Below are positions 1 through 64,000 of a stretch of DNA of 64,000 nt, piece after piece. The notes under the pieces are model-generated. The model searched no databases, had not been told where the DNA came from, and saw only the letters and a program-made list of their open reading frames with translations. Source of the stretch: Haloarcula rubra (GTDB lineage Archaea; Halobacteriota; Halobacteria; Halobacteriales; Haloarculaceae); assembly GCF_019599465.1 (NCBI RefSeq), contig NZ_RKLR01000004.1, positions 62,001-126,000 on the forward strand, read 5' to 3'. The translations under genes and the position numbers were made by a program. The first letter of the stretch is position 1. Each line of letters opens with the position of its first letter.

Positions 1-1
1 G

Positions 2-1492
2 GCCGCGGCCGACACGCCGAACTTCGACCGGTACTGGGACGCAGGCGCACACTCGACGCTGGAGACCCACGGCCGCCGGGTCGGTCTCCCGGAGGGCCAG
101 ATGGGGAACTCCGAGGTGGGCCACCTCAACATCGGCGCCGGCCGCGTCGTCAAGCAGGACTCCGCTCGCGTCAGCGACAGTATCGCTCGCTCGCGGGGCG
201 AGAGCCCACCGGACGACGCCGCACAGGACCCCGCGTTCTTCGAGAACTCCGAGATTCTGTCGGCGTTCGACTACGCGGCCGACAACGACGGCCGGGTCCA
301 CTTCATGGGGCTGGTCTCTGACGGCGGCGTCCACTCCTACCAGGACCACCTGCACGCGCTCATCGAACTCGCCGGCGAGCGCGGCGCCGACGCCGTGACC
401 CACGTCTTCACCGACGGTCGGGACACCTCGCCGACAGGCGGCGAGGACTACCTCACGGAACTGGCGGCCCACGCCGACGAACACGGCACCGGCCACGTCG
501 CCACCGTCTCGGGCCGCTACTACGCGATGGACCGCGACCAGAACTGGGAGCGGACCCGCCGGGCCTACGACGCCATCGTCAACCGCGAGGCCGAGTTCAC
601 GGCGGAGACGGCCGTCGACGCCGTCACCGAGTCCTACGAGCGTGGCGAGACCGACGAGTTCGTCGAACCGACGCTCGTCTCCGGTCGGCCGGCCCTGGAC
701 GACGGCGACGCGGCCGTCTTCTTCAACTTCCGCTCGGACCGCGCCCGGCAACTCACCCGGATGCTCGCCGACATCCGCCCCGAGGACTGGGGCGCAGACA
801 CCGACCCGCCGGCGACGCGGCTGGTGACGATGACCCAGTACGACGCCACCTTCGACGTGCCCGTCGCCTTCCCGCCGAACCAGCCAGAGAACGTGCTCGG
901 CGAGATGCTCGCGGAGGCCGGCGAGACACAACTCCGCCTCGCCGAGTCCGAGAAGTACCCCCACGTCACCTACTTCCTCAACGGCGGCCGCGAGGTGGAG
1001 TTCGAGGGCGAGATTCGCCACATCGTCGAGAGCCCCGACGTGCCCACCTACGACCTCCAGCCGGAGATGAGCGCCCCCGAAGTGACCGACACCGCCGTCG
1101 ACGTCGTCGAGACGGAGGACCCCGGCGCGATGGTGCTCAACTACGCGAACCCGGACATGGTGGGCCACACCGGTGACTTCGACGCCGCCGTCGAGGCCGT
1201 CGAAGCCGTCGACGAGCAACTGGGCCGCCTCGCCGAGACGGTCCAGTCGGCCGGCGGCCACCTGTTGGTCTGTGCCGACCACGGGAACGCCGACGACATG
1301 GGCACCGAGGACGACCCGCACACCGCCCACACGACCAACCCGGTGCCGTTCGTCTACCTCTCGCCGGACGGCACCGCCGACGGGAAGACGGCCCGTGACG
1401 GCGGCACCCTCGCCGACCTCGCGCCGACGATGCTCACGCTGATGGGCATCGACCGACCCGAGGAGATGACCGGCACGCCGCTGGTCGAGTAG
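2..1492 (+). CDS. gpmI: 2,3-bisphosphoglycerate-independent phosphoglycerate mutase (5'-truncated by window)
   Basis: Cytoplasmic enzyme that interconverts 3- and 2-phosphoglycerate in glycolysis and gluconeogenesis, a metal-dependent member of the alkaline phosphatase superfamily. The frame is open from base 2, so the start lies outside the window. 496 residues are visible against about 510 usual in the family, so roughly 20-25 N-terminal residues, including the first metal-binding Asp, are missing. The catalytic-serine motif GNSEVGHLNIGAGR is present (the Ser is visible residue 37), as are the substrate-domain motifs VSDGGVHS, FTDGRDTSP and SGRYYAMDRD, and the C-terminal metal motif CADHGNADDM. 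An internal ATG at base 101 is in frame but lies inside the catalytic motif, so it cannot be the true start. The gene is followed tail-to-tail by an unknown minus-strand gene, with one base between the stops. Confidence 0.96.
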   Translation, partial: AAADTPNFDRYWDAGAHSTLETHGRRVGLPEGQMGNSEVGHLNIGAGRVVKQDSARVSDSIARSRGESPPDDAAQDPAFFENSEILSAFDYAADNDGRVHFMGLVSDGGVHSYQDHLHALIELAGERGADAVTHVFTDGRDTSPTGGEDYLTELAAHADEHGTGHVATVSGRYYAMDRDQNWERTRRAYDAIVNREAEFTAETAVDAVTESYERGETDEFVEPTLVSGRPALDDGDAAVFFNFRSDRARQLTRMLADIRPEDWGADTDPPATRLVTMTQYDATFDVPVAFPPNQPENVLGEMLAEAGETQLRLAESEKYPHVTYFLNGGREVEFEGEIRHIVESPDVPTYDLQPEMSAPEVTDTAVDVVETEDPGAMVLNYANPDMVGHTGDFDAAVEAVEAVDEQLGRLAETVQSAGGHLLVCADHGNADDMGTEDDPHTAHTTNPVPFVYLSPDGTADGKTARDGGTLADLAPTMLTLMGIDRPEEMTGTPLVE

Positions 1493-1493
1493 C

Positions 1494-2786
1494 TCAGTTC
1501 TCCAGTCTCTCGTTGGCCCGCGAGAGTTCGTACCGAATCACCAGCGGGTCGATGTCCTCGACCAGTTCGTCGCGTTCTACCCGGATAGCGTCGGCGTCGC
1601 CCGGCGGGAACGCCGCGGCCAGTTCGACGGCCCGGTCGAAGTCGTCCCGGGCCGCCGACAGCAGTTCGTAGGCGGCCTCGTCGTTGCCGGCCTCCCACTC
1701 CCACTCGCCCGCCGCGCGCCGCTCTCGGGCGCACTCGACGCGCGCGGCCACGAGGTCGGCGATGACCGTCTCGGTCTCCGTGCGGGCGGTGTCCGGGTCG
1801 CCGTCGAAGGGGCTCCCCTCGGCGGTCACGAGACGCGCGACGACGCGGTAGGCGTCCAGCGCGTCCTCCAGCGCCGCGACGCGGTCGGCGGGGTCGGCCG
1901 TCTCGTCCACGGCGTCGGCGGCCTCACGAGCGTCTTCGAGGGGTCGGGCCGCGACGGTCGCTTCGAGGTCGTCGGCCGCCGCGAGGCCGGTCTGGGCGGG
2001 TTCGTCGTCGGCGTCGTGAGTCGTCGCCACGTCGGTCGCGTCCTGAAACCGCTCCCGAGCGGTCCCGATGCGGTCGTAACTCGCTTCGAAGTCGCCGTCG
2101 TCGAGCAGTCGCTCGGCCTCCGAGAGAAGTTCCTCGCCGCGTCCGACGTGGCGGTCGCGGACGAGTCGGTAGAGGTCGGTCGAGAGCCGTTCGACGCGGT
2201 CGACGACGCCATCGACGGGTGCCTCGTCGGCGCCCTCGCGGGCGGTCTGGAGGGCCGACTCCGCGGCGGCGAGACGCTCGTCGAACGCCGCCCAGTTCGC
2301 CGCGTCGAGTGCGTCCGCGAGGGCGTCGCAGTGGTCGTCGAGGTCGTCCAGTGCGGTGGTCACCTCGCCCCACCCGTCGCAGGCGTCGGCGAGGAACCCC
2401 GCCACCTCGTCGACGTCGGCCTCGCGGGCGGTGAACGACCACGTCGCGCCCATCGTCGTCTCGAACCGGAGACTGGCGGTGAGCGTCTCGGCGGCGGCCG
2501 TCGCCTCGGTCACGTCGGCGTACGGGAGCGACGCGACGAAGTCGCCGTCGTGGCCGGCGGGGTCGCCGACGAGGAGGAGGACGCGTCTGTCGGTGAGGCC
2601 GGCGACGGCGCCGCAGTCGTCGGCCGGCCGTATCTGCGTCGTCTCCTCGCCGGCCCGTTCGACCCCCACGCGGTGGTTCGTCAGCACGTGGAACAGCGTC
2701 TCCTCGCCCCCGAGATAGTCACGGAGCGGCCGCTCACGGAGGTGTCCGTCGGTCCGCCGTGTGTGCCCTGCGTCTCCGGATACCAT
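1494..2786 (-). CDS. Hypothetical protein: N-terminal PH-like domain and long helical region
   Basis: I do not recognise a specific function. Residues about 20-150 look like a bacterial-type PH domain: a GEETLFHVLTNHRVGV start, then a TDRRVLLLVG strand and a final strand with DVTEA. Residues about 155-430 are acidic, Ala/Glu/Arg-rich and predicted helical, probably coiled coil. It has no signal peptide or membrane segment, so it is probably cytoplasmic. The ATG at 2786 (MVSGDAGH) is preferred over an in-frame start further upstream, because a TATA-like GATTTATGC lies about 70 bases upstream and the longer form would begin with an unconserved Arg-rich leader running into kptA. It lies 117 bases downstream of kptA on the same strand. 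Confidence 0.7.
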   Translation of the reverse strand: MVSGDAGHTRRTDGHLRERPLRDYLGGEETLFHVLTNHRVGVERAGEETTQIRPADDCGAVAGLTDRRVLLLVGDPAGHDGDFVASLPYADVTEATAAAETLTASLRFETTMGATWSFTAREADVDEVAGFLADACDGWGEVTTALDDLDDHCDALADALDAANWAAFDERLAAAESALQTAREGADEAPVDGVVDRVERLSTDLYRLVRDRHVGRGEELLSEAERLLDDGDFEASYDRIGTARERFQDATDVATTHDADDEPAQTGLAAADDLEATVAARPLEDAREAADAVDETADPADRVAALEDALDAYRVVARLVTAEGSPFDGDPDTARTETETVIADLVAARVECARERRAAGEWEWEAGNDEAAYELLSAARDDFDRAVELAAAFPPGDADAIRVERDELVEDIDPLVIRYELSRANERLEN

Positions 2787-2854
2787 CGCTCGGTTCGACG
2801 TGCTGCCCCCGCCGTCCCCAGTGCCCCGTCTATCGTACCAGACTGAGAATCCCA

Positions 2855-2863
2855 GCATAAATC
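2855..2863 (-). promoter_or_regulatory. TATA-like box upstream of the PH-like gene
   Basis: GATTTATGC on the minus strand in an otherwise GC-rich gap. It would place transcription about 46 bases before the ATG at 2786. Position and composition are the only evidence. Confidence 0.4.
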
Positions 2864-2902
2864 TAGTGATTCGCGCGAGGGGACAGGGACGAGCGCCCCT
2901 GT

Positions 2903-3553
2903 TCATTCAGGGAGACGGTCGAGATACCGCGGTGGAATCGCGTCGGCGGTGTAGGTCGCCGCACCCCTGCGAGTCACGTCGCGCCCGTCGGCCTGCATCG
3001 CGGCCGCGTCGACGGCGAACACCACGGGGTCGTCGGCGTGGCGGCGGCCCACCTCGCGGGCGTCGGCGACGCTGGCCGAGAGGTGGACCTGCTGGCGGCC
3101 CATCGGTCGCAGTCCCTCGCGCTCGATGGCGTCGACGTTCCGCGGTGCGGTGCCGTGGTACAGCGTCTCTGGAACGGGGTCGTCGCCTGCGTCCAGCGAC
3201 ACGTCGACGGAGTGGCCGTAGGCCGCGCGAACCCGGTCCTCGACGTCCCCGTTCCCGGTGCGCTCGAACCGTCCTTTCGGGTCCGTCGCGACCACCGCCG
3301 CGAGCGACTCGCGGTCGGCCCAGTCGTACTTCCGCTCGACGGCGGCGACGAGGGCAGAGAACGGCGTCCAGCCCGCCGCGTCGAGTTCGAGGCCGGCGTC
3401 CTCGGGGAAGTGTCTGAGCGCCCCCGAGACGAACTTCGAGAGTCGTCGTCGGCGGTCGCCCCGGAGGACGAGGCGGCCGCTGTCGTCACAGTCGGGACAG
3501 GTCTCGCCCTCGAAGAAGCCGTGGTCGTCGCAGGTCCGTACGTCCGCTGGCAT
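2903..3553 (-). CDS. kptA: RNA 2'-phosphotransferase KptA (Tpt1 family)
   Basis: Transfers a 2'-phosphate from RNA to NAD+, releasing nicotinamide and ADP-ribose 1'',2''-cyclic phosphate. The 216-residue protein has an archaeal N-terminal zinc ribbon (CDDHGFFEGETCPDC, residues 6-20), then the KptA fold with RLSKFVSGALRH, LYHGTAPRNVDAI, HLSASVADA and a C-terminal RGAATYTADAIP segment. The conserved Arg, His and Arg positions expected for 2'-phosphate and NAD binding can be seen. The ATG at 3553 is chosen; two GTG codons directly upstream (3556, 3559) could add two residues. It is 39 bases downstream of nadC on the same strand, so it is probably the last gene of the NAD operon. That places an NAD-consuming enzyme next to NAD synthesis. 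Confidence 0.93.
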   Translation of the reverse strand: MPADVRTCDDHGFFEGETCPDCDDSGRLVLRGDRRRRLSKFVSGALRHFPEDAGLELDAAGWTPFSALVAAVERKYDWADRESLAAVVATDPKGRFERTGNGDVEDRVRAAYGHSVDVSLDAGDDPVPETLYHGTAPRNVDAIEREGLRPMGRQQVHLSASVADAREVGRRHADDPVVFAVDAAAMQADGRDVTRRGAATYTADAIPPRYLDRLPE

Positions 3554-3592
3554 CACCACAGCGTCGGCCGGTGACGGACAAAAACGTCCCGC

Positions 3593-4438
3593 TCAGCCGG
3601 TCCGGAAGGAGAGGTCCAGCGTCGGCGCGGAGTGGGTCAGCGCCCCCATCGAAATCACGTCGACGCCCGTCGCGGCGTAGTCGGCCACGTCCCCGACGGT
3701 GATGCCGCCGCTGGCCTCCGTGAGCGCGTCGCCGTCGGCCGTCGCGACGAGGTCCACCGCTCGCTCCGTCTCGGCGACGCTCATGTTGTCCAGCAGGACG
3801 ATGTCCGCGCCCGCCTCGGCCGCACGCGGCGCGTCTTCGGGCGTCTCGACTTCCACGTCGAGTTGCGTGGCGAACGATGCTTTCTCGCGGAAGTGCGAGA
3901 TAGCGCCCTCCAGTCCCATCTCGGCGACGTGGTTGTCCTTGACCATCACCATGTGCGAGAGGTCGAGACGGTGGGTGTCACCCCCACCGGCGGCGACGGC
4001 GCGCTTCTCGACGCCGCGCAGGCCGGGCGTGGTCTTGCGAGTCCCCGCGATTCGCACGTCGTCGTCGACGGCGCGTGCCTCGTCCACTGCGGCCCGCGTC
4101 TCCGTGGCGACGCCCGAGGCGTGCCCGACGAGGTTGACGGCGACGCGTTCGCCCCGCAACACCTCGCGTGCGGGACCTTCGACGCGAAGTACCACGTCGC
4201 CGGTCGCTATCTCCGTCCCGTCGTCGACCTGCTCGGCGGTTCCACCGCCTCGCTTCGAGGTGCTCCGCACCTCGCACCCCAGGTACTCGAACACCGCTCG
4301 CGCGGCGTCCAGGCCGGCGACCACGCCGTCTTCCTTCGCGACCAGTCGACCTTCGGTGTCGCCCGGCACGTCGTTCGTGACGTCGTGGTGGCCCACGTCC
4401 TCGCGGAGCCATCGTTCGACGTCGGCGTCCGTAATCAT
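3593..4438 (-). CDS. nadC: Nicotinate-nucleotide pyrophosphorylase (quinolinate phosphoribosyltransferase)
   Basis: Converts quinolinate and PRPP to nicotinate mononucleotide, CO2 and PPi, the third step of de novo NAD synthesis. The 281-residue protein has the family features: RLVAKEDGVVAGLDAA near residue 35, the catalytic stretch ERVAVNLVGHASGVATETRAAV, AGTRKTTPGLRGVEKRAVAAGG, HRLDLSHMVMVKDNH, the DADIVLLDNMS phosphate-site region and EASGGITVGDVADYAATGVDVISMG. The ATG at 4438 overlaps the nadB stop (ATGA), indicating translational coupling. The normal family length supports this start. Confidence 0.97.
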   Translation of the reverse strand: MITDADVERWLREDVGHHDVTNDVPGDTEGRLVAKEDGVVAGLDAARAVFEYLGCEVRSTSKRGGGTAEQVDDGTEIATGDVVLRVEGPAREVLRGERVAVNLVGHASGVATETRAAVDEARAVDDDVRIAGTRKTTPGLRGVEKRAVAAGGGDTHRLDLSHMVMVKDNHVAEMGLEGAISHFREKASFATQLDVEVETPEDAPRAAEAGADIVLLDNMSVAETERAVDLVATADGDALTEASGGITVGDVADYAATGVDVISMGALTHSAPTLDLSFRTG

Positions 4439-5991
4439 CAGTCGGCGGAGGGCTCGGCCGGTTCCTCGCGCACGAGGTTGTGGGTCCCGACGCTCTCCGT
4501 GTTCTCGGCGGCGTGGCGCGCGACGAGGAGTGCCGTGACGCTCGCGTGGCGCAGTTCGTACAGCGACCGGGAGGTCCGGGTGCGGACGTAGGCGTCGACC
4601 TCGCCCTTCAGACGGCGCAGGACCGCCATCGCGCGGTTCAGTTCCTCGGGGTCGCGTTCGACGCCCAACTGCTCGTCCATCACGCGGCGCAGACGGTGGA
4701 ACTTGTCGCGGGCGAACTTCGGCGGGAGGTCGGGGTCCCGTTCCAGCAGGTCGGGGGCCTCGATGGGTTCGACCGACTCGCCGGCGGCGTCCTCGCCGGC
4801 ACGCAGGCCCCACACCAGTCCCTCGAGCAGGGAGGTCGACGCCAGTCGGTTCGCGCCGTGGACGCCGGTGCGGGAGCACTCCCCGACGGCGTACAACCTG
4901 TCGAGCGTCGTCCGGCCGAACTCGTCGACGGACACCCCGCCACAGAGGAAGTGTTCGGCCGGCGCGACGGGAATCCCCGTCTCCCAGTCGACGCCGTTGT
5001 CGTCGCATCGCTCTGCGAGGCCGGGGAACTCCTCGGCGAAGTCGACGGGTGAGACGTCCAGCGTCACCTCGCCGGTCGCCTCGCGTTCGGTCTCGACGGC
5101 GCGAGCGACCACGTCGCGAGGTGCGAGTTCGGCGTCCTCGTGGTAGGCGGGCATGAACCGCTCGCCGTCGCCGTTGCGGAGGAGGCCGCCCTCGCCCCGC
5201 ACCGCTTCGCTGACGAGGAAGGCGACCTCCTTGTCCACCGTACAGGCCGTCGGGTGGAACTGGACGTACTCCATGTCCTCGACGTCGGCGCCGGCGAGTG
5301 CGGCCATCGCGATGCCGTCCCCTGTCGCGTCGTCGGGGTTCGTCGTCCGCGGATACAGTTCGCCGATGCCGCCGGTCGCGAGGACGACGCTGCCCGCGTA
5401 GTGGGGGGTCACCTCGTCGTCGGCCTCAAGCATCGCGCCGTGGACGCGGCCCTCGTGGCGAATCAGTTCCAGCGCGGCGGTGTCGTCCAGAATCTCCACG
5501 CCGTCGTGGGCGTCCAGATAGTTCAGGAACGGGACGTGGATGTGCTTGCCCGTCGCGGCGTCCACGTGGAGGATGCGGTCCTCGCTGTGGGCGGCCTCGC
5601 GGGTGTAGTCTAGGTCCGCGAGATTCGCGGGCGTCGTCGACGCCCGCTCGTCTGTAGCCGTCGAGCGTGGCTCGACGCGGTCGAACTCGACGTCCAGCGT
5701 GTCGAACAGCACGTCCTCGACGGCTTCGTTGGCGTTCTCGACCAGTACGTCGACGGCGTCGGGGTCGGCGGTGTCGTCGCTGGCCGCGAGGATGTCCCGT
5801 TTGAACTGCTCGGGGTCGTCGCGGGAGACGGCGATGCCGCCCTGTGCCCACCACGAGGAGGCCCCCTCGGGGCGGGTGGCCTTCGTGGCGAGGGTGACGT
5901 CGCTGCCCTCGCGGACCGCACCGAGCGCTGCCGCCAGCCCTGCGATGCCGGACCCGACGACGAGGACGTCCGAAGTGTCGTGTGCAGGCAT
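4438..5991 (-). CDS. nadB: L-aspartate oxidase
   Basis: FAD-dependent oxidation of L-aspartate to iminoaspartate, the first step of de novo NAD synthesis. 517 residues. The N-terminal FAD Rossmann motif is VLVVGSGIAGLAAALGA (residues 9-25). ASSWWAQGGIAVS follows, then the succinate dehydrogenase-flavoprotein-type signatures RILHVDAATGKHI, EYVQFHPTA, FLVSEAVRGEGG, and CGGVSVDEFGRT with YAVGECSRTGVHGANRLASTSLLEGLVWG. A helical C-terminal domain ends the protein. The start at 5991 lies two bases after the nadA stop, and the end overlaps nadC by four bases, so nadA-nadB-nadC form one tightly packed transcription unit. Confidence 0.97.
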   Translation of the reverse strand: MPAHDTSDVLVVGSGIAGLAAALGAVREGSDVTLATKATRPEGASSWWAQGGIAVSRDDPEQFKRDILAASDDTADPDAVDVLVENANEAVEDVLFDTLDVEFDRVEPRSTATDERASTTPANLADLDYTREAAHSEDRILHVDAATGKHIHVPFLNYLDAHDGVEILDDTAALELIRHEGRVHGAMLEADDEVTPHYAGSVVLATGGIGELYPRTTNPDDATGDGIAMAALAGADVEDMEYVQFHPTACTVDKEVAFLVSEAVRGEGGLLRNGDGERFMPAYHEDAELAPRDVVARAVETEREATGEVTLDVSPVDFAEEFPGLAERCDDNGVDWETGIPVAPAEHFLCGGVSVDEFGRTTLDRLYAVGECSRTGVHGANRLASTSLLEGLVWGLRAGEDAAGESVEPIEAPDLLERDPDLPPKFARDKFHRLRRVMDEQLGVERDPEELNRAMAVLRRLKGEVDAYVRTRTSRSLYELRHASVTALLVARHAAENTESVGTHNLVREEPAEPSAD

Positions 5992-5993
5992 GG

Positions 5994-7115
5994 CTAAATC
6001 TCCAGCATCCGGTCGAGTGCGACCTGCGCCAGTTCCTTCTCCTCGGGCGCGACCTCGATGACGTTGCGCTCGCGGCCCGCGACCAGTTCCTCCAGCACCC
6101 ACGTCAGGTAGTTCGGGTCTATCTGGCGCATGGCGTTGCAGTCCATGCAGGCGTCGCCACAGAGCGGCACCACGTCCACCTCCGGGTGCCACCGCTGGAG
6201 GTGGTTGGTGAGGTGAATCTCCGTGCCGATGGCCCACGTCTCGCCGGGGTCGGCCGCTTCGACAGTCTCGCAGATGGTCGCCGTCGAGCCGACTCTGTCG
6301 GCGGCCTCGACGACTTCGCGGCGGCACTCGGGGTGGACGATGACGTTCGCGTCGGGGTCCTCGGCCCGGAGTTGCTCGACGTGGTCCTCGCGGAACCGCT
6401 CGTGGACCTGACAGTACCCTTCCCAGAGGATGACGTCGTTCTCGACGGCCTCCTCGGCGTCGGTGCCCTCGGGGTCCCACGGGTCCCACTCGACCGTCTC
6501 GTCGGCCATGTCGAGTCGGTAGGCCGTGTTCTCGCCGAGGTGCTTGTCGGGCAGGAACAGTACCTTCTCGCCCTTCTCGAAGGCGTACTCGAAGGCCCTG
6601 TGAGCGTTCGAGGACGTACAGACGAGGCCGCCCTGTTCGGCGCAGAAGGCCTTCAGGTCGGCGTAGCTGTTCATGTACGTGATGGGGACGATGTTCTCGT
6701 CCGTCGCGGCGGTGAGTTCCGCCCACGCGGCGTCGACCTGCAGGGCCTCGGCCATCCCCGCCATCGGGCAGGACGCCTCCATCGACGGGAGGATGACGCT
6801 CTGGTCGTCGTCCGTGATGATGTCGGCAGACTCGGCCATGAACGTCACGCCGCCGAATATCACGTAGTCGGCGTCGCTCTCGGCCGCTTCGACGGAGAGT
6901 TGGTAGGAGTCGCCGACGAAGTCGGCGTGGTCGACGATCTCGCGTCGCTGGTAGTTGTGGCCGAGGATGACCACGTCGTCGCCGAGTTCTTCGAGCGCGG
7001 CTTCGATGCGCTCGGTCCGTTCGTCCTCCTCGAGGTCCCGGTACGCCGGGGGCAACTGCTCGAGGTTGTCGTACTTGAAGAGACTGAGGTCGGTTTCGAA
7101 CTCAGCCGTTTCCAT
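5994..7115 (-). CDS. nadA: Quinolinate synthase A
   Basis: Condenses iminoaspartate with dihydroxyacetone phosphate to quinolinate using a 4Fe-4S cluster. 373 residues from the ATG at 7115. Signatures are VILGHNYQRREIVDHADFVGDS, VIFGGVTFMAESADI, LPSMEASCPMAGMA (first cluster Cys), GLVCTSSNAHRAF (second Cys), ECRREVVEAADRVGST and the Cys-rich CGDACMDCNAMRQID near the C-terminus, typical of the long archaeal/actinobacterial form. An in-frame GTG at 7124 (adding VPE) is six bases from a GGAGGG Shine-Dalgarno-like sequence and is a real alternative start. It is the first gene of nadABC-kptA. An inverted repeat sits 49-75 bases upstream and is the likely control site. Confidence 0.96.
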   Translation of the reverse strand: METAEFETDLSLFKYDNLEQLPPAYRDLEEDERTERIEAALEELGDDVVILGHNYQRREIVDHADFVGDSYQLSVEAAESDADYVIFGGVTFMAESADIITDDDQSVILPSMEASCPMAGMAEALQVDAAWAELTAATDENIVPITYMNSYADLKAFCAEQGGLVCTSSNAHRAFEYAFEKGEKVLFLPDKHLGENTAYRLDMADETVEWDPWDPEGTDAEEAVENDVILWEGYCQVHERFREDHVEQLRAEDPDANVIVHPECRREVVEAADRVGSTATICETVEAADPGETWAIGTEIHLTNHLQRWHPEVDVVPLCGDACMDCNAMRQIDPNYLTWVLEELVAGRERNVIEVAPEEKELAQVALDRMLEI

Positions 7116-7130
7116 TTCGGGCACGATTGA

Positions 7131-7136
7131 CCCTCC
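7131..7136 (-). promoter_or_regulatory. Strong Shine-Dalgarno-like site of nadA
   Basis: GGAGGG on the minus strand, six bases before a GTG at 7124 and fifteen before the ATG at 7115. Its spacing favours the GTG, which would give a protein three residues longer. Many genes in this window look leaderless, so a clear ribosome-binding site implies a true 5' leader on the nad transcript. Confidence 0.55.
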
Positions 7137-7163
7137 TATGAGTACCGAATCGTTCGGACTGCG

Positions 7164-7190
7164 GTATTGAAAAGATTTTGCCTTCAATAC
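7164..7190. promoter_or_regulatory. Inverted repeat upstream of the nad operon, candidate operator
   Basis: GTATTGAA (7164-7171) and TTCAATAC (7183-7190) are perfect 8-bp inverted arms separated by 11 bases, in an AT-rich island where the nadA core promoter should lie (AAAATCTTTTCAATA on the minus strand). Arm centres are 19 bases apart, close to two helical turns, as expected for a dimeric repressor that would block TBP/TFB. The regulator is not identifiable from the window. Confidence 0.55.
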
Positions 7191-7360
7191 TCGGCTGTGG
7201 TAAGAATCGAACCCCGATACCGTCGATTGTCGAATTTTGGCGTGTGTTACCGTCACCCACTCGAGTGTGGGCGAGCGGTGCGTCGATAAGGGAGCCCTAT
7301 CGCGGTCGGTACCGCGCTAACCCTCCGATTACTTAGTACGACTCGCGCGTTCGGCGGGCT

Positions 7361-9013
7361 ATGTCACAGACAGACGGCGTCGACTACGGTCGTCGGACCG
7401 TCCTCGCGGCGGCGCTGGCGGCGGCACTCCCGGGCACTGCGGTCGCCCGCACACACGACGTCTCGTCGCTCCCGGCGGCGACGCCGGCCGCGGCCGGGTC
7501 CCCGTCGTCGACGGTGTTCCCACAGGGCGTCGCCAGCGGCGACCCGGCCCCGACGGGGGCCGTCCTCTGGACGCGCGTCTCGCCCGACGCCTACCGCGAG
7601 GGGGTGCCGCTCCGACTGACCGTCGCTCGCGACGCAGACCTCTCGAACGTCGTGGGTTCGTGGCGAATCCCGGCGGACCGCGTCGCAGACCACGACTACA
7701 CCGTCAAGGCCGCCCTCGACGGGGAACTGGAACCCGACCGGCGCTACCACTACCAGTTCGCGTACGACGGCGCGACGAGTCCGGTCGGGCGCAGTCAGAC
7801 CCTCCCCGCGCCCGACGCCAGCCCCGACCGGATCGCGTTCGCGCTCGCCACGTGTCAGGACTACCGCAACGGCTACTACGGGGCGTATCACCACGTCGCC
7901 GACGCGGACGTGGACTTTATCGTCCACCTCGGGGACTTCATCTACGAACACGGCGGCGGCGGGCAGTTCGACGGTCGGTCGCTCTCGCTGCCCAGCGGCG
8001 AGAATGTCGTGATGGGCCTCGACGACTTCCGCTACCTCCACCGGACCTACCGCACGGACCGGTTCCTGCGGGCGGCCCTCGCCGCTCACCCCATAATCCA
8101 GACGTGGGACGACCACGAGATAGTGAACAACCGCTACTGGGACTACGAGGAGGGGCGGCCCTACGCCGGGCGCGGCGACCACCCGCGCAACGACGACCCC
8201 GAGTTCATGACCGGACTGTTCGCCGACGGTATCCGGGCGTGGTGGGAGTACACCCCTACGCGAGTGCCCTACGACCCCGACGCCGACTCGCTGTTGGACC
8301 AGATAGCCCTCTGGCGACGCTACCGCTTCGGTGACCTCGTGGACCTGTTCGTCACCGACGAGCGACTGTACCGGACCGCGCCCGCCGACGGCGCACAGTT
8401 CGGCGCTCGCATCGGCGAGAGCGACGGCGAGATAACCGAGACGATGCTGGGCGAGCGCCAACGCCAGTGGTTCACCGACCGACTGGCCGGCAGCGACGCG
8501 ACGTGGTCGGCGTGGGCCAACGAGGTGCTGGCGATGGAGTTCGACCTCGAACTGGGCGGCGTCGAACTGCTCAACGCCGACGCGTGGGATGCCTTCGCCG
8601 CCGAACGCGACCGGATTCTCCGGGCCGCCGACGAGAGCGACAGTTCGCTCGTGGCGCTCACCGGCGACATGCACACCGCGCTGGCGGGCTACATCGAGGG
8701 GCAGGACCGCCGCTACGGCGTCGAGTTCATGACGCCCGCGATTACGAGCCAGAACCTCCGCGAGTTGCTCGGCCTGCCGAACGACCCCGAGATTCGGAGT
8801 CTCGTTGAGGCGTACGTCCAGCAGTACAACCCCCACGTCCAGTTCTTCGACAGCCACGACTGGGGGTACGCCACCGTCGAGTTCACACCGGCGGCCTGCA
8901 CGTACAGCGCCTACGGCGTGGACAAACGGACCGACTCGGCGAACGCGAACCGACGGTTGCTGGCCCGGTATCGCTGTCCGGCGGGCGAGTACTCGTTGCA
9001 GCGGCGCGGATGA
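7361..9013 (+). CDS. PhoD-family alkaline phosphatase/phosphodiesterase, Tat-exported
   Basis: Secreted calcineurin-like phosphoesterase of the PhoD family, presumably releasing phosphate from organic phosphoesters outside the cell. 550 residues. A twin-arginine signal, YGRRTVLAAALAAALPG (residues 9-25), ends near AVAR. A PhoD N-terminal Ig-like domain follows (FPQGVASGDPAPTGAVLWTRV), then the phosphatase core with metal motifs HLGDFIYEHGGGG, TWDDHEIVNNRYWD and ALTGDMHTALAGY. The Tyr/Asp-rich acidic body fits export in folded form, as is usual in haloarchaea. It is divergent from nadA and reads toward hmgA on the same strand. A TTACTTAGTA element about 29 bases before the ATG may be its TATA box. 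Substrate cannot be told from sequence. Confidence 0.9.
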   Translation: MSQTDGVDYGRRTVLAAALAAALPGTAVARTHDVSSLPAATPAAAGSPSSTVFPQGVASGDPAPTGAVLWTRVSPDAYREGVPLRLTVARDADLSNVVGSWRIPADRVADHDYTVKAALDGELEPDRRYHYQFAYDGATSPVGRSQTLPAPDASPDRIAFALATCQDYRNGYYGAYHHVADADVDFIVHLGDFIYEHGGGGQFDGRSLSLPSGENVVMGLDDFRYLHRTYRTDRFLRAALAAHPIIQTWDDHEIVNNRYWDYEEGRPYAGRGDHPRNDDPEFMTGLFADGIRAWWEYTPTRVPYDPDADSLLDQIALWRRYRFGDLVDLFVTDERLYRTAPADGAQFGARIGESDGEITETMLGERQRQWFTDRLAGSDATWSAWANEVLAMEFDLELGGVELLNADAWDAFAAERDRILRAADESDSSLVALTGDMHTALAGYIEGQDRRYGVEFMTPAITSQNLRELLGLPNDPEIRSLVEAYVQQYNPHVQFFDSHDWGYATVEFTPAACTYSAYGVDKRTDSANANRRLLARYRCPAGEYSLQRRG

Positions 9014-9136
9014 CGGTCCTCTGTCGGGCGAACCCGTACAGCCAGAGAGTCCCGGTCTGCCACGCGTAGTCCGGTTGGCTCCGCCGAGACGGTGGACAAG
9101 AGCAACTGTTAGGACCCTCCCCACCCACGCGCCTGT

Positions 9137-10354
9137 ATGACCGACACCGACGCCGAGACCCTCGCCGAGCGAGTCCGCGAGGGCGAGTTGCGCCTCTACG
9201 AACTCGAAGAGCACGCCGACGCCGAGACGGCCGCCGCCGCCCGCCGGCACCTGCTGGCAGAGGAGACCGGCGTGGACCTCGACGTTATCGGCGAGTACGC
9301 CTTCGACGCCGCCGACGCCGAACCCAACATCGAGAACATGATAGGTGCGGCCCAGATTCCGATGGGCGTCGTCGGCCCCCTGCCCATCGACGGCGGCGCG
9401 GCCGCGGGCGAGCACTACCTCCCGCTGGCGACGACGGAGGGTGCCCTGCTGGCCTCCGTGAACCGGGGCGTCTCGACAATTCGGAACGCCGGCGGTGCCA
9501 CCGCGCGCGTCCTCAAGTCCGGGATGACCCGCGCGCCCGTGTTCCGGGTCGAAGACGTCGCCGAGGCCGGCGAGGTGTCCGCGTGGGTCCGCGAGAACGT
9601 CGACCGACTCGCCGACGCGGCCGAGTCGACGACCAGCCACGGCGAACTGCAGGACGTGACCCCCTACGTCGTCGGCGACAGCGTCTTCCTGCGTTTCTCC
9701 TACGACACGAAGGACGCGATGGGGATGAACATGGCCACCATCGCCACCGAGGCGGCCTGCGAGGTGGTCGAGAGCGAGACGCCCGCCGACCTCGTTGCGC
9801 TCTCGGGGAACCTCTGTTCGGACAAGAAACCCGCCGCCATCAACGCCATCGAGGGCCGCGGGCGCACCGTCTCGGCGGACGTCCTGATTCCGCACGAACA
9901 GGTCGAGGAGCGACTGGACACGACGACGGCGGCCATCGCGGAGGCCAACACCCGGAAGAACCTCGTCGGGTCGGCGAAGGCCGGCGCACTGGGATTCAAC
10001 GCCCACGCCGCCAACGTCGTCGCCGCCGCGTTCCTCGCGATGGGACAGGACGCCGCACAGGTCGTCGAGGGGAGCAACGCCATCACGACCGTCGACGCCC
10101 GCGAGGACGGCCTTTACGCCTCCGTCACCATCGCCTCGCTGGAGGTCGGCACCGTCGGCGGCGGGACGGGCCTGCCGACCCAGTCGGAAGCACTCGACGT
10201 ACTGGGGTACGGTGGCGGCGGCGACCCCGCCGGGAGCAACGCCGACGCGCTGGCGGAAGTAATCGCCACGGGCGCGCTGGCGGGCGAACTCTCGCTGTTG
10301 GCGGCGCTGTCGTCGCGACACCTCTCCTCGGCCCACGCCGAACTCGGGCGGTAA
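9137..10354 (+). CDS. hmgA: Hydroxymethylglutaryl-CoA reductase (class I, NADPH)
   Basis: Reduces HMG-CoA to mevalonate with two NADPH, the committed step toward archaeal isoprenoid ether lipids, carotenoids and quinones; the known statin target in haloarchaea. 405 residues, soluble (no membrane domain, unlike eukaryotic forms). Motifs: ENMIGAAQIPMGVVGPL (66-82), TTEGALLASVNRG (99-111, with the catalytic Glu), DAMGMNM (193-199), the NADPH/substrate Lys motif SDKKPAAINAIEGRGR, GTVGGGTGLPTQSEAL and the C-terminal catalytic His in SSRHLSSAHAELGR. It follows the phosphatase after 123 bases with no clear coupling. Confidence 0.97.
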   Translation: MTDTDAETLAERVREGELRLYELEEHADAETAAAARRHLLAEETGVDLDVIGEYAFDAADAEPNIENMIGAAQIPMGVVGPLPIDGGAAAGEHYLPLATTEGALLASVNRGVSTIRNAGGATARVLKSGMTRAPVFRVEDVAEAGEVSAWVRENVDRLADAAESTTSHGELQDVTPYVVGDSVFLRFSYDTKDAMGMNMATIATEAACEVVESETPADLVALSGNLCSDKKPAAINAIEGRGRTVSADVLIPHEQVEERLDTTTAAIAEANTRKNLVGSAKAGALGFNAHAANVVAAAFLAMGQDAAQVVEGSNAITTVDAREDGLYASVTIASLEVGTVGGGTGLPTQSEALDVLGYGGGGDPAGSNADALAEVIATGALAGELSLLAALSSRHLSSAHAELGR

Positions 10355-10475
10355 CCGGACGCCGGGCCGACGACCACTTTCACTTCCGCTCCGGAGGTGT
10401 GGCTCCCGTTTATCGCCCGGCACTCACAACGTCCGAAAGCGTCCGCCGGGCAGCACCCGCGGGCGCGTCACCACT

Positions 10476-10604
10476 ATGTCCCCACCACCGACCGACGCCG
10501 AGTCGACGGTATCGCTCGCGCATCGGCTCCTCCACCTGCTGAAGGTGCTCGCGACGACGCTCGCGGCGCTGGCGGGGGTTGCGAAGACGCTCGGGTGGGT
10601 CTGA
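10476..10604 (+). CDS. Possible 42-residue microprotein
   Basis: ATG to TGA encoding MSPPPTDAESTVSLAHRLL followed by an Ala/Leu/Val-rich helix ending TLGWV. Residues 13-41 could form one amphipathic or membrane helix. It lies in the 267-base gap between hmgA and a minus-strand membrane gene and is the only plausible coding stretch there. No family is recognised and there is no clear promoter, so it may be chance in GC-rich DNA. Confidence 0.3.
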   Translation: MSPPPTDAESTVSLAHRLLHLLKVLATTLAALAGVAKTLGWV

Positions 10605-10621
10605 CGGTACACCCACCGTCT

Positions 10622-10969
10622 TCAGCGTCCCTGCGTGACCAGGAAGCCGATGCCGGCGACCAGTACGACGACGCCGGCGACCAACACGGGTCCGCTCCCG
10701 AGGAACGGGCCGAGCGCCAGCAGTCCCCACGCGACGGCGAACACGCCGTGTGCGGCGGCGAACAGGCGGTGGCCGCGTCGGGCGAAGACGACGAACCCGA
10801 GCGAGAAGCCCAGCGTCAGGACGACGGCCGACAGCGCCACGACGCTCACCGAGAGGCCGCCCAGCGACACCGGGTCGACGACGGGAGCGAGGAGGTACAA
10901 CAGCCCGGAGAGGCCGACGAGCGACCCGACGGCGACGGGGCCGGGTTCGAGGTCCAGCGCCGCCGTCAT
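10622..10969 (-). CDS. Small four-helix membrane protein
   Basis: 115 residues with about four hydrophobic segments (near 12-30, 38-62, 68-88, 92-112), separated by a short Arg/His loop (FARRGHR). No catalytic motif. Its ATG at 10969 overlaps the stop of the upstream zinc-ribbon gene (ATGA), so the two are very likely translated together and may work together. Function unknown. Confidence 0.75.
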   Translation of the reverse strand: MTAALDLEPGPVAVGSLVGLSGLLYLLAPVVDPVSLGGLSVSVVALSAVVLTLGFSLGFVVFARRGHRLFAAAHGVFAVAWGLLALGPFLGSGPVLVAGVVVLVAGIGFLVTQGR

Positions 10970-11490
10970 AGCAACCGATAGGTCCCCCGCGACTCGGAGG
11001 CCTGCCCCGACCGGACGAGTTTTCGCAGCGTCTTCTCGGTGTAGTCGGCGGGCACGCCCCGCTCCGCGGCGTAGGCCACCACGTCGTCCTCGGTGGGACT
11101 GTCCAGTTCGCGGAGCGCCGACAACACCGTCTCCTTCCGACTCGACCCGCTGGTAGCCCCCTGCTCGGCACGCTCGCCCGCCGCCGCCACCTCGTCGCTG
11201 TCGAGGCCCGACGCCTCGAGATACGTCTCGTCGTCGATGCCCGACGCCTCGACCTGTCGGTCCATCTCGGCGTAGGAGTCCAGTTCGGCGAAGGCGTCGC
11301 CCTCGCCCTGTCGGTTCGCGAGCATCGAGGCCCGCACCTCGCGAGCGTGGGCCTCGTCGTCCGTCTCGACGAACTTCCGCCGCTTCGCGTGCTTGCGGCG
11401 CTTCCCACAGCGGGGACACTGCGTGGTCTCCGGTCGCCCCGACACGACCCAGAGGGCGCTACACTCGCTACACCCGACCACCGCGTACAT
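10966..11490 (-). CDS. DUF5817-like zinc-ribbon protein
   Basis: 174 residues. The N-terminus MYAVVGCSECSALWVVSGR then CPRCGKRRKH is a four-cysteine zinc ribbon (CSEC...CPRC, residues 7-30). The middle segment ETDDEAHAREVRASMLANRQ matches my memory of the haloarchaeal DUF5817 family. The C-terminus (about 110-174) resembles a small winged helix (ETVLSALRELDSPTEDDVVAYAAERGV, then TLRKLVRSGQASESRGTYRLL), suggesting nucleic-acid binding. The start at 11490 places the zinc ribbon at the very N-terminus; a longer upstream frame would add unconserved sequence running antisense into the cupin gene. Coupled by ATGA overlap to the membrane protein downstream. Confidence 0.8.
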   Translation of the reverse strand: MYAVVGCSECSALWVVSGRPETTQCPRCGKRRKHAKRRKFVETDDEAHAREVRASMLANRQGEGDAFAELDSYAEMDRQVEASGIDDETYLEASGLDSDEVAAAGERAEQGATSGSSRKETVLSALRELDSPTEDDVVAYAAERGVPADYTEKTLRKLVRSGQASESRGTYRLL

Positions 11491-11575
11491 ACAGTCGTGT
11501 TGGGTCGGTTCGGGGTTGAACGTTCGGATTGGGGCCACCCGTGGATTTACGCCGTCGTCCCCCGATACCTCGCCT

Positions 11576-11914
11576 ATGCAGGAAGTTCCACAGGCCGCGA
11601 GCGAGACGGTCGAAGTCGTCGACGGCGTCCACCTCACGCAGCTGGCCGCCGGCGAGGCGATGAGCGTCCAGCACTTCCACATCGAACCCGGCGCGGCGGT
11701 GCCCGAACACAGCCACCACCACGAACAGGTGGGGTACGTCGTCACCGGGACGCTCACGTTCGAGGTGGACGGCGAGGAGTTCGTCGTCGGCCCGGGCGAC
11801 TCCTACGTCGTTCCCGGCGACGAGCCACACGGCGCCGAGAACCGACGGGACGACCCGGTCAGCGGTATCGACGTGTTCAGCCCGCCCCGGACCGACCCCG
11901 ACTGGCAGGACTGA
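11576..11914 (+). CDS. Cupin-domain protein
   Basis: 112-residue single-domain cupin. Motif 1 is PEHSHHHEQVGYVVTGTLTFEVDGEE (about 44-69), with three His and one Glu as metal ligands. Motif 2 is GPGDSYVVPGDEPHGAENR (about 73-91), with a fourth His. Probably a cytoplasmic metal-binding enzyme or small-molecule sensor; substrate unknown. It is divergent from the DUF5817-like gene with 85 bases between starts. The ATG at 11576 (MQEVPQ) gives a normal small-cupin length. Confidence 0.87.
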   Translation: MQEVPQAASETVEVVDGVHLTQLAAGEAMSVQHFHIEPGAAVPEHSHHHEQVGYVVTGTLTFEVDGEEFVVGPGDSYVVPGDEPHGAENRRDDPVSGIDVFSPPRTDPDWQD

Positions 11915-11951
11915 CGCAAGACACTTCTCCGCACGCTGACAACGTCGGCGT

Positions 11952-12758
11952 GTGTCCGGGTCACGCGCGCTCGCCGTCGCCGTCGCGTTCCTGTTCGTGA
12001 CTGCGGGGTGTCAGACCCTCGGGACGGAGCGTGCGGACGGCCCCGAGACGGTGACGCCGGCGCCCGTGCCGACGACCTCCGACACGCCGGTCGGCGGCGA
12101 GTCGGTCGTCGACACGGGATACATCGCCGACCGCCACAAGAACGCCCTCGACGGCCAGTCGTACACCATCACGGTGGCGTTCACGGTCCAGTACGACAAC
12201 GGTTCGACCGGCCGACTGCGCGACCGGTTCGTCGTCGGTCCCACGGAACGGTACCGCTGGAACCGCCGGGTCGCCGGCCCCTACCCGGAGAATGTCCGGG
12301 ACCACGTCGCGTGGCAGAGCGAGTCGGGGTCGGCCATCCGCCGGACGCTCGACAACGGCACCACGAGCGTCGGCCGCGGCGACGTGGTCGGTCCGAGCGA
12401 CCCGTCCCTGTCGTTCTTCGTCGCCCGACTGATACGGGGGTTCGACGTCTCCGTCGAGGGGACGTCGGAGGGGCGCCGACTCTACGGCACCAGCGAGGAG
12501 GCCCGGTCGGTCCCGCTCCCGACCGGCCTGACCGACGGGCACGACAGCGCGCTGAACGTCCGCGTCCGCGACGGCGTCGTCACCTCCCTCGCCATCGGCT
12601 GTCGGGCCAGACTACGGGAGACGGGGCAACCGGTGTGGTTCCGCTTCGACTTCTTCGTCAGCGACGTCGGCGGCACGCCACCCACGGAACCGTCGTGGGC
12701 GACGACGGCGACGGCCACACCGAGCCCGGAGCGGACCGAGCGCCCGCCCACTCCGTGA
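11952..12758 (+). CDS. Secreted lipoprotein, paralogue A (DUF7537-like)
   Basis: 268 residues starting at a GTG. The signal peptide ALAVAVAFLFV ends in a lipobox TAGC (Cys 20), so the protein is probably lipid-anchored on the outer face of the membrane. ETVTPAPVPTT just after the anchor, and the body pattern DGQSYTITVAFTVQYDNGS, recur in the next gene, so the two are paralogues. The general look (Thr/Pro linker, acidic beta-rich domain, Ser/Thr/Pro tail) matches haloarchaeal DUF7537-type lipoproteins. Function unknown. Confidence 0.78.
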   Translation: MSGSRALAVAVAFLFVTAGCQTLGTERADGPETVTPAPVPTTSDTPVGGESVVDTGYIADRHKNALDGQSYTITVAFTVQYDNGSTGRLRDRFVVGPTERYRWNRRVAGPYPENVRDHVAWQSESGSAIRRTLDNGTTSVGRGDVVGPSDPSLSFFVARLIRGFDVSVEGTSEGRRLYGTSEEARSVPLPTGLTDGHDSALNVRVRDGVVTSLAIGCRARLRETGQPVWFRFDFFVSDVGGTPPTEPSWATTATATPSPERTERPPTP

Positions 12759-12826
12759 GTCACTGAGCGGGGCGTTCAGTCCGGTTTCGCGACAGACGTT
12801 TGTGTCTCGGGCACCTGTTTCGACCG

Positions 12827-13627
12827 ATGCGGCTCCGCGTGCTCGTGCTGGCCTGTGCGCTCGTACTGGCCGGATGTAGTGGCTTTACTACCTCCGGGAG
12901 TACCGAGACGGTGACGCCGGCGCCGGTGCCGACCGACGGGCTTCGGTATCCCCCCGGTGTGACCGACGACGGCGTGGTGCCGTCCGCACTGGCCAGCGCA
13001 CACGCGGGGGCTCTCTCGACCGACAGTTACACGCTGACGAGCGAACAGCGGGCCTACGACGAGGACGGCGACCTCGAACGCCGGACCGACCACGTCCGCT
13101 GGGTCGGCGCCAACGCCTCGACCTACCGCGGCCACTTCCAGCAGAACGCCACCGAGTACCGCGCCGGGTGGAGCACGACGCGGGTGGACTACTGGGCCAA
13201 CCGCTCTATCGTCGCGACCCGCTACGAGAACCAGCGCGGCGAGGTGACGCTCCTCCGCTGGCCGGCCGAGAACAGCGACCTGCTCACCGACCTCACCGAC
13301 CAACAGCGACTGGAGGGGGAACTCGCGGCCGTCGAGATGCGCGTCGCCCGCCGCGAGGCCGACGGCGACGTCGTCCTCGTCGGCTCCAGCCCGCGGGACT
13401 CCGAGCAACTGGTGACGCCGCTGTTCGCTCGCGAGGTGGAGAACGTCTCCGTCCGGATGCGGGTCCGCTACGACGGCACCGTCGTCGCCCGCCGACTCAG
13501 CTACGACGCCGTCCTCAGCAGCGACCGGGTCCACATCGTCCGGGAGGTCCGAATCACCGACGTCGGCGAGACGACCGTCGAGCGCCCGGACTGGGTCCAG
13601 AACACGACCGTCTCACAGCGCCGATAG
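12827..13627 (+). CDS. Secreted lipoprotein, paralogue B (DUF7537-like)
   Basis: 266 residues from the ATG at 12827; an upstream in-frame start would put a charged segment before the signal. The signal MRLRVLVLACALVLAGCSG has a lipobox LAGC (Cys 17). STETVTPAPVPTDG follows as in the neighbouring gene, with nearly identical DNA over about 29 bases. The acidic domain contains LSTDSYTLTSEQRAYDEDG and several Asn-X-Ser/Thr sites (NAS, NAT, NRS, NVS, NTT) typical of exported haloarchaeal glycoproteins. Probably arose by tandem duplication with paralogue A. Ends 110 bases from convergent icd. Confidence 0.78.
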   Translation: MRLRVLVLACALVLAGCSGFTTSGSTETVTPAPVPTDGLRYPPGVTDDGVVPSALASAHAGALSTDSYTLTSEQRAYDEDGDLERRTDHVRWVGANASTYRGHFQQNATEYRAGWSTTRVDYWANRSIVATRYENQRGEVTLLRWPAENSDLLTDLTDQQRLEGELAAVEMRVARREADGDVVLVGSSPRDSEQLVTPLFAREVENVSVRMRVRYDGTVVARRLSYDAVLSSDRVHIVREVRITDVGETTVERPDWVQNTTVSQRR

Positions 13628-13680
13628 CGGGCGCTCGCCGGCGAGCGCGAAAGAATGTGGGTGTCCGTGGGTCGGGGGGT

Positions 13681-13704
13681 TTACGCCAGCTTCTCGATGT
13701 CTTC
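13681..13704 (-). pseudogene. Relic copy of the icd 3' end
   Basis: Read on the minus strand these bases encode EDIEKLA and a TAA stop, matching the true icd end ENIEKLA-TGA that lies 57 bases upstream in the same frame. Synonymous positions differ. It looks like the old terminus left behind when the gene's end was replaced or duplicated. Confidence 0.55.
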
Positions 13705-13721
13705 GCGGCGACGCCGCGAAG
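13701..13721. terminator. Perfect inverted repeat 1 between convergent lipoprotein B and icd
   Basis: CTTCGCGGCG and CGCCGCGAAG are exact 10-bp complementary arms around one central base. In RNA this makes a GC-rich hairpin on either strand. The position between two convergent stops suggests a bidirectional terminator or 3'-end protector, though no U-tract follows. Confidence 0.4.
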
Positions 13722-13724
13722 GTC

Positions 13725-13753
13725 AGAGAAACTGGTCTCAGGCCAGTTTCTCT
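13725..13753. terminator. Perfect inverted repeat 2 across the icd stop codon
   Basis: AGAGAAACTGG (13725-13735) and CCAGTTTCTCT (13743-13753) are exact 11-bp arms with a 7-base spacer. The icd stop lies inside it, so the final codons of icd form one arm of the hairpin. Termination, mRNA stability or a recombination scar are all possible. Confidence 0.4.
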
Positions 13754-15000
13754 ATATTCTCGACGACCTTGTCGGCGAACTCGCTCGTGGCGAGTTTGTT
13801 GCCGCCTTCGATCTGCCGTTCGAGGTCGTAGGTCACGTCGCCGCTGGAGATGGTTTCCTCGACGGCGTCGCGGACGAGTTTGCCGGCGTCCTTCCAGCCC
13901 ATGTACTCGAGCATGAGTCGGCCGGAGAGAATCATCGCGGTCGGGTTGACCTTGTCCTCGCCGGCGTACTTCGGCGCGGAGCCGTGGACCGGTTCCGCGA
14001 GACAGCGGGCCTCACCGAAGTTCGCGCCGGGTGCGATGCCGAGGCCGCCGATCTGTGCGCCGGCGGCGTCGGACATGTAGTCCCCGTTGAGGTTCATCGT
14101 CGCGATGACGTCGTACTCGTCCGTGCGAGTGAGGAGCTGCTGGAGCATGTTGTCGGCGATGCGGTCGTTGACCACGAGGGTCCCCTCGGGCTGTTCGCCG
14201 TCGTACTCCTCCCACAGTTCGTCCTCGGTGATGACGTCCTCGCCGTACTCCTCCTCGGCGACCTCGTAGCCCCAGTCGCGGAAGGCGCCCTCGGTGAACT
14301 TCATGATGTTGCCCTTGTGGACGAGGGTGACCGAGTCGCGTTCCTCTTCGAGGGCGTAGTCGATGGCCTCGCGGACGAGGCGCTTGGTGCCGTACTCCGT
14401 AATCGGCTTGACACCGATACCGACGGGGCCGTCGTGGATGGTCGCGTCGAAGCCCATCTCCTCCTCGACGAACTCCTTGACCTCCTCGACGTCGTCGGTG
14501 CCGGCCTCCCACTCGATGCCGGCGTAGACGTCTTCGGTGTTCTCTCGGAAGGTGACCATGTCCATCTTCTCGGGTTCCTTCACGGGCGACGGGACGCCGT
14601 CGATGTGGTACGTCGGGCGGACGTTCGCGTACAGGTCCAGCGTCTTCCGGAGCGCGACGTTCAGCGAGCGGAACCCGGCGCCGACGGGCGTCGTCAGCGG
14701 GCCCTTGATGGCGACGTTGAACTCTTTGATGGCCTCGACGGTGTCGTCGGGCAGGTTCTCGTCGTACTTGTCACGGGCCGACTGGCCGGCGTAGACGCGC
14801 ATCCACGAGATGTCGCGGCCGGTCGCGTTCGCGGCGGCCTCCAGCACCTTCTGGGCGGCCGGGCCGACGTCCTGACCGATACCGTCCCCGTGGATGATGG
14901 GGATGATGGGGTTCTCGGGGACGTCGAGTTCGTTGTCGTCTGTGACCTCAATCTGCTGGCCCTCAGCGGGCACCTCCACTTTCTCGTAGTCGTAGCCCAT
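13738..15000 (-). CDS. icd: NADP-dependent isocitrate dehydrogenase
   Basis: Oxidative decarboxylation of isocitrate to 2-oxoglutarate in the TCA cycle. 420 residues, the usual size of prokaryotic homodimeric ICDH. Signatures: IIPIIHGDGIGQDVGPAA (about 32-49), the substrate loop GAGFRSLNVALRKTLDLYANVRP, VTFRENTEDVYAGIEW, KGNIMKFTEGAFRDWGYE, IATMNLNGDYMSDAAGAQIGGLG and EPVHGSAPKYAGEDKVNPTAM. Very acidic, as for halophilic enzymes. A TTTAGG box 26 bases before the ATG suggests a leaderless transcript. The 3' end is odd: two hairpins and a relic second copy of the last codons follow the stop. Confidence 0.97.
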   Translation of the reverse strand: MGYDYEKVEVPAEGQQIEVTDDNELDVPENPIIPIIHGDGIGQDVGPAAQKVLEAAANATGRDISWMRVYAGQSARDKYDENLPDDTVEAIKEFNVAIKGPLTTPVGAGFRSLNVALRKTLDLYANVRPTYHIDGVPSPVKEPEKMDMVTFRENTEDVYAGIEWEAGTDDVEEVKEFVEEEMGFDATIHDGPVGIGVKPITEYGTKRLVREAIDYALEEERDSVTLVHKGNIMKFTEGAFRDWGYEVAEEEYGEDVITEDELWEEYDGEQPEGTLVVNDRIADNMLQQLLTRTDEYDVIATMNLNGDYMSDAAGAQIGGLGIAPGANFGEARCLAEPVHGSAPKYAGEDKVNPTAMILSGRLMLEYMGWKDAGKLVRDAVEETISSGDVTYDLERQIEGGNKLATSEFADKVVENIEKLA

Positions 15001-15021
15001 ACCTCGCGCATCGATAGTCGC

Positions 15022-15030
15022 GCCTAAAGG
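15022..15030 (-). promoter_or_regulatory. TATA-like box of icd
   Basis: CCTTTAGGC on the minus strand, centred about 26 bases before the icd ATG, so transcription would start at or next to the start codon. Confidence 0.5.
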
Positions 15031-15157
15031 ACTGCCGTTTTCCCGTAGACGTGGTAACGAACGACATTAGCAAACCAGCCGACACGACCACGGTGCGTCG
15101 CCGCTCCTTCGCGGTCTCCGAGGCCGTTCGTGCGGAGCGGTCCGGGAAGCCGACGAC

Positions 15158-15177
15158 CGACCCCGCCGGCGGGGTCG
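15158..15177. promoter_or_regulatory. 20-bp perfect palindrome upstream of the asparaginase gene
   Basis: CGACCCCGCCGGCGGGGTCG reads identically on both strands. It ends 20 bases before the TATA-like box of the asparaginase gene, where an activator or repressor site would be expected. A GC-rich chance palindrome is possible but 20 bp is long. Confidence 0.4.
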
Positions 15178-15197
15178 TGGCCCTTGTGGGCCGGCCA

Positions 15198-15207
15198 CAT
15201 ATTTTCC
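15198..15207 (+). promoter_or_regulatory. TATA-like box of the asparaginase gene
   Basis: CATATTTTCC, the only AT-rich stretch in the gap, centred about 29 bases before the ATG at 15231. It supports that ATG and a leaderless transcript. Confidence 0.55.
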
Positions 15208-15230
15208 GTCTGGCGCCCGAGCAGTGTCGT

Positions 15231-16082
15231 ATGCACGTCGTCGTCCACGGCGGGGCGGGCGGCCCACCCGACGAGCCGGCGGACCGCCAATCGACCCTCG
15301 CCGACGCCGCCGACAGCGCTACGACCGCCGAGACACCCCTCGACGCGGTCCTCACCGCGCTCCGGCCGCTAGAACGCGACCCGCGGTTCAACGCGGGCGT
15401 CGGCGGGGCCGTCCAGAGCGACGGCGTCGTCCGAACCGACGCGGGGCTGATGACCGACGACGGGACGGCCGGGGCCGCCTGCTCGATGGCCGGCGTCGCC
15501 CACGCCGCCGACGTGGCCCGCGTCGTCGCGACGGAGACGCCCCACGTCTGTCTCGCCGGCGACCCGGCGGTCGAACTGGCCGCGGCGAGCGGTATCGACA
15601 CCGACGAGGACCTGTTGACCGACCGGACCCGTGGCCGCTACGAGGACGCCGACCCGCCCGGGGCCGACATCGCAGACCTCCTCGCGTGGGTACGCGCCCA
15701 CTTCTCGGGGACGGACACCGTCGGCGCCGTCGCGACGGACGGCGACCGACTCGCGGCGGCCACGTCGACGGCCGGCCGGTGGTTCGCGCTCGCCGGGCGC
15801 GTGGGCGACGTGCCACAGATAGGCGCGGGGTTCTACGCCGACGAACGCGGTGGTGCGAGCGCCACGGGCGAGGGCGAGGCCATCGCCCGCTTCGGCCTCG
15901 CGCGGCGCGCGGTCGACTCGCTGGAGACGTACGGCCCGCGACAGGCCGCCGAGACGGCCATCGCCGAGTTCGACGCCGCGACAGGCGGGCGAGCGGGCGT
16001 CGTCGTTCTCGACCACGCCGGGCACGTCGGCAGCGAGTACAACACGGCCGCGATGCAGACGTCGCGGGCCGGGCCGGAGTGA
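15231..16082 (+). CDS. Isoaspartyl peptidase/L-asparaginase family protein (Ntn hydrolase)
   Basis: Plant/EcAIII-type asparaginase that autocleaves to expose an N-terminal Thr and hydrolyses L-asparagine and beta-aspartyl peptides. 283 residues: MHVVVHGGAGG at the N-terminus, DPRFNAGVGGAVQSDG, then the conserved autocleavage site with Thr163 in DTVGAVATDGD, and AAATSTAGRWFALAGRVGDVPQIGAGFYAD, which holds substrate-binding residues. The C-terminus is shorter than in plant enzymes but normal for archaea. The ATG at 15231 is supported by a TATA box 29 bases upstream. The gene is divergent from icd and 72 bases upstream of map. Confidence 0.92.
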   Translation: MHVVVHGGAGGPPDEPADRQSTLADAADSATTAETPLDAVLTALRPLERDPRFNAGVGGAVQSDGVVRTDAGLMTDDGTAGAACSMAGVAHAADVARVVATETPHVCLAGDPAVELAAASGIDTDEDLLTDRTRGRYEDADPPGADIADLLAWVRAHFSGTDTVGAVATDGDRLAAATSTAGRWFALAGRVGDVPQIGAGFYADERGGASATGEGEAIARFGLARRAVDSLETYGPRQAAETAIAEFDAATGGRAGVVVLDHAGHVGSEYNTAAMQTSRAGPE

Positions 16083-16154
16083 CGACCGGCCCGCAGGCCG
16101 ACTGCTTGCCGGCCAACGACAAACGCTTTCACCCACAGCGCCCAACGCCGGGGC

Positions 16155-17051
16155 ATGAGCGACGTGGACTTCGAGTCCGAGCAGTACGAGAAGTGTCGCG
16201 AGGCCGGCGAAATCCTCGCGCAGGTACGCGACGAGGCCGCAGAACGCGTCGAGGTCGGTGTCTCCCACCTCGAAGTCGCCGAGTGGGCCGAGGCGAAGAT
16301 TCGGGAACTCGGCGGCGAACCCGCCTTCCCGGTCAACATCTCCATCGACGAGGAGGCCGCCCACGCGACGCCAGAGCGCGACGACGACAGCACGTTCGGC
16401 GAGGAGATGGTCAACCTCGACATCGGCGTCCACGTCGACGGGTGGCTCGCCGACACGGCCGTCACCGTCGACCTGTCGGGCCACGACGAACTGGCGGCGG
16501 CCTCCGAGGAGGCGCTGGACGCCGCGCTGGACGTGGCCGGACCCGGCGTCGACGTCGGCCAGATAGGCGCGGCCGTCGAAGAGGTCATCGAAGGGTACGG
16601 GTTCAACCCCGTCGTCAACCTCACGGGCCACGGCCTCGGCCACTGGGAACAGCACACCGCGCCGAACATCCCGAACCGCGAAGTCTCGCAGGGCGCGACG
16701 CTGGAACCCGGCGACGTGGTCGCTATCGAACCGTTCGCCACCGACGGCCGCGGGAAGGTACAGGAGGGGTCCGACGAGGAAATCTTCGCGCTCGAACGCG
16801 AGGCCACCGTCCGCGACCGGACCGCGCGACAGGTCTTAGAACAGATTACGGAGGAGTTCAAGACGCTCCCGTTCGCCGCCCGGTGGCTGGACTCCCCGCG
16901 GGCGACCATGGCGCTCCGACGCCTGAAACAGCAGGACGTCGTCCACGGCTACCCCGTCCTCAAGGAACAGGACGGGAAGTTCGTCAGCCAGAAAGAACAC
17001 ACTGTCATCGTCACCGAGGACGGCGTCGAAGTGACCACGCGGTCGCGGTAA
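16155..17051 (+). CDS. map: Methionine aminopeptidase, type II (archaeal)
   Basis: Removes the initiator Met from nascent proteins. 298 residues, typical of the archaeal/eukaryotic type II enzyme with an inserted helical subdomain in the C-terminal half (about 195-255). Metal ligands are visible: Asp pair in VNLDIGVHVDGWLADTAVTVD, His in VNLTGHGLGHWEQHTAPNIP, Glu in VAIEPFATDG and Glu in SQKEHTVIVTEDG near the end. It follows the asparaginase gene on the same strand. Confidence 0.96.
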   Translation: MSDVDFESEQYEKCREAGEILAQVRDEAAERVEVGVSHLEVAEWAEAKIRELGGEPAFPVNISIDEEAAHATPERDDDSTFGEEMVNLDIGVHVDGWLADTAVTVDLSGHDELAAASEEALDAALDVAGPGVDVGQIGAAVEEVIEGYGFNPVVNLTGHGLGHWEQHTAPNIPNREVSQGATLEPGDVVAIEPFATDGRGKVQEGSDEEIFALEREATVRDRTARQVLEQITEEFKTLPFAARWLDSPRATMALRRLKQQDVVHGYPVLKEQDGKFVSQKEHTVIVTEDGVEVTTRSR

Positions 17052-17197
17052 GCGCCTCCTTCTCGGCCGGGTTCGGAACGAGGCATGGCGCGGCCGCTAT
17101 CGAACCGACCGGCGAGGAGAAGTACTGGCCACACGACCGGGGGCCGTGCGGCAGGGGAACCGTGTGACGGATGCGGATGGAACTCGCTCGGGATGGC

Positions 17198-17395
17198 CTA
17201 CGCGTTGTTCATGCGGGTGTTGGTCGTCTCGCCACAGACCAGACACTCGCTGACCCGATACGGTTCACGCGAGAACTCCGCGTTCTCGCGTTTGGTGCTC
17301 TCGGTCTGAATCTGGAGCGTGACCTCGTGGGGAGTCTCTCGTCCGCAGTTCGAACACGCCTCTGACATATCGACGTCGTCGTTTGTAGTCGCCAT
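17198..17395 (-). CDS. Small zinc beta-ribbon protein (DUF7835-like)
   Basis: 65 residues: two CxxC knuckles (CSNCGRET and CLVCGETT) separated by a beta-rich segment with KRENAEFSREPYRVSE, which I recall as conserved in a haloarchaeal zinc-ribbon family (DUF7835). Function unknown; such proteins often bind RNA or ribosomes. The ATG at 17395 (MATTNDD) is chosen because a TTTTTATG box lies about 30 bases upstream. That box overlaps an alternative ATG at 17425, which therefore cannot be on the mRNA. The 146-base gap to map holds no recognisable feature. Confidence 0.82.
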   Translation of the reverse strand: MATTNDDVDMSEACSNCGRETPHEVTLQIQTESTKRENAEFSREPYRVSECLVCGETTNTRMNNA

Positions 17396-17422
17396 CCCAC
17401 CTCTGTCTTCCGACGACGACTG

Positions 17423-17430
17423 CATAAAAA
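17423..17430 (-). promoter_or_regulatory. TATA box of the DUF7835-like gene
   Basis: TTTTTATG on the minus strand, centred about 31 bases before the ATG at 17395. It decides the start codon of that gene. Confidence 0.6.
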
Positions 17431-17573
17431 CCCCCTTCTGTTGGACTCCGTTCACACCGTTTATCGCAGGACGTGGATGGGTTGTCGGATTCAGTACCTC
17501 AGATAGCTCCAAACGATTCAAAGAAGTCTCTGTGTCTCTGAACGGGGTGTTTACTCCGTGAACGGCCGAAGGG

Positions 17574-17613
17574 TTTAAGTACTGTATTCGGCCCCCGTTC
17601 GAAGTCGTTTAGG
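17574..17613 (+). promoter_or_regulatory. Two TATA-like boxes before the HIT-family gene
   Basis: TTTAAG at 17574-17579 and GTTTAGG at 17607-17613. The second is 27 bases before the ATG at 17637 and would give a leaderless mRNA; the first would give a leader of about 35 bases. Either or both may be used. Confidence 0.45.
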
Positions 17614-17636
17614 CCGGGGGGCCGAACGGTGGCTGT

Positions 17637-18194
17637 ATGGACTCTGTGTTCGCGCCGTGGCGCATCGACTGGGTCGAACGCGACGGGCAGAACCCCGACG
17701 TCGACTGCGTGTTCTGTGCGTTCCGGGACGACTCGGCCGACCGCGAGAACAACGTCGTCGCGCGGAGCGACCACGCCTTCGTCCTCCTGAACAACTACCC
17801 GTACAACCCCGGTCACGTCATGGTCATCCCCGACGCCCACACCGGCGAGTACGGTGACCTCGACGACGAGACGCTGTTGGACCACGCCCACCTGAAACAG
17901 CGCTGTTTCGACGCGCTGGACGACGGGTTAGGCCCCGACGCCTACAACGCGGGCCTGAACCTCGGCGGGTCCGCGGCGGGCGGGTCCATCGACGACCACC
18001 TCCACACCCACGTCGTCCCGCGCTGGGAGGGCGACACGAACTTCATGCCCGTCGTCAGCGACACGAAGGTCATCGTGGAGGCCGTCGAGGACACGTACGA
18101 CCGCCTCCACGAGGCCTTCGCCGCCCAAGACGGCACCACCGTCACAGACCCCGACGCGGCCGTGCGTATCGACGCGCCTCCAAAGCGGCTTTAG
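17637..18194 (+). CDS. HIT-family nucleotide hydrolase/transferase
   Basis: 185 residues. The HIT triad is in DHLHTHVVPRW (about 121-131), preceded by LNLGGSAAGGSIDDH. An N-terminal CVFCAF resembles the zinc-binding Cys pair found in one HIT branch. NNYPYNPGHVMVIPDAHTGEY is the usual family region. Members hydrolyse or transfer nucleoside monophosphates (for example Ap4A phosphorylase or AMP-lysine hydrolase); the substrate here is not defined. It is followed after 24 bases by a CDF transporter gene on the same strand. Confidence 0.9.
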   Translation: MDSVFAPWRIDWVERDGQNPDVDCVFCAFRDDSADRENNVVARSDHAFVLLNNYPYNPGHVMVIPDAHTGEYGDLDDETLLDHAHLKQRCFDALDDGLGPDAYNAGLNLGGSAAGGSIDDHLHTHVVPRWEGDTNFMPVVSDTKVIVEAVEDTYDRLHEAFAAQDGTTVTDPDAAVRIDAPPKRL

Positions 18195-18218
18195 CCTCCC
18201 CCCGTTAGTTCCGAGTAG

Positions 18219-19133
18219 ATGTCGCGCCGCGCTACGCTCCGGCGGGTCGGCCTCCTCGTCCTCGGCGTGAACCTCACGCTCGCGCTCCTGAAGGGCGGCG
18301 TCTGGCTCACGACGGGTAGCCTCGCGGTCCAGTCGGAGGCGGTCAACAGCGCCGCCGACACGGCCTACTCGCTGGTGGTCGTGGCCGGCCTCTACCTCAC
18401 GACTCGGCCGCCGGACTTCGAGCACCCGCACGGCCACGAGCGCATCGAACCGTTCGTCTCCCTGTTCGTCGCCGCCGGCATCTTCGCGGCCGGCGGCGTC
18501 GTCCTCTGGCAGGCCGGGCGGGCACTCCTGACCGGTAACATCGCGGTGACGCAGGGACCTATCGCCGTCGGCGTCCTCGCGTTCTCGGGGGCCGCGAAGT
18601 ACGGGCTCTACCGCTACTGTCTGGCCGCGGGCCGCGACCGGAACTCCCCGGCCCTCGTCGCGACGGCGAAGGACAACCGCAACGACATCCTCACCGCGGG
18701 CGCGGCGCTGGTCGGCGTCGCCGGTGCCACTGCCGGCTACCCGATTGCGGACCCGCTCGCGGCTATCGTCGTCGCCGTGGGTATCCTCTACACTGGCGTC
18801 GAAGTCGTCCGGGACAACGTCGCCTATCTGGTCGGGGCCGCACCGCCCGAGGACCTGCGCCGCGAGATTCTCCAGCGGGCGCTCGACCACCCGCAGGTGC
18901 AGGGCGCCCACGACGTCATCGCCCACTACGTCGGCCCGGAGATAGACGTCAGCCTCCACATCGAGGTGGAGGGCGATTTGACGCTCCGGGAGGCCCACGA
19001 CATCGAGACGGCGGTCATCCAGTCCGTGCAGGAACTGCCCGAAGTGGACGACGTGTTCGTCCACGTCGACCCGAAGGAACTCGGTGAGTGGAAGGACGAC
19101 GACGAAGTCGAGCGACTGGCGGACTTAGAGTGA
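18219..19133 (+). CDS. Cation diffusion facilitator (Zn/Mn/Fe efflux)
   Basis: 304-residue membrane protein exporting divalent metal ions in exchange for protons. About six membrane segments in residues 8-205. TM2 carries SEAVNSAADTAYSL with the metal-site Asp, the loop has the usual HPHGHERIEPF, and TM5 carries KDNRNDILTAGAAL with the second Asp. The C-terminal cytoplasmic ferredoxin-like domain (about 212-290) contains VQGAHDVIAHYVGPEIDVSLHIEVEGDLTLREAHDI, as in other CDFs. Metal specificity cannot be read reliably. The tail is acidic. It ends seven bases from the convergent PEBP gene. Confidence 0.94.
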   Translation: MSRRATLRRVGLLVLGVNLTLALLKGGVWLTTGSLAVQSEAVNSAADTAYSLVVVAGLYLTTRPPDFEHPHGHERIEPFVSLFVAAGIFAAGGVVLWQAGRALLTGNIAVTQGPIAVGVLAFSGAAKYGLYRYCLAAGRDRNSPALVATAKDNRNDILTAGAALVGVAGATAGYPIADPLAAIVVAVGILYTGVEVVRDNVAYLVGAAPPEDLRREILQRALDHPQVQGAHDVIAHYVGPEIDVSLHIEVEGDLTLREAHDIETAVIQSVQELPEVDDVFVHVDPKELGEWKDDDEVERLADLE

Positions 19134-19140
19134 GTCGTCG

Positions 19141-19698
19141 CTACTCGGTGTCCGCCGGGCGCTCGTAGCTGAGAACGAACCGCCGACTGGCGAGCGTCGC
19201 CGCGCTGATGGCGTCCATCGCGTCGTCGTGTTTCGTCCCGCCCGGCACGGAGAGCGGTGCGTCGAGACCGTACACCTGCACGCGATACTCCTTCGTCTGG
19301 CCGGGCGACGGACACGGTGCGACGTAGCCCGGTGACCCGCCTTCTGGCTGTCCCTGCCGGGCGCCGCCGAGCGAGTCGACTGTCGCCGTCTGCGGGAGGC
19401 CGGCCGGAATCTCGCGCCGGTCGGCGGGGACGTTCCAGAGCGTCCAGAGGACGGGTTCGATGATGGCGGTGCGGTCGGACTCGACGGTGACGGCGACGGA
19501 TTCGACCGGTTCCGGCACCGACTCGACGGTGACGGGCGGCGACTCGCCCGCGCCGTCACAGGTGTAGCGGGCGGGGAGGCGGTCGTCCTCGCCGGGGACG
19601 GTCACGCGGAAGGGGGTCCCCTCCGGTTCCGCACCGGCACACCCGGCCGTCGCTCCCAGCGCGGTCCCGACAGCAGCCAGCAGGCGGCGGCGTCGCAT
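19141..19698 (-). CDS. YbhB/YbcL-type PEBP-family lipoprotein (Tat)
   Basis: Phosphatidylethanolamine-binding-protein/Raf-kinase-inhibitor-like fold, role unknown in archaea. 185 residues from the ATG at 19698. MRRRRLLAAVGTALGATAGCAG is a Tat lipoprotein signal with lipobox TAGC (Cys 19), so it is probably anchored outside. Family motifs: LPARYTCDGAGESPPVTVESVP, WTLWNVPADRREIPAGLP, GYVAPCPSPGQTKEYRVQVYGLDAPL and the helix DDAMDAISAATLASRRFVLSY. The upstream ATG (24 bases further) would only lengthen the n-region. Confidence 0.9.
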   Translation of the reverse strand: MRRRRLLAAVGTALGATAGCAGAEPEGTPFRVTVPGEDDRLPARYTCDGAGESPPVTVESVPEPVESVAVTVESDRTAIIEPVLWTLWNVPADRREIPAGLPQTATVDSLGGARQGQPEGGSPGYVAPCPSPGQTKEYRVQVYGLDAPLSVPGGTKHDDAMDAISAATLASRRFVLSYERPADTE

Positions 19699-19748
19699 AC
19701 CCCTACTGACGGCGGTTCGCACTTCCCGCCTTCGGTGTCACGCCGTCC

Positions 19749-21032
19749 TCAGTCCGCCAGCGCCGCCCGCTCGACCGGTTCGCCGAAAGCGTAGACGGTG
19801 TTGTGGCTCGTAATCTCCACGTCGACGAACTCGCCTATCTCCAGCCCCCGGTCCTCGGCGTCGGCGATTACGACCTGCCGGTAGGCCTCGTCGTAGCCGA
19901 CCAGCGACTCGTCGGTGCCGTCCTCGACCAGCAACACTTCGGAGGTGCGACCGACCATGTCCTCGTAGGCCGCGCCGGTGACGTCCATCTTCAGTTCGGT
20001 CATGGCCTTCGAGCGGTCCTTCTTCGTCTGGCCGCCCAGCCCCTTCATGTCGGCGGCGTCGGTGCCGGGTCGCTTCGAGAAGCGGGTGACGTTGATTTTC
20101 TCGGGCCGGGTCTCCCGGAGGAGGGCCATCGACTGCTCGTGGTCTGCCGGGTCTTCGGTGGGGAAACCGACGATGAAGTCCGTCGACAGCGTCCAGTACT
20201 CCAGGGCGTCGTCGAACGCCTCGACGACTTCGAGGTACTCGTCGACTGCGTGTTGCCGGCGCATATCGGCCAGTACGTCGTCGGACCCGGACTGGACCGG
20301 CGCGTGGATGAAGTTGTACAGTTGGTCGTGCTCGGCGAACACCGCGGCCAGTTCCTCGCGCACGCCGTGGAGGCCCTTCGGGTTCGCCATGCCGACCCGG
20401 ACCCGGAACTCCCCGTCTATCTCGGTACAGATGCGGTCTAACAGTTCGGGCAGGAGACTCGTCCCCCGGTTCCGGTCCCAGCCGTAGACGCCGGTGTCCT
20501 GTCCCGTGATGCGAATCTCCTTCGCGCCGGCGTGGACGAGCGCCCGGGCCTTCTCGACGTTCTCGGAGACGGGGGGCGAGTCGATGCGGCCGGTGGCCTG
20601 CTTCGTGATGCAGTACGAGCAGTCGCTCATACAGCCGCGGGCGATGGGGAGGATGCCGACGACGCCGTTCAGCACCGTCTCGGTGTCCGGCGTGACCGTC
20701 GGGCACTCCCCGTTGAGGACGTGTTGGGGCACGTCGTCCCAGTGGAGCACCTCGGCGTCGACGTCGGCGTCGCGGAACTCGTCGCCCTGTGCGAGGGCCA
20801 TACACCCCGTGACGACGAGGTCTGCGGGGGTCTCCTCGTCCAGCTCTTTGGCCCGCTGGAGCATGTTGCGCTCGGTCTTCTCCAGCACCGTGCAGGTGTT
20901 GAGGATGGCCACGTCCGCCGACTCGGGGCCGTCGGCGGGGTGGTGGCCGCCCTCTCGGAGCGCCTGCTCTATCTGCTGGGTCTCACCCCGGTTGGAGGTG
21001 CACCCGTACGTCTCGATGTGGTAGCGGGCCAT
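19749..21032 (-). CDS. tRNA t6A37 methylthiotransferase (MiaB family, archaeal/CDKAL1-like)
   Basis: Radical-SAM enzyme predicted to convert t6A to ms2t6A at position 37 of ANN-decoding tRNAs. 427 residues: the N-terminal UPF0004 domain has three cluster cysteines (ETYGCTSNRGE, ILNTCTV, VVTGCMA); the radical-SAM CxxxCxxC is ARGCMSDCSYCITKQATGR; downstream are RITGQDTGVYGWDR, FIHAPVQSGSDDVLADM and STDFIVGFPTE. A C-terminal TRAM domain (about 355-420) follows. Archaeal and eukaryotic members act on t6A, hence the assignment. The ATG at 21032 gives MARYHIETYGC, the standard N-terminus. It lies divergent to the large sensor gene with 112 bases between starts. Confidence 0.93.
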   Translation of the reverse strand: MARYHIETYGCTSNRGETQQIEQALREGGHHPADGPESADVAILNTCTVLEKTERNMLQRAKELDEETPADLVVTGCMALAQGDEFRDADVDAEVLHWDDVPQHVLNGECPTVTPDTETVLNGVVGILPIARGCMSDCSYCITKQATGRIDSPPVSENVEKARALVHAGAKEIRITGQDTGVYGWDRNRGTSLLPELLDRICTEIDGEFRVRVGMANPKGLHGVREELAAVFAEHDQLYNFIHAPVQSGSDDVLADMRRQHAVDEYLEVVEAFDDALEYWTLSTDFIVGFPTEDPADHEQSMALLRETRPEKINVTRFSKRPGTDAADMKGLGGQTKKDRSKAMTELKMDVTGAAYEDMVGRTSEVLLVEDGTDESLVGYDEAYRQVVIADAEDRGLEIGEFVDVEITSHNTVYAFGEPVERAALAD

Positions 21033-21106
21033 TCGTCCTAGCGATACGGCTTGCCGGGCAAAAGCGCGACGGATTCCCTCGGCCGGTGTGGTGGGCGACC
21101 GGGAGA

Positions 21107-21116
21107 TAGTACTATG
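21107..21116 (+). promoter_or_regulatory. Palindromic TATA region of the PAS/GAF/HTH_10 gene
   Basis: ATAGTACTAT is a perfect 10-bp palindrome centred about 33 bases before the ATG at 21145. ACACGTGT (21137-21144), directly before that ATG, is a second small palindrome. Together they suggest a core promoter with an overlapping regulatory site. Confidence 0.4.
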
Positions 21117-21144
21117 TGTGATTGTGTTCATCGCTAACACGTGT

Positions 21145-24100
21145 ATGCGAGCCCGCCATCTGACGAGGGGGCGACGACCGGCACGCATCTCCGACGGGGG
21201 CGCAGTCAGTGGGGCGTCGTTCCCTGCCACCGCCCGGGAAGACGGCCGGACACCCGTCCACGGCGAGCGCCACAGGCATCTGGGTCCTCCGGTCGTCGCC
21301 TGCACCGACGGCGGCGGGGACGGGTTCGGCGAGGCCCCCGACCGCTACCGGGTCCTCTGCCAGCAGGTCCAGCGCTACGGCGTGTTCGTCCTCGACACCG
21401 ACGGACGGGTCGCCGAGTGGGGCGACGGCGCCGGACGACTCCTCGGGTACGACGGCGACGCGGCCCTCGGCGAACCGCTCGCGGCGTTCTACACCGACGC
21501 GGACGTGACCGCAGACCGCCCGGCCGAGACGCTCGACCGGGCCGAGACGACGGGCGAAGTCGTCGACGAAGGGTGGCAGGTCCGGGCCGACGGCACCCGG
21601 TTCTGGAGTCGACTCGTCGTCACGGCGCTCCGGTCCGACGGTGAACTGGTCGGCTACGGCGTCGTCGCGACGGACCGTTCTGAGGCCCCGGACAAACTCC
21701 GGTCGTACGACACGCTGACCGAAGCACCCGTCCAACTGGTCGGGTTGGCCGAACCGGACGGGACGCTCGTGGAGGCGAACAAGACCGCACTGGAGTTCGC
21801 CGGCGTCGAACGGGCCGACGTCGTCGGGACGCCACTCTGGGAGACCCACTGGTGGTCCCACTCCGAGGACGCCCGCGAGCGCCTGCGTGAAGCCGTCGAG
21901 ACGGCCGCCACGGGGGAGTTCGTCCGCTACGAGGCGACGGTGGTCGGTGCCGACGGCGACGAGATTACGGTCGACTTCTCGCTGACCCCCGTCACGGACG
22001 ACGCCGGCCGGGTCGTGGCGCTCGTTCCAGAGGGCCGTGACGTGACCGAACGGAAACAGGTGGAGGCGGAACTCCGAGAGCGCAACCGGATGTTCTCGAC
22101 GCTCGTCGACAACCTCCCCGGCATGGTCTACCGCTGTCAGAACGAGCGCGGGTGGCCGATGTCGTTCGTCAGCGCGGGGTGTGCCGACCTCACGGGCTAC
22201 GACCCCGAGGCGATAGAGTCCGGCAGCGTGAGTTGGGGCGAGGACGTCATCCACCCGGACGACCGGGAGGCGGTCTGGACCGAGGTGCAGGCCGCCATCG
22301 ACGAGCGCGACCCGTTCACCATCACCTACCAGATACGCACCGCCGACGGCACCGAGCGGTGGGTCTGGGAGCAGGGCGAGGGAGTCTTCGAGGAGGACGA
22401 ACTCGTCGCAATCGAGGGGTTCGTCACCGACATCACCGACCGCAAGGAGCGCCAGCGCCGCCTCGAAGCGGTGTTCGACCAGACCTACCAGTTCACCGGC
22501 CTGCTCGACCCGGAGGGGACCGTCCTCGAAGCCAACGAGACGGCGCTGGAGTTCGGCGGACTGGACCGCGAGGACGTCGTCGGCAAACCGGTCTGGGAGA
22601 CGGGATGGTTCCAGATAGAGGAGGCCCGAGAACGTGTCAGAGCCGACGTCCAGCGCGCCGCAGACGGGGAGTTCGTCCGGCACGAACTGGACGTGCAGGG
22701 GGCCGACCGCGTCGCGACCATCGACTTCTCCATCCGCCCCATCACCGACGAGCGTGGCGAGGTGGAACTGCTGATTCCCGAAGGACGCGACATCACCGAG
22801 CGAACGCGCCGCGAGTCCCAACTGGAGACGCTCAACGACGTCTCGCGGGAGTTGACCGAAGCGTCCTCCGAAGAGGCCGTCTGTGACATCGCCGTCAGGG
22901 CCGCCCGGGAGACGCTCGGCCTCGAACTGGCCGCCGTCGAACTGTACGACAGCGAACGGAACCGGCTCGTCCCGCACGCCCGGACCGAGGGCGTCACCGA
23001 ACTGGTCGGCGACGCGTCGCTGTTCGAACCGGAGGACGGCGAGTCGTGGCAGGTGTTCGTCGAGAGCGAGGGGACCGTCTACGAGGACATCGAGTTCCGG
23101 GCCGACGTCTCGGAACCCGGGACGCCGCTGGACAGTGCCATCGTCCTCCCGCTCGGCGAACACGGGGTGCTCATCGCCGGCGAGACGACGCCGGAATCCT
23201 TCGCCGACGCCGTGGTCGACCTCGCCAGAGTCCTCGCGGCCCACGTCGAGACGGCGCTGGACCGAATCGCCCGCGAGGCCTCGCTCCGCGAGCGGACGTC
23301 GACCCTCGAAGCGAAGCACGAGCGGTTGCGGCGGATGGACCGCGTCAACGACGTGTTGCGCGACGTGACGACGGCGCTGGTCGCGGCCGACTCCCGGTCG
23401 GAGATAGAGCGGGTCCTCTGTGAGCAACTGGCCGCGACCGGCCCCTACCGGTTCGCGTGGCTTGGGACCCGTGACCCGGTCAGCGGCGAGATGCGTCCGG
23501 AGGCGTGGGCCGGCGACGAGTCGGGGTATCTGGACGCCGTCACCGTCGACGCCGAGGCGTCGGAACCGACCGGGCGCGCGGCCACCGAGCGCGACACACT
23601 GGTCACGATGCCGGCACGGGCCGACCCGCCGTTCGACCCCTGGGAACAGGCGGCCCTCGAACGGGACTACCGGGCCGTCGTCTCGGTGCCGGTGCGGTAC
23701 GAAGAGGCGCTGTACGGGGTGTTGAGCGTCTACGCCGACGACCCCGACTATCTCGACGAGGAAGAGCAGGCGGTCCTCACGGAACTGGGCGAGCTAGCCG
23801 GGTACGCTATCACCGCCGTCGAGCGGAAGGCGGCCCTGATGAGCGACGGGCGGGTCGAACTGGAGTTCGGCGTCGAGGACCCCGACACGGCGCTGTTCCG
23901 GTGTGTGCAGGCCGTCGGCGGCGAGTTCGAACTCGAAGGGGTCGTCGCGGAGAGTGGGGAGCCACTCAGCGTGTTCTTCACGCTCCGGGACGCGGACCCG
24001 GACGAAGTCCGCGAGTTCGTCGCCGACGCGCCCGGGTTCGGCGAGGGCAGACACGTCGCCGGCGACGACACGGAGAGCCTCTTCGAGTGTACGGTCGTCG

Positions 24101-24504
24101 GCGAGAGCATCGTCGGCGCCGTCTTCGACCACGGCGGCGTCCCCAAGACGCTCACCAGCGACGGGGGCACCGTCCGTCTCGTCGTCGAACTGGCCGACGA
24201 CCGGGACGTCAGAGAGTTCACCGAGACGTTCGAGACGGCCTTCGAGAGCGCGACGCTGCTCGCCCGGCGCGAGCGCGACTGGCCGATACAGACGGCGACG
24301 GAGTTCCGCGCCGAACTCCTCGACCGGTTCACCGACAAGCAGCGCGAGGCAGTCGAGACGGCCTACCTGAGCGGCTTCTTCGAGTGGCCCCGCGAGAGCA
24401 CCGGCGAGGAGGTGGCGGAGATGCTCGGCGTCTCCCAGCCGACCTTCAACCGCCACCTGCGGGCGAGTCAACGGAAACTGCTCGACGTCCTGCTGGACGA
24501 GTGA
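21145..24504 (+). CDS. Multi-PAS/GAF bacterioopsin-activator-type transcription regulator (HTH_10)
   Basis: 1119-residue soluble sensor-regulator of the haloarchaeal Bat family, in which sensory domains are joined directly to a DNA-binding domain with no kinase. From the N-terminus: a poorly conserved 60-residue lead, PAS1 (about 65-170, FVLDTDGRVAEWGDGAGRLLGY), PAS2 (190-305), PAS3 (315-430, VSAGCADLTGYDPEAIE), PAS4 (435-550), GAF1 (570-715), GAF2 (735-890), the bacterioopsin-activator conserved region (about 900-1055) and a C-terminal HTH_10 (LTGEEVAEMLGV-like helix in ESTGEEVAEMLGVSQPTFNRHL, shown here as two parts: ESTGEEVAEM and LGVSQPTFNRHL). PAS2 and PAS4 are similar to each other (TALEFAGVERADVVG versus TALEFGGLDREDVVG), so they arose by internal duplication. 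The ATG at 21145 is preferred over a GTG at 21088 because the palindromic TATA lies between them. Ligand and target genes are unknown. Confidence 0.9.
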   Translation: MRARHLTRGRRPARISDGGAVSGASFPATAREDGRTPVHGERHRHLGPPVVACTDGGGDGFGEAPDRYRVLCQQVQRYGVFVLDTDGRVAEWGDGAGRLLGYDGDAALGEPLAAFYTDADVTADRPAETLDRAETTGEVVDEGWQVRADGTRFWSRLVVTALRSDGELVGYGVVATDRSEAPDKLRSYDTLTEAPVQLVGLAEPDGTLVEANKTALEFAGVERADVVGTPLWETHWWSHSEDARERLREAVETAATGEFVRYEATVVGADGDEITVDFSLTPVTDDAGRVVALVPEGRDVTERKQVEAELRERNRMFSTLVDNLPGMVYRCQNERGWPMSFVSAGCADLTGYDPEAIESGSVSWGEDVIHPDDREAVWTEVQAAIDERDPFTITYQIRTADGTERWVWEQGEGVFEEDELVAIEGFVTDITDRKERQRRLEAVFDQTYQFTGLLDPEGTVLEANETALEFGGLDREDVVGKPVWETGWFQIEEARERVRADVQRAADGEFVRHELDVQGADRVATIDFSIRPITDERGEVELLIPEGRDITERTRRESQLETLNDVSRELTEASSEEAVCDIAVRAARETLGLELAAVELYDSERNRLVPHARTEGVTELVGDASLFEPEDGESWQVFVESEGTVYEDIEFRADVSEPGTPLDSAIVLPLGEHGVLIAGETTPESFADAVVDLARVLAAHVETALDRIAREASLRERTSTLEAKHERLRRMDRVNDVLRDVTTALVAADSRSEIERVLCEQLAATGPYRFAWLGTRDPVSGEMRPEAWAGDESGYLDAVTVDAEASEPTGRAATERDTLVTMPARADPPFDPWEQAALERDYRAVVSVPVRYEEALYGVLSVYADDPDYLDEEEQAVLTELGELAGYAITAVERKAALMSDGRVELEFGVEDPDTALFRCVQAVGGEFELEGVVAESGEPLSVFFTLRDADPDEVREFVADAPGFGEGRHVAGDDTESLFECTVVGESIVGAVFDHGGVPKTLTSDGGTVRLVVELADDRDVREFTETFETAFESATLLARRERDWPIQTATEFRAELLDRFTDKQREAVETAYLSGFFEWPRESTGEEVAEMLGVSQPTFNRHLRASQRKLLDVLLDE

Positions 24505-24515
24505 ACGGGGTTCAG

Positions 24516-24524
24516 TGTATAGTG
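24516..24524 (+). repeat. TGTATAGTG element, copy 1
   Basis: TGTATAGTG followed by GGTG, just after the regulator stop and 121 bases before the small zinc-protein ATG. An identical 9-mer lies at 24872. It may be a promoter or regulator site for the small genes. Confidence 0.35.
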
Positions 24525-24644
24525 GGTGCCGACGCGGCGACCCTAGACACGTACCGACGCTCGTTTTCCCGCTGTGGGACCGGTTTGTACGCACGCCGTC
24601 CAGTCGAACCGCGCCGACAGTCGTCAGCCTGTTCCCACCGATTC

Positions 24645-24833
24645 ATGGACGAGAAATGCCTCGACGGCCCACTGCGAGCGACGGACCGGGGCCGCACCTG
24701 TGCCAACTGTGGCGAGGTGATAGACACGACGGAGTGGTACCCGGTGGTCTCCGTCCCGGGGGAGGGATACCGCATCTACGCGTTCTGCGACGAGGGGTGT
24801 CGCGACCAGTGGCGACAGCAGACAGACCGGTGA
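24645..24833 (+). CDS. Small zinc-finger protein (DUF7576-like)
   Basis: 62 residues: RGRTCANCGEVIDTTEWYPV then IYAFCDEGCRDQWRQQ, two Cys pairs (CANC, CDEGC) forming a TRASH/FLZ-like treble-clef finger. I recall the haloarchaeal DUF7576 family with this pattern. It begins 140 bases after the large regulator. Function unknown; it may be a small regulator or metal chaperone. Confidence 0.75.
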   Translation: MDEKCLDGPLRATDRGRTCANCGEVIDTTEWYPVVSVPGEGYRIYAFCDEGCRDQWRQQTDR

Positions 24834-24871
24834 GAGACGCCGGTGTCGGCGCAGACGAGCGCCGGTCTAAA

Positions 24872-24880
24872 TGTATAGTG
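24872..24880 (+). repeat. TGTATAGTG element, copy 2
   Basis: Second exact copy of the 9-mer at 24516, 70 bases before the HalOD1 gene and upstream of that gene's TATA-like box. Confidence 0.35.
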
Positions 24881-24920
24881 TGTCGCCGGCCGGGACGTCT
24901 GTGCTTGTAGCAGCCACCGC

Positions 24921-24928
24921 TATTTTCG
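24921..24928 (+). promoter_or_regulatory. TATA-like box of the HalOD1 gene
   Basis: TATTTTCG centred about 26 bases before the ATG at 24950, implying a leaderless transcript and supporting that ATG over an in-frame start five codons upstream. Confidence 0.5.
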
Positions 24929-24949
24929 TCTGGTGTGTTCCCTGAACCG

Positions 24950-25276
24950 ATGAGACAACGAGAGAACGCACACCGACACGTCGAACGGACCGTCGGCGAC
25001 GTCTCGTCGCCATCGGAGTTGACACGGGCTATCGTCGAAGCGGTCGCCGACGCGACGGACACGCCCGCCTCGGACCTCGGGGCGTCCCTGTACGACGTCG
25101 TCGAACCGGACGCGCTCTCGGAGGTCCTCGAAGCGGCCGCCAACAGCCACGTCTCGTTCGTCTACGCGGAGTGTGGGGTCGTCGTCGCCAGCGACGGCAC
25201 CCTCCTCGTGGACCCGGACCCGACGTTCGCCGGCGACGCCGGCACCCAGTTACGAGGCGTCACACAACAGTCATGA
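24950..25276 (+). CDS. HalOD1 output-domain protein
   Basis: 108 residues. The segment SLYDVVEPDALSEVLEAA...VSFVYAECGVVVASDGTLLVDP (about 48-95) is the HalOD1 domain, an output module of haloarchaeal signalling proteins that also occurs alone, as here. The preceding residues SPSELTRAIVEAVADATDTPASDLG are the usual N-terminal helix. The stop overlaps the next ATG (ATGA), so it is cotranslated with the 51-residue protein. Confidence 0.88.
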   Translation: MRQRENAHRHVERTVGDVSSPSELTRAIVEAVADATDTPASDLGASLYDVVEPDALSEVLEAAANSHVSFVYAECGVVVASDGTLLVDPDPTFAGDAGTQLRGVTQQS

Positions 25277-25428
25277 CAGGCGAGTCCGAGTCACAGCGAG
25301 CGCAACCGCCGGCCCCGGTCGACGACCGGTACACCGCCCTCAGGGTCGACGACGAACTCCTCATCTACGACCACGAGGAGGACGGCGCGTGGATACAGTC
25401 GACCGAGACCTGCGAACTGCGGGCGTGA
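25273..25428 (+). CDS. Very small acidic protein (DUF7331-like)
   Basis: 51 residues: DDRYTALRVDDELLIYDHEEDGAWIQSTETCELRA resembles the tiny haloarchaeal DUF7331 family, as far as I recall. It overlaps the HalOD1 stop by four bases, so the two are coupled. Function unknown. It ends five bases before the convergent deoC stop. Confidence 0.7.
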   Translation: MTGESESQRAQPPAPVDDRYTALRVDDELLIYDHEEDGAWIQSTETCELRA

Positions 25429-25433
25429 GCGGC

Positions 25434-26072
25434 CTACTCCGGTCGCTGGTCGCGCCACTCGGAGACGATGACGTCCCCGCTGGAGGCCCCGATTCGTTTC
25501 GCTCCGGCCTCGAACATCTCGGTCGCTTCCTCGTACGACCCCACGCCGCCGCTGGCTTTCACCGGGAGGTACTGGCTCAGAATCTCCACGTCGTGGACGG
25601 TCGCACCGCCCTCGGAGAACCCCGTCGCCGTCTTGAGGTAGGCCGCGTCGGCGTCGGCGACCAGTCGGCCGACCCGGTGGAGTTCCTCGTCGGTCAACAG
25701 CGGTGCCTCGACGATGACCTTCACGGGGACGGGGACGGCCGCGACGACTTCGGTGAGGTGGTCGCCGAGGGTTTCGTCCTCACCGGCTTTCAGCAGGCCG
25801 ACGTTACAGACCACGTCGAGTTCGTCGGCCCCGTCGTTCCACGCCCGTTTGGCCGCGTGACACACCGCGCTGGTGGCCCCCTGCCCGTGGGGGAAGTCGA
25901 CGACAGTTGTCAGCGGGACGTTCGCGTAGTCGGTCGCCAGCGGCATGTAACACGGCGGGATACAGGCCCGCATCCCGTACTCCAGCGCGTCGTCCAGACA
26001 CGCTCGCACGTCGTCGGGCGTCGTCGTCGGTCCGAGGACGGTGTGTTCCACCCGGTCGGGAAGGTCGTCCAT
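25434..26072 (-). CDS. deoC: Deoxyribose-phosphate aldolase
   Basis: Cleaves 2-deoxyribose 5-phosphate to glyceraldehyde 3-phosphate and acetaldehyde. 212 residues, class I aldolase TIM barrel. Motifs: DDLPDRVEHTVLGPTTTPDDV, VVDFPHGQGATSAVCHAAKRA, GADELDVVCNVG, VPVKVIVEAPLLTDEE, the Schiff-base Lys in AAYLKTATGFSEGGATV, and the second conserved Lys in PVKASGGVGSYEEA. A nucleoside phosphorylase lies 1.7 kb away, so the two could form a nucleoside-salvage route, although they are not in one operon. Confidence 0.94.
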   Translation of the reverse strand: MDDLPDRVEHTVLGPTTTPDDVRACLDDALEYGMRACIPPCYMPLATDYANVPLTTVVDFPHGQGATSAVCHAAKRAWNDGADELDVVCNVGLLKAGEDETLGDHLTEVVAAVPVPVKVIVEAPLLTDEELHRVGRLVADADAAYLKTATGFSEGGATVHDVEILSQYLPVKASGGVGSYEEATEMFEAGAKRIGASSGDVIVSEWRDQRPE

Positions 26073-26093
26073 ACCGGGTCGAGAGGCGGCGAG

Positions 26094-26104
26094 TACCTAA
26101 ACGT
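26094..26104 (-). promoter_or_regulatory. TATA-like box of deoC
   Basis: CGTTTAGGTAC on the minus strand, centred 27 bases before the deoC ATG at 26072; leaderless arrangement. Confidence 0.5.
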
Positions 26105-26161
26105 CCCGACGACGGGCCGCGAGGCCGGAACCTTTTCGGCGTCACGGGGCGGCGTGCAGAT

Positions 26162-26998
26162 ATGGTATTGCCTTCGGGGTTCGGACTGCCGCCGTTGCCG
26201 TATCTGGCGGCGCTCGCGGGTGGGACGCTGGTGGTGTCGGCACTGCTGGTCGCGCTGGAACCGCCGATAGACCAGCGGACCGTCGTCGCCCTCGCCCCGT
26301 GGATGGCCATCGGTGGGACGCTTCACGCACTCGGCCAACCCCCTATCGAGGTGTACGACCCGGTGCTCAGACCGCTGTTCGGGACGCCGGCGGTGTACTT
26401 CACGACGTACGTCACGCTGGGGACGGTGTGGGTCTTTCTCTCGCTGTTCGGGGTCCGGCGGGGCCACGACGAGGCCATCTCGCGGAACCTCGGCCTCGTC
26501 GGGACCGGCATCCTGACGGTGTTGCTGGTGCTGGCGGCCATCACGGCGCTCCGTTCCGGACTCCTCGCACTCGTCTGGCCGACCGTCGCCGTGGTCGGTG
26601 CCGTCGTCCTCGCGGCGGTGACGCTGCTGGTCGTCGCGCTCTGGCGCACGCCGATAATCGTCCGCACCCGCTACGCCGCGCCCGTCGTCGTCTTCGCCCA
26701 CGCGTTCGACGGCGTCTCGACGGCCATCGGGACGGACGTCATCGGCGTCGGCGAGCGCTCGCCGGTCCCCCGCGCTATCATGGACTTCGCGGGGACGCTC
26801 CCGACGGCCCCCGTCATCGGCGAGGGGTGGCTGTTCGCGCTGGTGAAACTCGTCGTCGCGGTGGCCGTCGTCGTCCTGATGCACCAGTATCTGGAGGACG
26901 AACCCGTCGAGGCGAGCCTCCTGCTGGCCTTCATCGCCGCCGTCGGCCTCGGCCCGGCGACGAACAACGTCGTGCTGTTCCTCTTCACCCCGGTGTAA
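26162..26998 (+). CDS. DUF63-family membrane protein
   Basis: 278 residues, about seven to eight membrane segments. The sequence VVVFAHAFDGVSTAIGTDVIGVGERSPVPRAIM in the second half, shown here in pieces as VVVFAHAFDGVSTAIG and TDVIGVGERSPVPRAIM, and FALVKLVVAVAVV mark the archaeal DUF63 family, whose function is unknown. ALAPWMAIGGTLHALGQ near residue 45 is also conserved. It is divergent from deoC, and CCTTTTCGG about 29 bases upstream may be its TATA box. Confidence 0.87.
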   Translation: MVLPSGFGLPPLPYLAALAGGTLVVSALLVALEPPIDQRTVVALAPWMAIGGTLHALGQPPIEVYDPVLRPLFGTPAVYFTTYVTLGTVWVFLSLFGVRRGHDEAISRNLGLVGTGILTVLLVLAAITALRSGLLALVWPTVAVVGAVVLAAVTLLVVALWRTPIIVRTRYAAPVVVFAHAFDGVSTAIGTDVIGVGERSPVPRAIMDFAGTLPTAPVIGEGWLFALVKLVVAVAVVVLMHQYLEDEPVEASLLLAFIAAVGLGPATNNVVLFLFTPV

Positions 26999-27038
26999 GG
27001 CCCAAACGCTCATTGTGCCCCCCACCGAGGGGGCGAAC

Positions 27039-27515
27039 ATGTTGTCGCTCTCCCTCGGTGAGTGGGTGGTCGTCTGCGTGCTCTCCGGCCTCTTCGCCGC
27101 CGTTCTGATGAACATCCCGATGTACGTCCAGCCGGAGGGGTACCTCCCCGCCTACGTCGCCGCCGGCGGACTGACCGGCGTGGATCCGGCGGACGCACAG
27201 ACGGCGCTCGCGGTGGCCGTCCACCACGTCACCGGCACGGCCGCGGCGCTGCTGTACGGGGCCATCGTCGTCGTCTTCGCGGCGATTCTCCCGACCGCGG
27301 TCTCGCTGGTCGGCGTCCCGGCGCTCCCCCACCTGCTGGGGGCCGTCGGCGTCACGCTGTTCATCTACTACTTCTTCGAACGCGTCGCGATGCCTCGGGC
27401 CGGCGGGAGTCTCGGCGGCCGGCGAGACGACATCGTCCAGCAGTGGGCGCTCTCGTCGTTCATCTACGGGACGACGCTCGCGCTGGTCGTCCCGGTGTTC
27501 GTCACGCAACTCTGA
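27039..27515 (+). CDS. Membrane protein of unknown function
   Basis: 158 residues from the ATG at 27039 (MLSLSLGEWVVVCVLSGL); a GTG at 27015 could add eight residues. Four to five hydrophobic segments (near 8-28, 50-80, 85-110, 135-156). It lacks charged residues in the membrane regions and recognisable motifs, apart from conserved-looking MNIPMYVQPEGYLPAYVAAG and FFERVAMPRAGG. Forty bases after the DUF63 gene on the same strand, so probably cotranscribed. Confidence 0.75.
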   Translation: MLSLSLGEWVVVCVLSGLFAAVLMNIPMYVQPEGYLPAYVAAGGLTGVDPADAQTALAVAVHHVTGTAAALLYGAIVVVFAAILPTAVSLVGVPALPHLLGAVGVTLFIYYFFERVAMPRAGGSLGGRRDDIVQQWALSSFIYGTTLALVVPVFVTQL

Positions 27516-27516
27516 C

Positions 27517-27732
27517 TCAGCCGTACTGTTTCGAGAGGTTGCGGTACATCACACCGAACAGGAAGACCGCCGCCAGCGCACCGAACGGGAGTGCGTACAC
27601 CCACGGGACGTCCACGCCGGTGCCGGTCCGCTGGGTGAAGACGGCGATGAACCCGAGTCCGAACCCGGCGACGGCCGAGACGACCGCCGGCCAGCGCATC
27701 CGCCTGTCGAACAGTGAGAGGTCGTCGCTCAT
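27517..27732 (-). CDS. Small two-helix membrane protein
   Basis: 71 residues (MSDDLSLFDRRMRWPAVVSAV...). Two membrane helices (about 14-31 and 44-62) and a short cytoplasmic tail NLSKQYG. Its stop is one base from the convergent membrane-protein stop. No family recognised. An ATG two codons upstream (27738) is an alternative start. Confidence 0.6.
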   Translation of the reverse strand: MSDDLSLFDRRMRWPAVVSAVAGFGLGFIAVFTQRTGTGVDVPWVYALPFGALAAVFLFGVMYRNLSKQYG

Positions 27733-27812
27733 ACACACACCGTCGCCCTGCCCCTACCTGATTGTTCCGGCGAATCCCCGGCGTTCATACGGGGGCCGGT
27801 CGAACGGCCGCC

Positions 27813-28538
27813 ATGGCGAAACAGCCCCACTTGCTGGTCGAACCGGGCGACCTGAACGACGTCGCACTCCTGCCGGGCGACCCCGGCCGCGTCGACCGCA
27901 TCGCCGGCCACTGTGCGGACCACGAGGTTGTCGCCGAGAACCGCGAGTACAAGGTCGTCAACGCAACCTACGAGGGCACCGACCTCACCATCTGTTCGAC
28001 GGGCATCGGGTCGCCGTCGGCGGCTATCGCCGTCGAGGAACTGGCCGCCGTCGGCGTCGAGACGTTCCTCCGCGTCGGCACCACGGGGGCGCTCCAGTCA
28101 GGCATCGAAATCGGCGACATGGTCGTCGCCACCGGCGCCGCCAAGGACGAGGGGACGACCGACCGATACGAGGCCACGGAAGTCCCGGCCGTCCCGGACT
28201 ACGACGCCCTGTCGGCGCTCGTTGACGCCGCCGAAGCCAACGACGAGGACGTCCACGTCGGCCCCATCGCCACGGACGACGCCTTCTACGCCGAGACCGA
28301 CGCCTACGTCGAGCAGTGGGAGGCCGCCGGGTTGCTGGCCGTCGAGATGGAAGCCGCCGCCATCTTCTCGCTGGCCCGCCGCAAGGGACTGGCCGCCGGC
28401 GCCATCTGTACCGTCGACGGCAACCTCGTCGAAGGGACCCAGAAGGGGGCGACCGACGACGACGAACTCCCCGAGAAGGCCAAGAACAACGTCGAACGCG
28501 CCATCGAAATCTCGCTGACCGCCGCGGCGTCGCTCTGA
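27813..28538 (+). CDS. Nucleoside phosphorylase (uridine phosphorylase-like)
   Basis: Phosphorolysis of a nucleoside to free base and ribose 1-phosphate; PNP/UDP family I. 241 residues. Motifs: VALLPGDPGRVDRIAGHC (phosphate-binding Gly and Arg, about 18-35), EYKVVNATYEG, ICSTGIGSPSAAIAVEELAAVG, LRVGTTGALQSGIEIGDMVV and AVEMEAAAIFSLARRKG with the ribose-binding Glu pair. The sequence looks closest to bacterial-type uridine phosphorylases, but base specificity is inferred. The ATG at 27813 is the standard start (MAKQPHLLVEPGD). Confidence 0.92.
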   Translation: MAKQPHLLVEPGDLNDVALLPGDPGRVDRIAGHCADHEVVAENREYKVVNATYEGTDLTICSTGIGSPSAAIAVEELAAVGVETFLRVGTTGALQSGIEIGDMVVATGAAKDEGTTDRYEATEVPAVPDYDALSALVDAAEANDEDVHVGPIATDDAFYAETDAYVEQWEAAGLLAVEMEAAAIFSLARRKGLAAGAICTVDGNLVEGTQKGATDDDELPEKAKNNVERAIEISLTAAASL

Positions 28539-28608
28539 GGCGGCGACCGCTGGCACGCCGACGTCGCCCGGCGGTGAACTTACGGCCCCGTCGTGCGAGT
28601 TGGTAGAT

Positions 28609-30129
28609 ATGCTCGACCAGTTGGTTCGCCGAGTGCAGACGTTACTCGTGCGCGCCCGTCGGGTCGAGCGCCGTGAACTGCGGGAGTTCCGCCGGTGGGC
28701 CGAGACGACGGACCGCGTCGTCCACCTCTCGATGCTCGTGTTCGTCCCGTTGCTCATCGCCCTCGTGACGGCCCTCGCCAACGCCGTCCCGCGACTGACG
28801 TTCCTGCTGTTCCCGCCGCTGGCGTCGGGGACCTACACGCTGTTCGTCGACCCGACGGCGAAGTACTCCGACCCGAAACGGTTCGTCGCCGGTCTCACTA
28901 TCGGCGCCGTCTGTGGCCTCGGCGCGCTCGACCTGTCGAGCGTCCTGCTCGCGCCACCGACCGGCCAGTTCGCGGTCAGCGCCACCGCCGCCGGTCTCGC
29001 GGTGCTTGCGACCGGTCTGGTGACGTGGCCGCTCGACATCGAGGAACCGTCGTCGTACTCGACGGCGCTGCTGGCGTTGCTGGTCCAACCGAACCAGCAA
29101 CTCGTGTTCGTCGGGAGCATCTTCCTCGCGAGTGCGCTGGTCGCCAGCGTCTTCGTCGTCTGGCGGGACCGGTTCTACGAGCGACGCGCGACGTACCTGT
29201 ACGAGTCGACGACCGGCGACGACCACGTGCTGGTGCCGATGCGGGGCGAGACGGCGGGCCGGACGGCGATGCTTGGCGCTCGTCTCGCGGCCGCACACGA
29301 GGCCAGCAAGGTCGTCTTGCTCGACATGGTCTCCGACTCGGACGCCGCGGCGACGGAGCGCGAACTCCTGCAGGACACCGTCAAACTCGACATGTTCTCC
29401 GAGACCGACACCGACGCGTCGAACGCGAACCGGACCGAGTCCACGGCCGCCGTCTTCGGCGACGGCGGGAGCGTCGACGCGGAGACGACGGAGGCGGCCG
29501 ACTTCGACGCACAGGTGGACTGGCTGGAGACCCACGCCGCGCGCATCGAGACGCGGACCGGCGTCCCGTGTCAGGTCGTCGTCGCCATCGACGACGGCAA
29601 TCCGGCGGCGACGACGCTCCAGACGGCCGCCGAGACCAACTGCGACCTCGTCGTCGCGCCCTACGAGAGCGAACACGGCGCGCTGTCGCCGTATCTCAGA
29701 CGGTTGTTCCGGGGGAACACCGACGTACTCGTCCACCGCTCGCGTGCCGAGCGGAGCCAGTGGAAACGAGTGCTCGTGCCGGTCCGTCGCACCAGCGACG
29801 TGGCCCACAACATGGTCGACTTCGCGACCCGACTGGCGGGCAAGAGCGGCCGGGTCGCCGTCGCGACGTGCATCGGCGAGTCGCAGAACCGCCGGCGGGC
29901 CGAGGAGATGCTCGCCGACCTCGTGGAACCGTTCGACGGTGCCATCGAGACGCGCGTCTCCCGGGCGGACATCAACGAGTTCCTCGCCACGACGGGGTCG
30001 CAGTACGACCTCGTCGTCATCGGGGCCAGTCAGGACCGGAGTGCCGCGTCGCGGTTCGTCTCACCGCCGACGTTCGAGCGGTTGGAAGACGTCGAGACGG
30101 ACGTGGCTATCGTCGACCGAAGCCACTAG
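28609..30129 (+). CDS. HPP-family membrane protein fused to tandem UspA domains
   Basis: 506 residues. Residues about 35-185 hold an HPP-type bundle of four to five membrane helices (FLLFPPLASGTYTLFVDPTAKYSDPKRF, quoted in pieces: FLLFPPLASGTYTLF and VDPTAKYSDPKRF). Two universal-stress-protein domains follow in the cytoplasm, about 200-370 and 380-505. The first has an acidic insertion and ends LVVAPYESEHGALSPYLRRLFRGNTDVLVHR, the second ends LVVIGASQDRSAASRFVSPP, each near the usual UspA nucleotide-loop position. The gene ends tail-to-tail with a K+ channel gene, sharing bases of the stop codons (CTAG). I infer a membrane stress sensor or transporter linked to the adjacent K+ genes. Confidence 0.87.
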   Translation: MLDQLVRRVQTLLVRARRVERRELREFRRWAETTDRVVHLSMLVFVPLLIALVTALANAVPRLTFLLFPPLASGTYTLFVDPTAKYSDPKRFVAGLTIGAVCGLGALDLSSVLLAPPTGQFAVSATAAGLAVLATGLVTWPLDIEEPSSYSTALLALLVQPNQQLVFVGSIFLASALVASVFVVWRDRFYERRATYLYESTTGDDHVLVPMRGETAGRTAMLGARLAAAHEASKVVLLDMVSDSDAAATERELLQDTVKLDMFSETDTDASNANRTESTAAVFGDGGSVDAETTEAADFDAQVDWLETHAARIETRTGVPCQVVVAIDDGNPAATTLQTAAETNCDLVVAPYESEHGALSPYLRRLFRGNTDVLVHRSRAERSQWKRVLVPVRRTSDVAHNMVDFATRLAGKSGRVAVATCIGESQNRRRAEEMLADLVEPFDGAIETRVSRADINEFLATTGSQYDLVVIGASQDRSAASRFVSPPTFERLEDVETDVAIVDRSH

Positions 30130-31292
30130 ATGTCGGCTTCGTCCTCGCGTTCGATGTCCAGCAGGTGGTCCGCGATGTTCTCCATGCCCTCGCGTCCCAG
30201 CGCCGACTGGACGAGGAGGTGACCGCCTATCTGTGCGGGACTGATGACGGTGCTCGCGCCCGCCCGCCGGAGTTTCTCGATGTTCTCCCGCTCCGTCGCG
30301 GCGGCGACGATGTTGAGGTCGGGGTTGATGCTGTGGGCGGTCAGAATCGACAGTGCGTCCTGCGCGTCGTCGTTGGTGGCCGCGACGGCCGCCCGGGCGT
30401 CGTCGATGCCGGCCCGCTGGAGCGGTTCCTCGTCGCTCGGGTCGGCGGTCAGCACCGCGATGTCCCGTTGCTGGAGGCGCGCCGCCGTCTCGGAGTCGGG
30501 CGTGATGACGACGAAATCCGTCGCGCCGACGAGTTCTTCGATTATCGGTTCTGTCAGGTCGCCGTAGCCCAGAACCACCACGTGGTTCTCGAGCAAGTCG
30601 AGTTGTGCGTCAGTCATGTTCCCGAGTACCTCCGCGAAGCGCTTCTCGAGTGCCGGGCCGAGCAGGGACCCCAGCGCGATGGCGAAACTGGCCGTCCCCA
30701 GCACGACGACGGACATGCCGAACAGCGTCGCCCGTTCGCTCACCGGCGTCACGTCGCCGTAGCCGACGGTGCTGGCCGTGACGAGCGTGTAGTAGAACGC
30801 GTCGGTGAGCGTCTCGACGTTGACGAACTCCTCGCGGAGCGCCCACGTCCCGACGGTGCCGTACACCTGTGCGCCCAGCAGGGCCGCCCCCGCCGCGAGT
30901 TGCGTCGTCGAGAGGTCCAGTTTCCGGTCGAACCGCCGGCGGTTCAACAGCACCGTCGGCAGCGACACCAGCGAGAGGACGACCAGCGGCAGGGAGAGCG
31001 GCGAGGACTGCACCACGCCCTGCAGCGCCGACACCGGGAGCAACACGACGGTCACGTACCACGCGATGCGTAACCGCCGGCGGAGCCCGAAGACGCTCAG
31101 GAGCAGCGAGAACCCTGTCAGCGCACCCGTGAAGCCGGCTGCCTGCTGCAGGCTCTCGGGAACGGCGGTGCCGAGTATCCCGCTGATGGGGGCGGTGATG
31201 TTGGCGACGCCCGTCGCGAACGACAGCACGGCTACCAGCGTCGGCAGCAGTATCGTCGCCCGCGCCCCCAACCACTCCCGCGACCAGTGCAT
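30126..31292 (-). CDS. Potassium channel with RCK_N (TrkA-N) domain
   Basis: 388 residues. Hydrophobic segments near 12-32, 52-72, 76-95, 98-116 and 130-150 precede a pore loop with selectivity filter TVGYGD (175-180, TASTVGYGDVTP) and the last helix (188-215). From residue 237 an RCK_N/TrkA-N Rossmann domain starts: HVVVLGYGDLTEPIIEELV, with the third Gly of GxGxxG replaced by Thr, then FVVITPDSETAARL and VLTADPSDEEPLQRAGI. The protein ends soon after GGHLLVQSALGREGMENIADHL, with no RCK_C domain. The ATG at 31292 lies about 29 bases after a TACATTTAC box. It is divergent from two genes that do carry RCK_C-like domains. Confidence 0.92.
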   Translation of the reverse strand: MHWSREWLGARATILLPTLVAVLSFATGVANITAPISGILGTAVPESLQQAAGFTGALTGFSLLLSVFGLRRRLRIAWYVTVVLLPVSALQGVVQSSPLSLPLVVLSLVSLPTVLLNRRRFDRKLDLSTTQLAAGAALLGAQVYGTVGTWALREEFVNVETLTDAFYYTLVTASTVGYGDVTPVSERATLFGMSVVVLGTASFAIALGSLLGPALEKRFAEVLGNMTDAQLDLLENHVVVLGYGDLTEPIIEELVGATDFVVITPDSETAARLQQRDIAVLTADPSDEEPLQRAGIDDARAAVAATNDDAQDALSILTAHSINPDLNIVAAATERENIEKLRRAGASTVISPAQIGGHLLVQSALGREGMENIADHLLDIEREDEADI

Positions 31293-31316
31293 ATCTGCTC
31301 TGTGTCGATGGGGTGG

Positions 31317-31328
31317 TGTAAATGTACT
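31317..31328 (-). promoter_or_regulatory. TATA-like box of the K+ channel gene
   Basis: GTACATTTACAC on the minus strand, centred about 30 bases before the ATG at 31292. It shares ATTTAC followed by CCACC-like bases with the divergent promoter at 31371, suggesting common control. Confidence 0.5.
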
Positions 31329-31370
31329 GTCCCGGACTCGCCGCGACGAGGCCGGGATGCATCGTCGGAA

Positions 31371-31380
31371 GCGATTTACC
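31371..31380 (+). promoter_or_regulatory. TATA-like box of the first TrkA_C membrane gene
   Basis: GCGATTTACC, 28 bases before the ATG at 31403, followed by ACCGGG. It mirrors the ATTTACACCACC arrangement of the divergent K+ channel promoter. Confidence 0.5.
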
Positions 31381-31402
31381 ACCGGGCGCGCACGGTGGGG
31401 AC

Positions 31403-32626
31403 ATGGCTTCGCTCCCAATCGAGATTCTCTTGGGCATCTATCTGGGGTTGCTGGTCGGGGTCATCCCGGCGCTGGCGTCGTGGGCACTCGGGTTCGGCTT
31501 CAAGTATCTCACCGGCGTCACCCTCCCGGGGTTCGCCGTCGCCGTCCTCGCGATAGCGCTGGCGGGCGTCAGCGGCGGGTTGCTGGCGCTGGCCGACGAG
31601 TCCATCACGCAGGCACCCAACGCCGAGCGGATAATCACCGCCATCGTCCTCGTCGGGATGGTGTCGATGTACGCCCACAGCAAGGGCGACCAGATGGGGA
31701 CGACGTTCCCGAAACGGCTCTCGTTGCAGGGGCTCCGGGACAGGACGCTCTCGGCCGACGTGGTCGAACGGTTCGGTGGGCGCGACGAGGTGCGCATCCG
31801 CGTCGTCGGCGAGGTGGCCGACATGGAGGGGTACCCGCCGCTGTCGGAACCGCTCCGGGCCGAGATTCGGGGCGGCGAGTGGACGTTCCCCGCCGACCTC
31901 CGCATCGGCGAACTCGAAGCGGAGCTGGAGACGCGACTGAAGACGGAGTTCGACCTCGGCGACGTGGCCGTGACCATCGACGAACAGGGGCAGGCCAGCG
32001 TCGTCGCCGCGCCGCCGTTCTCGGGACTCTCGAAGCGGGTCACCGACGGGCGACACGCCGTCTCCGTCGACGCACTCCTGCCGACGGGACTGGCGCGAAA
32101 CGACGAGGTGACGGTGCTGACGACGGACGCGCAGGTCCGGGGGACCGTCGTCAGCGCCCGGTCGAAGGGGTCGGAGGCGGGCGTCGAGGAACCCGAGGAC
32201 CCGGAACTCGCCGACGACGCCGAGACGCCCGCGGCGCCGGTGCACGCGCCGACGACCGACGGCGGCGAGGGGCGACTGACCATCGCAGTCAACCGGACGG
32301 ACGTCCAACCACTGCTCCGGAGCGAGTCGGCGAAGGTGGTCGTCGAGCCACGGGGCACCCGCCGCGAGTACGAACTCGTCTCCCTGCTCCGACGAGCGGG
32401 CAACCGTTTTCGACGGGTCACCGTCCGTGACGGCGGGGCGCTCGACGGGACGACGCTCGGCGACGCACGGGTCCGCGAGACGTACGGCGTCGCCGTCGTC
32501 GCCGTCCGCGAACAGGGTGGGTGGCGACTCGCGCCGCGGGGCGAGACCACCGTCGAGGCGGGCGAGGAACTGTACGCCGTCGGGCCACACGACGCCCTCG
32601 ACGCCTTCGTGGAGGCGGTCGCATGA
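31403..32626 (+). CDS. Membrane protein with C-terminal TrkA_C (RCK_C) domain, paralogue 1
   Basis: 407 residues. Three membrane helices in residues 5-100 (IEILLGIYLGLLVGVIPALASW, quoted as IEILLGIYLGLLVG and VIPALASW; the others at about 38-62 and 75-95). A middle cytoplasmic domain (about 115-255) contains RIGELEAELETRLKTEFDLGDV. A TrkA_C-type domain (about 310-405) has VTVRDGGALDGTTLGDARVRETYGV and TTVEAGEELYAVGPHDALDAF. A disordered acidic linker joins them. The long N-terminal extension starting at 31322 is rejected because the TATA box falls inside it. The stop overlaps the next gene's start (ATGA). Divergent from an RCK_N-only K+ channel, so it may supply its regulatory half. Confidence 0.85.
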   Translation: MASLPIEILLGIYLGLLVGVIPALASWALGFGFKYLTGVTLPGFAVAVLAIALAGVSGGLLALADESITQAPNAERIITAIVLVGMVSMYAHSKGDQMGTTFPKRLSLQGLRDRTLSADVVERFGGRDEVRIRVVGEVADMEGYPPLSEPLRAEIRGGEWTFPADLRIGELEAELETRLKTEFDLGDVAVTIDEQGQASVVAAPPFSGLSKRVTDGRHAVSVDALLPTGLARNDEVTVLTTDAQVRGTVVSARSKGSEAGVEEPEDPELADDAETPAAPVHAPTTDGGEGRLTIAVNRTDVQPLLRSESAKVVVEPRGTRREYELVSLLRRAGNRFRRVTVRDGGALDGTTLGDARVRETYGVAVVAVREQGGWRLAPRGETTVEAGEELYAVGPHDALDAFVEAVA

Positions 32627-34218
32627 CGGCGTTACAGAGCGGCATCGTCCTGCAGGGCGGTCTGCGGACGGACGACCCGATAGTGCTCGGTGCACAGTTG
32701 CTCGGCATCGGCATCGCCGCCGCCGCGGCCGCCGGGTCGGTGGCGATGGCGTACCGCTGGTACGTCCGCGAACGCGTCCCGACGGGGCTGGGCGTCCTCT
32801 TCGGTCTGAGCGCCGTCGCCCTGTACCTCGGGACGACGGGTGCGCTCGGCGACGTCATCCTCGGGCAGGAGCAGGTGCTGCAGTCGAGTAGCGTCCTCCC
32901 GAACCTCGCCGCCTTCGCCGTCGGCGGGGCCGCCGCACTGACCGGGACGAAGGTCGGCGATAGGCTCGGGACCGACCTCTTCGCCGCGACCGGCGGCCGA
33001 AACGTCGACGCGGACGTGAGCGAAATCGTCCAGACGGTCGGGCGGGTCACGTCGGTCACGCTCCCCGCAGAGATAGACGACATCGTCGGCTACGACCCGA
33101 TGCCCGACGCGACCAAAGAGCAACTCGCCGAGCGGCGGTTCCTCTTCCCCCGACGGCTGACGAAGGGTGAACTCCGGGACCGCCTCGTCACGCGGCTCAA
33201 GACCGACTACGGCGTCGGTCACGTCGACGTCGAGTTCGACGACGGCGAGGTGTCGTATCTCGCCGTCGGGTCCCGTGCGGCCGGTATCGGTCCGACGCTG
33301 CCGCCGTCGACCAACGCCGTCGCGATTCGGGCCGACCCCGCACACGCCGCGAGTTCCGGCGACCTCGTGCAGGTGTGGGAGCGAGAGCCGCTGAAGCGGG
33401 TTCTCACCGGCGAACTCCGGGGCATCGCCGACGAGGTGGTGACCGTCGCCATCGACGCGGCGGACACCCCGAAACTCGACCCGACGGCGACGTACAAACT
33501 GGTCACGCTCCCGGTGCAGGACCGGCCCGATCGGGAGTTCGCCTCGCTGTTGCGGGCCGCCGACGAGACGATGGACACCGTCACCGTCGAGGCGGGCAGC
33601 GACCTCGTCGGGACCACCGTCGGGAGTCTGGGCGTGACCGTCGCGGCTATCACCCGCGACGACGCGGCCCCGGAGACGATTCCCTCCCGCGAGCGCGTCC
33701 TCGCGGCGGGTGACGTGATTTACGCCATCGCCACGCCCGACGCCCTGCGCCGTATCGAGACGGCCGGGACGGGGACGGGCGAGGACGCGTCGTCGGGTGG
33801 CGAGACACCACAGCGACCCGCCGCCGAGGACGGGCAGGCAGGGGCGTCCGTCGAGGGCGGGACCGACGCGACTCCCGTCGAGGACGGCCCGTCGGGCACC
33901 ACCGAACCGGCGGCCGACACCGACGAGAGCGAGCGTGGTCCCGACTCGCTCGAGGCCGACGACCGGAACGCGGCCGGGGGCCCGACGGACGACGACGCGG
34001 CCGAGGAGCGAGCGACCGACGCCCCGACGGACGCCCCGGCGGACGACACCATCCCGGTGTGGGACCCCGAGGAACACGTCGACGTGACCGAGGCTACCGA
34101 CGAGGGCGACGCGACCGACGGTGCCGACGCTGACCCCGACGCCGCGACCGACGACGAGGCCACCGCCGACGAGTCGACCGACGAGGACGGGGGCGGTCCC
34201 GACCGCGGCGGGGCGTGA
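32623..34218 (+). CDS. Membrane protein with TrkA_C (RCK_C) domain and long acidic tail, paralogue 2
   Basis: 531 residues with the same plan as the upstream gene: three membrane helices (about 22-42, 52-75, 88-108), a middle domain with LTKGELRDRLVTRLKTDYGVGHVDVEF matching LEAELETRLKTEFDLGDVAV in paralogue 1, and a TrkA_C-type domain (about 320-385) with AGSDLVGTTVGSLGVTVAAITRD and RVLAAGDVIYAIATPDALRRIE. Residues about 390-531 are a Thr/Glu/Asp-rich, probably disordered tail containing a DTIPVWDPEEHVDV segment that could bind a partner. Translation is coupled to paralogue 1 by an ATGA overlap. Confidence 0.83.
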   Translation: MTALQSGIVLQGGLRTDDPIVLGAQLLGIGIAAAAAAGSVAMAYRWYVRERVPTGLGVLFGLSAVALYLGTTGALGDVILGQEQVLQSSSVLPNLAAFAVGGAAALTGTKVGDRLGTDLFAATGGRNVDADVSEIVQTVGRVTSVTLPAEIDDIVGYDPMPDATKEQLAERRFLFPRRLTKGELRDRLVTRLKTDYGVGHVDVEFDDGEVSYLAVGSRAAGIGPTLPPSTNAVAIRADPAHAASSGDLVQVWEREPLKRVLTGELRGIADEVVTVAIDAADTPKLDPTATYKLVTLPVQDRPDREFASLLRAADETMDTVTVEAGSDLVGTTVGSLGVTVAAITRDDAAPETIPSRERVLAAGDVIYAIATPDALRRIETAGTGTGEDASSGGETPQRPAAEDGQAGASVEGGTDATPVEDGPSGTTEPAADTDESERGPDSLEADDRNAAGGPTDDDAAEERATDAPTDAPADDTIPVWDPEEHVDVTEATDEGDATDGADADPDAATDDEATADESTDEDGGGPDRGGA

Positions 34219-34260
34219 GCGGTCGCAACCCTCTTTGGCACGGCCGGCCCCCGTTCGAGT

Positions 34261-34536
34261 ATGGAGTGGAAACTGTTCGCGCACCTCAGGACCGCCGCCG
34301 ACGGCGGGACCGTCAGCGTCGACGTCCCGGACGGAGCGACGGTCGAGACGGCACTCGACGAGTTGCTGGCCGAGCGACCGGCGCTGGCCGACGAGGTGCT
34401 CGAAGACGGCGAACTGGCCGACCACGTCCGGCTCCTCGTCGACGGCGAGGACCCGTTCGCGAACGGTGACGGCCTCGCGACGACGGTGGACTCGGAGACC
34501 GAACTGGCGCTGTTCCCGCCTGTCAGCGGCGGCTAA
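34261..34536 (+). CDS. samp1: Ubiquitin-like small archaeal modifier protein SAMP1 (MoaD-like)
   Basis: 91-residue beta-grasp protein. MEWKLFAHLRTAADGGTVSV and the end ELALFPPVSGG match the Haloferax SAMP1 pattern as I recall it (MEWKLFADL... ELALFPPVSGG). The terminal diglycine is adenylated by the E1-like UbaA and then joined to Lys of target proteins, or thiocarboxylated for molybdopterin synthesis. No uncut precursor tail is present: the protein ends exactly at GG. It stands 42 bases after the TrkA_C gene and shares stop-codon bases with the convergent histidine kinase (CTAA). Confidence 0.93.
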   Translation: MEWKLFAHLRTAADGGTVSVDVPDGATVETALDELLAERPALADEVLEDGELADHVRLLVDGEDPFANGDGLATTVDSETELALFPPVSGG

Positions 34537-36221
34537 CCGGACGGGTCGCCGACGCGCCCCTCGCTCTCCGCGCGGCCGTCGAGGGTTCCGACGTTCGAGA
34601 CGACGATGCGAACGCCGTCGTCGTAGTCGGTCTCTAACGTGACCGTCCAGCCGTGCGTCTCGGCGAGCATCCGGAGGTTCGGGAGGGTCATCCCGGCCTC
34701 GGCGTCGGGGACGGCGGTACCGTACGCGAAGAACGAGTCGGGGTCTTGCTCGCCGACCGGGTCGCCGTCGTCGGTTATCGTGAAGCCGTCGTCGGTCACC
34801 CGGACCGTCACCGTCGAGGCGCCGTTGTGGGCCGCGAACGAGAACCCGTTCGCGAAGACGTCCTGCACCCGCTCGGGGTCGGCAGTCACCTCTGCGCCGC
34901 CGTCCATCGTGAGCGTCATCCCGTCCGTGTCCGTCCTGTCCCACGCGGCCCTGACGACGCCGCCGAGGTCGAACGTCGTCCGGTCGTCGACGGTCTGGCC
35001 GTACCTCGCCAGCGTCGCGAGGTCGTCGACGATGTCCGACATCCGCTCGGCCGTCTCCGAGGCGGTGCTCAGCGAGTTACGGGCCGTCGACACCTCGCCG
35101 TCTTCGAGCGCGTCGCCCGCGATGTCGACTCTGGCGCTGACTATCTGCAAGGTGTTGAGCAGTTCGTGGCGGATGGCGGCGGCGAACCCCTCCAGTTGCT
35201 CGTTCTGGCGCTCCAGTTCGCGGCGCTGTCGCTCCACGCGCGTCACGTCGGTGAACACGACCACTCGCCCGATGTCGACCTGTCCGAGCGTGAACGACGT
35301 GTCGCTGACGAGGAAGTACGCCGTCTCGCCGTCGTCGGTCAGTTCCAGAATCCCGTCCGCGGAGTCGAGCGCGGCGGCGACGTCCGGGAGCGTCGCGTCG
35401 AGTGGGTCGCCGACCGCCGTCGAGAGCGCCGGAAACAGCCGACGCGCGCGGCCGTTGAACTCCCGAATCCGGTCGCTGTCGTCGAGGTACACGACCGGGT
35501 CGTCGACACCGTCGGTCAACTGGACGGCGAGGAACTCGGTCTCGAAGACGTAGAGGACGCCGACGGCGAACACCGCGACACCGAGCGGTTCGTAGTTGAT
35601 GTCGAGCAGTCGGTCGCTGGCGAAGCCGACGACGTCGAACAGCACCGGGAGACCCGTGACGCCCACGAGGGCCGCGAGCGGTCGCGTGTCGTAGTCGGCT
35701 TCGAGGAACAGTTCGTACAGCATGAAGAAGCCGACGGCGACGAGCGCGTACGACAGCCCCGAGACGACCCAGTGGAGCGTCTCGTGCACGATGGTCAGGT
35801 GGGGGAACGGCGTGGCCACGAACGCCGTCTCGAAGTACCACCCGTGGATCGGGTTGGTCAGCTTCACCGTGACGATGGCGAGGTAGACGGCGACGGCCAG
35901 TCGGCGGTAGGTCCCGTTCCGGTGGAACGACCGCCCGGTGTACGCCGAACAGAAGTACAGCCACGCGCCGACGGTGGCGAGGCCGACGACGAGGCTGAGG
36001 ACGTACGCGCCGTACTTCAGTTCGGTCGAGGGGAGCACGAGGAAGGCCAACTCCAGTGCGGCCCACCCGCCGCTGGCCACCACCAGTGCGACGAGGCCGC
36101 GCCGGGTGTCCGGGTCCGCGACCGCTCTGGCCCGCGACAGCGCCACGACACAGGCGAGCGTGGCGAGTCCGTAGGCGGCGACGTAGGCGAGAAAGGCTGG
36201 CGAGACGTCGGCGAGTTGCAT
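34533..36221 (-). CDS. Histidine kinase with 7TM sensor and PAS domain
   Basis: 562 residues. Residues 1-235 form a seven-helix membrane module of the haloarchaeal 7TM-kinase type (YFCSAYTGRSFHRNGTYRRL, quoted in part as YFCSAYTGRSFH; LTNPIHGWYF). A PAS domain follows (about 240-330, DPVVYLDDSDRIREFNGRARRLFP), then a HisKA helix with the phospho-acceptor His352 in AAAIRHELLNTLQIV, and an HATPase domain (about 440-545). The ATPase motifs are partly degenerate: FANGFSFAAHNGA for the N-box and TDDGDPVGE for the G1 box. No response regulator is adjacent. It presumably signals an unknown extracellular or membrane cue. Confidence 0.88.
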   Translation of the reverse strand: MQLADVSPAFLAYVAAYGLATLACVVALSRARAVADPDTRRGLVALVVASGGWAALELAFLVLPSTELKYGAYVLSLVVGLATVGAWLYFCSAYTGRSFHRNGTYRRLAVAVYLAIVTVKLTNPIHGWYFETAFVATPFPHLTIVHETLHWVVSGLSYALVAVGFFMLYELFLEADYDTRPLAALVGVTGLPVLFDVVGFASDRLLDINYEPLGVAVFAVGVLYVFETEFLAVQLTDGVDDPVVYLDDSDRIREFNGRARRLFPALSTAVGDPLDATLPDVAAALDSADGILELTDDGETAYFLVSDTSFTLGQVDIGRVVVFTDVTRVERQRRELERQNEQLEGFAAAIRHELLNTLQIVSARVDIAGDALEDGEVSTARNSLSTASETAERMSDIVDDLATLARYGQTVDDRTTFDLGGVVRAAWDRTDTDGMTLTMDGGAEVTADPERVQDVFANGFSFAAHNGASTVTVRVTDDGFTITDDGDPVGEQDPDSFFAYGTAVPDAEAGMTLPNLRMLAETHGWTVTLETDYDDGVRIVVSNVGTLDGRAESEGRVGDPSG

Positions 36222-36290
36222 CTATGACGACACGTATCGGCTGTCTAACTTGAGTGCTGGGGCGAGATTATCCGTGCTGATAACTCCGCG

Positions 36291-37190
36291 TCACGTCAGG
36301 TCGGCCGACAGCACGAAGTCCGGCCAGTCCGCGAGGTCGGCCCGGACGAAGGCGGCCTCGGCGACGTGCCGCGGCGTCTCCGGAATCAGCACCCGCGTCC
36401 CGTCGACCCCCAACTCGGCGGCGTCGGCCCGAATCGCGTCGAACAGGGCCGCGGCGGCGTCGGCGTCGGCCCACGTGCCGAGGGCGTACTCCGCCAGCGT
36501 CTCGTCGGCGGTGGGGTCGACCGTCTCTCGCACCCGGGCGGCCATCCCGCGCGTCCCACCGTCCTTGACCGCGAAGACGGCCTGTTCCTCGGCCAGCGTG
36601 TGCAGGCGCTCGCGGGTCACCTCCGAGAGGGCCCACGTCTGGTCGGGGTCCAGTGCGAGACCGGAGAGCGACGTTCGCCCCTCGCTGCCGGTCCAGTAAC
36701 TCCACGCCGCGGCGGGGTCGTTCTCGACGGCGGGGCCGTCTGGGTCCGGCGGCACGTCGCGTGGCTCCGGGTGGGCCCACCGGAACGCCGTCTCCGGTTC
36801 GAACCCCGTGGCGACGGACTGCCCGAGGCCGGCGTCGTTCCACGAGAACACCATGTTCCGCCCGACCGTCGCCCCCCGGTCGCTGGCCCACTCGAAGAGG
36901 CGGCCGACCATCTGCTTGCCCAACCCCTCGCCGCGGTGGTCCGGGTCGACGCGGATGCCCTGTAACCACGCCTCGTGGTCGGTGAGCATGACGGCCTGAC
37001 AGAGGCCGGCGGCGGTGCCGTCGACGTCGGCGACGACGGTGTGCTGTGTCGGGCCGTCGCTCTCGACCCACTGCTCGAACACCTCGGGAACGTAGTCGAC
37101 GGTGTCGGCCCGGTCGGCCCACACCTCCTCGGCGAAGGCGACGACGTCGTCGTAGTCGTCGGCCCGCGCCTGCCGGACGGTCGGTGCCAT
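36291..37190 (-). CDS. GNAT-family N-acetyltransferase
   Basis: 299 residues. The N-terminal GNAT domain (about 5-145) has the acetyl-CoA loop IRVDPDHRGEGLGKQMVGRLFEWA, preceded by the beta strand GLCQAVMLTDHEAWLQG and followed by VFSWNDAGLGQSVATGFEPETAFRW. The C-terminal half (150-299) may be a second, degenerate acetyltransferase-like fold (ALFDAIRADAAELGVDGTRVLIPETPRH). Substrate unknown. It lies between the histidine kinase and the PQQ-propeller gene on the same strand. Confidence 0.88.
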   Translation of the reverse strand: MAPTVRQARADDYDDVVAFAEEVWADRADTVDYVPEVFEQWVESDGPTQHTVVADVDGTAAGLCQAVMLTDHEAWLQGIRVDPDHRGEGLGKQMVGRLFEWASDRGATVGRNMVFSWNDAGLGQSVATGFEPETAFRWAHPEPRDVPPDPDGPAVENDPAAAWSYWTGSEGRTSLSGLALDPDQTWALSEVTRERLHTLAEEQAVFAVKDGGTRGMAARVRETVDPTADETLAEYALGTWADADAAAALFDAIRADAAELGVDGTRVLIPETPRHVAEAAFVRADLADWPDFVLSADLT

Positions 37191-37229
37191 GACTCGTCAC
37201 TCGGCCGGCGGCAGGAAAAAGCTACGCCG

Positions 37230-38891
37230 TCAGGCAGTCGAGAGGTCGATGGCCTTCGTCGCAATCTCGCCGCTGTCGTCGGTGACTTTCACCTCGACGA
37301 GGAGCGTCCCACAGAAATCCAGCGAGAGCGTGATGCTCTCACCGGACCGTTCGTACTCGCCGTCGCCACCGACGTCCCACTCGATAGCGGAGACGTTCCC
37401 GTCGGGGTCGGTGGCGTTGGCCGTCAGCCTGACAGTCGTCCCTCCGGCGAGGTCCTGCTCTTCGGCGTTCGGTGGGTCCGTCGAGAGAGTGAACTCGGGC
37501 GGGTAGCTGACGGTCCGGTCGGCTGCGAACTGGTTCCACGGCGGCACCGCTTCCTCCGTCGACCGGAGCGCGTACAGCCCGCCGTCGTCCGAGTAGCGCT
37601 CGGCCTCGCCGACGGCGAGATAGAGGGTCCCGTCGGCCGGCACCGTCTCGACGCTGTCCAGTCCGCCGAACTGTGCCGCGTGCTGGGCGAACTGCCACTC
37701 CTGCTCTCCGGTTACGGCGTCGAGAGCGTACACGCCCTCCTGACGCGAGGGAGTCGACGAGGCGGTCCACTGTTCGGCGGGGACGTAGACCGTGCCGTCG
37801 GCGACGGTCGGTGCGTACATCCTCGCGTCCCCGCGTTCGAAGCGCCACTCGGTCGTCCCGGTGGCCGCGTCGAGCGCGTGGACTGTGCCGACGGCGGCGT
37901 CGATGGTTCCGACGTAGACCGTCCCGTTCTCGACGGCCGGCGCAGACGCCGAGTCTGCCGGCACGCCCTCCGCGACCGACGCCAACTCGACGTTCCAGTC
38001 GACCGTCCCGTCGTCGGCGTCTATCGCCGAGACGACGTTCCTCCCGTCGGAGACGTAGACGGTGCCGTCTTCGACTGCCACGCCGCCGGGGTCGACGTAC
38101 GCCTCGGTGTTCGCGACCGGCGACTGCCACTCGACTCGCCCGGTCGTGACGTTTCGACCGGTGACGGTCGTCCCGGTGTCGTTGACCCAGACGGTGACGA
38201 GCGTGTCCTCGCTGGCGGCCACGGCTTCGACACTCACGGCGGACCGACTCCAGAGCGTCTCACCCGTGGTGGCGTTCAGGGCGACTAACGTTCCCTCTCT
38301 CTGGACGTAGACGCGGCCGTCCCCGACGACGTGGGTCTTCACCTCGTCGAACTCGCTGTCGTTGCGCGCCCAGAGCACCTCGCCCGTCGTCGCGTCGAGG
38401 GCGAAGACGCCACCTCGCGCAGTCGGTTCGGTGCCCGGCGTCCCGAGTCCCCCGTCGTAGGGGCCACGACCCGAGACGTAGACGCGACCGTCTTCGACCG
38501 TCGGCGTCTGGCGAATCTTCGGGAGATTGCTCTGATTCCACCTGACTGCACCGGTCGACGTGTCGTAGGCGACGACCCGTCCGCGACTCACGTAGCTCAG
38601 CGAACTCCCGGTGTGGTCGTAGCCGACGAACGCCGTCCCGTCGACGACCGCCGGAGCGGTCGGTTCGCCGGGACCGTCGTCACCCGCGGGGAACTCCCGG
38701 GCGACAGTCGCGTTCGGCCCCTCTGGGGCGTCCGCGCCGTTGGCACCGGTCCGGGCCGAATCCCCACGTGGCGCTGGCCAGTCGTCAGCCGAATCCGCGG
38801 TGGAGAGCGTCGGCCCGGCGACGGCGACGGGCAGGAGCGACGTGGTGAGCAGGACTGTCACGACAGCGAGAAGGGCGGTTCGGTGGCGCAT
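37230..38891 (-). CDS. Secreted PQQ-like beta-propeller protein with Ig-like C-terminus
   Basis: 553 residues from the ATG at 38891 (MRHRTALLAVVTVLLTTSLLPVAVAG, a Sec-type signal, quoted here as MRHRTALLAVV and ending VAVAG). Repeated blades have the pattern (V/A)DGTVYV...(A/L)DA.TG...W, for example VEDGRVYVSGRG, VGDGRVYVQREG, VENGTVYVGTID, VADGTVYVPAEQ; at least seven are visible over residues 60-440. A PKD/Ig-like domain follows (about 460-553, RLTANATDPDGNVSAIEWDVGGDGEY). Several N-glycosylation sequons (NAT, NQS, NVT) support export. Likely a surface scaffold and not a quinoprotein dehydrogenase, since no catalytic residues are apparent. Confidence 0.87.
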   Translation of the reverse strand: MRHRTALLAVVTVLLTTSLLPVAVAGPTLSTADSADDWPAPRGDSARTGANGADAPEGPNATVAREFPAGDDGPGEPTAPAVVDGTAFVGYDHTGSSLSYVSRGRVVAYDTSTGAVRWNQSNLPKIRQTPTVEDGRVYVSGRGPYDGGLGTPGTEPTARGGVFALDATTGEVLWARNDSEFDEVKTHVVGDGRVYVQREGTLVALNATTGETLWSRSAVSVEAVAASEDTLVTVWVNDTGTTVTGRNVTTGRVEWQSPVANTEAYVDPGGVAVEDGTVYVSDGRNVVSAIDADDGTVDWNVELASVAEGVPADSASAPAVENGTVYVGTIDAAVGTVHALDAATGTTEWRFERGDARMYAPTVADGTVYVPAEQWTASSTPSRQEGVYALDAVTGEQEWQFAQHAAQFGGLDSVETVPADGTLYLAVGEAERYSDDGGLYALRSTEEAVPPWNQFAADRTVSYPPEFTLSTDPPNAEEQDLAGGTTVRLTANATDPDGNVSAIEWDVGGDGEYERSGESITLSLDFCGTLLVEVKVTDDSGEIATKAIDLSTA

Positions 38892-38989
38892 GGGACCGCT
38901 GTCGACCTGCTCCACCGTTACTACCCAGTTGCTAGGTCCGCTAATGTCGAATTAAGTCCTGACCGTGGCAGGTTACACACGAGAGACGG

Positions 38990-40237
38990 TCACAGCCACG
39001 GCGTCGACCGGTCCTGAATCTCGCCGGCGAGTGATTCTCGCATCGTGTCTTCGACGTCGCTGCTGTTCTCGAGTGCCCACATCAGTTTGACCTTCGCCGT
39101 CCCCGGCAGCACGTCCTCGCCCTCGACGACGCCGGCGTCCAGCAGGTCCCGGCCGGTGTCGTAGACGCGGTCACACACCCGCCCTTCGAGACACTGACTG
39201 GTCATGACGACCGGGATATCGAGGTCCTCGATGACGGAAATCCACTCGGTGTTGACGTGGCCGAGACCGGTCCCCTCCAGCACGAGGCCCTCGCTCCCTT
39301 CGGCGGCGGTTTCGAGCAGGTCGGTGCTCATCCCGGGCGTGAACTTCAGGAGTTCCACGTCGGTCGCGAGGTCGTCGTAGAGCGCGAGGTCCGTCTCGCC
39401 TCGCCGGGCGTACTCCCGACGGAACGTGACCGCGTTGTCGCCGTCGGTGTCGTAGTCGACGTCCCCGAGCGGTCTCGCGCCGACCGTCTCGAAGGCGTCG
39501 CGACGGGACGTGTGGTTCTTCCGCACCCGCGTCCCGCGGTGGAGCGCACAGCGGTCGTCGGACTCGTCGGCGTGCATACAGACGAGTACCTCCGCACAGT
39601 CGCTCTTGGCGGCCTCGACGGCACAGACGGCGTTCATCACGTTGTCCGAGGACGGGCGGTCCGCGGAGCGCTGACTGCCCGTGAAGACGATGGGCACCGG
39701 CGTATCGAGCATGAAGGCCAGCGCAGCGGCCGTGAACTGCATGGTGTCGGTGCCGTGCATGACGACGACGCCGTCGGCGCCGGCCTCGATTTCGTCTCTC
39801 ACGGCGCGTGCGAGGTCCTGCCACACCTCGGGGGTCATGTTCTCCGAGAGGATGTTGGCGACCACGCGGCCCCGGTAGTTGGCCATCCCCGCGAGGTCCG
39901 GCACCGCCCGGAGGACGTCCTCGGCGTCGAACTGGGCCGTCACCGCGCCGGTGCGGTAGTCGACGGTCGACGCGATGGTCCCCCCGGTGGAGATGAGCGA
40001 CACCGTCGGGAGGTCCTCGTCGAACTCGATTTCGGAACTCCCGTCCTCGTCCTGTGCGCTCTCGACGTCGTAGACGTCGGATTCGAGGACTTCGACGGTC
40101 GCCTCGTCCCGGTCGATGCCGACGTTGTACCCGCCGTCCAACTTGACGACGAGGTGGTCGGGCGTACTGGAGGGGAGCAAGACGCCCTCGTAGCTCTGGT
40201 CCGCGCTGTCGACGCGAACACGGTCGCCTGCGTTCAT
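38990..40237 (-). CDS. gatD: Glutamyl-tRNA(Gln) amidotransferase subunit D
   Basis: Glutaminase-like subunit of the archaeal GatDE complex, which releases ammonia from Gln or Asn for converting Glu-tRNA(Gln) to Gln-tRNA(Gln). 415 residues. An N-terminal beta-barrel domain (MNAGDRVRVDSADQSYEGVLLPSS, quoted in part as GDRVRVDSADQSYEGVLLP) precedes the asparaginase-like domain with SLISTGGTIASTVD (about 80), VVVMHGTDTMQFTAAAL and the catalytic-Lys region KSDCAEVLVCMH. EGTGLGHVN and TSQCLEGRVCDRVYDTGR follow. Its partner gatE is not in the window. It is divergent from a small membrane-protein gene. Confidence 0.95.
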   Translation of the reverse strand: MNAGDRVRVDSADQSYEGVLLPSSTPDHLVVKLDGGYNVGIDRDEATVEVLESDVYDVESAQDEDGSSEIEFDEDLPTVSLISTGGTIASTVDYRTGAVTAQFDAEDVLRAVPDLAGMANYRGRVVANILSENMTPEVWQDLARAVRDEIEAGADGVVVMHGTDTMQFTAAALAFMLDTPVPIVFTGSQRSADRPSSDNVMNAVCAVEAAKSDCAEVLVCMHADESDDRCALHRGTRVRKNHTSRRDAFETVGARPLGDVDYDTDGDNAVTFRREYARRGETDLALYDDLATDVELLKFTPGMSTDLLETAAEGSEGLVLEGTGLGHVNTEWISVIEDLDIPVVMTSQCLEGRVCDRVYDTGRDLLDAGVVEGEDVLPGTAKVKLMWALENSSDVEDTMRESLAGEIQDRSTPWL

Positions 40238-40363
40238 GCGCGTGGGTTCCTGCCGGCGTGACTTGAACCCATTTGTTTCGGCGCTCTCTCCGGGCGGTGG
40301 GGGACGACCAGTGCCGCCGGCACCTCCACAAAGGCCATAGGTCCAGCGAACCGAACGGGACGT

Positions 40364-40858
40364 ATGTCCGAGCGAACGGCGGAGCGGACCCGCGAGACCG
40401 ACACGGAGGCCGATACCGGCGAGACGAGTCCCGGCATCGGCCGGCTCGACGGCTTCTCGACGGAGACCACCGAGTCCGAGTCGGAGAGCGGGAGCTACTT
40501 CTCGCTCCGGGCGCTCCTGTTCTCGTTCGTCGCCGTCGGCGCCGGTACCGTCGCCGGGAGCCTGATTCCGCTGGTTCCGTTCACCGCGCTACTGGGGATT
40601 CCGGCCGGTGCATTCGTCCACGGCCTCCTGGCGAGCGAGCGCCGTTACGCGGAGACGGCGCTGGCCGGTGGCCTCACTGCCGGGGCCCTCTCGGTCACCT
40701 CCTTCCTCTCGCAGTTCGTCGTCCGGGGCATCGCCGGCGGCCAACTCGGGATGGGGCGCCTGTTCGCCGTCGCGGCCGCCGTCGGCCTCGTCCTCGCACT
40801 CCTCGGCCACTACTTCGGCCGGGACCTGCGCGACGGCCTGACGCGGGACCTAGCGTAA
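40364..40858 (+). CDS. Membrane protein with disordered acidic N-terminus
   Basis: 164 residues: about 45 acidic, Ser/Thr/Glu-rich residues (ETDTEADTGETSPG), then four membrane helices (about 47-68, 68-88, 92-118, 125-150) of DUF456-like composition: GSLIPLVPFTALLGIPAGAFVHGLL. No catalytic motif. It overlaps the convergent regulator gene by nine bases at the 3' ends. Function unknown. Confidence 0.75.
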   Translation: MSERTAERTRETDTEADTGETSPGIGRLDGFSTETTESESESGSYFSLRALLFSFVAVGAGTVAGSLIPLVPFTALLGIPAGAFVHGLLASERRYAETALAGGLTAGALSVTSFLSQFVVRGIAGGQLGMGRLFAVAAAVGLVLALLGHYFGRDLRDGLTRDLA

Positions 40859-41497
40859 CTGCCACCCGTCGCGGGTCTGCTCGACGACGCCTTCGCTGGC
40901 CAGTCGTTCGAGCGCCTCTTCGACCATCTCGGGCGGTGCCTCGATGGTGTGGGCCAGTTTCCGTACCGACGCCGACCCGTGGGACAGTGCGCTGACGAGT
41001 TCCGCGTACAGGCGGCCCTCGCCGTCCTCGACGCGCTGGTCGAACTGGTCGCGGACGTCGGTGACGCGACCCTGTACCCACCGCTGGGCCAGCGAGAGTT
41101 CGTTCTCCAGTTGTTCGAGCCGTTCGAGTTCGCGGGCGAGGTCACGCAACTCGCCGTCGCCCTCGTCCTCGACGTCGATAGAGAGGTGCCGACAGGTCGA
41201 GATGTCGAGGCCCGGGTTCGCCGGATAGGCGCTCTTGGTCCCGAACTCGTAGGGGGAGACCCGAACCTCCAGACGGAGGTTCCGGGCGATAGAGAAGTAC
41301 TTCCGACGCTGGTCGTCGGTTCGCGATTCGACGAGGCCGGCGTCCTCCAGTTTCTGGAGGTGGTCGATGACCGCCTTCGGGCTGACGCCGATGTACTCGC
41401 TTATCTCGGTCACGTAGCAGGGTTTGTGTGCGAGCAAGCGGAGGATACGCCGCCGGTTGGCGTTCCCCAGCAAGTCGAGCAACTCGGCGGAGTCCAT
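40850..41497 (-). CDS. ArsR-type winged-helix transcription regulator with two DNA-binding-like ends
   Basis: 215 residues. N-terminal winged helix (about 4-75): LLDLLGNANRRRILRLLAHKPCYVTEISEYIGVSPKAVIDHLQ in pieces LLDLLGNANRRRILRLL, CYVTEISEYIGVSPKAVIDH, then KLEDAGLVESR. A middle region (76-150) with RVSPYEFGTKSAYPANPGLD and a helical coiled-coil-like stretch precedes a second small winged helix (about 168-215, SVRKLAHTIEAPPEMVEEAL, ASEGVVEQTRDGWQLR). No effector-binding cysteines are evident. Probably autonomous; targets unknown. Confidence 0.85.
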   Translation of the reverse strand: MDSAELLDLLGNANRRRILRLLAHKPCYVTEISEYIGVSPKAVIDHLQKLEDAGLVESRTDDQRRKYFSIARNLRLEVRVSPYEFGTKSAYPANPGLDISTCRHLSIDVEDEGDGELRDLARELERLEQLENELSLAQRWVQGRVTDVRDQFDQRVEDGEGRLYAELVSALSHGSASVRKLAHTIEAPPEMVEEALERLASEGVVEQTRDGWQLR

Positions 41498-41546
41498 TCA
41501 CCCGAGGGTAGCGGGTCGCAGTAGAAAAGGGTGACCCCTGTGGCCG

Positions 41547-42446
41547 TCAGCGTCCGCCGTCGCCGGCCGCCGACCCGTCGCCGTTCCCACCGTCGCCGGC
41601 ACTGCCGTCACCGGACTCGCCGCTCCCCCTGTCGTCACCGCCGGTCGCGTCGCCCGCGTCGTCGTCGGCCGTCTCGTTCGCGGAACCGTTCGTCGCCGCC
41701 GAGTTACGAGGGTCTGCGTCATCACCGGCCTGTGGGCCGTCACCGTCGACCGGTCGCTCACCCGCGCTGCCGGACTGGCCGTTCCCGGCCACCGGAGCGT
41801 CGCCAGCGCTCGAAGTACGGTTCTCCGCCGACGTGTTCGCCTCGTCGGTAGGCCGCTCCGATTGTCCCGGGGCGGCGACCGGCGGGCCACCGCCGTTCGC
41901 GCGCACGATGGCCGCCACGTCGGGGCCCGACAGCCGACTGGCGTTCTCCTTGAGGCGCTCGAGTCGCTCGTCCTCGACGCCGGCCGCTGTCGCGGCCTCG
42001 TCCGTGTCGTTCACGGCCGTCTCGAGTGCGTCCATGCGGGCGGCGAGCCGGCTCTGTTGGGCGACGTACGCCTGCCGGGGGAGACTGCCGTCCTCGTACC
42101 GCTGTTGCAGGCTCTCGTTTCGCTCGCGAAGCCGTTCGAGTCGCTGTTCGAGGGTCCCCGTCCGACTGGTCACCATCTGTGCCCGCTGGCTCTCGTTCGC
42201 ACGCTCGAACCCGGCTTGCCACATCCCGTTCTCGACCGTATCGTTGGTGGCGGCCGAACTCGACTGCAGGAACGCAGTGAGTGCCGTCCCGAGGCCGGGG
42301 CCGTCGTCGGTCTCGTTGGCCTCGGTGTCGGTGGCGACGGGGGTCGCGGTGTCGGTGGTCGTCTCCTGTGCCGCGGCCGCCGGTAAGCCCACCATTGCGG
42401 CGGCGACGAGACACAGCACGAGTCCCACAACGTACCGTCGATTCAT
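41547..42446 (-). CDS. Secreted protein: coiled-coil domain and low-complexity acidic tail
   Basis: 299 residues from the ATG at 42446 (MNRRYVVGLVLCLVAAAMV, Sec signal ending near AAAQE). A coiled coil spans about 80-165 (TLEQRLERLRERNESLQQRYEDGSLPRQAYVAQQ, quoted in parts TLEQRLERLRERNESLQQRY and EDGSLPRQAYVAQQ). Residues about 180-299 are Gly/Asp/Ser/Asn-rich and probably disordered. Several sequons (NET, NDT, NES, NAS, NTS, NRT, NGS) suggest glycosylation. The start is well supported: a TTTTTATG box is centred 30 bases before this ATG. No function is assigned. Confidence 0.78.
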   Translation of the reverse strand: MNRRYVVGLVLCLVAAAMVGLPAAAAQETTTDTATPVATDTEANETDDGPGLGTALTAFLQSSSAATNDTVENGMWQAGFERANESQRAQMVTSRTGTLEQRLERLRERNESLQQRYEDGSLPRQAYVAQQSRLAARMDALETAVNDTDEAATAAGVEDERLERLKENASRLSGPDVAAIVRANGGGPPVAAPGQSERPTDEANTSAENRTSSAGDAPVAGNGQSGSAGERPVDGDGPQAGDDADPRNSAATNGSANETADDDAGDATGGDDRGSGESGDGSAGDGGNGDGSAAGDGGR

Positions 42447-42471
42447 CTCTATCGGTCCATTACCGACCCAG

Positions 42472-42480
42472 CATAAAAAG
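42472..42480 (-). promoter_or_regulatory. TATA box of the coiled-coil secreted protein gene
   Basis: CTTTTTATG on the minus strand, centred about 30 bases before the ATG at 42446, giving a leaderless mRNA and fixing that start. Confidence 0.65.
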
Positions 42481-42541
42481 CGGCGCCTTCGTTCGCTCCG
42501 TTTAGCGACCACTGAAACGACCGCAGACAGTCCAAGAGTGT

Positions 42542-43180
42542 TTAGGGAGCGCGCTCGTCCAGCATCGGCATGATTCTCCATGCCACGCCGACCGAGAGGA
42601 CCGACAGCGCGACCGTCGCCAGCACGAGCGTGAGTCCGGGGTCGTAGCGAAGCGGCGGGTAGTAACCGAACCCGTAATCCACGAGGTCGTTACCGAGTGC
42701 GACGACGAGCGCCGTGAGGAGCGCCCCGCGGGTCGTCCGGCCGTAGTGAGGGACTAACAGCCCCTCGGCGACGAAGCCGACGTGCGTCACGATGATGCCG
42801 AAGTACGCCCACGGCTCCGGGAAGTACGCGTCGAAGCCGAGGTTGAGCGCCACGAACGTCCAGAGCCCCATCTTCAGGAGCCAGACGAGCGCGATGGTGT
42901 GGAGGTACGCCAGCGGCAGGTTCGTCGGGACGTCGTCCAGCGAACGCCCGAGGAAGGGCAGCAGCGTCGCGAGCGACAGCGTCAGCAGGAACAGGGCCGT
43001 CGGCGAGTCGGCGTACAGCGGCCAGAGGAACGTCGAGACGCCCGGCATCGTGTCGACGTAGTACCTGACGCCGACGAGAATACCGACGACGTTGACCACG
43101 ACCAGCCACACCAGACTCGGCGTGTTCTCCAGATAGTACCGCGCGTAGCGGCGCGGCAACGGCCCCCGCTCGGTGTCCAT
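42542..43180 (-). CDS. DUF1405-family membrane protein
   Basis: 212 residues, about six membrane helices. LENTPSLVWLVVVNVVGILVGVRYYVDTMPG, quoted as LENTPSLVWLVVVNVVGI and GVRYYVDTMPG, with FLWPLYADSPTALFLLTLSL, is the recognisable N-terminal pattern of DUF1405, found in Bacillus and haloarchaea. KMGLWTFVALNLGFDAYFP and GNDLVDYGFGYYPPLR also fit. Function unknown. The ATG at 43180 (MDTERGPLPRRY) gives the normal size; the much longer upstream reading would run antisense through the neighbouring DUF5802-like gene. Confidence 0.87.
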   Translation of the reverse strand: MDTERGPLPRRYARYYLENTPSLVWLVVVNVVGILVGVRYYVDTMPGVSTFLWPLYADSPTALFLLTLSLATLLPFLGRSLDDVPTNLPLAYLHTIALVWLLKMGLWTFVALNLGFDAYFPEPWAYFGIIVTHVGFVAEGLLVPHYGRTTRGALLTALVVALGNDLVDYGFGYYPPLRYDPGLTLVLATVALSVLSVGVAWRIMPMLDERAP

Positions 43181-43273
43181 GGTCCTTTTCGGCCCCGGCG
43201 GGCGGAAACCCTGTCGGTCCCGGCGTGGCGAGTATTGCGCTCTGAATGCCCGACGGCAAAAGGGTGTCGGCGA

Positions 43274-43282
43274 AAGCTTATG
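43274..43282 (+). promoter_or_regulatory. TATA-like box of the DUF5802-like gene
   Basis: AAGCTTATG, the most AT-rich stretch before the ATG at 43313, centred 35 bases upstream; a leader of a few bases would result. GTGTG and CACAC arms lie between it and the ATG. Confidence 0.4.
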
Positions 43283-43312
43283 TGTGTCACTAGCACACGT
43301 AGAGGCGTACCG

Positions 43313-43678
43313 ATGTTCGAACAGTTCTCCCGCGGCTACTACCTCGGCCGCCTCTACGTCGAACCACGGCGAGACGGGGCGGCCGCGATGTGTCGGGACC
43401 AGCACGAGCGAGTCAACCAGCAACTGTACGCCTCCGGAGACGGGGTCGAGCGCACAGACCTCCCGCTGGTGATGAAACTCGGCTCCCGTCACTTCCCGGT
43501 GCACGGCGACGAACGGGTGCCGGCAGACACCCTCGCCGTCCCGGACGACGTGCTCGAATCTGCGAACGTGCGGAACCCGCCCAGCCTCCGCGAGGTGTTC
43601 CTCGCGAAGGCCGACTACGCGGCCCGACTGCTGTCGGTGACAGACGCGACTTCGGCACTGCCCGACAGCGCCGTCTGA
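43313..43678 (+). CDS. DUF5802-like protein
   Basis: 121 residues. MFEQFSRGYYLGRLYVEPRR, QHERVNQQLYASGDGVER, LPLVMKLGSRHFPVHGDE and NPPSLREVFLAKADYAARLL match what I recall of the haloarchaeal DUF5802 family, which is highly conserved but of unknown function. Soluble, no metal motif. Followed after 42 bases by the Vms1-like gene on the same strand. Confidence 0.85.
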   Translation: MFEQFSRGYYLGRLYVEPRRDGAAAMCRDQHERVNQQLYASGDGVERTDLPLVMKLGSRHFPVHGDERVPADTLAVPDDVLESANVRNPPSLREVFLAKADYAARLLSVTDATSALPDSAV

Positions 43679-43720
43679 GGGCAACCACTTTTAAGCCCGT
43701 CCCAGTCCGCAGTCCAGTCG

Positions 43721-44614
43721 ATGCTGGACCGGTTGCTGGGGCGCGCCTCGCTCAAGGAGCGCGTCGCAGAGCTCGAAGAGGAGAACCGCCACCTCGAACG
43801 GCAACTCGACGCCGAGGAGGAGCGCCGCGCCGAGGCGTCGACGGCCCGACAGCAGGCCGAAGCCGAGGTCAACCGGCTAGAGGACCGCGTCACCGAACTG
43901 GAGGACCGCGTCGAGCGACTGCAAGTCGACGACGGCGAGTACGCCTACCGCGCCGAGGAGCGCCTCACCGGTCGGCGCGTCGGCGAGGTGCTGGACCGCC
44001 TCCAGTCGGTCGAGACGGAACCCGAGGGGGTCTTCACGGCCTACGTCGCCGACGAGAGCGACTTGCCCGGTCCGGTCCGGGACGCCTTCGGCGACCGGGC
44101 GTCGCTGGTCGCCCGCGCCGCCCCGTGTCTCGCGGTGACCGACGACGCCGGACTGCTGTCGGCCTGTCTCTCGGTCCCGGTCCCGCCCGAACCGTTCGCG
44201 ACGTGGGCCGACCGCGTCGAACTGGAGCGGTCGTGGTTCGAACCGGCGGGCCGGTACTCGGTCGCGCTCGTCCGGTCGGACCTGTTCGCCCTCGGCCAGT
44301 ACGAGGGCGGCGAGCGCACCGCCTTCCACGGTTTCGACGCCGAGCTCAAGAGCCAGCACTCGAAGGGCGGGTTCTCACAGTCCCGGTTCGAACGCCTCCG
44401 TGACCAACAGATAGCGAGCCACCTCGACCGCTGTCGCGCCGCCATCGAGGAGGTCGACCCCGAGACGCTGTACGTCGTCGGCGAGGGGTCGGTCATCCAC
44501 GAGTTCGGCGACGCCGCCGCGGTCACCCGCACCGTCGACGCGACCGGCGAACCGGAGGCCGCGCTGGCCGACGCCACCCGGTCGCTGTGGACGGTCCGCC
44601 TGCGGGTCCCCTGA
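43721..44614 (+). CDS. Vms1/Ankzf1-like (VLRF1) peptidyl-tRNA hydrolase-family protein
   Basis: 297 residues. An N-terminal heptad-repeat coiled coil (10-70) is joined to an eRF1-fold domain (75-297). ELKSQHSKGGFSQSRFERLR places a GGFSQ motif at 216-220 in the position of the catalytic GxxQ-type Gln of Vms1, here Gln220. The next helix RDQQIASHLDRCRAAIEEV and LYVVGEGSVIHEFGD also fit the family. Eukaryotic Vms1 releases peptides from stalled 60S ribosomes; an archaeal rescue role is inferred from family knowledge. It follows the DUF5802-like gene and precedes a UspA gene on the same strand. Confidence 0.82.
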   Translation: MLDRLLGRASLKERVAELEEENRHLERQLDAEEERRAEASTARQQAEAEVNRLEDRVTELEDRVERLQVDDGEYAYRAEERLTGRRVGEVLDRLQSVETEPEGVFTAYVADESDLPGPVRDAFGDRASLVARAAPCLAVTDDAGLLSACLSVPVPPEPFATWADRVELERSWFEPAGRYSVALVRSDLFALGQYEGGERTAFHGFDAELKSQHSKGGFSQSRFERLRDQQIASHLDRCRAAIEEVDPETLYVVGEGSVIHEFGDAAAVTRTVDATGEPEAALADATRSLWTVRLRVP

Positions 44615-44664
44615 CGCCCGCCACAGGCCGAAGATTCAAGCCGCCCGCCGCGGGCAAGAACTGT

Positions 44665-45096
44665 ATGAGCAAGCGCATTCTGGTCCCCGTCGACGGGTCC
44701 GACCAGGCGAAGGCCGCCTCCGAGTTCGTCGTCGAGAACCACCCCGACGCTACCGTCGTCCTCCTGCACGTCATCAACCCGGCCGAGGCCGGGTACAGCG
44801 CGCAGGCGTCCGTGCCCTCGTTCTCCGAGGAGTGGTACCAGCAGAAGCAGGCGGCCGCCGAGTCGCTGTTCGACGACCTCGAGGCGACGGCCCACGACGC
44901 CGGCGTCGACTCCGTCGAGCGAGTGCTGGAGGTCGGCCGGCCGACCCAGACTATCGTCGACTACGCCGACGACCACGACATCGACCAGATCGTGATGGGG
45001 AGTCACGGTCGGTCGGGCGTCTCGCGAATCTTGCTCGGGAGCGTCGCGGAGACGGTGGTCCGCCGGGCGACGGTGCCCGTGACGGTCATCCGCTGA
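44665..45096 (+). CDS. Universal stress protein (UspA), ATP-binding type
   Basis: 143 residues, a single UspA domain. MSKRILVPVDGSDQAKAASE at the N-terminus and the nucleotide loop GSHGRSGVSRILLGSVAETV fit the G-2X-G-9X-G(S/T) ATP-binding pattern, followed by VVRRATVPVTVIR. Probably dimeric and cytoplasmic. It is convergent with a second UspA gene, with a 34-bp tandem repeat array between them. Confidence 0.93.
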   Translation: MSKRILVPVDGSDQAKAASEFVVENHPDATVVLLHVINPAEAGYSAQASVPSFSEEWYQQKQAAAESLFDDLEATAHDAGVDSVERVLEVGRPTQTIVDYADDHDIDQIVMGSHGRSGVSRILLGSVAETVVRRATVPVTVIR

Positions 45097-45173
45097 CGTC
45101 GGGCGTCACCGCGAGCGACAGCACTCACGCGTCGCGAGTCGGCGTGACCGTCGCTGGTCTGCCGCGGTCAGGC

Positions 45174-45275
45174 GTGCGCAATCGCGGCTCACCTGCCGCG
45201 GTCGACAGTGCGCAATCGCGGCTCACTTGCCGCTGTCGAGCGTGCGCAATCGCGGCTCACCTGCCGCGATTACGC
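45174..45275. repeat. 34-bp tandem repeat (three copies plus a partial) between convergent UspA genes
   Basis: Units start at 45174, 45208 and 45242 with GTGCGCAATCGCGGCTCACC, followed by TGCCGCGGTCGACA or close variants. A weaker partial copy (CTGCCGCGGTC) precedes the first. Each unit contains complementary arms: in the third, AATCGCGGC and GCCGCGATT pair exactly around TCACCT. The third copy ends at the stop of the minus-strand UspA gene. Possible roles are a bidirectional terminator, an RNA-stability element or a simple slippage repeat. Confidence 0.8.
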
Positions 45276-45713
45276 GTGCCGCACGATGTGGACGTCGTAC
45301 CGCGGGTCCTCCGAGACGGGCGCACCGACGCTGGAGACGGGCGAGGAGACGCGCCCCGCGTTCTCGCTGCCGATGAAGACGATAGAGGCGTCGACGTCGT
45401 TCGCGACCGACCGGATGGTCCGAACCACGTCGGTGGTGATGGAGGCCATCGAACTGACGTCTTCGGGGACTTCGGCGCGGAACTCCGCCTCCGGCGCTAT
45501 CTCGGCCACGCGCTCGCGGAGGGTGTCGGCGATGGCCTCCGGGTCGAACGGGTCGTTCGGCGAGAGCCAGTTTCGCTCTAACGCGTAGTCGGGTTCGTCG
45601 GGGACGACGACCAGTGCGAGGACGTCCTCGTCCCGATACTCCGAGAACTCCGTCGCGCGTTCGAGGGCGGCTTGTGAGAGGTCCGAACCGTCGAAAGGAA
45701 CGAGCAGTACCAT
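45270..45713 (-). CDS. Universal stress protein-like, probably not ATP-binding
   Basis: 147 residues, UspA fold: MVLLVPFDGSDLSQAALERA, then DEDVLALVVVPDEPDYALERNWL and DASIVFIGSENAGRVSSPVS. The nucleotide loop is GSENAGRVSSP, lacking the second Gly of G-2X-G, so ATP binding is doubtful, unlike the convergent neighbour. The stop codon overlaps the last unit of the 34-bp tandem repeat. Confidence 0.88.
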   Translation of the reverse strand: MVLLVPFDGSDLSQAALERATEFSEYRDEDVLALVVVPDEPDYALERNWLSPNDPFDPEAIADTLRERVAEIAPEAEFRAEVPEDVSSMASITTDVVRTIRSVANDVDASIVFIGSENAGRVSSPVSSVGAPVSEDPRYDVHIVRHA

Positions 45714-45770
45714 AGCGGGAACTCGACAGGGAACGGCTTAAAATCCCACGCCCGGCGTCGCTCCGCTCGT

Positions 45771-46850
45771 TCAGAAGATGTTGGCCTGCTGGTAGACGCT
45801 GATGCCGTCCATCGTAATCTCGTAGGGTTTCGTCTCCCGGGAGTGGTTCGCGTTCCGAATCTTCTGAATCTCGACGGCCAGCCGCGTCTCGCGAGTCTCC
45901 GAGCGGACGTACTGGAGGATGAACACGCCGTCGGTCAGGTACTCGATGACGCCGTGCCGGGAGGCGTAGGGGTTGTCCTCGCTGGCTTCGGAGGTGAGCA
46001 TCGTCGTCACGCCGGCGTCCTTCAGCGACCGCGTGAAGTCGAACACCTCGGTCCGGCGCTTCGAGGGCTTGTCGTACATCATCTCCAGCAAGGAGACGGA
46101 GTCGAGCACCAGTCGGTCCGCGTCGAAGTCCTCGACGAGGTCGGGGAGTTCGCCCCGGATGTTGTCGAGGCTGTTCGCCATCTCGACCGGGTCGAGGTCG
46201 ACGACGGCCAGTCGCCCCTCGGCCTCGTACTCCTCGAACCCCCACCCGCGGTCGTCGGCGGTGTCCATGATCGCCTCGTGTGACTGTTCGAGCGTGATGA
46301 ACACACAGCTCTCGCCGTTCTGGAGGCCGTGGTGGAGGAACTGCAGGCCGAACGTCGTCTTCCCGGTGCCCGCAGACCCGATGGTGACGAGGAGGTGTCG
46401 GCGGGGAATCCCGCCCTGTATCATCCGGTCGAGCCCCTCGATACCGACGTCGATGCGCGGGATGTCGGAGTCGAAGTCCTCGTCCTCGAAGTCGGCGCCA
46501 CCGCCGCCGCCGCCACCGGGGTCACCGGCGGACTCGAAGGCCGAGGCGAAGTCGTCGTCGAACAACCCGCCCCCGCCGGACTCGTCGAAGGGACTCTCGC
46601 CGCCGCTGGCGTCGTCGAACGGGCTGTCACTGCCGGCGCCACCCGGCGAGTCGTCGCCGGCATCGCCGAACGGGCTGTCCCCACCGCCGCCGTCGAACGG
46701 GCTGTCGCCACCGCTGTCGTCGAAGGGATTGTCACCGTCGAAGGGACTGTCCTCAGGCTCCGTATCGGCCGAGTTCTCGTGCTCCGTGTCGTCGTCACCC
46801 TCGACGGCGCTCTCGAACCAGTCGTCGTCCTGTCGCTCGTCGTCGCTCAT
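45771..46850 (-). CDS. KaiC-like RecA-fold ATPase with repetitive acidic N-terminus
   Basis: 359 residues from the ATG at 46850. Residues 1-130 are an unusual low-complexity region with about eight spaced SPFD/NPFD/LFDD motifs (period about 9-10) set in Gly/Asp. Residues 132-359 are a single KaiC/RAD55 domain: IPRIDVGIEGLDRMIQGGIP, Walker A GSAGTGKTT (158-166), FITLEQSHEAIM, Walker B region DRLVLDSVSLLE and TMLTSEASEDNPYASRHGV. One copy of the domain only, so not a clock KaiC. Haloarchaeal relatives act in signalling. An upstream TATA-like box at 46905 would give a leader of about 30 bases. Confidence 0.88.
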   Translation of the reverse strand: MSDDERQDDDWFESAVEGDDDTEHENSADTEPEDSPFDGDNPFDDSGGDSPFDGGGGDSPFGDAGDDSPGGAGSDSPFDDASGGESPFDESGGGGLFDDDFASAFESAGDPGGGGGGGADFEDEDFDSDIPRIDVGIEGLDRMIQGGIPRRHLLVTIGSAGTGKTTFGLQFLHHGLQNGESCVFITLEQSHEAIMDTADDRGWGFEEYEAEGRLAVVDLDPVEMANSLDNIRGELPDLVEDFDADRLVLDSVSLLEMMYDKPSKRRTEVFDFTRSLKDAGVTTMLTSEASEDNPYASRHGVIEYLTDGVFILQYVRSETRETRLAVEIQKIRNANHSRETKPYEITMDGISVYQQANIF

Positions 46851-46904
46851 CGCCCCAACCACCGGCCACAGACCCGGGCCATGGGGTGCAATTCACGTCC
46901 ACGC

Positions 46905-46914
46905 AAATATAACC
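46905..46914 (-). promoter_or_regulatory. TATA-like box of the KaiC-like gene
   Basis: GGTTATATTT on the minus strand, centred about 59 bases before the ATG at 46850. It lies back-to-back with the nadK TATA box at 46931. Confidence 0.5.
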
Positions 46915-46930
46915 TTGCCGTCGTGGAGGG

Positions 46931-46938
46931 TTTATAAT
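46931..46938 (+). promoter_or_regulatory. TATA box of nadK
   Basis: TTTATAAT, a textbook haloarchaeal TATA element, centred 27 bases before the ATG at 46961; the mRNA should be leaderless. Confidence 0.7.
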
Positions 46939-46960
46939 CGCCCGCGGGGAAGACACGGCA

Positions 46961-47812
46961 ATGACCGTCGGTATCGTCGCCCAGCGAGACAACGACCGGG
47001 CGATGTCGCTCGCCAGCAGACTGACCGGCCGCCTCGCCGACGTCGGCGAGTCGGTGGCCGTCGACCAGACGACCGGCGCGGCGCTCGACGACCACGAGGC
47101 GTGGGACGCCGTATCGCCGTCGACGCGGCCGGTCGAGGAGATGCGGGACTGTGACCTCGTCGTCAGCATCGGCGGCGACGGCACGTTCCTCTACGCCGCA
47201 CGCGGTGCCGGGTCGACGCCGCTCATGGGCGTCAACCTCGGCGAGGTCGGCTTTCTGAACGCGCTGGCTCCCGAGGAGGCCGTCGAGACGGTCGTCGCCG
47301 AGGTCGAACACATCCAGAAGACCGGGAGCGCTCGCACGCGAGCGATGCCGCGCCTCCGGGCCAGCGGTCCCGGGTGGGAGCTCTCCCCGGCGCTCAACGA
47401 AGTGGTCGTGCAGGGCTCACACCGTGGCTCCGGCGGCGGTGGGACCTTCGAGGTGCGGGTCGACGGGTCGCTGTACACCAGCGGACACGCCGACGGCGTG
47501 CTCGTGGCGACGCCGACCGGTTCGACGGCCTACAACCTGAGCGAGGGCGGGCCGCTCGTCCACCCCGACGTCGCGGGGCTGGTCGTGACGGGGATGGCCG
47601 AGGCCGACGGGATGCCGCCGCTGGTCGTCGACGCGGACAGCGACGTGGTCGTGACGCTGACCGACGCAGAAAGTGGGGTCGTGGTCAGTGACGGACGGGT
47701 CCGCGAGGAGATAACGCCGCCGGAACGCGTGACGCTGTCGCGGGCGAGCGAGCCGATTCGGCTGGCCGGGCCACCGCTCGATTTCTTCACCGCCCTCGGG
47801 AAACTGGGTTAG
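46961..47812 (+). CDS. nadK: NAD(+) kinase
   Basis: Phosphorylates NAD to NADP, supplying cofactor for the NADP-linked icd and hmgA products encoded in this window. 283 residues: SIGGDGTFLYAARGAG with the GGDGT motif at 71-75, LMGVNLGEVGFLNAL (NE/D region), ALNEVVVQGSHRGSG, DGVLVATPTGSTAYNLSEGGPLVHP and DGRVREEITPPERVTLS. The start is fixed by the TATA box 27 bases upstream. It ends tail-to-tail with a small membrane-protein gene, sharing stop bases (TTAG). Confidence 0.95.
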   Translation: MTVGIVAQRDNDRAMSLASRLTGRLADVGESVAVDQTTGAALDDHEAWDAVSPSTRPVEEMRDCDLVVSIGGDGTFLYAARGAGSTPLMGVNLGEVGFLNALAPEEAVETVVAEVEHIQKTGSARTRAMPRLRASGPGWELSPALNEVVVQGSHRGSGGGGTFEVRVDGSLYTSGHADGVLVATPTGSTAYNLSEGGPLVHPDVAGLVVTGMAEADGMPPLVVDADSDVVVTLTDAESGVVVSDGRVREEITPPERVTLSRASEPIRLAGPPLDFFTALGKLG

Positions 47813-48096
47813 CGGCGGCCGACGGCGTAGAGGACGGGCGCGACGGCGAGCAGTACCAGTCCGAACAGCTTGTACTGGAACGGGGAGGCGAGGACGCTGC
47901 CGGCGTTGGGCTCCATCGCCGCCGCGGGGGTGATGAGCAGCAGCGCCCCGATAGCGATGGTGTGGACGCCCAGCATCCGGAGCGAGCGCATCGGGAGGAT
48001 GCCGACAGCGCCCACGACGAACCCGAGGAGCAGGATATCACCGATGGTGTAGTTCAGCAGGAAGCTGTCGATGACTTGCAGCGGTGGCGCGAGCAT
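47809..48096 (-). CDS. Small three-helix membrane protein
   Basis: 95 residues from the ATG at 48096. Three hydrophobic segments (about 15-35, 42-60, 72-92): IGDILLLGFVVGAVGI, MLGVHTIAIGALLLITPAAA and LFGLVLLAVAPVLYAVG. No family recognised. A CTTTAAAG box about 33 bases upstream supports this start; a longer reading would run into the response-regulator promoter. Confidence 0.65.
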   Translation of the reverse strand: MLAPPLQVIDSFLLNYTIGDILLLGFVVGAVGILPMRSLRMLGVHTIAIGALLLITPAAAMEPNAGSVLASPFQYKLFGLVLLAVAPVLYAVGRR

Positions 48097-48125
48097 TCCT
48101 ATCCCGAATCTGGCCGTGACGCAAT

Positions 48126-48133
48126 CTTTAAAG
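48126..48133 (-). promoter_or_regulatory. TATA-like box of the small membrane gene
   Basis: CTTTAAAG, self-complementary, centred about 33 bases before the ATG at 48096. Confidence 0.5.
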
Positions 48134-48223
48134 TTCCGTTCCGTCACCGCTCGTCGGTGCGCTCTCGGAGCAGTCGCCGACGACGTCTCGGCCGAAGTAG
48201 CGGGGCTCAGACCGTGACGAATA

Positions 48224-48231
48224 GTTATATG
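48224..48231 (+). promoter_or_regulatory. TATA box of HalX response regulator 1
   Basis: GTTATATG; its last base lies 26 bases before the GTG start at 48257. The same ATATG-to-GTG spacing is found at response regulator 2. Confidence 0.6.
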
Positions 48232-48256
48232 TACGCGGCTAGCAGTACACAGTACC

Positions 48257-48832
48257 GTGTCAGATTCCACTGCGGATGCGACCGTCCTCGTCGTCGACGA
48301 CGAAGAGGAGGTCGCAGACGTCTATGCGTTGCGACTCCGCAACCAGTACGAGACGGAGACGGCCTACGGCGGCGAGGCCGCGCTGGACCGGGTCGACGAG
48401 GACGTCGACGTCGTCCTCCTGGACCGACGGATGCCGGACATCTCCGGCGACGACGTCCTCGCGGAGATACGGGACCGCGACATCTCGACCCGCGTCATCA
48501 TGATAACGGCGGTGGACCCGGACTTCGACATCATCGACATGCCGTTCGACGACTACCTCTGTAAGCCGGTCGAGAAAGCGGACCTCGTGGCGGCTATCGA
48601 CCAGCAACTGGCCGCCCGCCGGTACGACGACAGACTCGCGGAGTACCTCGAAGTCACGTCGAAACTCGCGCTACTGGAAGGGGAGAAGACGCCGCAGACG
48701 CTCGAAGACAGCGACGGGGTCGAGTCGCTCCAGCACCGTGCGGAGGAACTCAAGTCGGAGATGGACGAGGCGCTCTCGGAGTTCGAGAGCATCGACACGG
48801 CGTTCAAGGAGATCGGCCGCCGCCCGAGCTGA
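48257..48832 (+). CDS. HalX-type response regulator 1
   Basis: 191 residues from a GTG. Receiver domain (about 8-118): TVLVVDDEEEVADVYALRLR, phospho-acceptor Asp56 in VVLLDRRMPDISGDD, IMITAVDPDFDIID, and the conserved Lys in FDDYLCKPVEKADL. The C-terminal HalX domain (about 122-185, DRLAEYLEVTSKLALLEGEK, then a helix HRAEELKSEMDEALSEF) is a haloarchaeal output domain of unknown target. No DNA-binding domain and no cognate kinase alongside. It is paralogous to the regulator at 49535. Confidence 0.92.
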   Translation: MSDSTADATVLVVDDEEEVADVYALRLRNQYETETAYGGEAALDRVDEDVDVVLLDRRMPDISGDDVLAEIRDRDISTRVIMITAVDPDFDIIDMPFDDYLCKPVEKADLVAAIDQQLAARRYDDRLAEYLEVTSKLALLEGEKTPQTLEDSDGVESLQHRAEELKSEMDEALSEFESIDTAFKEIGRRPS

Positions 48833-48837
48833 CGCCG

Positions 48838-49443
48838 TCAGGTGTCGCCGACGGGCGTGTAGAGGACGTACCCGCTCGCCTCTGTAGCGACCGTTCTGAG
48901 CCGGAACGAGGCCGCGCCACCGCCCGTCTCACAGGTGACGACGGCGTCGTATCCGTCCGCGTCGAGGCGGTCGCCGTCCGCAGCCTCGGCACCGGTGACG
49001 AGCACGGCCTCCGAGAGCGGCGTCCCCGCCAGTTGGCCGGCCGGCACGTCGAACGTCGTGGCGAACGCCTCGTTGGCCGCCCTGACGACCGGCCCGTGGC
49101 CCTCGTCGGCGTAGTAGAGCACCGGGTCCGGGTGACCGTCGAAGAGGTCCGCCGGTTGCGGGGCCGGCGTCGACGACTCCTCGACGTCGACGGTCATCGT
49201 CTCGTCGTCCACCTCGACGTCGTCCGCGGTCCGGAGGAAGTGTACTACGGCGCCGAGGCCGCCGCCGAGAGCGACGCCGAGTCCGAGACTGACCGGTCGC
49301 GAGACGGGGAGGGCCGCTACCGTGTCGACGACGAACATGAGCGCAGCGAGGGTGACGGCTCCGGCGCCGATGTAGCCGACGGCGACGACGAGGCTACCGA
49401 ACCGACCGGACGCCGCGGCGTCGTCACCGGAGGTGTCGTCCAT
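48838..49443 (-). CDS. Membrane-anchored PAS-like protein
   Basis: 201 residues from the ATG at 49443 (MDDTSGDDAAASG). Two membrane helices (about 17-40 and 46-68) and an acidic linker lead to a PAS-like domain (about 95-200): LFDGHPDPVLYYADEGHGPVVRAANEAFATTF and PAGQLAGTPLSEAVLV, quoted separately as LFDGHPDPVLYYADEG and VVRAANEAFATTF. It lacks a kinase domain. It lies between the two HalX regulators on the opposite strand, so it may be their sensor input, which is inference only. Confidence 0.75.
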   Translation of the reverse strand: MDDTSGDDAAASGRFGSLVVAVGYIGAGAVTLAALMFVVDTVAALPVSRPVSLGLGVALGGGLGAVVHFLRTADDVEVDDETMTVDVEESSTPAPQPADLFDGHPDPVLYYADEGHGPVVRAANEAFATTFDVPAGQLAGTPLSEAVLVTGAEAADGDRLDADGYDAVVTCETGGGAASFRLRTVATEASGYVLYTPVGDT

Positions 49444-49502
49444 TCTACTCCCGAGTCGTCGGGCCACGAGTTAACCTTTTTCGAGACGCCGCCAGCGACA
49501 AG

Positions 49503-49509
49503 ACATATG
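49503..49509 (+). promoter_or_regulatory. TATA box of HalX response regulator 2
   Basis: ACATATG; its last base lies 26 bases before the GTG at 49535, exactly as in regulator 1. This spacing argues for the GTG at 49535 over the GTG at 49526. Confidence 0.6.
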
Positions 49510-49534
49510 CGTCTCTCCGCCGTACGTGACGGAC

Positions 49535-50113
49535 GTGTCCACCGACACAGACAGGCGCGCCCGCGTCCTCGTCGTCGACGACGAACACGACGTCGCGGAC
49601 ACGCAGGCGCTCCGACTCCGCGACCACTACGAGACGACCGTCGCGTACGGGGGCGAGGCGGCGCTGGAACTGGCGGGGCCGGACGTCGACGCGATTCTGC
49701 TGGACCGCCGGATGCCGGACGTTCACGGTGACGAGGTCCTCGAACGCCTCCGTGACCGCGGCTACGACGGCGTGGTCGTCATGCTGACCGCGGTGGACCC
49801 GGACCTGAACATCCTCGAGATGTCGTTCGACGACTACCTCCGGAAACCGGTCGACCAGGAGACGCTGTTGTCCACGCTCGACCAACACCTCGACCCGCCG
49901 GGCGAGGACGAGCGACTGGACGAGTTCTTCGAGATAACGTCGAAGATTACCGTACTGGAGGCCGAGCGGTCGGCCACACAGCTAGACGACAGCAGCGAGT
50001 ACGCCGCGCTCGTGGAGCGCGCCGACGAACTGGAGTGGCAACTTCGGACCGAACTCGACGACTTCGACGACATCGTCGAGACGTACCGGTCTATCACCCG
50101 CAACACCGGGTAA
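49535..50113 (+). CDS. HalX-type response regulator 2
   Basis: 192 residues from the GTG at 49535 (MSTDTDRRARVLVVDDE); a GTG three codons upstream is possible but lies too close to the TATA box. Receiver: RVLVVDDEHDVADTQALRLR, phospho-acceptor Asp in ILLDRRMPDVHGDEVL, MLTAVDPDLNILEMSFDDYLRKPVD. HalX domain: DEFFEITSKITVLEAERSA then ERADELEWQLRTELDDF. About half its receiver positions match regulator 1, indicating a local duplication. No kinase alongside. Its stop is one base before the pseudogene remnant. Confidence 0.92.
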   Translation: MSTDTDRRARVLVVDDEHDVADTQALRLRDHYETTVAYGGEAALELAGPDVDAILLDRRMPDVHGDEVLERLRDRGYDGVVVMLTAVDPDLNILEMSFDDYLRKPVDQETLLSTLDQHLDPPGEDERLDEFFEITSKITVLEAERSATQLDDSSEYAALVERADELEWQLRTELDDFDDIVETYRSITRNTG

Positions 50114-50361
50114 TCAGAGGGCGAACAGGCCGTCTCGAACCAGTTTGAGTCCGATGACTGCGAGCAACAGCTCATCACCACGACTGCGAGGGTCGGCGCG
50201 AAGAGCGTCGCCAGTACGGCCGTGCTGACGATGGCGTAGCCGAAGCCTGCGGTCCCCTTCACCAGCCCACTGAGGAAGACGACGCCGAACACCGTCGCGA
50301 GCGTCGCCGGTGGGAATCCGCCGACTGTGGTGAGTTGGAGCATCTGGTCCGACGGGGGCAA
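50114..50361 (-). pseudogene. TauE/SafE (TSUP) transporter reduced to its two ends
   Basis: The first 63 codons (MPPSDQMLQLTTVGGFPPAT then VFLSGLVKGTAGFGYAIVST and LATLFAPTLAVVVM) are a normal TSUP N-terminus with the GxxKGxxGFG-type first-helix motif. They run directly into LLLAVIGLKLVRDGLFAL-stop, which looks like the last helix of the same family, but in a different frame (junction near 50168). About 170-190 residues of a usual 240-260 are gone. The intact frame would instead continue with unrelated SCCSQSSDSNWF. I read it as an internal deletion that also shifted the frame, so no functional transporter remains. Confidence 0.75.
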
Positions 50362-50426
50362 CGTACCCCGGCCCGGGAGATAAAGTCACGTTCAGAAATT
50401 CGGTTACACGACGAAACGTCGTAGCG

Positions 50427-51059
50427 TCACGAGTCGGCGGAATCCGCGACCAGGAGTTCGCTCTCCATGTATGACTCGATGGCGGTCCGCAGTTCCGGCA
50501 GCGGGTTGTCGTCCCGCGTCGCGTTCTGGAGTGTGATGCCCTCCAGCGTGGTCAACAGGAACTGTGCGGTGCGTTCCGGATCGACGTCTCTGAACACCCC
50601 GTCCTCGATACCCTCCTCGACGAGTGCCGCGATGCGGGCGGTGAACTCCCGGTCCGTCTCCGTGAACTTCGCCCGGAAGTCCGGGTTACGGACCGCCTGT
50701 GCCCGCAGTTCGACGTAGGTCGCCAGGATGTCCTCCTGTTCCGGCATCCCCCCGGCCGTGGGGAAGTCCCCGAGGAGGAGGCCGAAGAACGTCCGGAGGT
50801 CTTTCGCCGGGTCACCGGACGACTCTAGCTTGAAGACGCGGTCGAACTCTTCGAGGGTGAACTCCAGAAACGAGAGCAACAGGTCCTCTTTCCCGTCGAA
50901 GTGGTGGTAGAACGTCGACTTGCTGAGGTCGGCCTCGTCGGCGATACGCTGGATGGAGAGTCCCGCGTAGCCGTGTTCCTGCAGTGCACAGAACGTCGCA
51001 CGCATTATCGCTTCGTGCGAGTCCTCGGGTTCGCCCGCGAACGGAAGCGCGTCGGTCAT
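50427..51059 (-). CDS. TetR-family transcription repressor
   Basis: 210 residues. N-terminal HTH: EAIMRATFCALQEHGYAGLSIQRIADEADLSKSTFYHHFDGKEDLL, quoted as EAIMRATFCALQEHGYAGLS and IQRIADEADLSKSTFYHHF (about 15-61). A helical ligand domain (70-205) with VRNPDFRAKFTETDREFTARIAALVEEGIEDG, quoted as NPDFRAKFTETDREFTARIA, follows. Two near-identical palindromes lie in the promoter region it shares with the secreted-protein/MMPL operon, so it probably represses both that operon and itself until it binds a hydrophobic ligand (the role of TetR proteins next to RND exporters). Confidence 0.93.
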   Translation of the reverse strand: MTDALPFAGEPEDSHEAIMRATFCALQEHGYAGLSIQRIADEADLSKSTFYHHFDGKEDLLLSFLEFTLEEFDRVFKLESSGDPAKDLRTFFGLLLGDFPTAGGMPEQEDILATYVELRAQAVRNPDFRAKFTETDREFTARIAALVEEGIEDGVFRDVDPERTAQFLLTTLEGITLQNATRDDNPLPELRTAIESYMESELLVADSADS

Positions 51060-51063
51060 CCCG

Positions 51064-51081
51064 ACCGAATATTCGTTCGGT
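51064..51081. promoter_or_regulatory. Candidate TetR operator 1
   Basis: ACCGAATATTCGTTCGGT: arms ACCGAA and TTCGGT are exact inverted repeats around TATTCG. It begins five bases upstream of the tetR ATG, over the expected transcription start. It matches operator 2 at 15 of 18 positions. Confidence 0.65.
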
Positions 51082-51128
51082 AGGCAAAAGTGCTTCGTAC
51101 CACTCGCTAACCGGAACGTTGATGTTTG

Positions 51129-51146
51129 ACCGAACGTTCGTTCGAT
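51129..51146. promoter_or_regulatory. Candidate TetR operator 2
   Basis: ACCGAACGTTCGTTCGAT, the second copy of the 18-bp element, 65 bases from the first and about 119 bases before the secreted-protein ATG. Its core CGAACGTTCG is itself a perfect 10-bp palindrome. Confidence 0.65.
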
Positions 51147-51264
51147 ACGAGATGAACGACTGGAGGGTCGGGCTCGACGACACCTGTGGCCCGCACGCGG
51201 ACCCGTCCGCCCGAACGACCCCCGTATCGCCCGAAGAATCCCGCTCTCTCCCCGTACCTATCCA

Positions 51265-53193
51265 ATGAGACTCCGAACACCACTGACGCTGACCGTCGTC
51301 GCGCTCTTGCTCTCCGCCGGGACGGCCGCCGCGGCGGTGACCGGGAGCCCCGACATCGACGTGACGCTCGCAGACAACACCGTCTCGCCCGGCGAGGAGA
51401 CCACGCTCGACGTGGTCCTCGTCAACACGGGCGACCTCGACACGGGATCGTCCAGGAACCCGAGTCTGAACAGCGAGGTGACGACGGCACGTGGACTGAC
51501 TGTTGGACTCGGATCGCGTGATGCACCAATATCCGTCAGGACCTCCCGTCAATCGATCGGATCGCTGGTTGCGGGGCCACCCGAGACGGTCTCTTTCGAT
51601 GTAAGTATCAAAGACGGTGCCAAGCCTGGCACATATCGAGTCCCGGTTTATTTATCTTATAAATACACGAACTTCATCTCGGAAACTGAAGGCACGCGAG
51701 ACCAGGCCTCGGTGACGACTACGGAATACGTCACGGTTCGCGTCAGCGACGAGGCCACCTTCGACGTGACGAACGTCGAGTCCGCCGCTCGCGTCGGGTC
51801 GACCGGCACGGTCGCCGTCACCGTCGAGAACACCGGCGACGAGGCCGCGCGTGACGCCTCTGTGACTCTCGCCAGCCGGAATCAGGACCTCAGCGTCAGT
51901 GGCGGCACCGAAGGGTCGCGCTACGTCGAGGTCTGGGAGTCCGGCGAACAGCGGACCTTCCGCTACCGGGTCGGTGCCGCCGGGAGCGCCGAACCCGAGC
52001 CGTACGAGTTCGGCTTCTCGGTCGCGTTCGACGACGCGGACGGCGTCCGCACGCAGTCCGTCGGGTCGTCGGTCGGTATCGCCCTCGACCCCGAACAGAC
52101 GTTCTCCGTGACCGACGTCGACAGCGACGTCCCAGTCGGAGCCAGCGGCACCTACGAGGTGACGCTCCGGAACGACGGGCCGACTCGCGTCGAGTTCGCG
52201 ACGGTCACGCTCACGACACAGAGCAGCGACGTCTCGTTCGGTCGCTCGTCCACGGCCACGCAGTTCGTCGGCACGTGGGAGCCCGGTGAGACCCGCACGG
52301 TCAGGGTCAAGACCAACGCGAGTTCGGACGCCGAGCGACGCGTCTACGCCCTCTCCGCGAAGGTCGGTTATCAGGACCCCGAAGGCGACTCGGGGGCGAG
52401 CGACGACATCCCGCTCGGTCTCCAGCCCCAGCCGGAACAGCAGTTCGGCCTCTCGAACGTGACCGCCTCGCTGCAGGCCGGCGAGGACGGTCGGCTCGAA
52501 GCCACGCTGACCAACGAGGGGCCGCGAGTCGCCAACAACGTCGTCCTGAACTGGGACAGCGACCACAGCAACCTCTCGCCACAGGAGACCCAGTACGCCG
52601 TCGGGGACCTCGAACCCGGCGAGTCGGCGACGGTCAGTTTCGGCGTCGATGCCTCCGAGAGCGCCGACGCGGGCCCGCGACAGTTCGACTTCAGCACCGT
52701 CTACCGCGACGCTACCGGTGACCGCCACGAGGGCGACACGATGGAGGTTCGCGCCGACGTCGCGGGGAGCGAAGACGAGTTCACCATCGAAGCCGCCAAC
52801 ACGACGGTCGGGGCCGGCGGCGCGGCGACCATCGAACTCACCGTGACCAACGCGGAGGACGTGCCGCTGACCGACATCTCGGCGAAACTGTTCGCCGACT
52901 CGCCCATCTCGGTCACCGACGACGAGGCGTACGTCGACCGCCTCGAACCCGGAGCGTCGGCGACGCTGCGCTTCGGTATCAGCGCCAGCGGCGGGGCGAT
53001 GGAGAAAGACTACCCCGTCTCGCTGGACTTCCAGTACGAGGAACCCGACGGCGACACGCCGGTCTCGGACACCTACCGCGTCGCTGTCGGCGTCACGTCC
53101 CAAGGCGGCGGGGGTGGCCTGCCGCTCTCGACCATCGGCGCCGTCCTGCTCGTGAGTCTCCTCGCTATCGGTGGCTACGTCAGGTTCCGTTAA
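51265..53193 (+). CDS. Secreted CARDB/COG1361-type repeat protein with C-terminal membrane anchor
   Basis: 642 residues. Signal peptide 1-23 (LTLTVVALLLSAGTAAAA), then about five Ig-like CARDB/NEW3-type domains of 100-110 residues, each starting near DIDVTLADNTVSPGEETTLDV, FDVTNVESAARVGSTGTVAV, FSVTDVDSDVPVGASGTYEV, FGLSNVTASLQAGEDGRLEA and FTIEAANTTVGAGGAATIEL. A Gly-rich linker and one membrane helix (617-638) end the protein. It sits outside the membrane. It is the first gene of an operon with an MMPL exporter, two bases apart, in the arrangement known from haloarchaeal TetR-COG1361-MMPL loci. Bases about 51500-51700 are much richer in A/T and rare codons than the rest. Confidence 0.88.
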   Translation: MRLRTPLTLTVVALLLSAGTAAAAVTGSPDIDVTLADNTVSPGEETTLDVVLVNTGDLDTGSSRNPSLNSEVTTARGLTVGLGSRDAPISVRTSRQSIGSLVAGPPETVSFDVSIKDGAKPGTYRVPVYLSYKYTNFISETEGTRDQASVTTTEYVTVRVSDEATFDVTNVESAARVGSTGTVAVTVENTGDEAARDASVTLASRNQDLSVSGGTEGSRYVEVWESGEQRTFRYRVGAAGSAEPEPYEFGFSVAFDDADGVRTQSVGSSVGIALDPEQTFSVTDVDSDVPVGASGTYEVTLRNDGPTRVEFATVTLTTQSSDVSFGRSSTATQFVGTWEPGETRTVRVKTNASSDAERRVYALSAKVGYQDPEGDSGASDDIPLGLQPQPEQQFGLSNVTASLQAGEDGRLEATLTNEGPRVANNVVLNWDSDHSNLSPQETQYAVGDLEPGESATVSFGVDASESADAGPRQFDFSTVYRDATGDRHEGDTMEVRADVAGSEDEFTIEAANTTVGAGGAATIELTVTNAEDVPLTDISAKLFADSPISVTDDEAYVDRLEPGASATLRFGISASGGAMEKDYPVSLDFQYEEPDGDTPVSDTYRVAVGVTSQGGGGGLPLSTIGAVLLVSLLAIGGYVRFR

Positions 53194-53194
53194 G

Positions 53195-55714
53195 ATGGAC
53201 TACCAGCGGTACATCGACTGGGCGGACGACCGCATCGTCGAGGACTCCCGTCGCGTCGTCCTGACGTTCCTCGTCGTGACGCTCGTGTTCAGCGCCGGAC
53301 TCGGCAACATCTCGACGAACGCCGGGACGTCGCAGTTCACCACGGGTCTGCCGGCCGAGGAGGCGTTCGAGCGGGTCAACACGGAGTTCTCGCCGACGTT
53401 CTCGCCGGACACGGGCAACACTCAGCTCATCCAGGAGGGCAACAACGTCCTCTCGAGAGACGCCCTCCTGCGGATGTTGCGGGCGCAGGAACGCCTCGAA
53501 GACCACCGGGACCTCCGGGTCACCGGCACGTCGAGCGCCGCGAGCATCGTCGCCCAGCGACTCGACCCGTCGGCACGGACCACCGAGGCACAGATACGCG
53601 CCGTCGAGTCCGCCACCAGTAGCGAGATAGACGCCGCCGTCCGGCGGGCCGCCGACCAGAACCCGCAGTTCACCTCGCTCGTGAGCAGCGACTTCAACCG
53701 CGGGTCCGCGTCGGCGTCGGCGACGCTCGGCCTCGTGACCCACGAGATTCCGGCCGGCATCTCCTCGGGGTCCGGGCAGGGCGGGTCGAGTCCGCTGACG
53801 AGCATCCAGCGGCAGGCCCAGTTCACCGTGCAGTCGGCCGGCCACGGGACCATCACGGTGTTCGGGTCGGGCATCGTCGCCGCGGAGTTCTCGAACGTCG
53901 TCTTCGACTCGCTCGTCCTCACGGTCCCCGCGGCGGTCATCTTCATCCTCCTGTTTCTCTCCATCGCCTACCGTGACCTCGCGGACATGGCGCTCGGCCT
54001 GATAGCGCTGTTCATGGCCATCGTCTGGACGTTCGGGTTCATGGGGCTGGCCGGCATCCCGTTCTCACAGATGCTCATCGCGGTGCCGCCCCTGTTGCTG
54101 GCGGTCGGCATCGACTTCGGCATCCACGCGGTCAACCGCTATCGCGAGGAACGGCAACACGGGACGGGCATCGACGAGTCGATGCGCATCACGACCGACC
54201 AGTTGCTCGTCGCCTTCTTCATCGTCACCGGGACGACGGTCATCGGGTTCGCGGCCAACCTCACGAGTTCACTGCCGCCGATTCGGGACTTCGGGTTCGT
54301 CGCCGCCATCGGCATCACGTTCACGTTCTTCATCTTCGGCGTGTTCCTGCCCGCCGCGAAGGTGGAACTCGACACCCTGCGCCAGCGCTACCCCATCCCG
54401 ACGTTCTCCGAGCGCCCCCTCGGCTCCGAGGACTCCGCGCTCGGCGGGGTCCTCCGGGGCGGCGTCGCCATCGCCGAACGCGCGCCGGTCGTCTTCCTCC
54501 TCGTGACGCTGGTCGTCACGGCCGGCGCGGGCGTCTACGCGACGGGCATCTCCACCTCGTTCTCGCAGGACGACTTCCTGCCACCCGAGGACAACGCCGA
54601 CTGGATACAGTCCCTCCCCGAACCGTTCGCCCCGAGCGAGTACACAGTCACCGAGCGGACGAACTTCCTAGAGGAGAAGTTCGACTCGACACAGAGCGGG
54701 CAGGCGACCATCTACGTCGAGGGGCCGATGCGGAAGGACTCGGCCCTAGAGCAGATACATCGGGCCGGCGACGACCCGCCGGACACGTTCGTCCGCGAGG
54801 ACGGCCGGGCGGCGTCGACGTCCATCGTCACCGTCATCCAGGACCGGGCGGCGCGTGACCCCGAGTTCCGGCGACTGGTCGAGCGCAACGACGCCAACGA
54901 CAACGGCGTCCCCGACGACAACCTCGAAACCGTCTACGAGTACCTGCTCGACTCCTCCTCGCGCGACCGGGCGCTCGACTACCTCAGCGAGGACTACCGG
55001 AGCGCCCGGGTCGTCTACACCGTCGAGGCCGGCGCGAGCGACAGCGAGGTGACCGAGGACGCCAGGGAAGTCGCGGAGGACTTCCGCTTCGAAGCGACGG
55101 CCACCGGCTCTATCGTGGTCTTCCAGGCCGTCTCCGACGTCATCCTCGAGTCGGCGGTCCAGTCGCTGGCCATCGCGCTGGCGGGGGCGTCGGTGTTCCT
55201 CGTGTTCATCTACTACGTGCTGGAGGGCCGGCCGTCGCTGGGTATCGCCAACGTCGTCCCCGTCGTCGTCACCGTCGCCCTGCTCGCGGGGACGATGCGG
55301 TTCCTCCGGATACCGTTCAACGCCATCACGGCGACGATGCTCGCCATCACCATCGGGTTGGGCGTGGACTACTCCGTCCACGTCACCCACCGATTCGCCG
55401 ACGAGATGCACGAGTACGACCTCGTGACCGCGCTCGACCGGACGGTCAGAGGGACCGGCGGCGCGCTGCTGGGCAGTATGCTCACCACCGTCTTCGGCAT
55501 CGGGGTGCTGGCGCTGGCGGTGTTCCCCGCCATCGGGCAGTTCGGCATCCTGACGGCGCTCTCTATCGCCTACGCCTTCCTCACGTCGCTGCTGGTCCTC
55601 CCCTCGGTGCTGGTCGTCTGGGACCGCGTCACCAACTCCGACCACCCACTCCGGCGACTGCTGGACCTCGGTGGCCCTCGGCGACCCGTCCGGCCGACCG
55701 AGGGCGACGACTGA
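53195..55714 (+). CDS. MMPL/RND-superfamily exporter
   Basis: 839 residues, twelve predicted membrane helices in two halves. Each half has one helix (about 23-43 and 430-452), a large external domain (45-240 and 455-650), and five helices (245-410 and 655-820). The proton-relay/RND-type motifs are GIDFGIHAVNRYREE in the first half and GVDYSVHVTHRFADE in the second. MMPL proteins export lipids or other hydrophobic compounds using the proton gradient; substrate unknown. The ATG at 53195 is one base after the previous stop, so the genes are cotranscribed with the secreted repeat protein and presumably controlled by the adjacent TetR. Confidence 0.92.
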   Translation: MDYQRYIDWADDRIVEDSRRVVLTFLVVTLVFSAGLGNISTNAGTSQFTTGLPAEEAFERVNTEFSPTFSPDTGNTQLIQEGNNVLSRDALLRMLRAQERLEDHRDLRVTGTSSAASIVAQRLDPSARTTEAQIRAVESATSSEIDAAVRRAADQNPQFTSLVSSDFNRGSASASATLGLVTHEIPAGISSGSGQGGSSPLTSIQRQAQFTVQSAGHGTITVFGSGIVAAEFSNVVFDSLVLTVPAAVIFILLFLSIAYRDLADMALGLIALFMAIVWTFGFMGLAGIPFSQMLIAVPPLLLAVGIDFGIHAVNRYREERQHGTGIDESMRITTDQLLVAFFIVTGTTVIGFAANLTSSLPPIRDFGFVAAIGITFTFFIFGVFLPAAKVELDTLRQRYPIPTFSERPLGSEDSALGGVLRGGVAIAERAPVVFLLVTLVVTAGAGVYATGISTSFSQDDFLPPEDNADWIQSLPEPFAPSEYTVTERTNFLEEKFDSTQSGQATIYVEGPMRKDSALEQIHRAGDDPPDTFVREDGRAASTSIVTVIQDRAARDPEFRRLVERNDANDNGVPDDNLETVYEYLLDSSSRDRALDYLSEDYRSARVVYTVEAGASDSEVTEDAREVAEDFRFEATATGSIVVFQAVSDVILESAVQSLAIALAGASVFLVFIYYVLEGRPSLGIANVVPVVVTVALLAGTMRFLRIPFNAITATMLAITIGLGVDYSVHVTHRFADEMHEYDLVTALDRTVRGTGGALLGSMLTTVFGIGVLALAVFPAIGQFGILTALSIAYAFLTSLLVLPSVLVVWDRVTNSDHPLRRLLDLGGPRRPVRPTEGDD

Positions 55715-55753
55715 GCGCCCCGGTCTTGTTCCCCGGCTACACGCCACTGAAGG

Positions 55754-55760
55754 CTTTATC
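55754..55760 (+). promoter_or_regulatory. TATA-like box of the flavoprotein gene
   Basis: CTTTATC, centred 28 bases before the ATG at 55785; leaderless. Confidence 0.55.
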
Positions 55761-55784
55761 CGGGGCCACCGCTAGCCTACCGGT

Positions 55785-57191
55785 ATGACCCACGTCGTCA
55801 TCATCGGTGCGTACGGGAGCGCCGGCGCGGCCACCGCCGGCGAACTCGTAGACGCGGACGGAATCGAACTCACACTCATCGACAACGGCGACCCCGGTGG
55901 CGGCCTCTGTATCCTCGAAGGCTGTATGCCCTCGAAAGAGGTGCTCTCGGCCGGGGCCCACCGCTTCCAGGCGCGACACGACCACCGACTGGTCGGCGAC
56001 GTGCCCGACGTCGATCTGGAGGCCGTCGTCGAGACGAAGAACGAGCGTACCCGTGGGTGGGCGGGCCACCGGCGCGACTCTATCCACGAGATGGCCGAAC
56101 GCGACCACGTGGAGTTCGTCCACGACACGGCCACGCTCGTCGACGACCACACGGTTCGGGCCGGCGGCGAGGAGTACGAGGCCGACTACGTCGTCGTCGC
56201 CACCGGGTCGAGCGTCAACGTCCCCGACCTCCCCGGTATCGACGAAGTGGACTACATGACCAGCAAAGACGTCCTCCACGCCACCGAGTTCCCCGACTCG
56301 GGCATCGTGATGGGCTTTGGCTACATCGGGATGGAGATGGTCCCGTACCTCGCCGAGGCCGGCGGGATGGAACTCACCGTCGTCGAACACGACGACCGCC
56401 CCATCGACGAGGCCGACCCCGAGTTCGGCGACGAGGCCCGCCGTATCTACGAGGACAACTGGGACATCACGATTCCGACGAACTGCTACGAGCAGCGCCT
56501 CGAACCGACCGCGGACGGCGGGGTTCGCCTCTACGTCGAGTTCGAGGACGGTAGCGAGGAGACCTACGAGGCCGACCAGCTGTTCCTGTTCACCGGCCGC
56601 CGCCCGACCCTCGAAGGCCTGGGGCTCGAAAACACGTCAGTCTCGGCCGAGGGCGACTGGGTCCGCGAGACGATGCAGACGGTGGACGCCGACCACGTCT
56701 ACGCCGTCGGCGACGTCAACGAGAAGGAACCAATCCTCCACGTCGCCAAAGAACAGGGCTTTACCGCCGCCGAGAACATCCTCCGGCAGGAGGCCGGGGC
56801 GGAGCCACAGGCCTACGAGAACGTCCACCACCACGTCATCTTCTCCGGACTGGGCATCTACCCCTTCGCCCGGGTCGGCCACAACGAGCAGACGGCCCGC
56901 GAGGCGGGCTACGACGTCGTGACGGCGACCCGGCAGGCCAGCGACGACGGCGTGTTCAAGTCGAAGGACGTGCCCGAGGGACTCGCGAAACTCGTCGTCG
57001 ACAGCGAGGACGGCACCGTCCTCGGCTGGCAGGGCCTGCACTACCACGCCGACAGTTTCGCGAAGACGCTACAGATAGTCGTCGAGATGGGGCTGGACGT
57101 GCGTGACCTGCCCGACCGGGCGTACCACCCGACCCTGCCCGAGAACCTCGACGGCCTCATCCGCGACTGCGTGGCCGAACTGGACGACTAA
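55785..57191 (+). CDS. Dihydrolipoamide dehydrogenase-like pyridine nucleotide-disulfide oxidoreductase
   Basis: 468-residue FAD enzyme of the disulfide-reductase family. The redox pair is Cys42/Cys47 in CILEGCMPSK. VVVATGSSVNVPDLPGI and FLFTGRRPTLEGLGL are standard, as is the C-terminal base motif YHPTLPE. The N-terminal FAD loop is IIGAYGSAGAATAGEL, with Tyr in place of the second Gly of GxGxxG. An NAD site with GFGYIGMEMVPYLAEAGG follows (about 180). No 2-oxoacid dehydrogenase or lipoyl genes are near, so the substrate disulfide is uncertain. Its stop codon overlaps the convergent zinc-ribbon stop (CTAA). Confidence 0.9.
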   Translation: MTHVVIIGAYGSAGAATAGELVDADGIELTLIDNGDPGGGLCILEGCMPSKEVLSAGAHRFQARHDHRLVGDVPDVDLEAVVETKNERTRGWAGHRRDSIHEMAERDHVEFVHDTATLVDDHTVRAGGEEYEADYVVVATGSSVNVPDLPGIDEVDYMTSKDVLHATEFPDSGIVMGFGYIGMEMVPYLAEAGGMELTVVEHDDRPIDEADPEFGDEARRIYEDNWDITIPTNCYEQRLEPTADGGVRLYVEFEDGSEETYEADQLFLFTGRRPTLEGLGLENTSVSAEGDWVRETMQTVDADHVYAVGDVNEKEPILHVAKEQGFTAAENILRQEAGAEPQAYENVHHHVIFSGLGIYPFARVGHNEQTAREAGYDVVTATRQASDDGVFKSKDVPEGLAKLVVDSEDGTVLGWQGLHYHADSFAKTLQIVVEMGLDVRDLPDRAYHPTLPENLDGLIRDCVAELDD

Positions 57192-57364
57192 TCACCCGTC
57201 GACGGGTAGTTCTGTATCTCGACGAACTCGGTCGCGCCGCAGGCCGTACACTCCTCGGGCGGCGTGTAACTGTGGTCCGGCGGGTCGCCGTGGACGGTGC
57301 CCGCGAAGACGGCGTGACACTGCTCGCAGACGTACTCCTGTGGTCGTTCTGGCTGGTGCGCCAT
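57188..57364 (-). CDS. 58-residue zinc-ribbon protein
   Basis: MAHQPERPQEYVCEQCHAVF, then a loop and ECTACGATEFVEIQNY. Two CxxC knuckles (residues 13-16 and 39-42) form a four-Cys zinc ribbon. The coding direction and ATG at 57364 are clear from the ribbon and an acidic sequence typical of haloarchaea. Function unknown. Its stop shares bases with the flavoprotein stop. Confidence 0.8.
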   Translation of the reverse strand: MAHQPERPQEYVCEQCHAVFAGTVHGDPPDHSYTPPEECTACGATEFVEIQNYPSTGD

Positions 57365-57418
57365 GTCGTGTAATTGGCCCTACACGTTCAAAAGCGTGTG
57401 TCTGCCACCCGTCCGCGC

Positions 57419-59353
57419 TCACCCGACCGTGAGGCCGTGGATCTCGAACCGTGCGCCGCCGCCCTCGCTCTCGGCTATCGTGACTCGTGCGCCGTGGGCC
57501 TCGGCTATCTCCGCGACGATTCTGAGTCCGAACCCCGTCCCGCCGTCGCTGGTGGTGTAGCCGCTCTCGAACACTTTCTCTCGCTCGTCCTCGGGGATAC
57601 CGGGGCCGTCGTCGGCGACGTAGAGGCCGTCGCCGTTCGACAGCACGCCGACGCGGACGTCGACGCCGTCGTCCTGCCCGTCCGTCGACCCGTGTTCGAC
57701 GCAGTTCCGAAAGAGGTTCTCGAACAGTTGCTGGAGACGGCTCTCGTCGCCGGAGACGGTCGCGGACTGGTCTGTGACGGTCAGCGTGGCGTGCTCGCTC
57801 TCGACGACGGCCCACGCCTGCCGACAGAGGGTCTCCAGTTCGACGGTGCTCGTCTCGACGACCTGCGTCCCCGAGCGAGCGAGCGTCAACAGGTCGTCGA
57901 TGAGCGCGTCCATCCGGGTCAGCGCTCGCTGCATCCCGACGACGTGGTCCGGGTCGCCGTCGTACTCCTCCAGCAGGAGTTCGAGGTGGCCGGTGGCGAC
58001 GTTGAGGGGGTTCCGCAGGTCGTGCGAGACGACGCTCGCGAAGTCGTCCAGCCGGTTCCGTTCCCGCGTGAGGTCACGCTCGCGGCGCTCGCGCTCCAGT
58101 TCGTAGCTTATCCAGTTACCCATCAACTCGACGAGCGTCACCTCCCAGTCGGCGAACGCCTCCCGTCTGGGGTCGCGGTCGTAGAAACAGAACGTCCCGT
58201 ACACCTCACCGTCGACGACGACGGGCATCCCGACGTAGCAGGCGATTCCCATCTCGGTGAAGCCGGCGCGGTCGGTCAACTCCGGAGAGTCGGCGGCGAT
58301 ATCTTCGAGGACGAGCGTCTCCCGTTCGACGATGGCGCGCTCGCAGTTGGTCGACGCGAGCGGAATCACGTCGCCGGGCTGTGTCTGTCCGGTCGGGTCC
58401 CGGACGGCCTCGAAGACGTAGTCCGACCCCTCGACCCGCGAGAGCGCGCCGAACTCCGTCCCGAGGGCCTCCCGACCCACGTCCAGGAGGTGGTCGACCT
58501 TCTCCTCGAAGGGGGTCTCTTTCTCGGCGATGACGCGGTACATCTCCGTCAGAACTGCCTCTCGCTCGGCGAGTGAGTCCTCGCGCTCACGGCGGGCCGT
58601 GACGTCTCTGAAGTACACGGAGAGGCCGCTGTCCGAGGGGAACGCTCTGACGTCGAACCACGTCTCTAACGGTTCGTAGTACGCTTCGAGCGTCTCGGGT
58701 TCCTGGGTCTCCATCGCGCGGTGATAGAGGTCGTAGAACGCCGTGTCGACGGCCTCCGGGACGACGTCCCAGATTCGGCGGCCGACCAGTCCCGACGATA
58801 CCTCGTCCGCACCGGCGGCCTCACGGAGTATCTCCCGGCCCCGGTCGTTGAGGTAGGTGAACCGCCACTCCTCGTCGAGCGCCAAGAACGCGTCGGTCAT
58901 CCGCCCGAGGATGGCCTCGCGGTCGGCCTGTTCGGTCGTGGCTGCGCGAACCCGGTCGGCCAGCACGGCCGCCTGTTCCTCCAGCGGGGCCTTGAGGACG
59001 TAGTCGGTCGCCCCCGCGGCGAGTGCGTCGCTGGCGATAGCCTCGCTCCCGTCGTCGATGAACAGCACGACCGGCAAGTCCGGATGTCGCTCGCGGACGC
59101 TCCGGAGCAGGTCCAGTCCAGTGCCGTCCGGGAGCGTGTACTCCGTGACGAGACAGTCGATAGGGTGCTCTCCGACGAGGTCGACCGCCTCCGCGACGCT
59201 CTCGGACGAGACGACATCGACCGTCTCGTCTGCCGCCGACAGCGCCGTCCTGACCGCTGTCACCGCGTCCGCGTCGGGGTCGACGTACACCACCCGCATG
59301 GTGCCGTGGTGGTCGTGTCCGGATGGCTCAGCGCCAGCCACGGCGTCGTGCAT
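57419..59353 (-). CDS. Sensor histidine kinase: pseudo-receiver, PAS, GAF, HisKA, HATPase
   Basis: 644 residues from the ATG at 59353, soluble. A receiver domain (about 19-140: RVVYVDPDADAVTAVRTALS) has Glu71 in the usual phospho-acceptor Asp position (LVTEYTLPDGTGLDLL). PAS (150-265) and GAF (275-430, NCERAIVERETLVLEDIAAD) follow. The phospho-acceptor His lies in FASVVSHDLRNPLNVATGHL, and the ATPase has NLFRNCVEHG, VADDGPGIPEDE and GGTGFGLRIVAEIAEAHGA. The start is supported by a GTATATTC box 26 bases upstream and a palindrome between it and the ATG. An ATG at 59299 is an alternative that would still keep the receiver. No partner regulator is adjacent. Confidence 0.9.
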   Translation of the reverse strand: MHDAVAGAEPSGHDHHGTMRVVYVDPDADAVTAVRTALSAADETVDVVSSESVAEAVDLVGEHPIDCLVTEYTLPDGTGLDLLRSVRERHPDLPVVLFIDDGSEAIASDALAAGATDYVLKAPLEEQAAVLADRVRAATTEQADREAILGRMTDAFLALDEEWRFTYLNDRGREILREAAGADEVSSGLVGRRIWDVVPEAVDTAFYDLYHRAMETQEPETLEAYYEPLETWFDVRAFPSDSGLSVYFRDVTARREREDSLAEREAVLTEMYRVIAEKETPFEEKVDHLLDVGREALGTEFGALSRVEGSDYVFEAVRDPTGQTQPGDVIPLASTNCERAIVERETLVLEDIAADSPELTDRAGFTEMGIACYVGMPVVVDGEVYGTFCFYDRDPRREAFADWEVTLVELMGNWISYELERERRERDLTRERNRLDDFASVVSHDLRNPLNVATGHLELLLEEYDGDPDHVVGMQRALTRMDALIDDLLTLARSGTQVVETSTVELETLCRQAWAVVESEHATLTVTDQSATVSGDESRLQQLFENLFRNCVEHGSTDGQDDGVDVRVGVLSNGDGLYVADDGPGIPEDEREKVFESGYTTSDGGTGFGLRIVAEIAEAHGARVTIAESEGGGARFEIHGLTVG

Positions 59354-59359
59354 ACGGAC

Positions 59360-59373
59360 CTTTACAGGTAAAG
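59360..59373. promoter_or_regulatory. Palindrome between TATA box and start of the kinase gene
   Basis: CTTTAC-AG-GTAAAG, exact 6-bp inverted arms, lying seven bases before the ATG and just downstream of the TATA-like box. A bound protein would block transcription initiation; probable operator. Confidence 0.5.
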
Positions 59374-59375
59374 CC

Positions 59376-59383
59376 GTATATTC
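59376..59383 (-). promoter_or_regulatory. TATA-like box of the receiver-kinase gene
   Basis: GAATATAC on the minus strand, centred 26 bases before the ATG at 59353. It overlaps the stop codon of the upstream cyclo-ligase-like gene. Confidence 0.55.
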
Positions 59384-60143
59384 ATGTGGGTTCGTCTCGG
59401 CCGGCCGACTCGTCCGCCGGCGCACGCGCGGCCAACACCGGCATCTCCGCGAGGCGCTCCGGCGACAGGGCCCCCCAGTCGACGCCCGCCGGGCGGTCGT
59501 ACGGCGCCTCCGCCTCGACGGTTCGCTCTGGCGTCACGACGTACTCCATCGGCACGTCGTGGGCGTCGACGGGGACCTCGGCGTCCGTGACGGCACCCGA
59601 CGGACCGCCGACCACCTGCAGTTCGTGGACCGTCGTCAGTGTCGGCGTCGCCTCGTCGACGAGGCCCAGTTCGTGAAGGACCGCGTACTCCAAATCGCTG
59701 AACCCCTCGCCCTTGCCGACGCGAGCGCCGTCCTCGGTGACGGCCACGGACCCCGACACCACGAGGTCCACCTCGCCGACGGCCTCTGGCCCGACCTGCC
59801 GGGCGTGGTCCACGACGTTCGACACCGCCGGGGCGGCGTCTATGTCCGCCAGTTCCGCGGGGTCGAGTTCGTAGAAACACTCCGCCTCACGCAGTCGCGG
59901 GACGGCCATGTAGACGGTCTTGCCCGCACGCAGGGCGGCACGGCGGAGCGGGAGTTGCGGCGAGTCGGGGTTCGCTTTGATACGCTCTGCGTCCGCCCAG
60001 ACGGCCGTCTCGGTCACTCGCTCGGCGGCCCGGTCGGCCCCCTCGAAGTTGGGTATCCTGTCGTGGGGCGGGAACGGGAACCGGGCGACGCCGGCGTCTT
60101 CGAGCGCGTCCCACACCCGGTCGCGTATCGCCTGCTTGTCCAT
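59382..60143 (-). CDS. 5-formyltetrahydrofolate cyclo-ligase-family protein
   Basis: 253 residues. ALEDAGVARFPFPPHDRIPNFEGADRAAERV, quoted as VARFPFPPHDRIPNFEGA, then KANPDSPQLPLRRAALRAGKTVYMAVPRL, and GARVGKGEGFSDLEYAVLHELG are hallmarks of the archaeal MTHFS-like family, which shares a fold with enzymes that cyclise 5-formyl-THF to methenyl-THF. Haloarchaea use folates, so this role is plausible but not proven. The ATG at 60143 gives MDKQAIRDRVWDALE, the standard start. The next gene starts 41 bases upstream on the same strand. Confidence 0.87.
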   Translation of the reverse strand: MDKQAIRDRVWDALEDAGVARFPFPPHDRIPNFEGADRAAERVTETAVWADAERIKANPDSPQLPLRRAALRAGKTVYMAVPRLREAECFYELDPAELADIDAAPAVSNVVDHARQVGPEAVGEVDLVVSGSVAVTEDGARVGKGEGFSDLEYAVLHELGLVDEATPTLTTVHELQVVGGPSGAVTDAEVPVDAHDVPMEYVVTPERTVEAEAPYDRPAGVDWGALSPERLAEMPVLAARAPADESAGRDEPT

Positions 60144-60184
60144 GGTCGACACTCGGCTGTCGGCCGCAAAAGTGGTCTGTCTCC

Positions 60185-61033
60185 CTAGCTCACCAGCCGA
60201 CCGGCGTGGGTCGTCGGGTCGAGTTCGGCGAGACGGGCGCCGCAGTCGGTGCAGGCCACCGCCACGACCTCGTGGACCCCACAGCAGGAGGTCTGGACCT
60301 CGTTGGCGCGTTCGACCCGGCCCCCGCAGGCCGGACAGACGGTCCGGTGTGAGCGCACCGTCTCCAGCATGTTCACGCGCTGTTCGAGGGGGACGTCCGT
60401 CCACCGGTCGGTCCAGTCGGTGAGTGCCTCGTGAGCGGCCACGTCCACGCGGAGGGCGCTCCACGAGGGCCACTCGCGGATGCGGTTGCCGACCGTCACC
60501 GACGGGTAGGGGTCGCGTTCGACCGTCACGTCGGCCGACTCGGTCCCGAAGGCGTCCGCCAGCGGGTCGGTCAGGTCGGCGTCGGCGGGGCGGGCGTCGA
60601 GTTCGTCGCTCACCGCCGCGGCGAACCCGTCGGTGAGTTTTCGGCCGTCGCCAGCGTCGGTCAGCACCCCTTCGTCGGCGAGAAAGGCGTCGGCGTCGAC
60701 CGCGTTCTCGCGGTGGTGGCGGACCTTCTCGAGCGTCTCGAAGTCGTCGGGTTCGGTCGGCGCTGGCGCTTTCCCGAACGCCCGCAGGACTCGCTCTGGC
60801 AGGTACGTCTGTGTCAGTCGCGGCGTCCCCGGGACGAGATACCCACGGAGGGCGATGGCGACGAGCGAGACGACGGCGACGACGGCGGCGAGTTCGACGG
60901 CCACGACCGCCACGAGAGCGGTCAGAATGCCCGCGATAGCGACGTTCACGACGGTACACGGCCAGCAGCGGTTCTCGCCGGTGTGGTCGGGGTTGCGGAG
61001 TCGGTCGAGCAGCGACGACTCGTCGAGAGACAT
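60185..61033 (-). CDS. Membrane protein with C-terminal zinc ribbon
   Basis: 282 residues. Two membrane helices (about 26-50 and 48-64, IAGILTALVAVVAVELAAVVA) are preceded by CWPC. A helical soluble domain (85-210) follows, then a double zinc ribbon: CPACGGRVERANEVQTSCCG, then VACTDCGARL. The residues look like haloarchaeal proteins of unknown function. Same strand as the cyclo-ligase-like gene. Confidence 0.78.
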   Translation of the reverse strand: MSLDESSLLDRLRNPDHTGENRCWPCTVVNVAIAGILTALVAVVAVELAAVVAVVSLVAIALRGYLVPGTPRLTQTYLPERVLRAFGKAPAPTEPDDFETLEKVRHHRENAVDADAFLADEGVLTDAGDGRKLTDGFAAAVSDELDARPADADLTDPLADAFGTESADVTVERDPYPSVTVGNRIREWPSWSALRVDVAAHEALTDWTDRWTDVPLEQRVNMLETVRSHRTVCPACGGRVERANEVQTSCCGVHEVVAVACTDCGARLAELDPTTHAGRLVS

Positions 61034-61090
61034 TGGCGTGTGGTACCGTCTCCAGCGGCAAAAGCGTACGTCGGCGACAGTCCCCGTCGG

Positions 61091-61627
61091 TCACTCCGGT
61101 TCGATTCGCACCGTCGTCTCGGCCGCCAGTCCCTTCCCGTCGGCGTCCGCGACGTCGATGTACGCGCCGAGGGTGTACTCGCCCGGGTCCGCGGGCTCCC
61201 ACTCCGTCTCGCTCACTTTGAACAGCCCGGTCCAGCGGCGGAGGAACTGCTTGCGTTCGCCCCGGTCGAAGGTGTAGACGCGTTCCTCGTCGGGGAGCGA
61301 CTCGGGGACCCGCGAGGCCTCGGCCGCGCCGTCGACGTGCCACGTCCACAGGCGCGGCGTTCGCGTGCGGACGCTGATGGGGAACGGGAACGTGTTCCGC
61401 AGGGTCACTTTCACCGGCACGTCCGTCCCCGCAGGATAGGACGACTCCGGCGTCTCGACGGTGACGGTCAACGCCCGATAGCGGAGCCACGTCGGCACGA
61501 GCAAGCGACTCAGCGACTCGCCGGGCACCGACCGCATCGCCGCGGGCTCGGGCGCGTCGTCACGCTCACGCGGCGTGAACACGTCGTCGTCCCGCTTGAG
61601 CGCCTGAGAGTCGTAGATGCGGCGCAT
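61091..61627 (-). CDS. Protein with BsuPI-like (Ig-fold) domain, unknown function
   Basis: 178 residues. Residues about 50-175 form a predicted beta-sandwich: YPAGTDVPVKVTLRNTFPFPISVRTRTPRLWTWHVDG (quoted as VPVKVTLRNTFPFPISVRT), YTFDRGERKQFLRRWTGLFK and DPGEYTLGAYIDVADADGKG. The pattern resembles BsuPI/IPI-type Ig domains, but this is weak. No signal peptide. It lies between a membrane protein and the peptide ABC-transporter genes, same strand. Confidence 0.65.
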   Translation of the reverse strand: MRRIYDSQALKRDDDVFTPRERDDAPEPAAMRSVPGESLSRLLVPTWLRYRALTVTVETPESSYPAGTDVPVKVTLRNTFPFPISVRTRTPRLWTWHVDGAAEASRVPESLPDEERVYTFDRGERKQFLRRWTGLFKVSETEWEPADPGEYTLGAYIDVADADGKGLAAETTVRIEPE

Positions 61628-61668
61628 TGGTGGCTATACCCGGTGGAATCGTGAAAACGTTGTGGTGG

Positions 61669-63003
61669 TCAGTCGTCGGCGACGGCGTCACCGCCGTCCG
61701 TCGTGCCCGTCGGGTCGTCGGCGTAGGCCTCGTCGTGGAGGTGGCAGGCGATGCGGTGGGTGTCGCCGGTCCCGACCGCCCGCGGTTCGTCGGTCTCACA
61801 CGGCGAGACGAACGCCTCGTTCAGGTGTGCGGATGCGCCGTCGACGTCGCCGTCGTGGAGGCTGTCGATGGCCGTCGAGAGGGCGGCCTCCGCGTCGGGG
61901 TCCGAGAGCCGGTCGGGCAGACCGAACTCCTCGCGGACCAACCCGTCGAGGACGCCTCTGGACGCCGTCTCCGGGTCGGACTGCTCCTCCTCGGTGACGG
62001 CGGTCAGCGAGTCGACGCCGTCGGCCTCGACCGCCCGCAGTTTCAGGTCCATCACCGAGCGCCAGACCGACTGTTCGAGGTCGTACTCCTCGGGCTGGAT
62101 GACCTTCGGACAGCGCGTGTGGAACCGACAGCCCGAGGGCGGGTTCAGCGGCGACGGCACCGTTCCCGGGAGGAATATCTGGTCGCCCTCCCACAGCGGG
62201 TCCGGTTCCGGCACCGCCGACAGCAGCGCCTCGGTGTAGGGGTGGTACGGCGGTTCGAACACCTCCTCGGTCGTCCCGACTTCGGCGAACTCGCCGAGGT
62301 ACATCACCGCGATGCGGTCGGAGATGTGTTCGACCACGCTCAGGTCGTGGGCGATGAAGATGTACGAGAGGCCGTACTCGTCCTGCAGGTCCTCCAGCAG
62401 GTTCAGAATCTGGGCCTGCACGGAGACGTCCAGCGCCGACACCGGCTCGTCACAGATGATGACCTCCGGGTCGACGGCCAGCGCCCGGGCGATGCCGATA
62501 CGCTGGCGCTGGCCCCCGGAGAACTCGTGGGGGTAGCGGTGGGTGTGACTGGAGTTCAGCCCCACCGTTTCCAGCAGGTCGTAGATGCGCTGTTCGCGGG
62601 CCTCGCCCTCGGCGATGCCGTGGATGTCCAGCGGTTCGCCGATGATGTCGCCCACGGTCAGCCGCGGGTTCAGACTCGCGAACGGGTCCTGGAAGATGTA
62701 CTGCAAGTCCTTCCGCAGGTCCCGGAGGTCGCTAGACCCCATCTCCGTGAGGTCCTCGCCCCGGTAGTACACCGACCCGTCGGTTGGTTCGGTGAGTCGC
62801 AGGAGCGCACGGCCGAGCGTGGTCTTCCCACACCCGCTCTCGCCGACGACGCCCAGCGTCTCGCCCTCGTGGAGTTCGAGGTCGACGCCGTCGACGGCCT
62901 TCACCTGCTGGTTGTTCCCCAGCAGGGTGTCGACGAACCCGCTACTGGAGTCGTAGTACTTCTGCAGGCCCTCCACGCGGAGGATGGGGTCCTCACCGGG
63001 CAT
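61669..63003 (-). CDS. Peptide/nickel-type ABC transporter ATPase, DppF/OppF-like
   Basis: 444 residues. Walker [19 protein letters not shown] (Walker at 54-61), Q-loop [17 protein letters not shown], signature [16 protein letters not shown], Walker [21 protein letters not shown] and the H-loop in [12 protein letters not shown]. The oligopeptide ATP-binding C-terminal domain has the iron-sulfur-like cysteines in [20 protein letters not shown] and later [11 protein letters not shown]. About 110 residues between them (about 325-405) are an extra acidic segment. The gene overlaps the upstream ATPase by 11 bases, and both serve one transporter whose permeases must lie beyond the window. Confidence 0.93.
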
Positions 63004-64000
63004 CCTGCCCCTCCTCTAGGAGCGGGTCCTCGCCCTCGACGGACACCTCGAATTCCAGTTCACCCTCCAGGTCGCCGGTGTACTCCAGACACGCCGCGGC
63101 CCGGTCGTCGGCCGCCGTCGCCGCGTCGCCCGTCTCCGGGTCGACCAGCGGTGGCTGTTTCTGGGCGCAGGACTCCTCGGCGTACGGACACCGGGGGTGG
63201 AACGCACACCCCGGTGGCACGTCGACGAGGTCGGGCATCGTCCCCGGAATCGTCTGGAGGCGGTCGCGCTCGTCGCCGATGCGCGGAATCGAACTCATCA
63301 GTCCGACCGTGTAGGGGTGTTTCGGGTCGTAGTAGAGGTCCTCGACGGGGGCTTTCTCGACGGGCCGGCCCGCGTACATCACCATCACGCGCTCGCATAT
63401 CTTCGCGACGACGCCGAGGTCGTGGGTGATGAGTTGGACGGCGGTGTCGAACTCGTCGGCGAGGTCCTGAATCTGGTCCAGAATCTTCGCCTCCGTGGTC
63501 ACGTCCAGCGCCGTCGTCGGCTCGTCGGCGATGAGCAGGTCCGGGTCACACGACAGCGCCATCGCGATGACCGCCCGCTGTTGCATCCCGCCGGAGAACT
63601 CGTGGGGGTAGTCGTCGTACCGGCTCTCGGCGTCGGGGATGCCCACCCGGTCGAGCAACTGGATGGTCCGGTCGCGGGCCTCGGCGTCGCTGTAGTTCAG
63701 GTGGTGGCGAATCGCCTCGGATATCTGCTCGCCGACCGAGTAGACGGGGTTGAGCGCGGTCTGGGCGTCCTGGAATATCATGGCGATTTCGTTGCCACGC
63801 ACCGAGCGAATCTCCGCCTCGCTCATCTCCAGCAGGTCCTCGCCCTTGAACAGAATCTCGCCGCTCTCGATGCGGCCGGGGTCCTCGATGAGGCGCATCA
63901 GCGAGAGCGCGGTGACGGACTTCCCGGCCCCACTCTCGCCGACGACGCCGAACGTCTCCCCGCTCTCGATGCGGTACGAGAGGTCGTCGACGGCGGTGAC
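62993..64000 (-). CDS. Peptide/nickel-type ABC transporter ATPase, DppD/OppD-like (5'-truncated by window)
   Basis: The gene continues upstream beyond base 64000; 335 residues are visible. Visible N-terminal sequence VTAVDDLSYRIESGETFGVVGESGAGKS contains Walker A (GESGAGKS), which shows the ATG at 63898 (after Walker A) is not the start. Then IAMIFQDAQTALNPVYSVGEQI, HEFSGGMQQRAVIAMALSCDPDLL, ADEPTTALDVTTEAKILDQI, LITHDLGVVAKICERVMVMYAG and the C-terminal oligopeptide region CAFHPRCPYAEESCAQKQPP. Overlaps the DppF-like gene by 11 bases, so the pair is cotranslated. Substrate is probably a peptide or a nickel complex, not resolved. Confidence 0.94.
   Translation of the reverse strand, partial: VTAVDDLSYRIESGETFGVVGESGAGKSVTALSLMRLIEDPGRIESGEILFKGEDLLEMSEAEIRSVRGNEIAMIFQDAQTALNPVYSVGEQISEAIRHHLNYSDAEARDRTIQLLDRVGIPDAESRYDDYPHEFSGGMQQRAVIAMALSCDPDLLIADEPTTALDVTTEAKILDQIQDLADEFDTAVQLITHDLGVVAKICERVMVMYAGRPVEKAPVEDLYYDPKHPYTVGLMSSIPRIGDERDRLQTIPGTMPDLVDVPPGCAFHPRCPYAEESCAQKQPPLVDPETGDAATAADDRAAACLEYTGDLEGELEFEVSVEGEDPLLEEGQDAR

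Follow-up and report, generated by a model that had tools for sequence, protein, structure and literature searches.

Haloarchaea maintain molar K+ inside the cell and, to our knowledge, the regulation of their K+ channels is little described. E. coli Kch is a 6TM-type channel with a TVGYGD-type filter and an RCK_N domain, and its NCBIfam model (NF007828) leaves no room for an RCK_C domain; we know of no Kch partner that resembles the two membrane proteins described here. MthK carries RCK_C on the same chain and has a Ca site. KhtT, the c-di-AMP-binding subunit of the K+/H+ antiporter KhtU, provides RCK_C as a separate soluble protein. Free RCK domains in Kch have been noted in a review (PMC4565861). 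The Trk gating ring of T. maritima distributes RCK_N and RCK_C between two polypeptides, TM1088A and TM1088B, which are encoded by adjacent genes with a stop/start overlap and form one ring (PMC4380455). Both are soluble and work for TrkH, and TM1088B has its own RCK_N. Separate RCK_C subunits, split rings and RCK_N-only channels are thus known from KhtT, TM1088A/TM1088B and Kch, respectively.

We analyzed a locus of Haloarcula rubra that places a K+ channel gene next to two coupled genes for membrane proteins, MP1 and MP2. It lies within a window of 64,000 nucleotides, the whole stretch of DNA under analysis, in whose coordinates its features are as follows.

28609..30129, plus strand: HPP-Usp fusion (506 aa) with an HPP transmembrane region and Usp domain(s); TM_HPP and Usp above the Pfam cut-off.
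30126..31292, minus strand: predicted Kch-like K+ channel (388 aa); Ion_trans_2 and TrkA_N above the cut-off, TrkA_C absent.
30237..30581, minus strand: channel RCK_N (TrkA_N), residues 238-352; Pfam match, aligns to MthK RCK_N.
30753..30770, minus strand: channel selectivity filter TVGYGD, residues 175-180, from the translation; unchanged across the 15 aligned orthologues.
31293..31402, no strand: divergent intergenic region with both promoters, from the sequence and the gaps in related loci.
31318..31323, minus strand: channel-side ATTTAC, a TATA-like box about 30 bases upstream of the channel ATG.
31374..31379, plus strand: MP1-side ATTTAC, a TATA-like box about 28 bases upstream of the MP1 ATG.
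31403..32626, plus strand: MP1 (407 aa), with three predicted membrane helices, an alpha/beta domain, a beta domain and RCK_C.
32411..32614, plus strand: MP1 RCK_C, residues 337-404; TrkA_C match (E 6.3e-14) and structure match.
32623..32626, plus strand: ATGA in which the MP1 stop overlaps the MP2 start, from the sequence and related loci.
32623..34218, plus strand: MP2 (531 aa), with three predicted membrane helices, an alpha/beta domain, an RcpC-like beta domain, a shortened RCK_C and an acidic tail.
33283..33516, plus strand: MP2 RcpC-like beta domain, residues 221-298; structure match to RcpC (9gzr).
33580..33759, plus strand: MP2 RCK_C, residues 320-379; TrkA_C match (E 3.7e-8), structure match and alignment columns.
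33781..34215, plus strand: MP2 acidic disordered C-terminal tail of variable length; pLDDT < 50.

The channel has about six predicted membrane helices, a pore and, after the pore, RCK_N (Pfam TrkA_N, E 1.9e-28). TrkA_N was present in all 15 channel orthologues that we scanned with Pfam, and TrkA_C was found neither in these nor in the window channel, including its C-terminus, where such a domain might have been hidden. The earlier note's description of a channel with a TVGYGD filter and RCK_N that stops before any RCK_C therefore stands. The top NCBIfam match is NF007828, the E. coli Kch model (E 1.8e-57), which aligns residues 57-372 of 388 with model positions 75-385 of 403. The score of 195 bits falls short of the curated cut-off of 425 bits and hence of equivalog level, so that we call the channel Kch-like rather than Kch; one of 14 control genomes exceeded this cut-off. 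With its filter, an RCK_N after the pore and no RCK_C, the sequence is that of a predicted Kch-like K+ channel. It is complete in the manner of E. coli Kch, with pore and RCK_N, and the missing RCK_C is nothing unusual for a channel of this type. The alignment to MthK spans the pore and RCK_N (E about 1e-41). At the positions of D184, E210 and E212, which we take to be the MthK Ca site, the aligned channel profile has A, A and T. Because these residues are not retained and RCK_C is not on the same chain, we rejected Ca gating of the MthK type. The nearest channel on the tree, from Haloarcula pellucida, is 97% identical. In Halorubrum kocurii, transcripts of a gene named kch, a name that does not imply orthology to the window channel, increase with NaCl (PMC9222508).

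MP1 and MP2 are paralogous over most of their length (hhalign 99.8%) and the AlphaFold models show three membrane-length helical stretches in each (mean pLDDT 83.7 for MP1 and 73.2 for MP2). Together with the ATGA overlap at 32623-32626, this confirms the earlier view of two coupled three-helix paralogs. At the 80 related loci, (A/G)TGA closes 75 of the MP1 genes and so permits the 4-base overlap with MP2. TrkA_C matches reach 52.1 bits in MP1 and 33.6 bits in MP2, with a Pfam gathering score of 27, and at E 0.01 the domain recurs in 49 of 49 MP1 and 32 of 35 MP2 orthologues. In the modeled structures, the RCK_C fold is present in both proteins. The MP1 model superposes on 2bko (VIA Z 13.2, rmsd 1.6, 78 aligned) and on KhtT 7ahm (VIA Z 12.9), KhtT being also its top Foldseek match, and the MP2 model superposes on 2bko (VIA Z 12.2, rmsd 2.0, 73 aligned). 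True TrkA_C domains are thus found where each protein had been said to end in a TrkA_C-like domain; only the word "end" fails for MP2, which continues after RCK_C into an acidic, disordered tail of about 145 residues with pLDDT < 50. With one exception among 77 relatives, MP2 is 385 to 730 aa long. Compared with MP1, the ligand-helix segment of its RCK_C is shorter by about 6 residues, as judged from alignment columns.

Residues 221-298 of MP2 also match RcpC (9gzr; VIA Z 8.4, rmsd 2.3, 78 aligned), and Pfam RcpC gives weak matches in two MP1 members and one MP2 member. The likeness to RcpC/CpaB of Tad pili is that of one beta-domain fold, and the genes read here show no sign of a pilus system. 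Structural matches fell on RCK_C in MP1 and on RCK_C and the RcpC-like domain in MP2, with the membrane and alpha/beta parts barely probed. Pfam gives no TrkA_N match in either protein, whose middle domains were barely probed by the fold search. MP1 and MP2 differ from TM1088A/TM1088B in being membrane-anchored and in having RCK_C with no match to RCK_N. KhtT differs from MP1 in being soluble and in regulating an antiporter, and its match to MP1 is confined to RCK_C. The statement that no system of this composition had been described was too strong given Kch without RCK_C, TM1088A/TM1088B and KhtT. What holds of it is that the literature that we searched, mostly outside subscription papers, returned no description of a three-helix membrane-anchored RCK_C pair, nor of one with a channel; such a pair appears to be a new form of separate RCK_C subunit.

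We measured the linkage of the three genes in two samples. Among the 80 related loci, which are the best 80 matches and so lean to close relatives, with several cut by contig ends, MP2 matches beside MP1 in 79; in the remaining locus the second match was counted as an MP1. The channel lies on the same stretch in 75 of the 80 (in one as a fragment only), which makes it the most frequent linkage after MP1-MP2. The second, even sample comprised 145 genomes of the class, and we took a channel as adjacent when it lay no more than 2.5 kb from the best MP1. MP1 is found in 117 of these genomes, MP2 in 118 and the channel in 144. All 117 genomes with MP1 also have MP2, and MP2 is absent from 27 of the 28 without MP1, the exception being an MP2 fragment beside the channel. 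MP1 and MP2 are an inseparable pair. The channel adjoins the best MP1 in 99 of 117 genomes, divergently in 97 and in same-strand orientation, 56 bases apart, in two, and the adjacency of the three genes also occurs in loci without the other neighbors. The proposed conservation of gene order across haloarchaea is therefore borne out for channel, MP1 and MP2. In the remaining 18 genomes the best MP1 is away from the channel, one of them having a second copy beside it, and where the pair is not adjacent the channel is found elsewhere in the genome. We did not take the co-occurrence of MP1 and channel as proof of a link, because the channel is nearly universal (144 of 145) and the rule that MP1 implies the channel is statistically weak. 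A search of 197 genomes of the phylum at a threshold of 1e-20, which may miss distant relatives, matched MP1 in 27, all of them haloarchaea of a single taxonomic order, and thus gave no case outside this group. MP1 and MP2 form a conserved RCK_C pair beside a channel, so far in haloarchaea only, and the hosts include the genetically tractable Haloferax and Haloarcula.

The channel occurs without the pair in 27 of the 28 sampled genomes that lack MP1. In 19 MP1-less loci it stops where the window channel does, or in a low-complexity tail, and reading these channels revealed no C-terminal RCK_C that could compensate. Many such loci keep the order of udp, HPP-Usp, channel and MoaD-like gene in part or as a whole, and one retains a 47-residue MP2 remnant. 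A tree of 98 channels, built by a quick method, requires a minimum of 9 switches between presence and absence of the pair, 8 of them forced by well supported branches; the count does not distinguish gain from loss. We favor loss because of the relics and of position. As the channel persists without the pair and the state changes repeatedly, it is independent of MP1 and MP2. These repeated natural losses make it easy to compare one channel in the presence and in the absence of the proteins that putatively regulate it.

Our tentative reading, which we hold to be possible at somewhat less than even chances, is that MP1 and MP2 are an obligate membrane-anchored RCK_C pair and serve as an accessory, optional regulator for the neighboring Kch-like channel. 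In species with the pair, MP1 and MP2 would probably dimerize through their RCK_C domains, the intact RCK_C of MP1 would probably sense a small ligand, with c-di-AMP as one candidate, and the pair would probably act on the RCK_N or the membrane part of the channel, tuning K+ flux to the osmotic state. By analogy, we prefer to think that it may modulate the channel functionally as KhtT does KhtU. The MP1:MP2 heterodimer, its physical contact with the channel, the ligand and the direction of the effect are what we infer. The regulator reading is favored because both proteins contain RCK_C, a domain whose main role is in K+ channels and transporters, and because RCK_C acting in trans has precedents in KhtT and TM1088A/TM1088B. 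It is further favored by the constant company of MP1 and MP2, by the adjacent channel in 99 of 117 genomes, including the two same-strand clusters and cases where other neighbors are absent, and by the presence of the channel elsewhere when it is not adjacent. It is weakened by the 18 genomes whose best MP1 lies apart from the channel. A more specific version, in which a membrane-anchored heterodimer docks its RCK_C on the channel RCK_N and a second messenger, possibly c-di-AMP, does the gating, in a system that is old in haloarchaea and has been lost repeatedly, seems to us doubtful; if true, it would be the first archaeal integral-membrane RCK_C auxiliary subunit of this kind.

The pair might instead work on its own as a membrane sensor or a regulator of transport, co-localized or co-regulated with the channel in a common osmotic program but making no contact with it, which we regard as rather unlikely. 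This would fit the many survivals of the channel without the pair, the divergent promoters, which can give co-regulation without contact, and the unrelated genes likewise kept in the neighborhood. It would also fit the MP1-MP2 copies that occur away from the channel, one of which, in a single genome (L170), lies beside a Na_H_Exchanger gene and a TrkA_C protein that make up a KhtTU-like pair. However, the channel linkage is second only to that of MP1 with MP2 and survives same-strand rearrangement. In addition, no obvious transporter gene lies directly beside the pair in three loci where it is away from the channel (L028, L032 and L085), as far as translations tell, so that another transporter as constant partner was rejected.

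Inheritance of a haloarchaeal gene order, with channel and pair functionally unlinked, is in our view improbable. The 80 related loci include 39 with udp and 65 with the MoaD-like gene; both genes are without evident functional tie and yet are kept nearby, and conserved order alone is therefore weak evidence. Against mere inheritance, channel, MP1 and MP2 stay tight, form two same-strand clusters and remain together when other neighbors are lost. Least probable, by a little, is the truly split channel proposed by the earlier note, in which RCK_C of MP1 and MP2 completes the gating ring of a channel that cannot gate alone: the division of RCK_N and RCK_C between adjacent genes would suit it, as would the existence of split gating rings (TM1088A/TM1088B, PMC4380455), but orthologous channels persist in the 27 MP1-less genomes and are equally devoid of RCK_C in the 19 loci read, the pair changes state at least 8 times, the E. 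coli Kch model ends at the same place, and RCK_C on membrane anchors is unlike known gating-ring subunits.

With regard to the ligand in the regulator reading, the closest relatives of MP1 RCK_C by profile and fold are the domains of KtrA, KtrC, KhtT, BusR, PH0236 and MthK, several of which bind c-di-AMP. We compared MP1 with the residues of the BusR c-di-AMP pocket (PMC8517857). G353 and V357 are identical and L352 and V365 conservative, whereas N157, H160, A164 and P181 of BusR correspond to R356, E359, V363 and G380 of MP1. MP1 shares the fold of the BusR and KtrA RCK_C and keeps the BusR pocket only in part, which weakens the ligand step; in MP2 the pocket segment is shortened and its helix incomplete. 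The step is supported by a gene with a diadenylate cyclase (DAC) domain in the genome (E 7.7e-20) and by H. volcanii, where c-di-AMP is essential and has been linked to osmoregulation (PMC6741144). Two papers on archaeal c-di-AMP (PMC6741144, PMC8646023) make no mention of RCK or TrkA proteins. Judging from these sequence comparisons, c-di-AMP may be regarded as one candidate ligand of MP1 RCK_C.

On the other side of the channel, the HPP-Usp gene ends tail-to-tail with it as had been reported, with a 4-base overlap at 30126-30129 and both Pfam domains above the cut-off. It is a frequent but not constant neighbor, present in 37 of the 80 related loci. Nucleotide sensing by its UspA part, also suggested earlier, is not supported here: the canonical ATP motif G-x2-G-x9-G-S/T was not found by eye in the translation of the window protein, motif absence being weak evidence, and a loose version of the pattern matches 9 of 36 HPP-Usp orthologues at positions other than those expected.

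Both divergent promoters had been credited with ATTTAC and CCACC-like boxes. ATTTAC is present on both sides, and CCACC is not conserved in the divergent promoters of relatives. Leaderless haloarchaeal genes have a TATA-like box at about -28/-30 as their core promoter. Most related loci have a TTTA-type box at -28 to -30 of the channel start and at -27/-28 of the MP1 start. The shared ATTTAC boxes are therefore mainly TATA boxes of leaderless genes, and we discarded a shared operator as a conserved feature. At almost every related locus, the divergent genes are separated by 71 to about 190 bases.

In two haloarchaeal genomes, a single strand carries the Kch-like K+ channel together with MP1 and MP2, the paralogous three-helix membrane proteins with RCK_C (TrkA_C) domains, and the gap between channel and MP1 is 56 bases in both (locus L026, 5049-8675; genome G044, G044:C1:1955291-1958806). 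These same-strand clusters likely form operons. At another locus (L033, 6293-9078), fragments of MP1, MP2 and the channel, all co-directional, make up a degraded extra copy, and the same genome also holds an intact MP1/MP2/channel set.

MP2 relics adjoin the channel in two genomes that lack MP1, at 9212-9355 of locus L151 (genome G103) and at G149:C1:556797-557150. Both relics are likely footprints of the loss of the MP1-MP2 pair.

The pair is also found with no channel alongside, as divergent paralogue copies of about 38% identity at three loci (L030, L031 and L032). Two further loci without the channel have the HPP-Usp fusion gene immediately 5' of MP1-MP2 and in the same direction (L169, 5478-8391; L072, 2349-5126). 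In one haloarchaeal genome, the MP1-MP2 pair is convergent with a KhtTU-like pair, composed of a Na_H_Exchanger gene and a 170-aa TrkA_C protein (L170, 7985-9770).

The N-terminal membrane region of the window's channel (residues 15-167; gene 30126-31292) matched the MprF flippase/synthetase model of NCBIfam (E 2.5e-8); structures of MprF matched it too, at E-values of roughly 3e-4 to 6e-4. Kch-like channels and MprF may have a membrane module in common. Another Kch-like channel, 43% identical, lies on a different contig of the window's genome (G000:C1:3136-4239).
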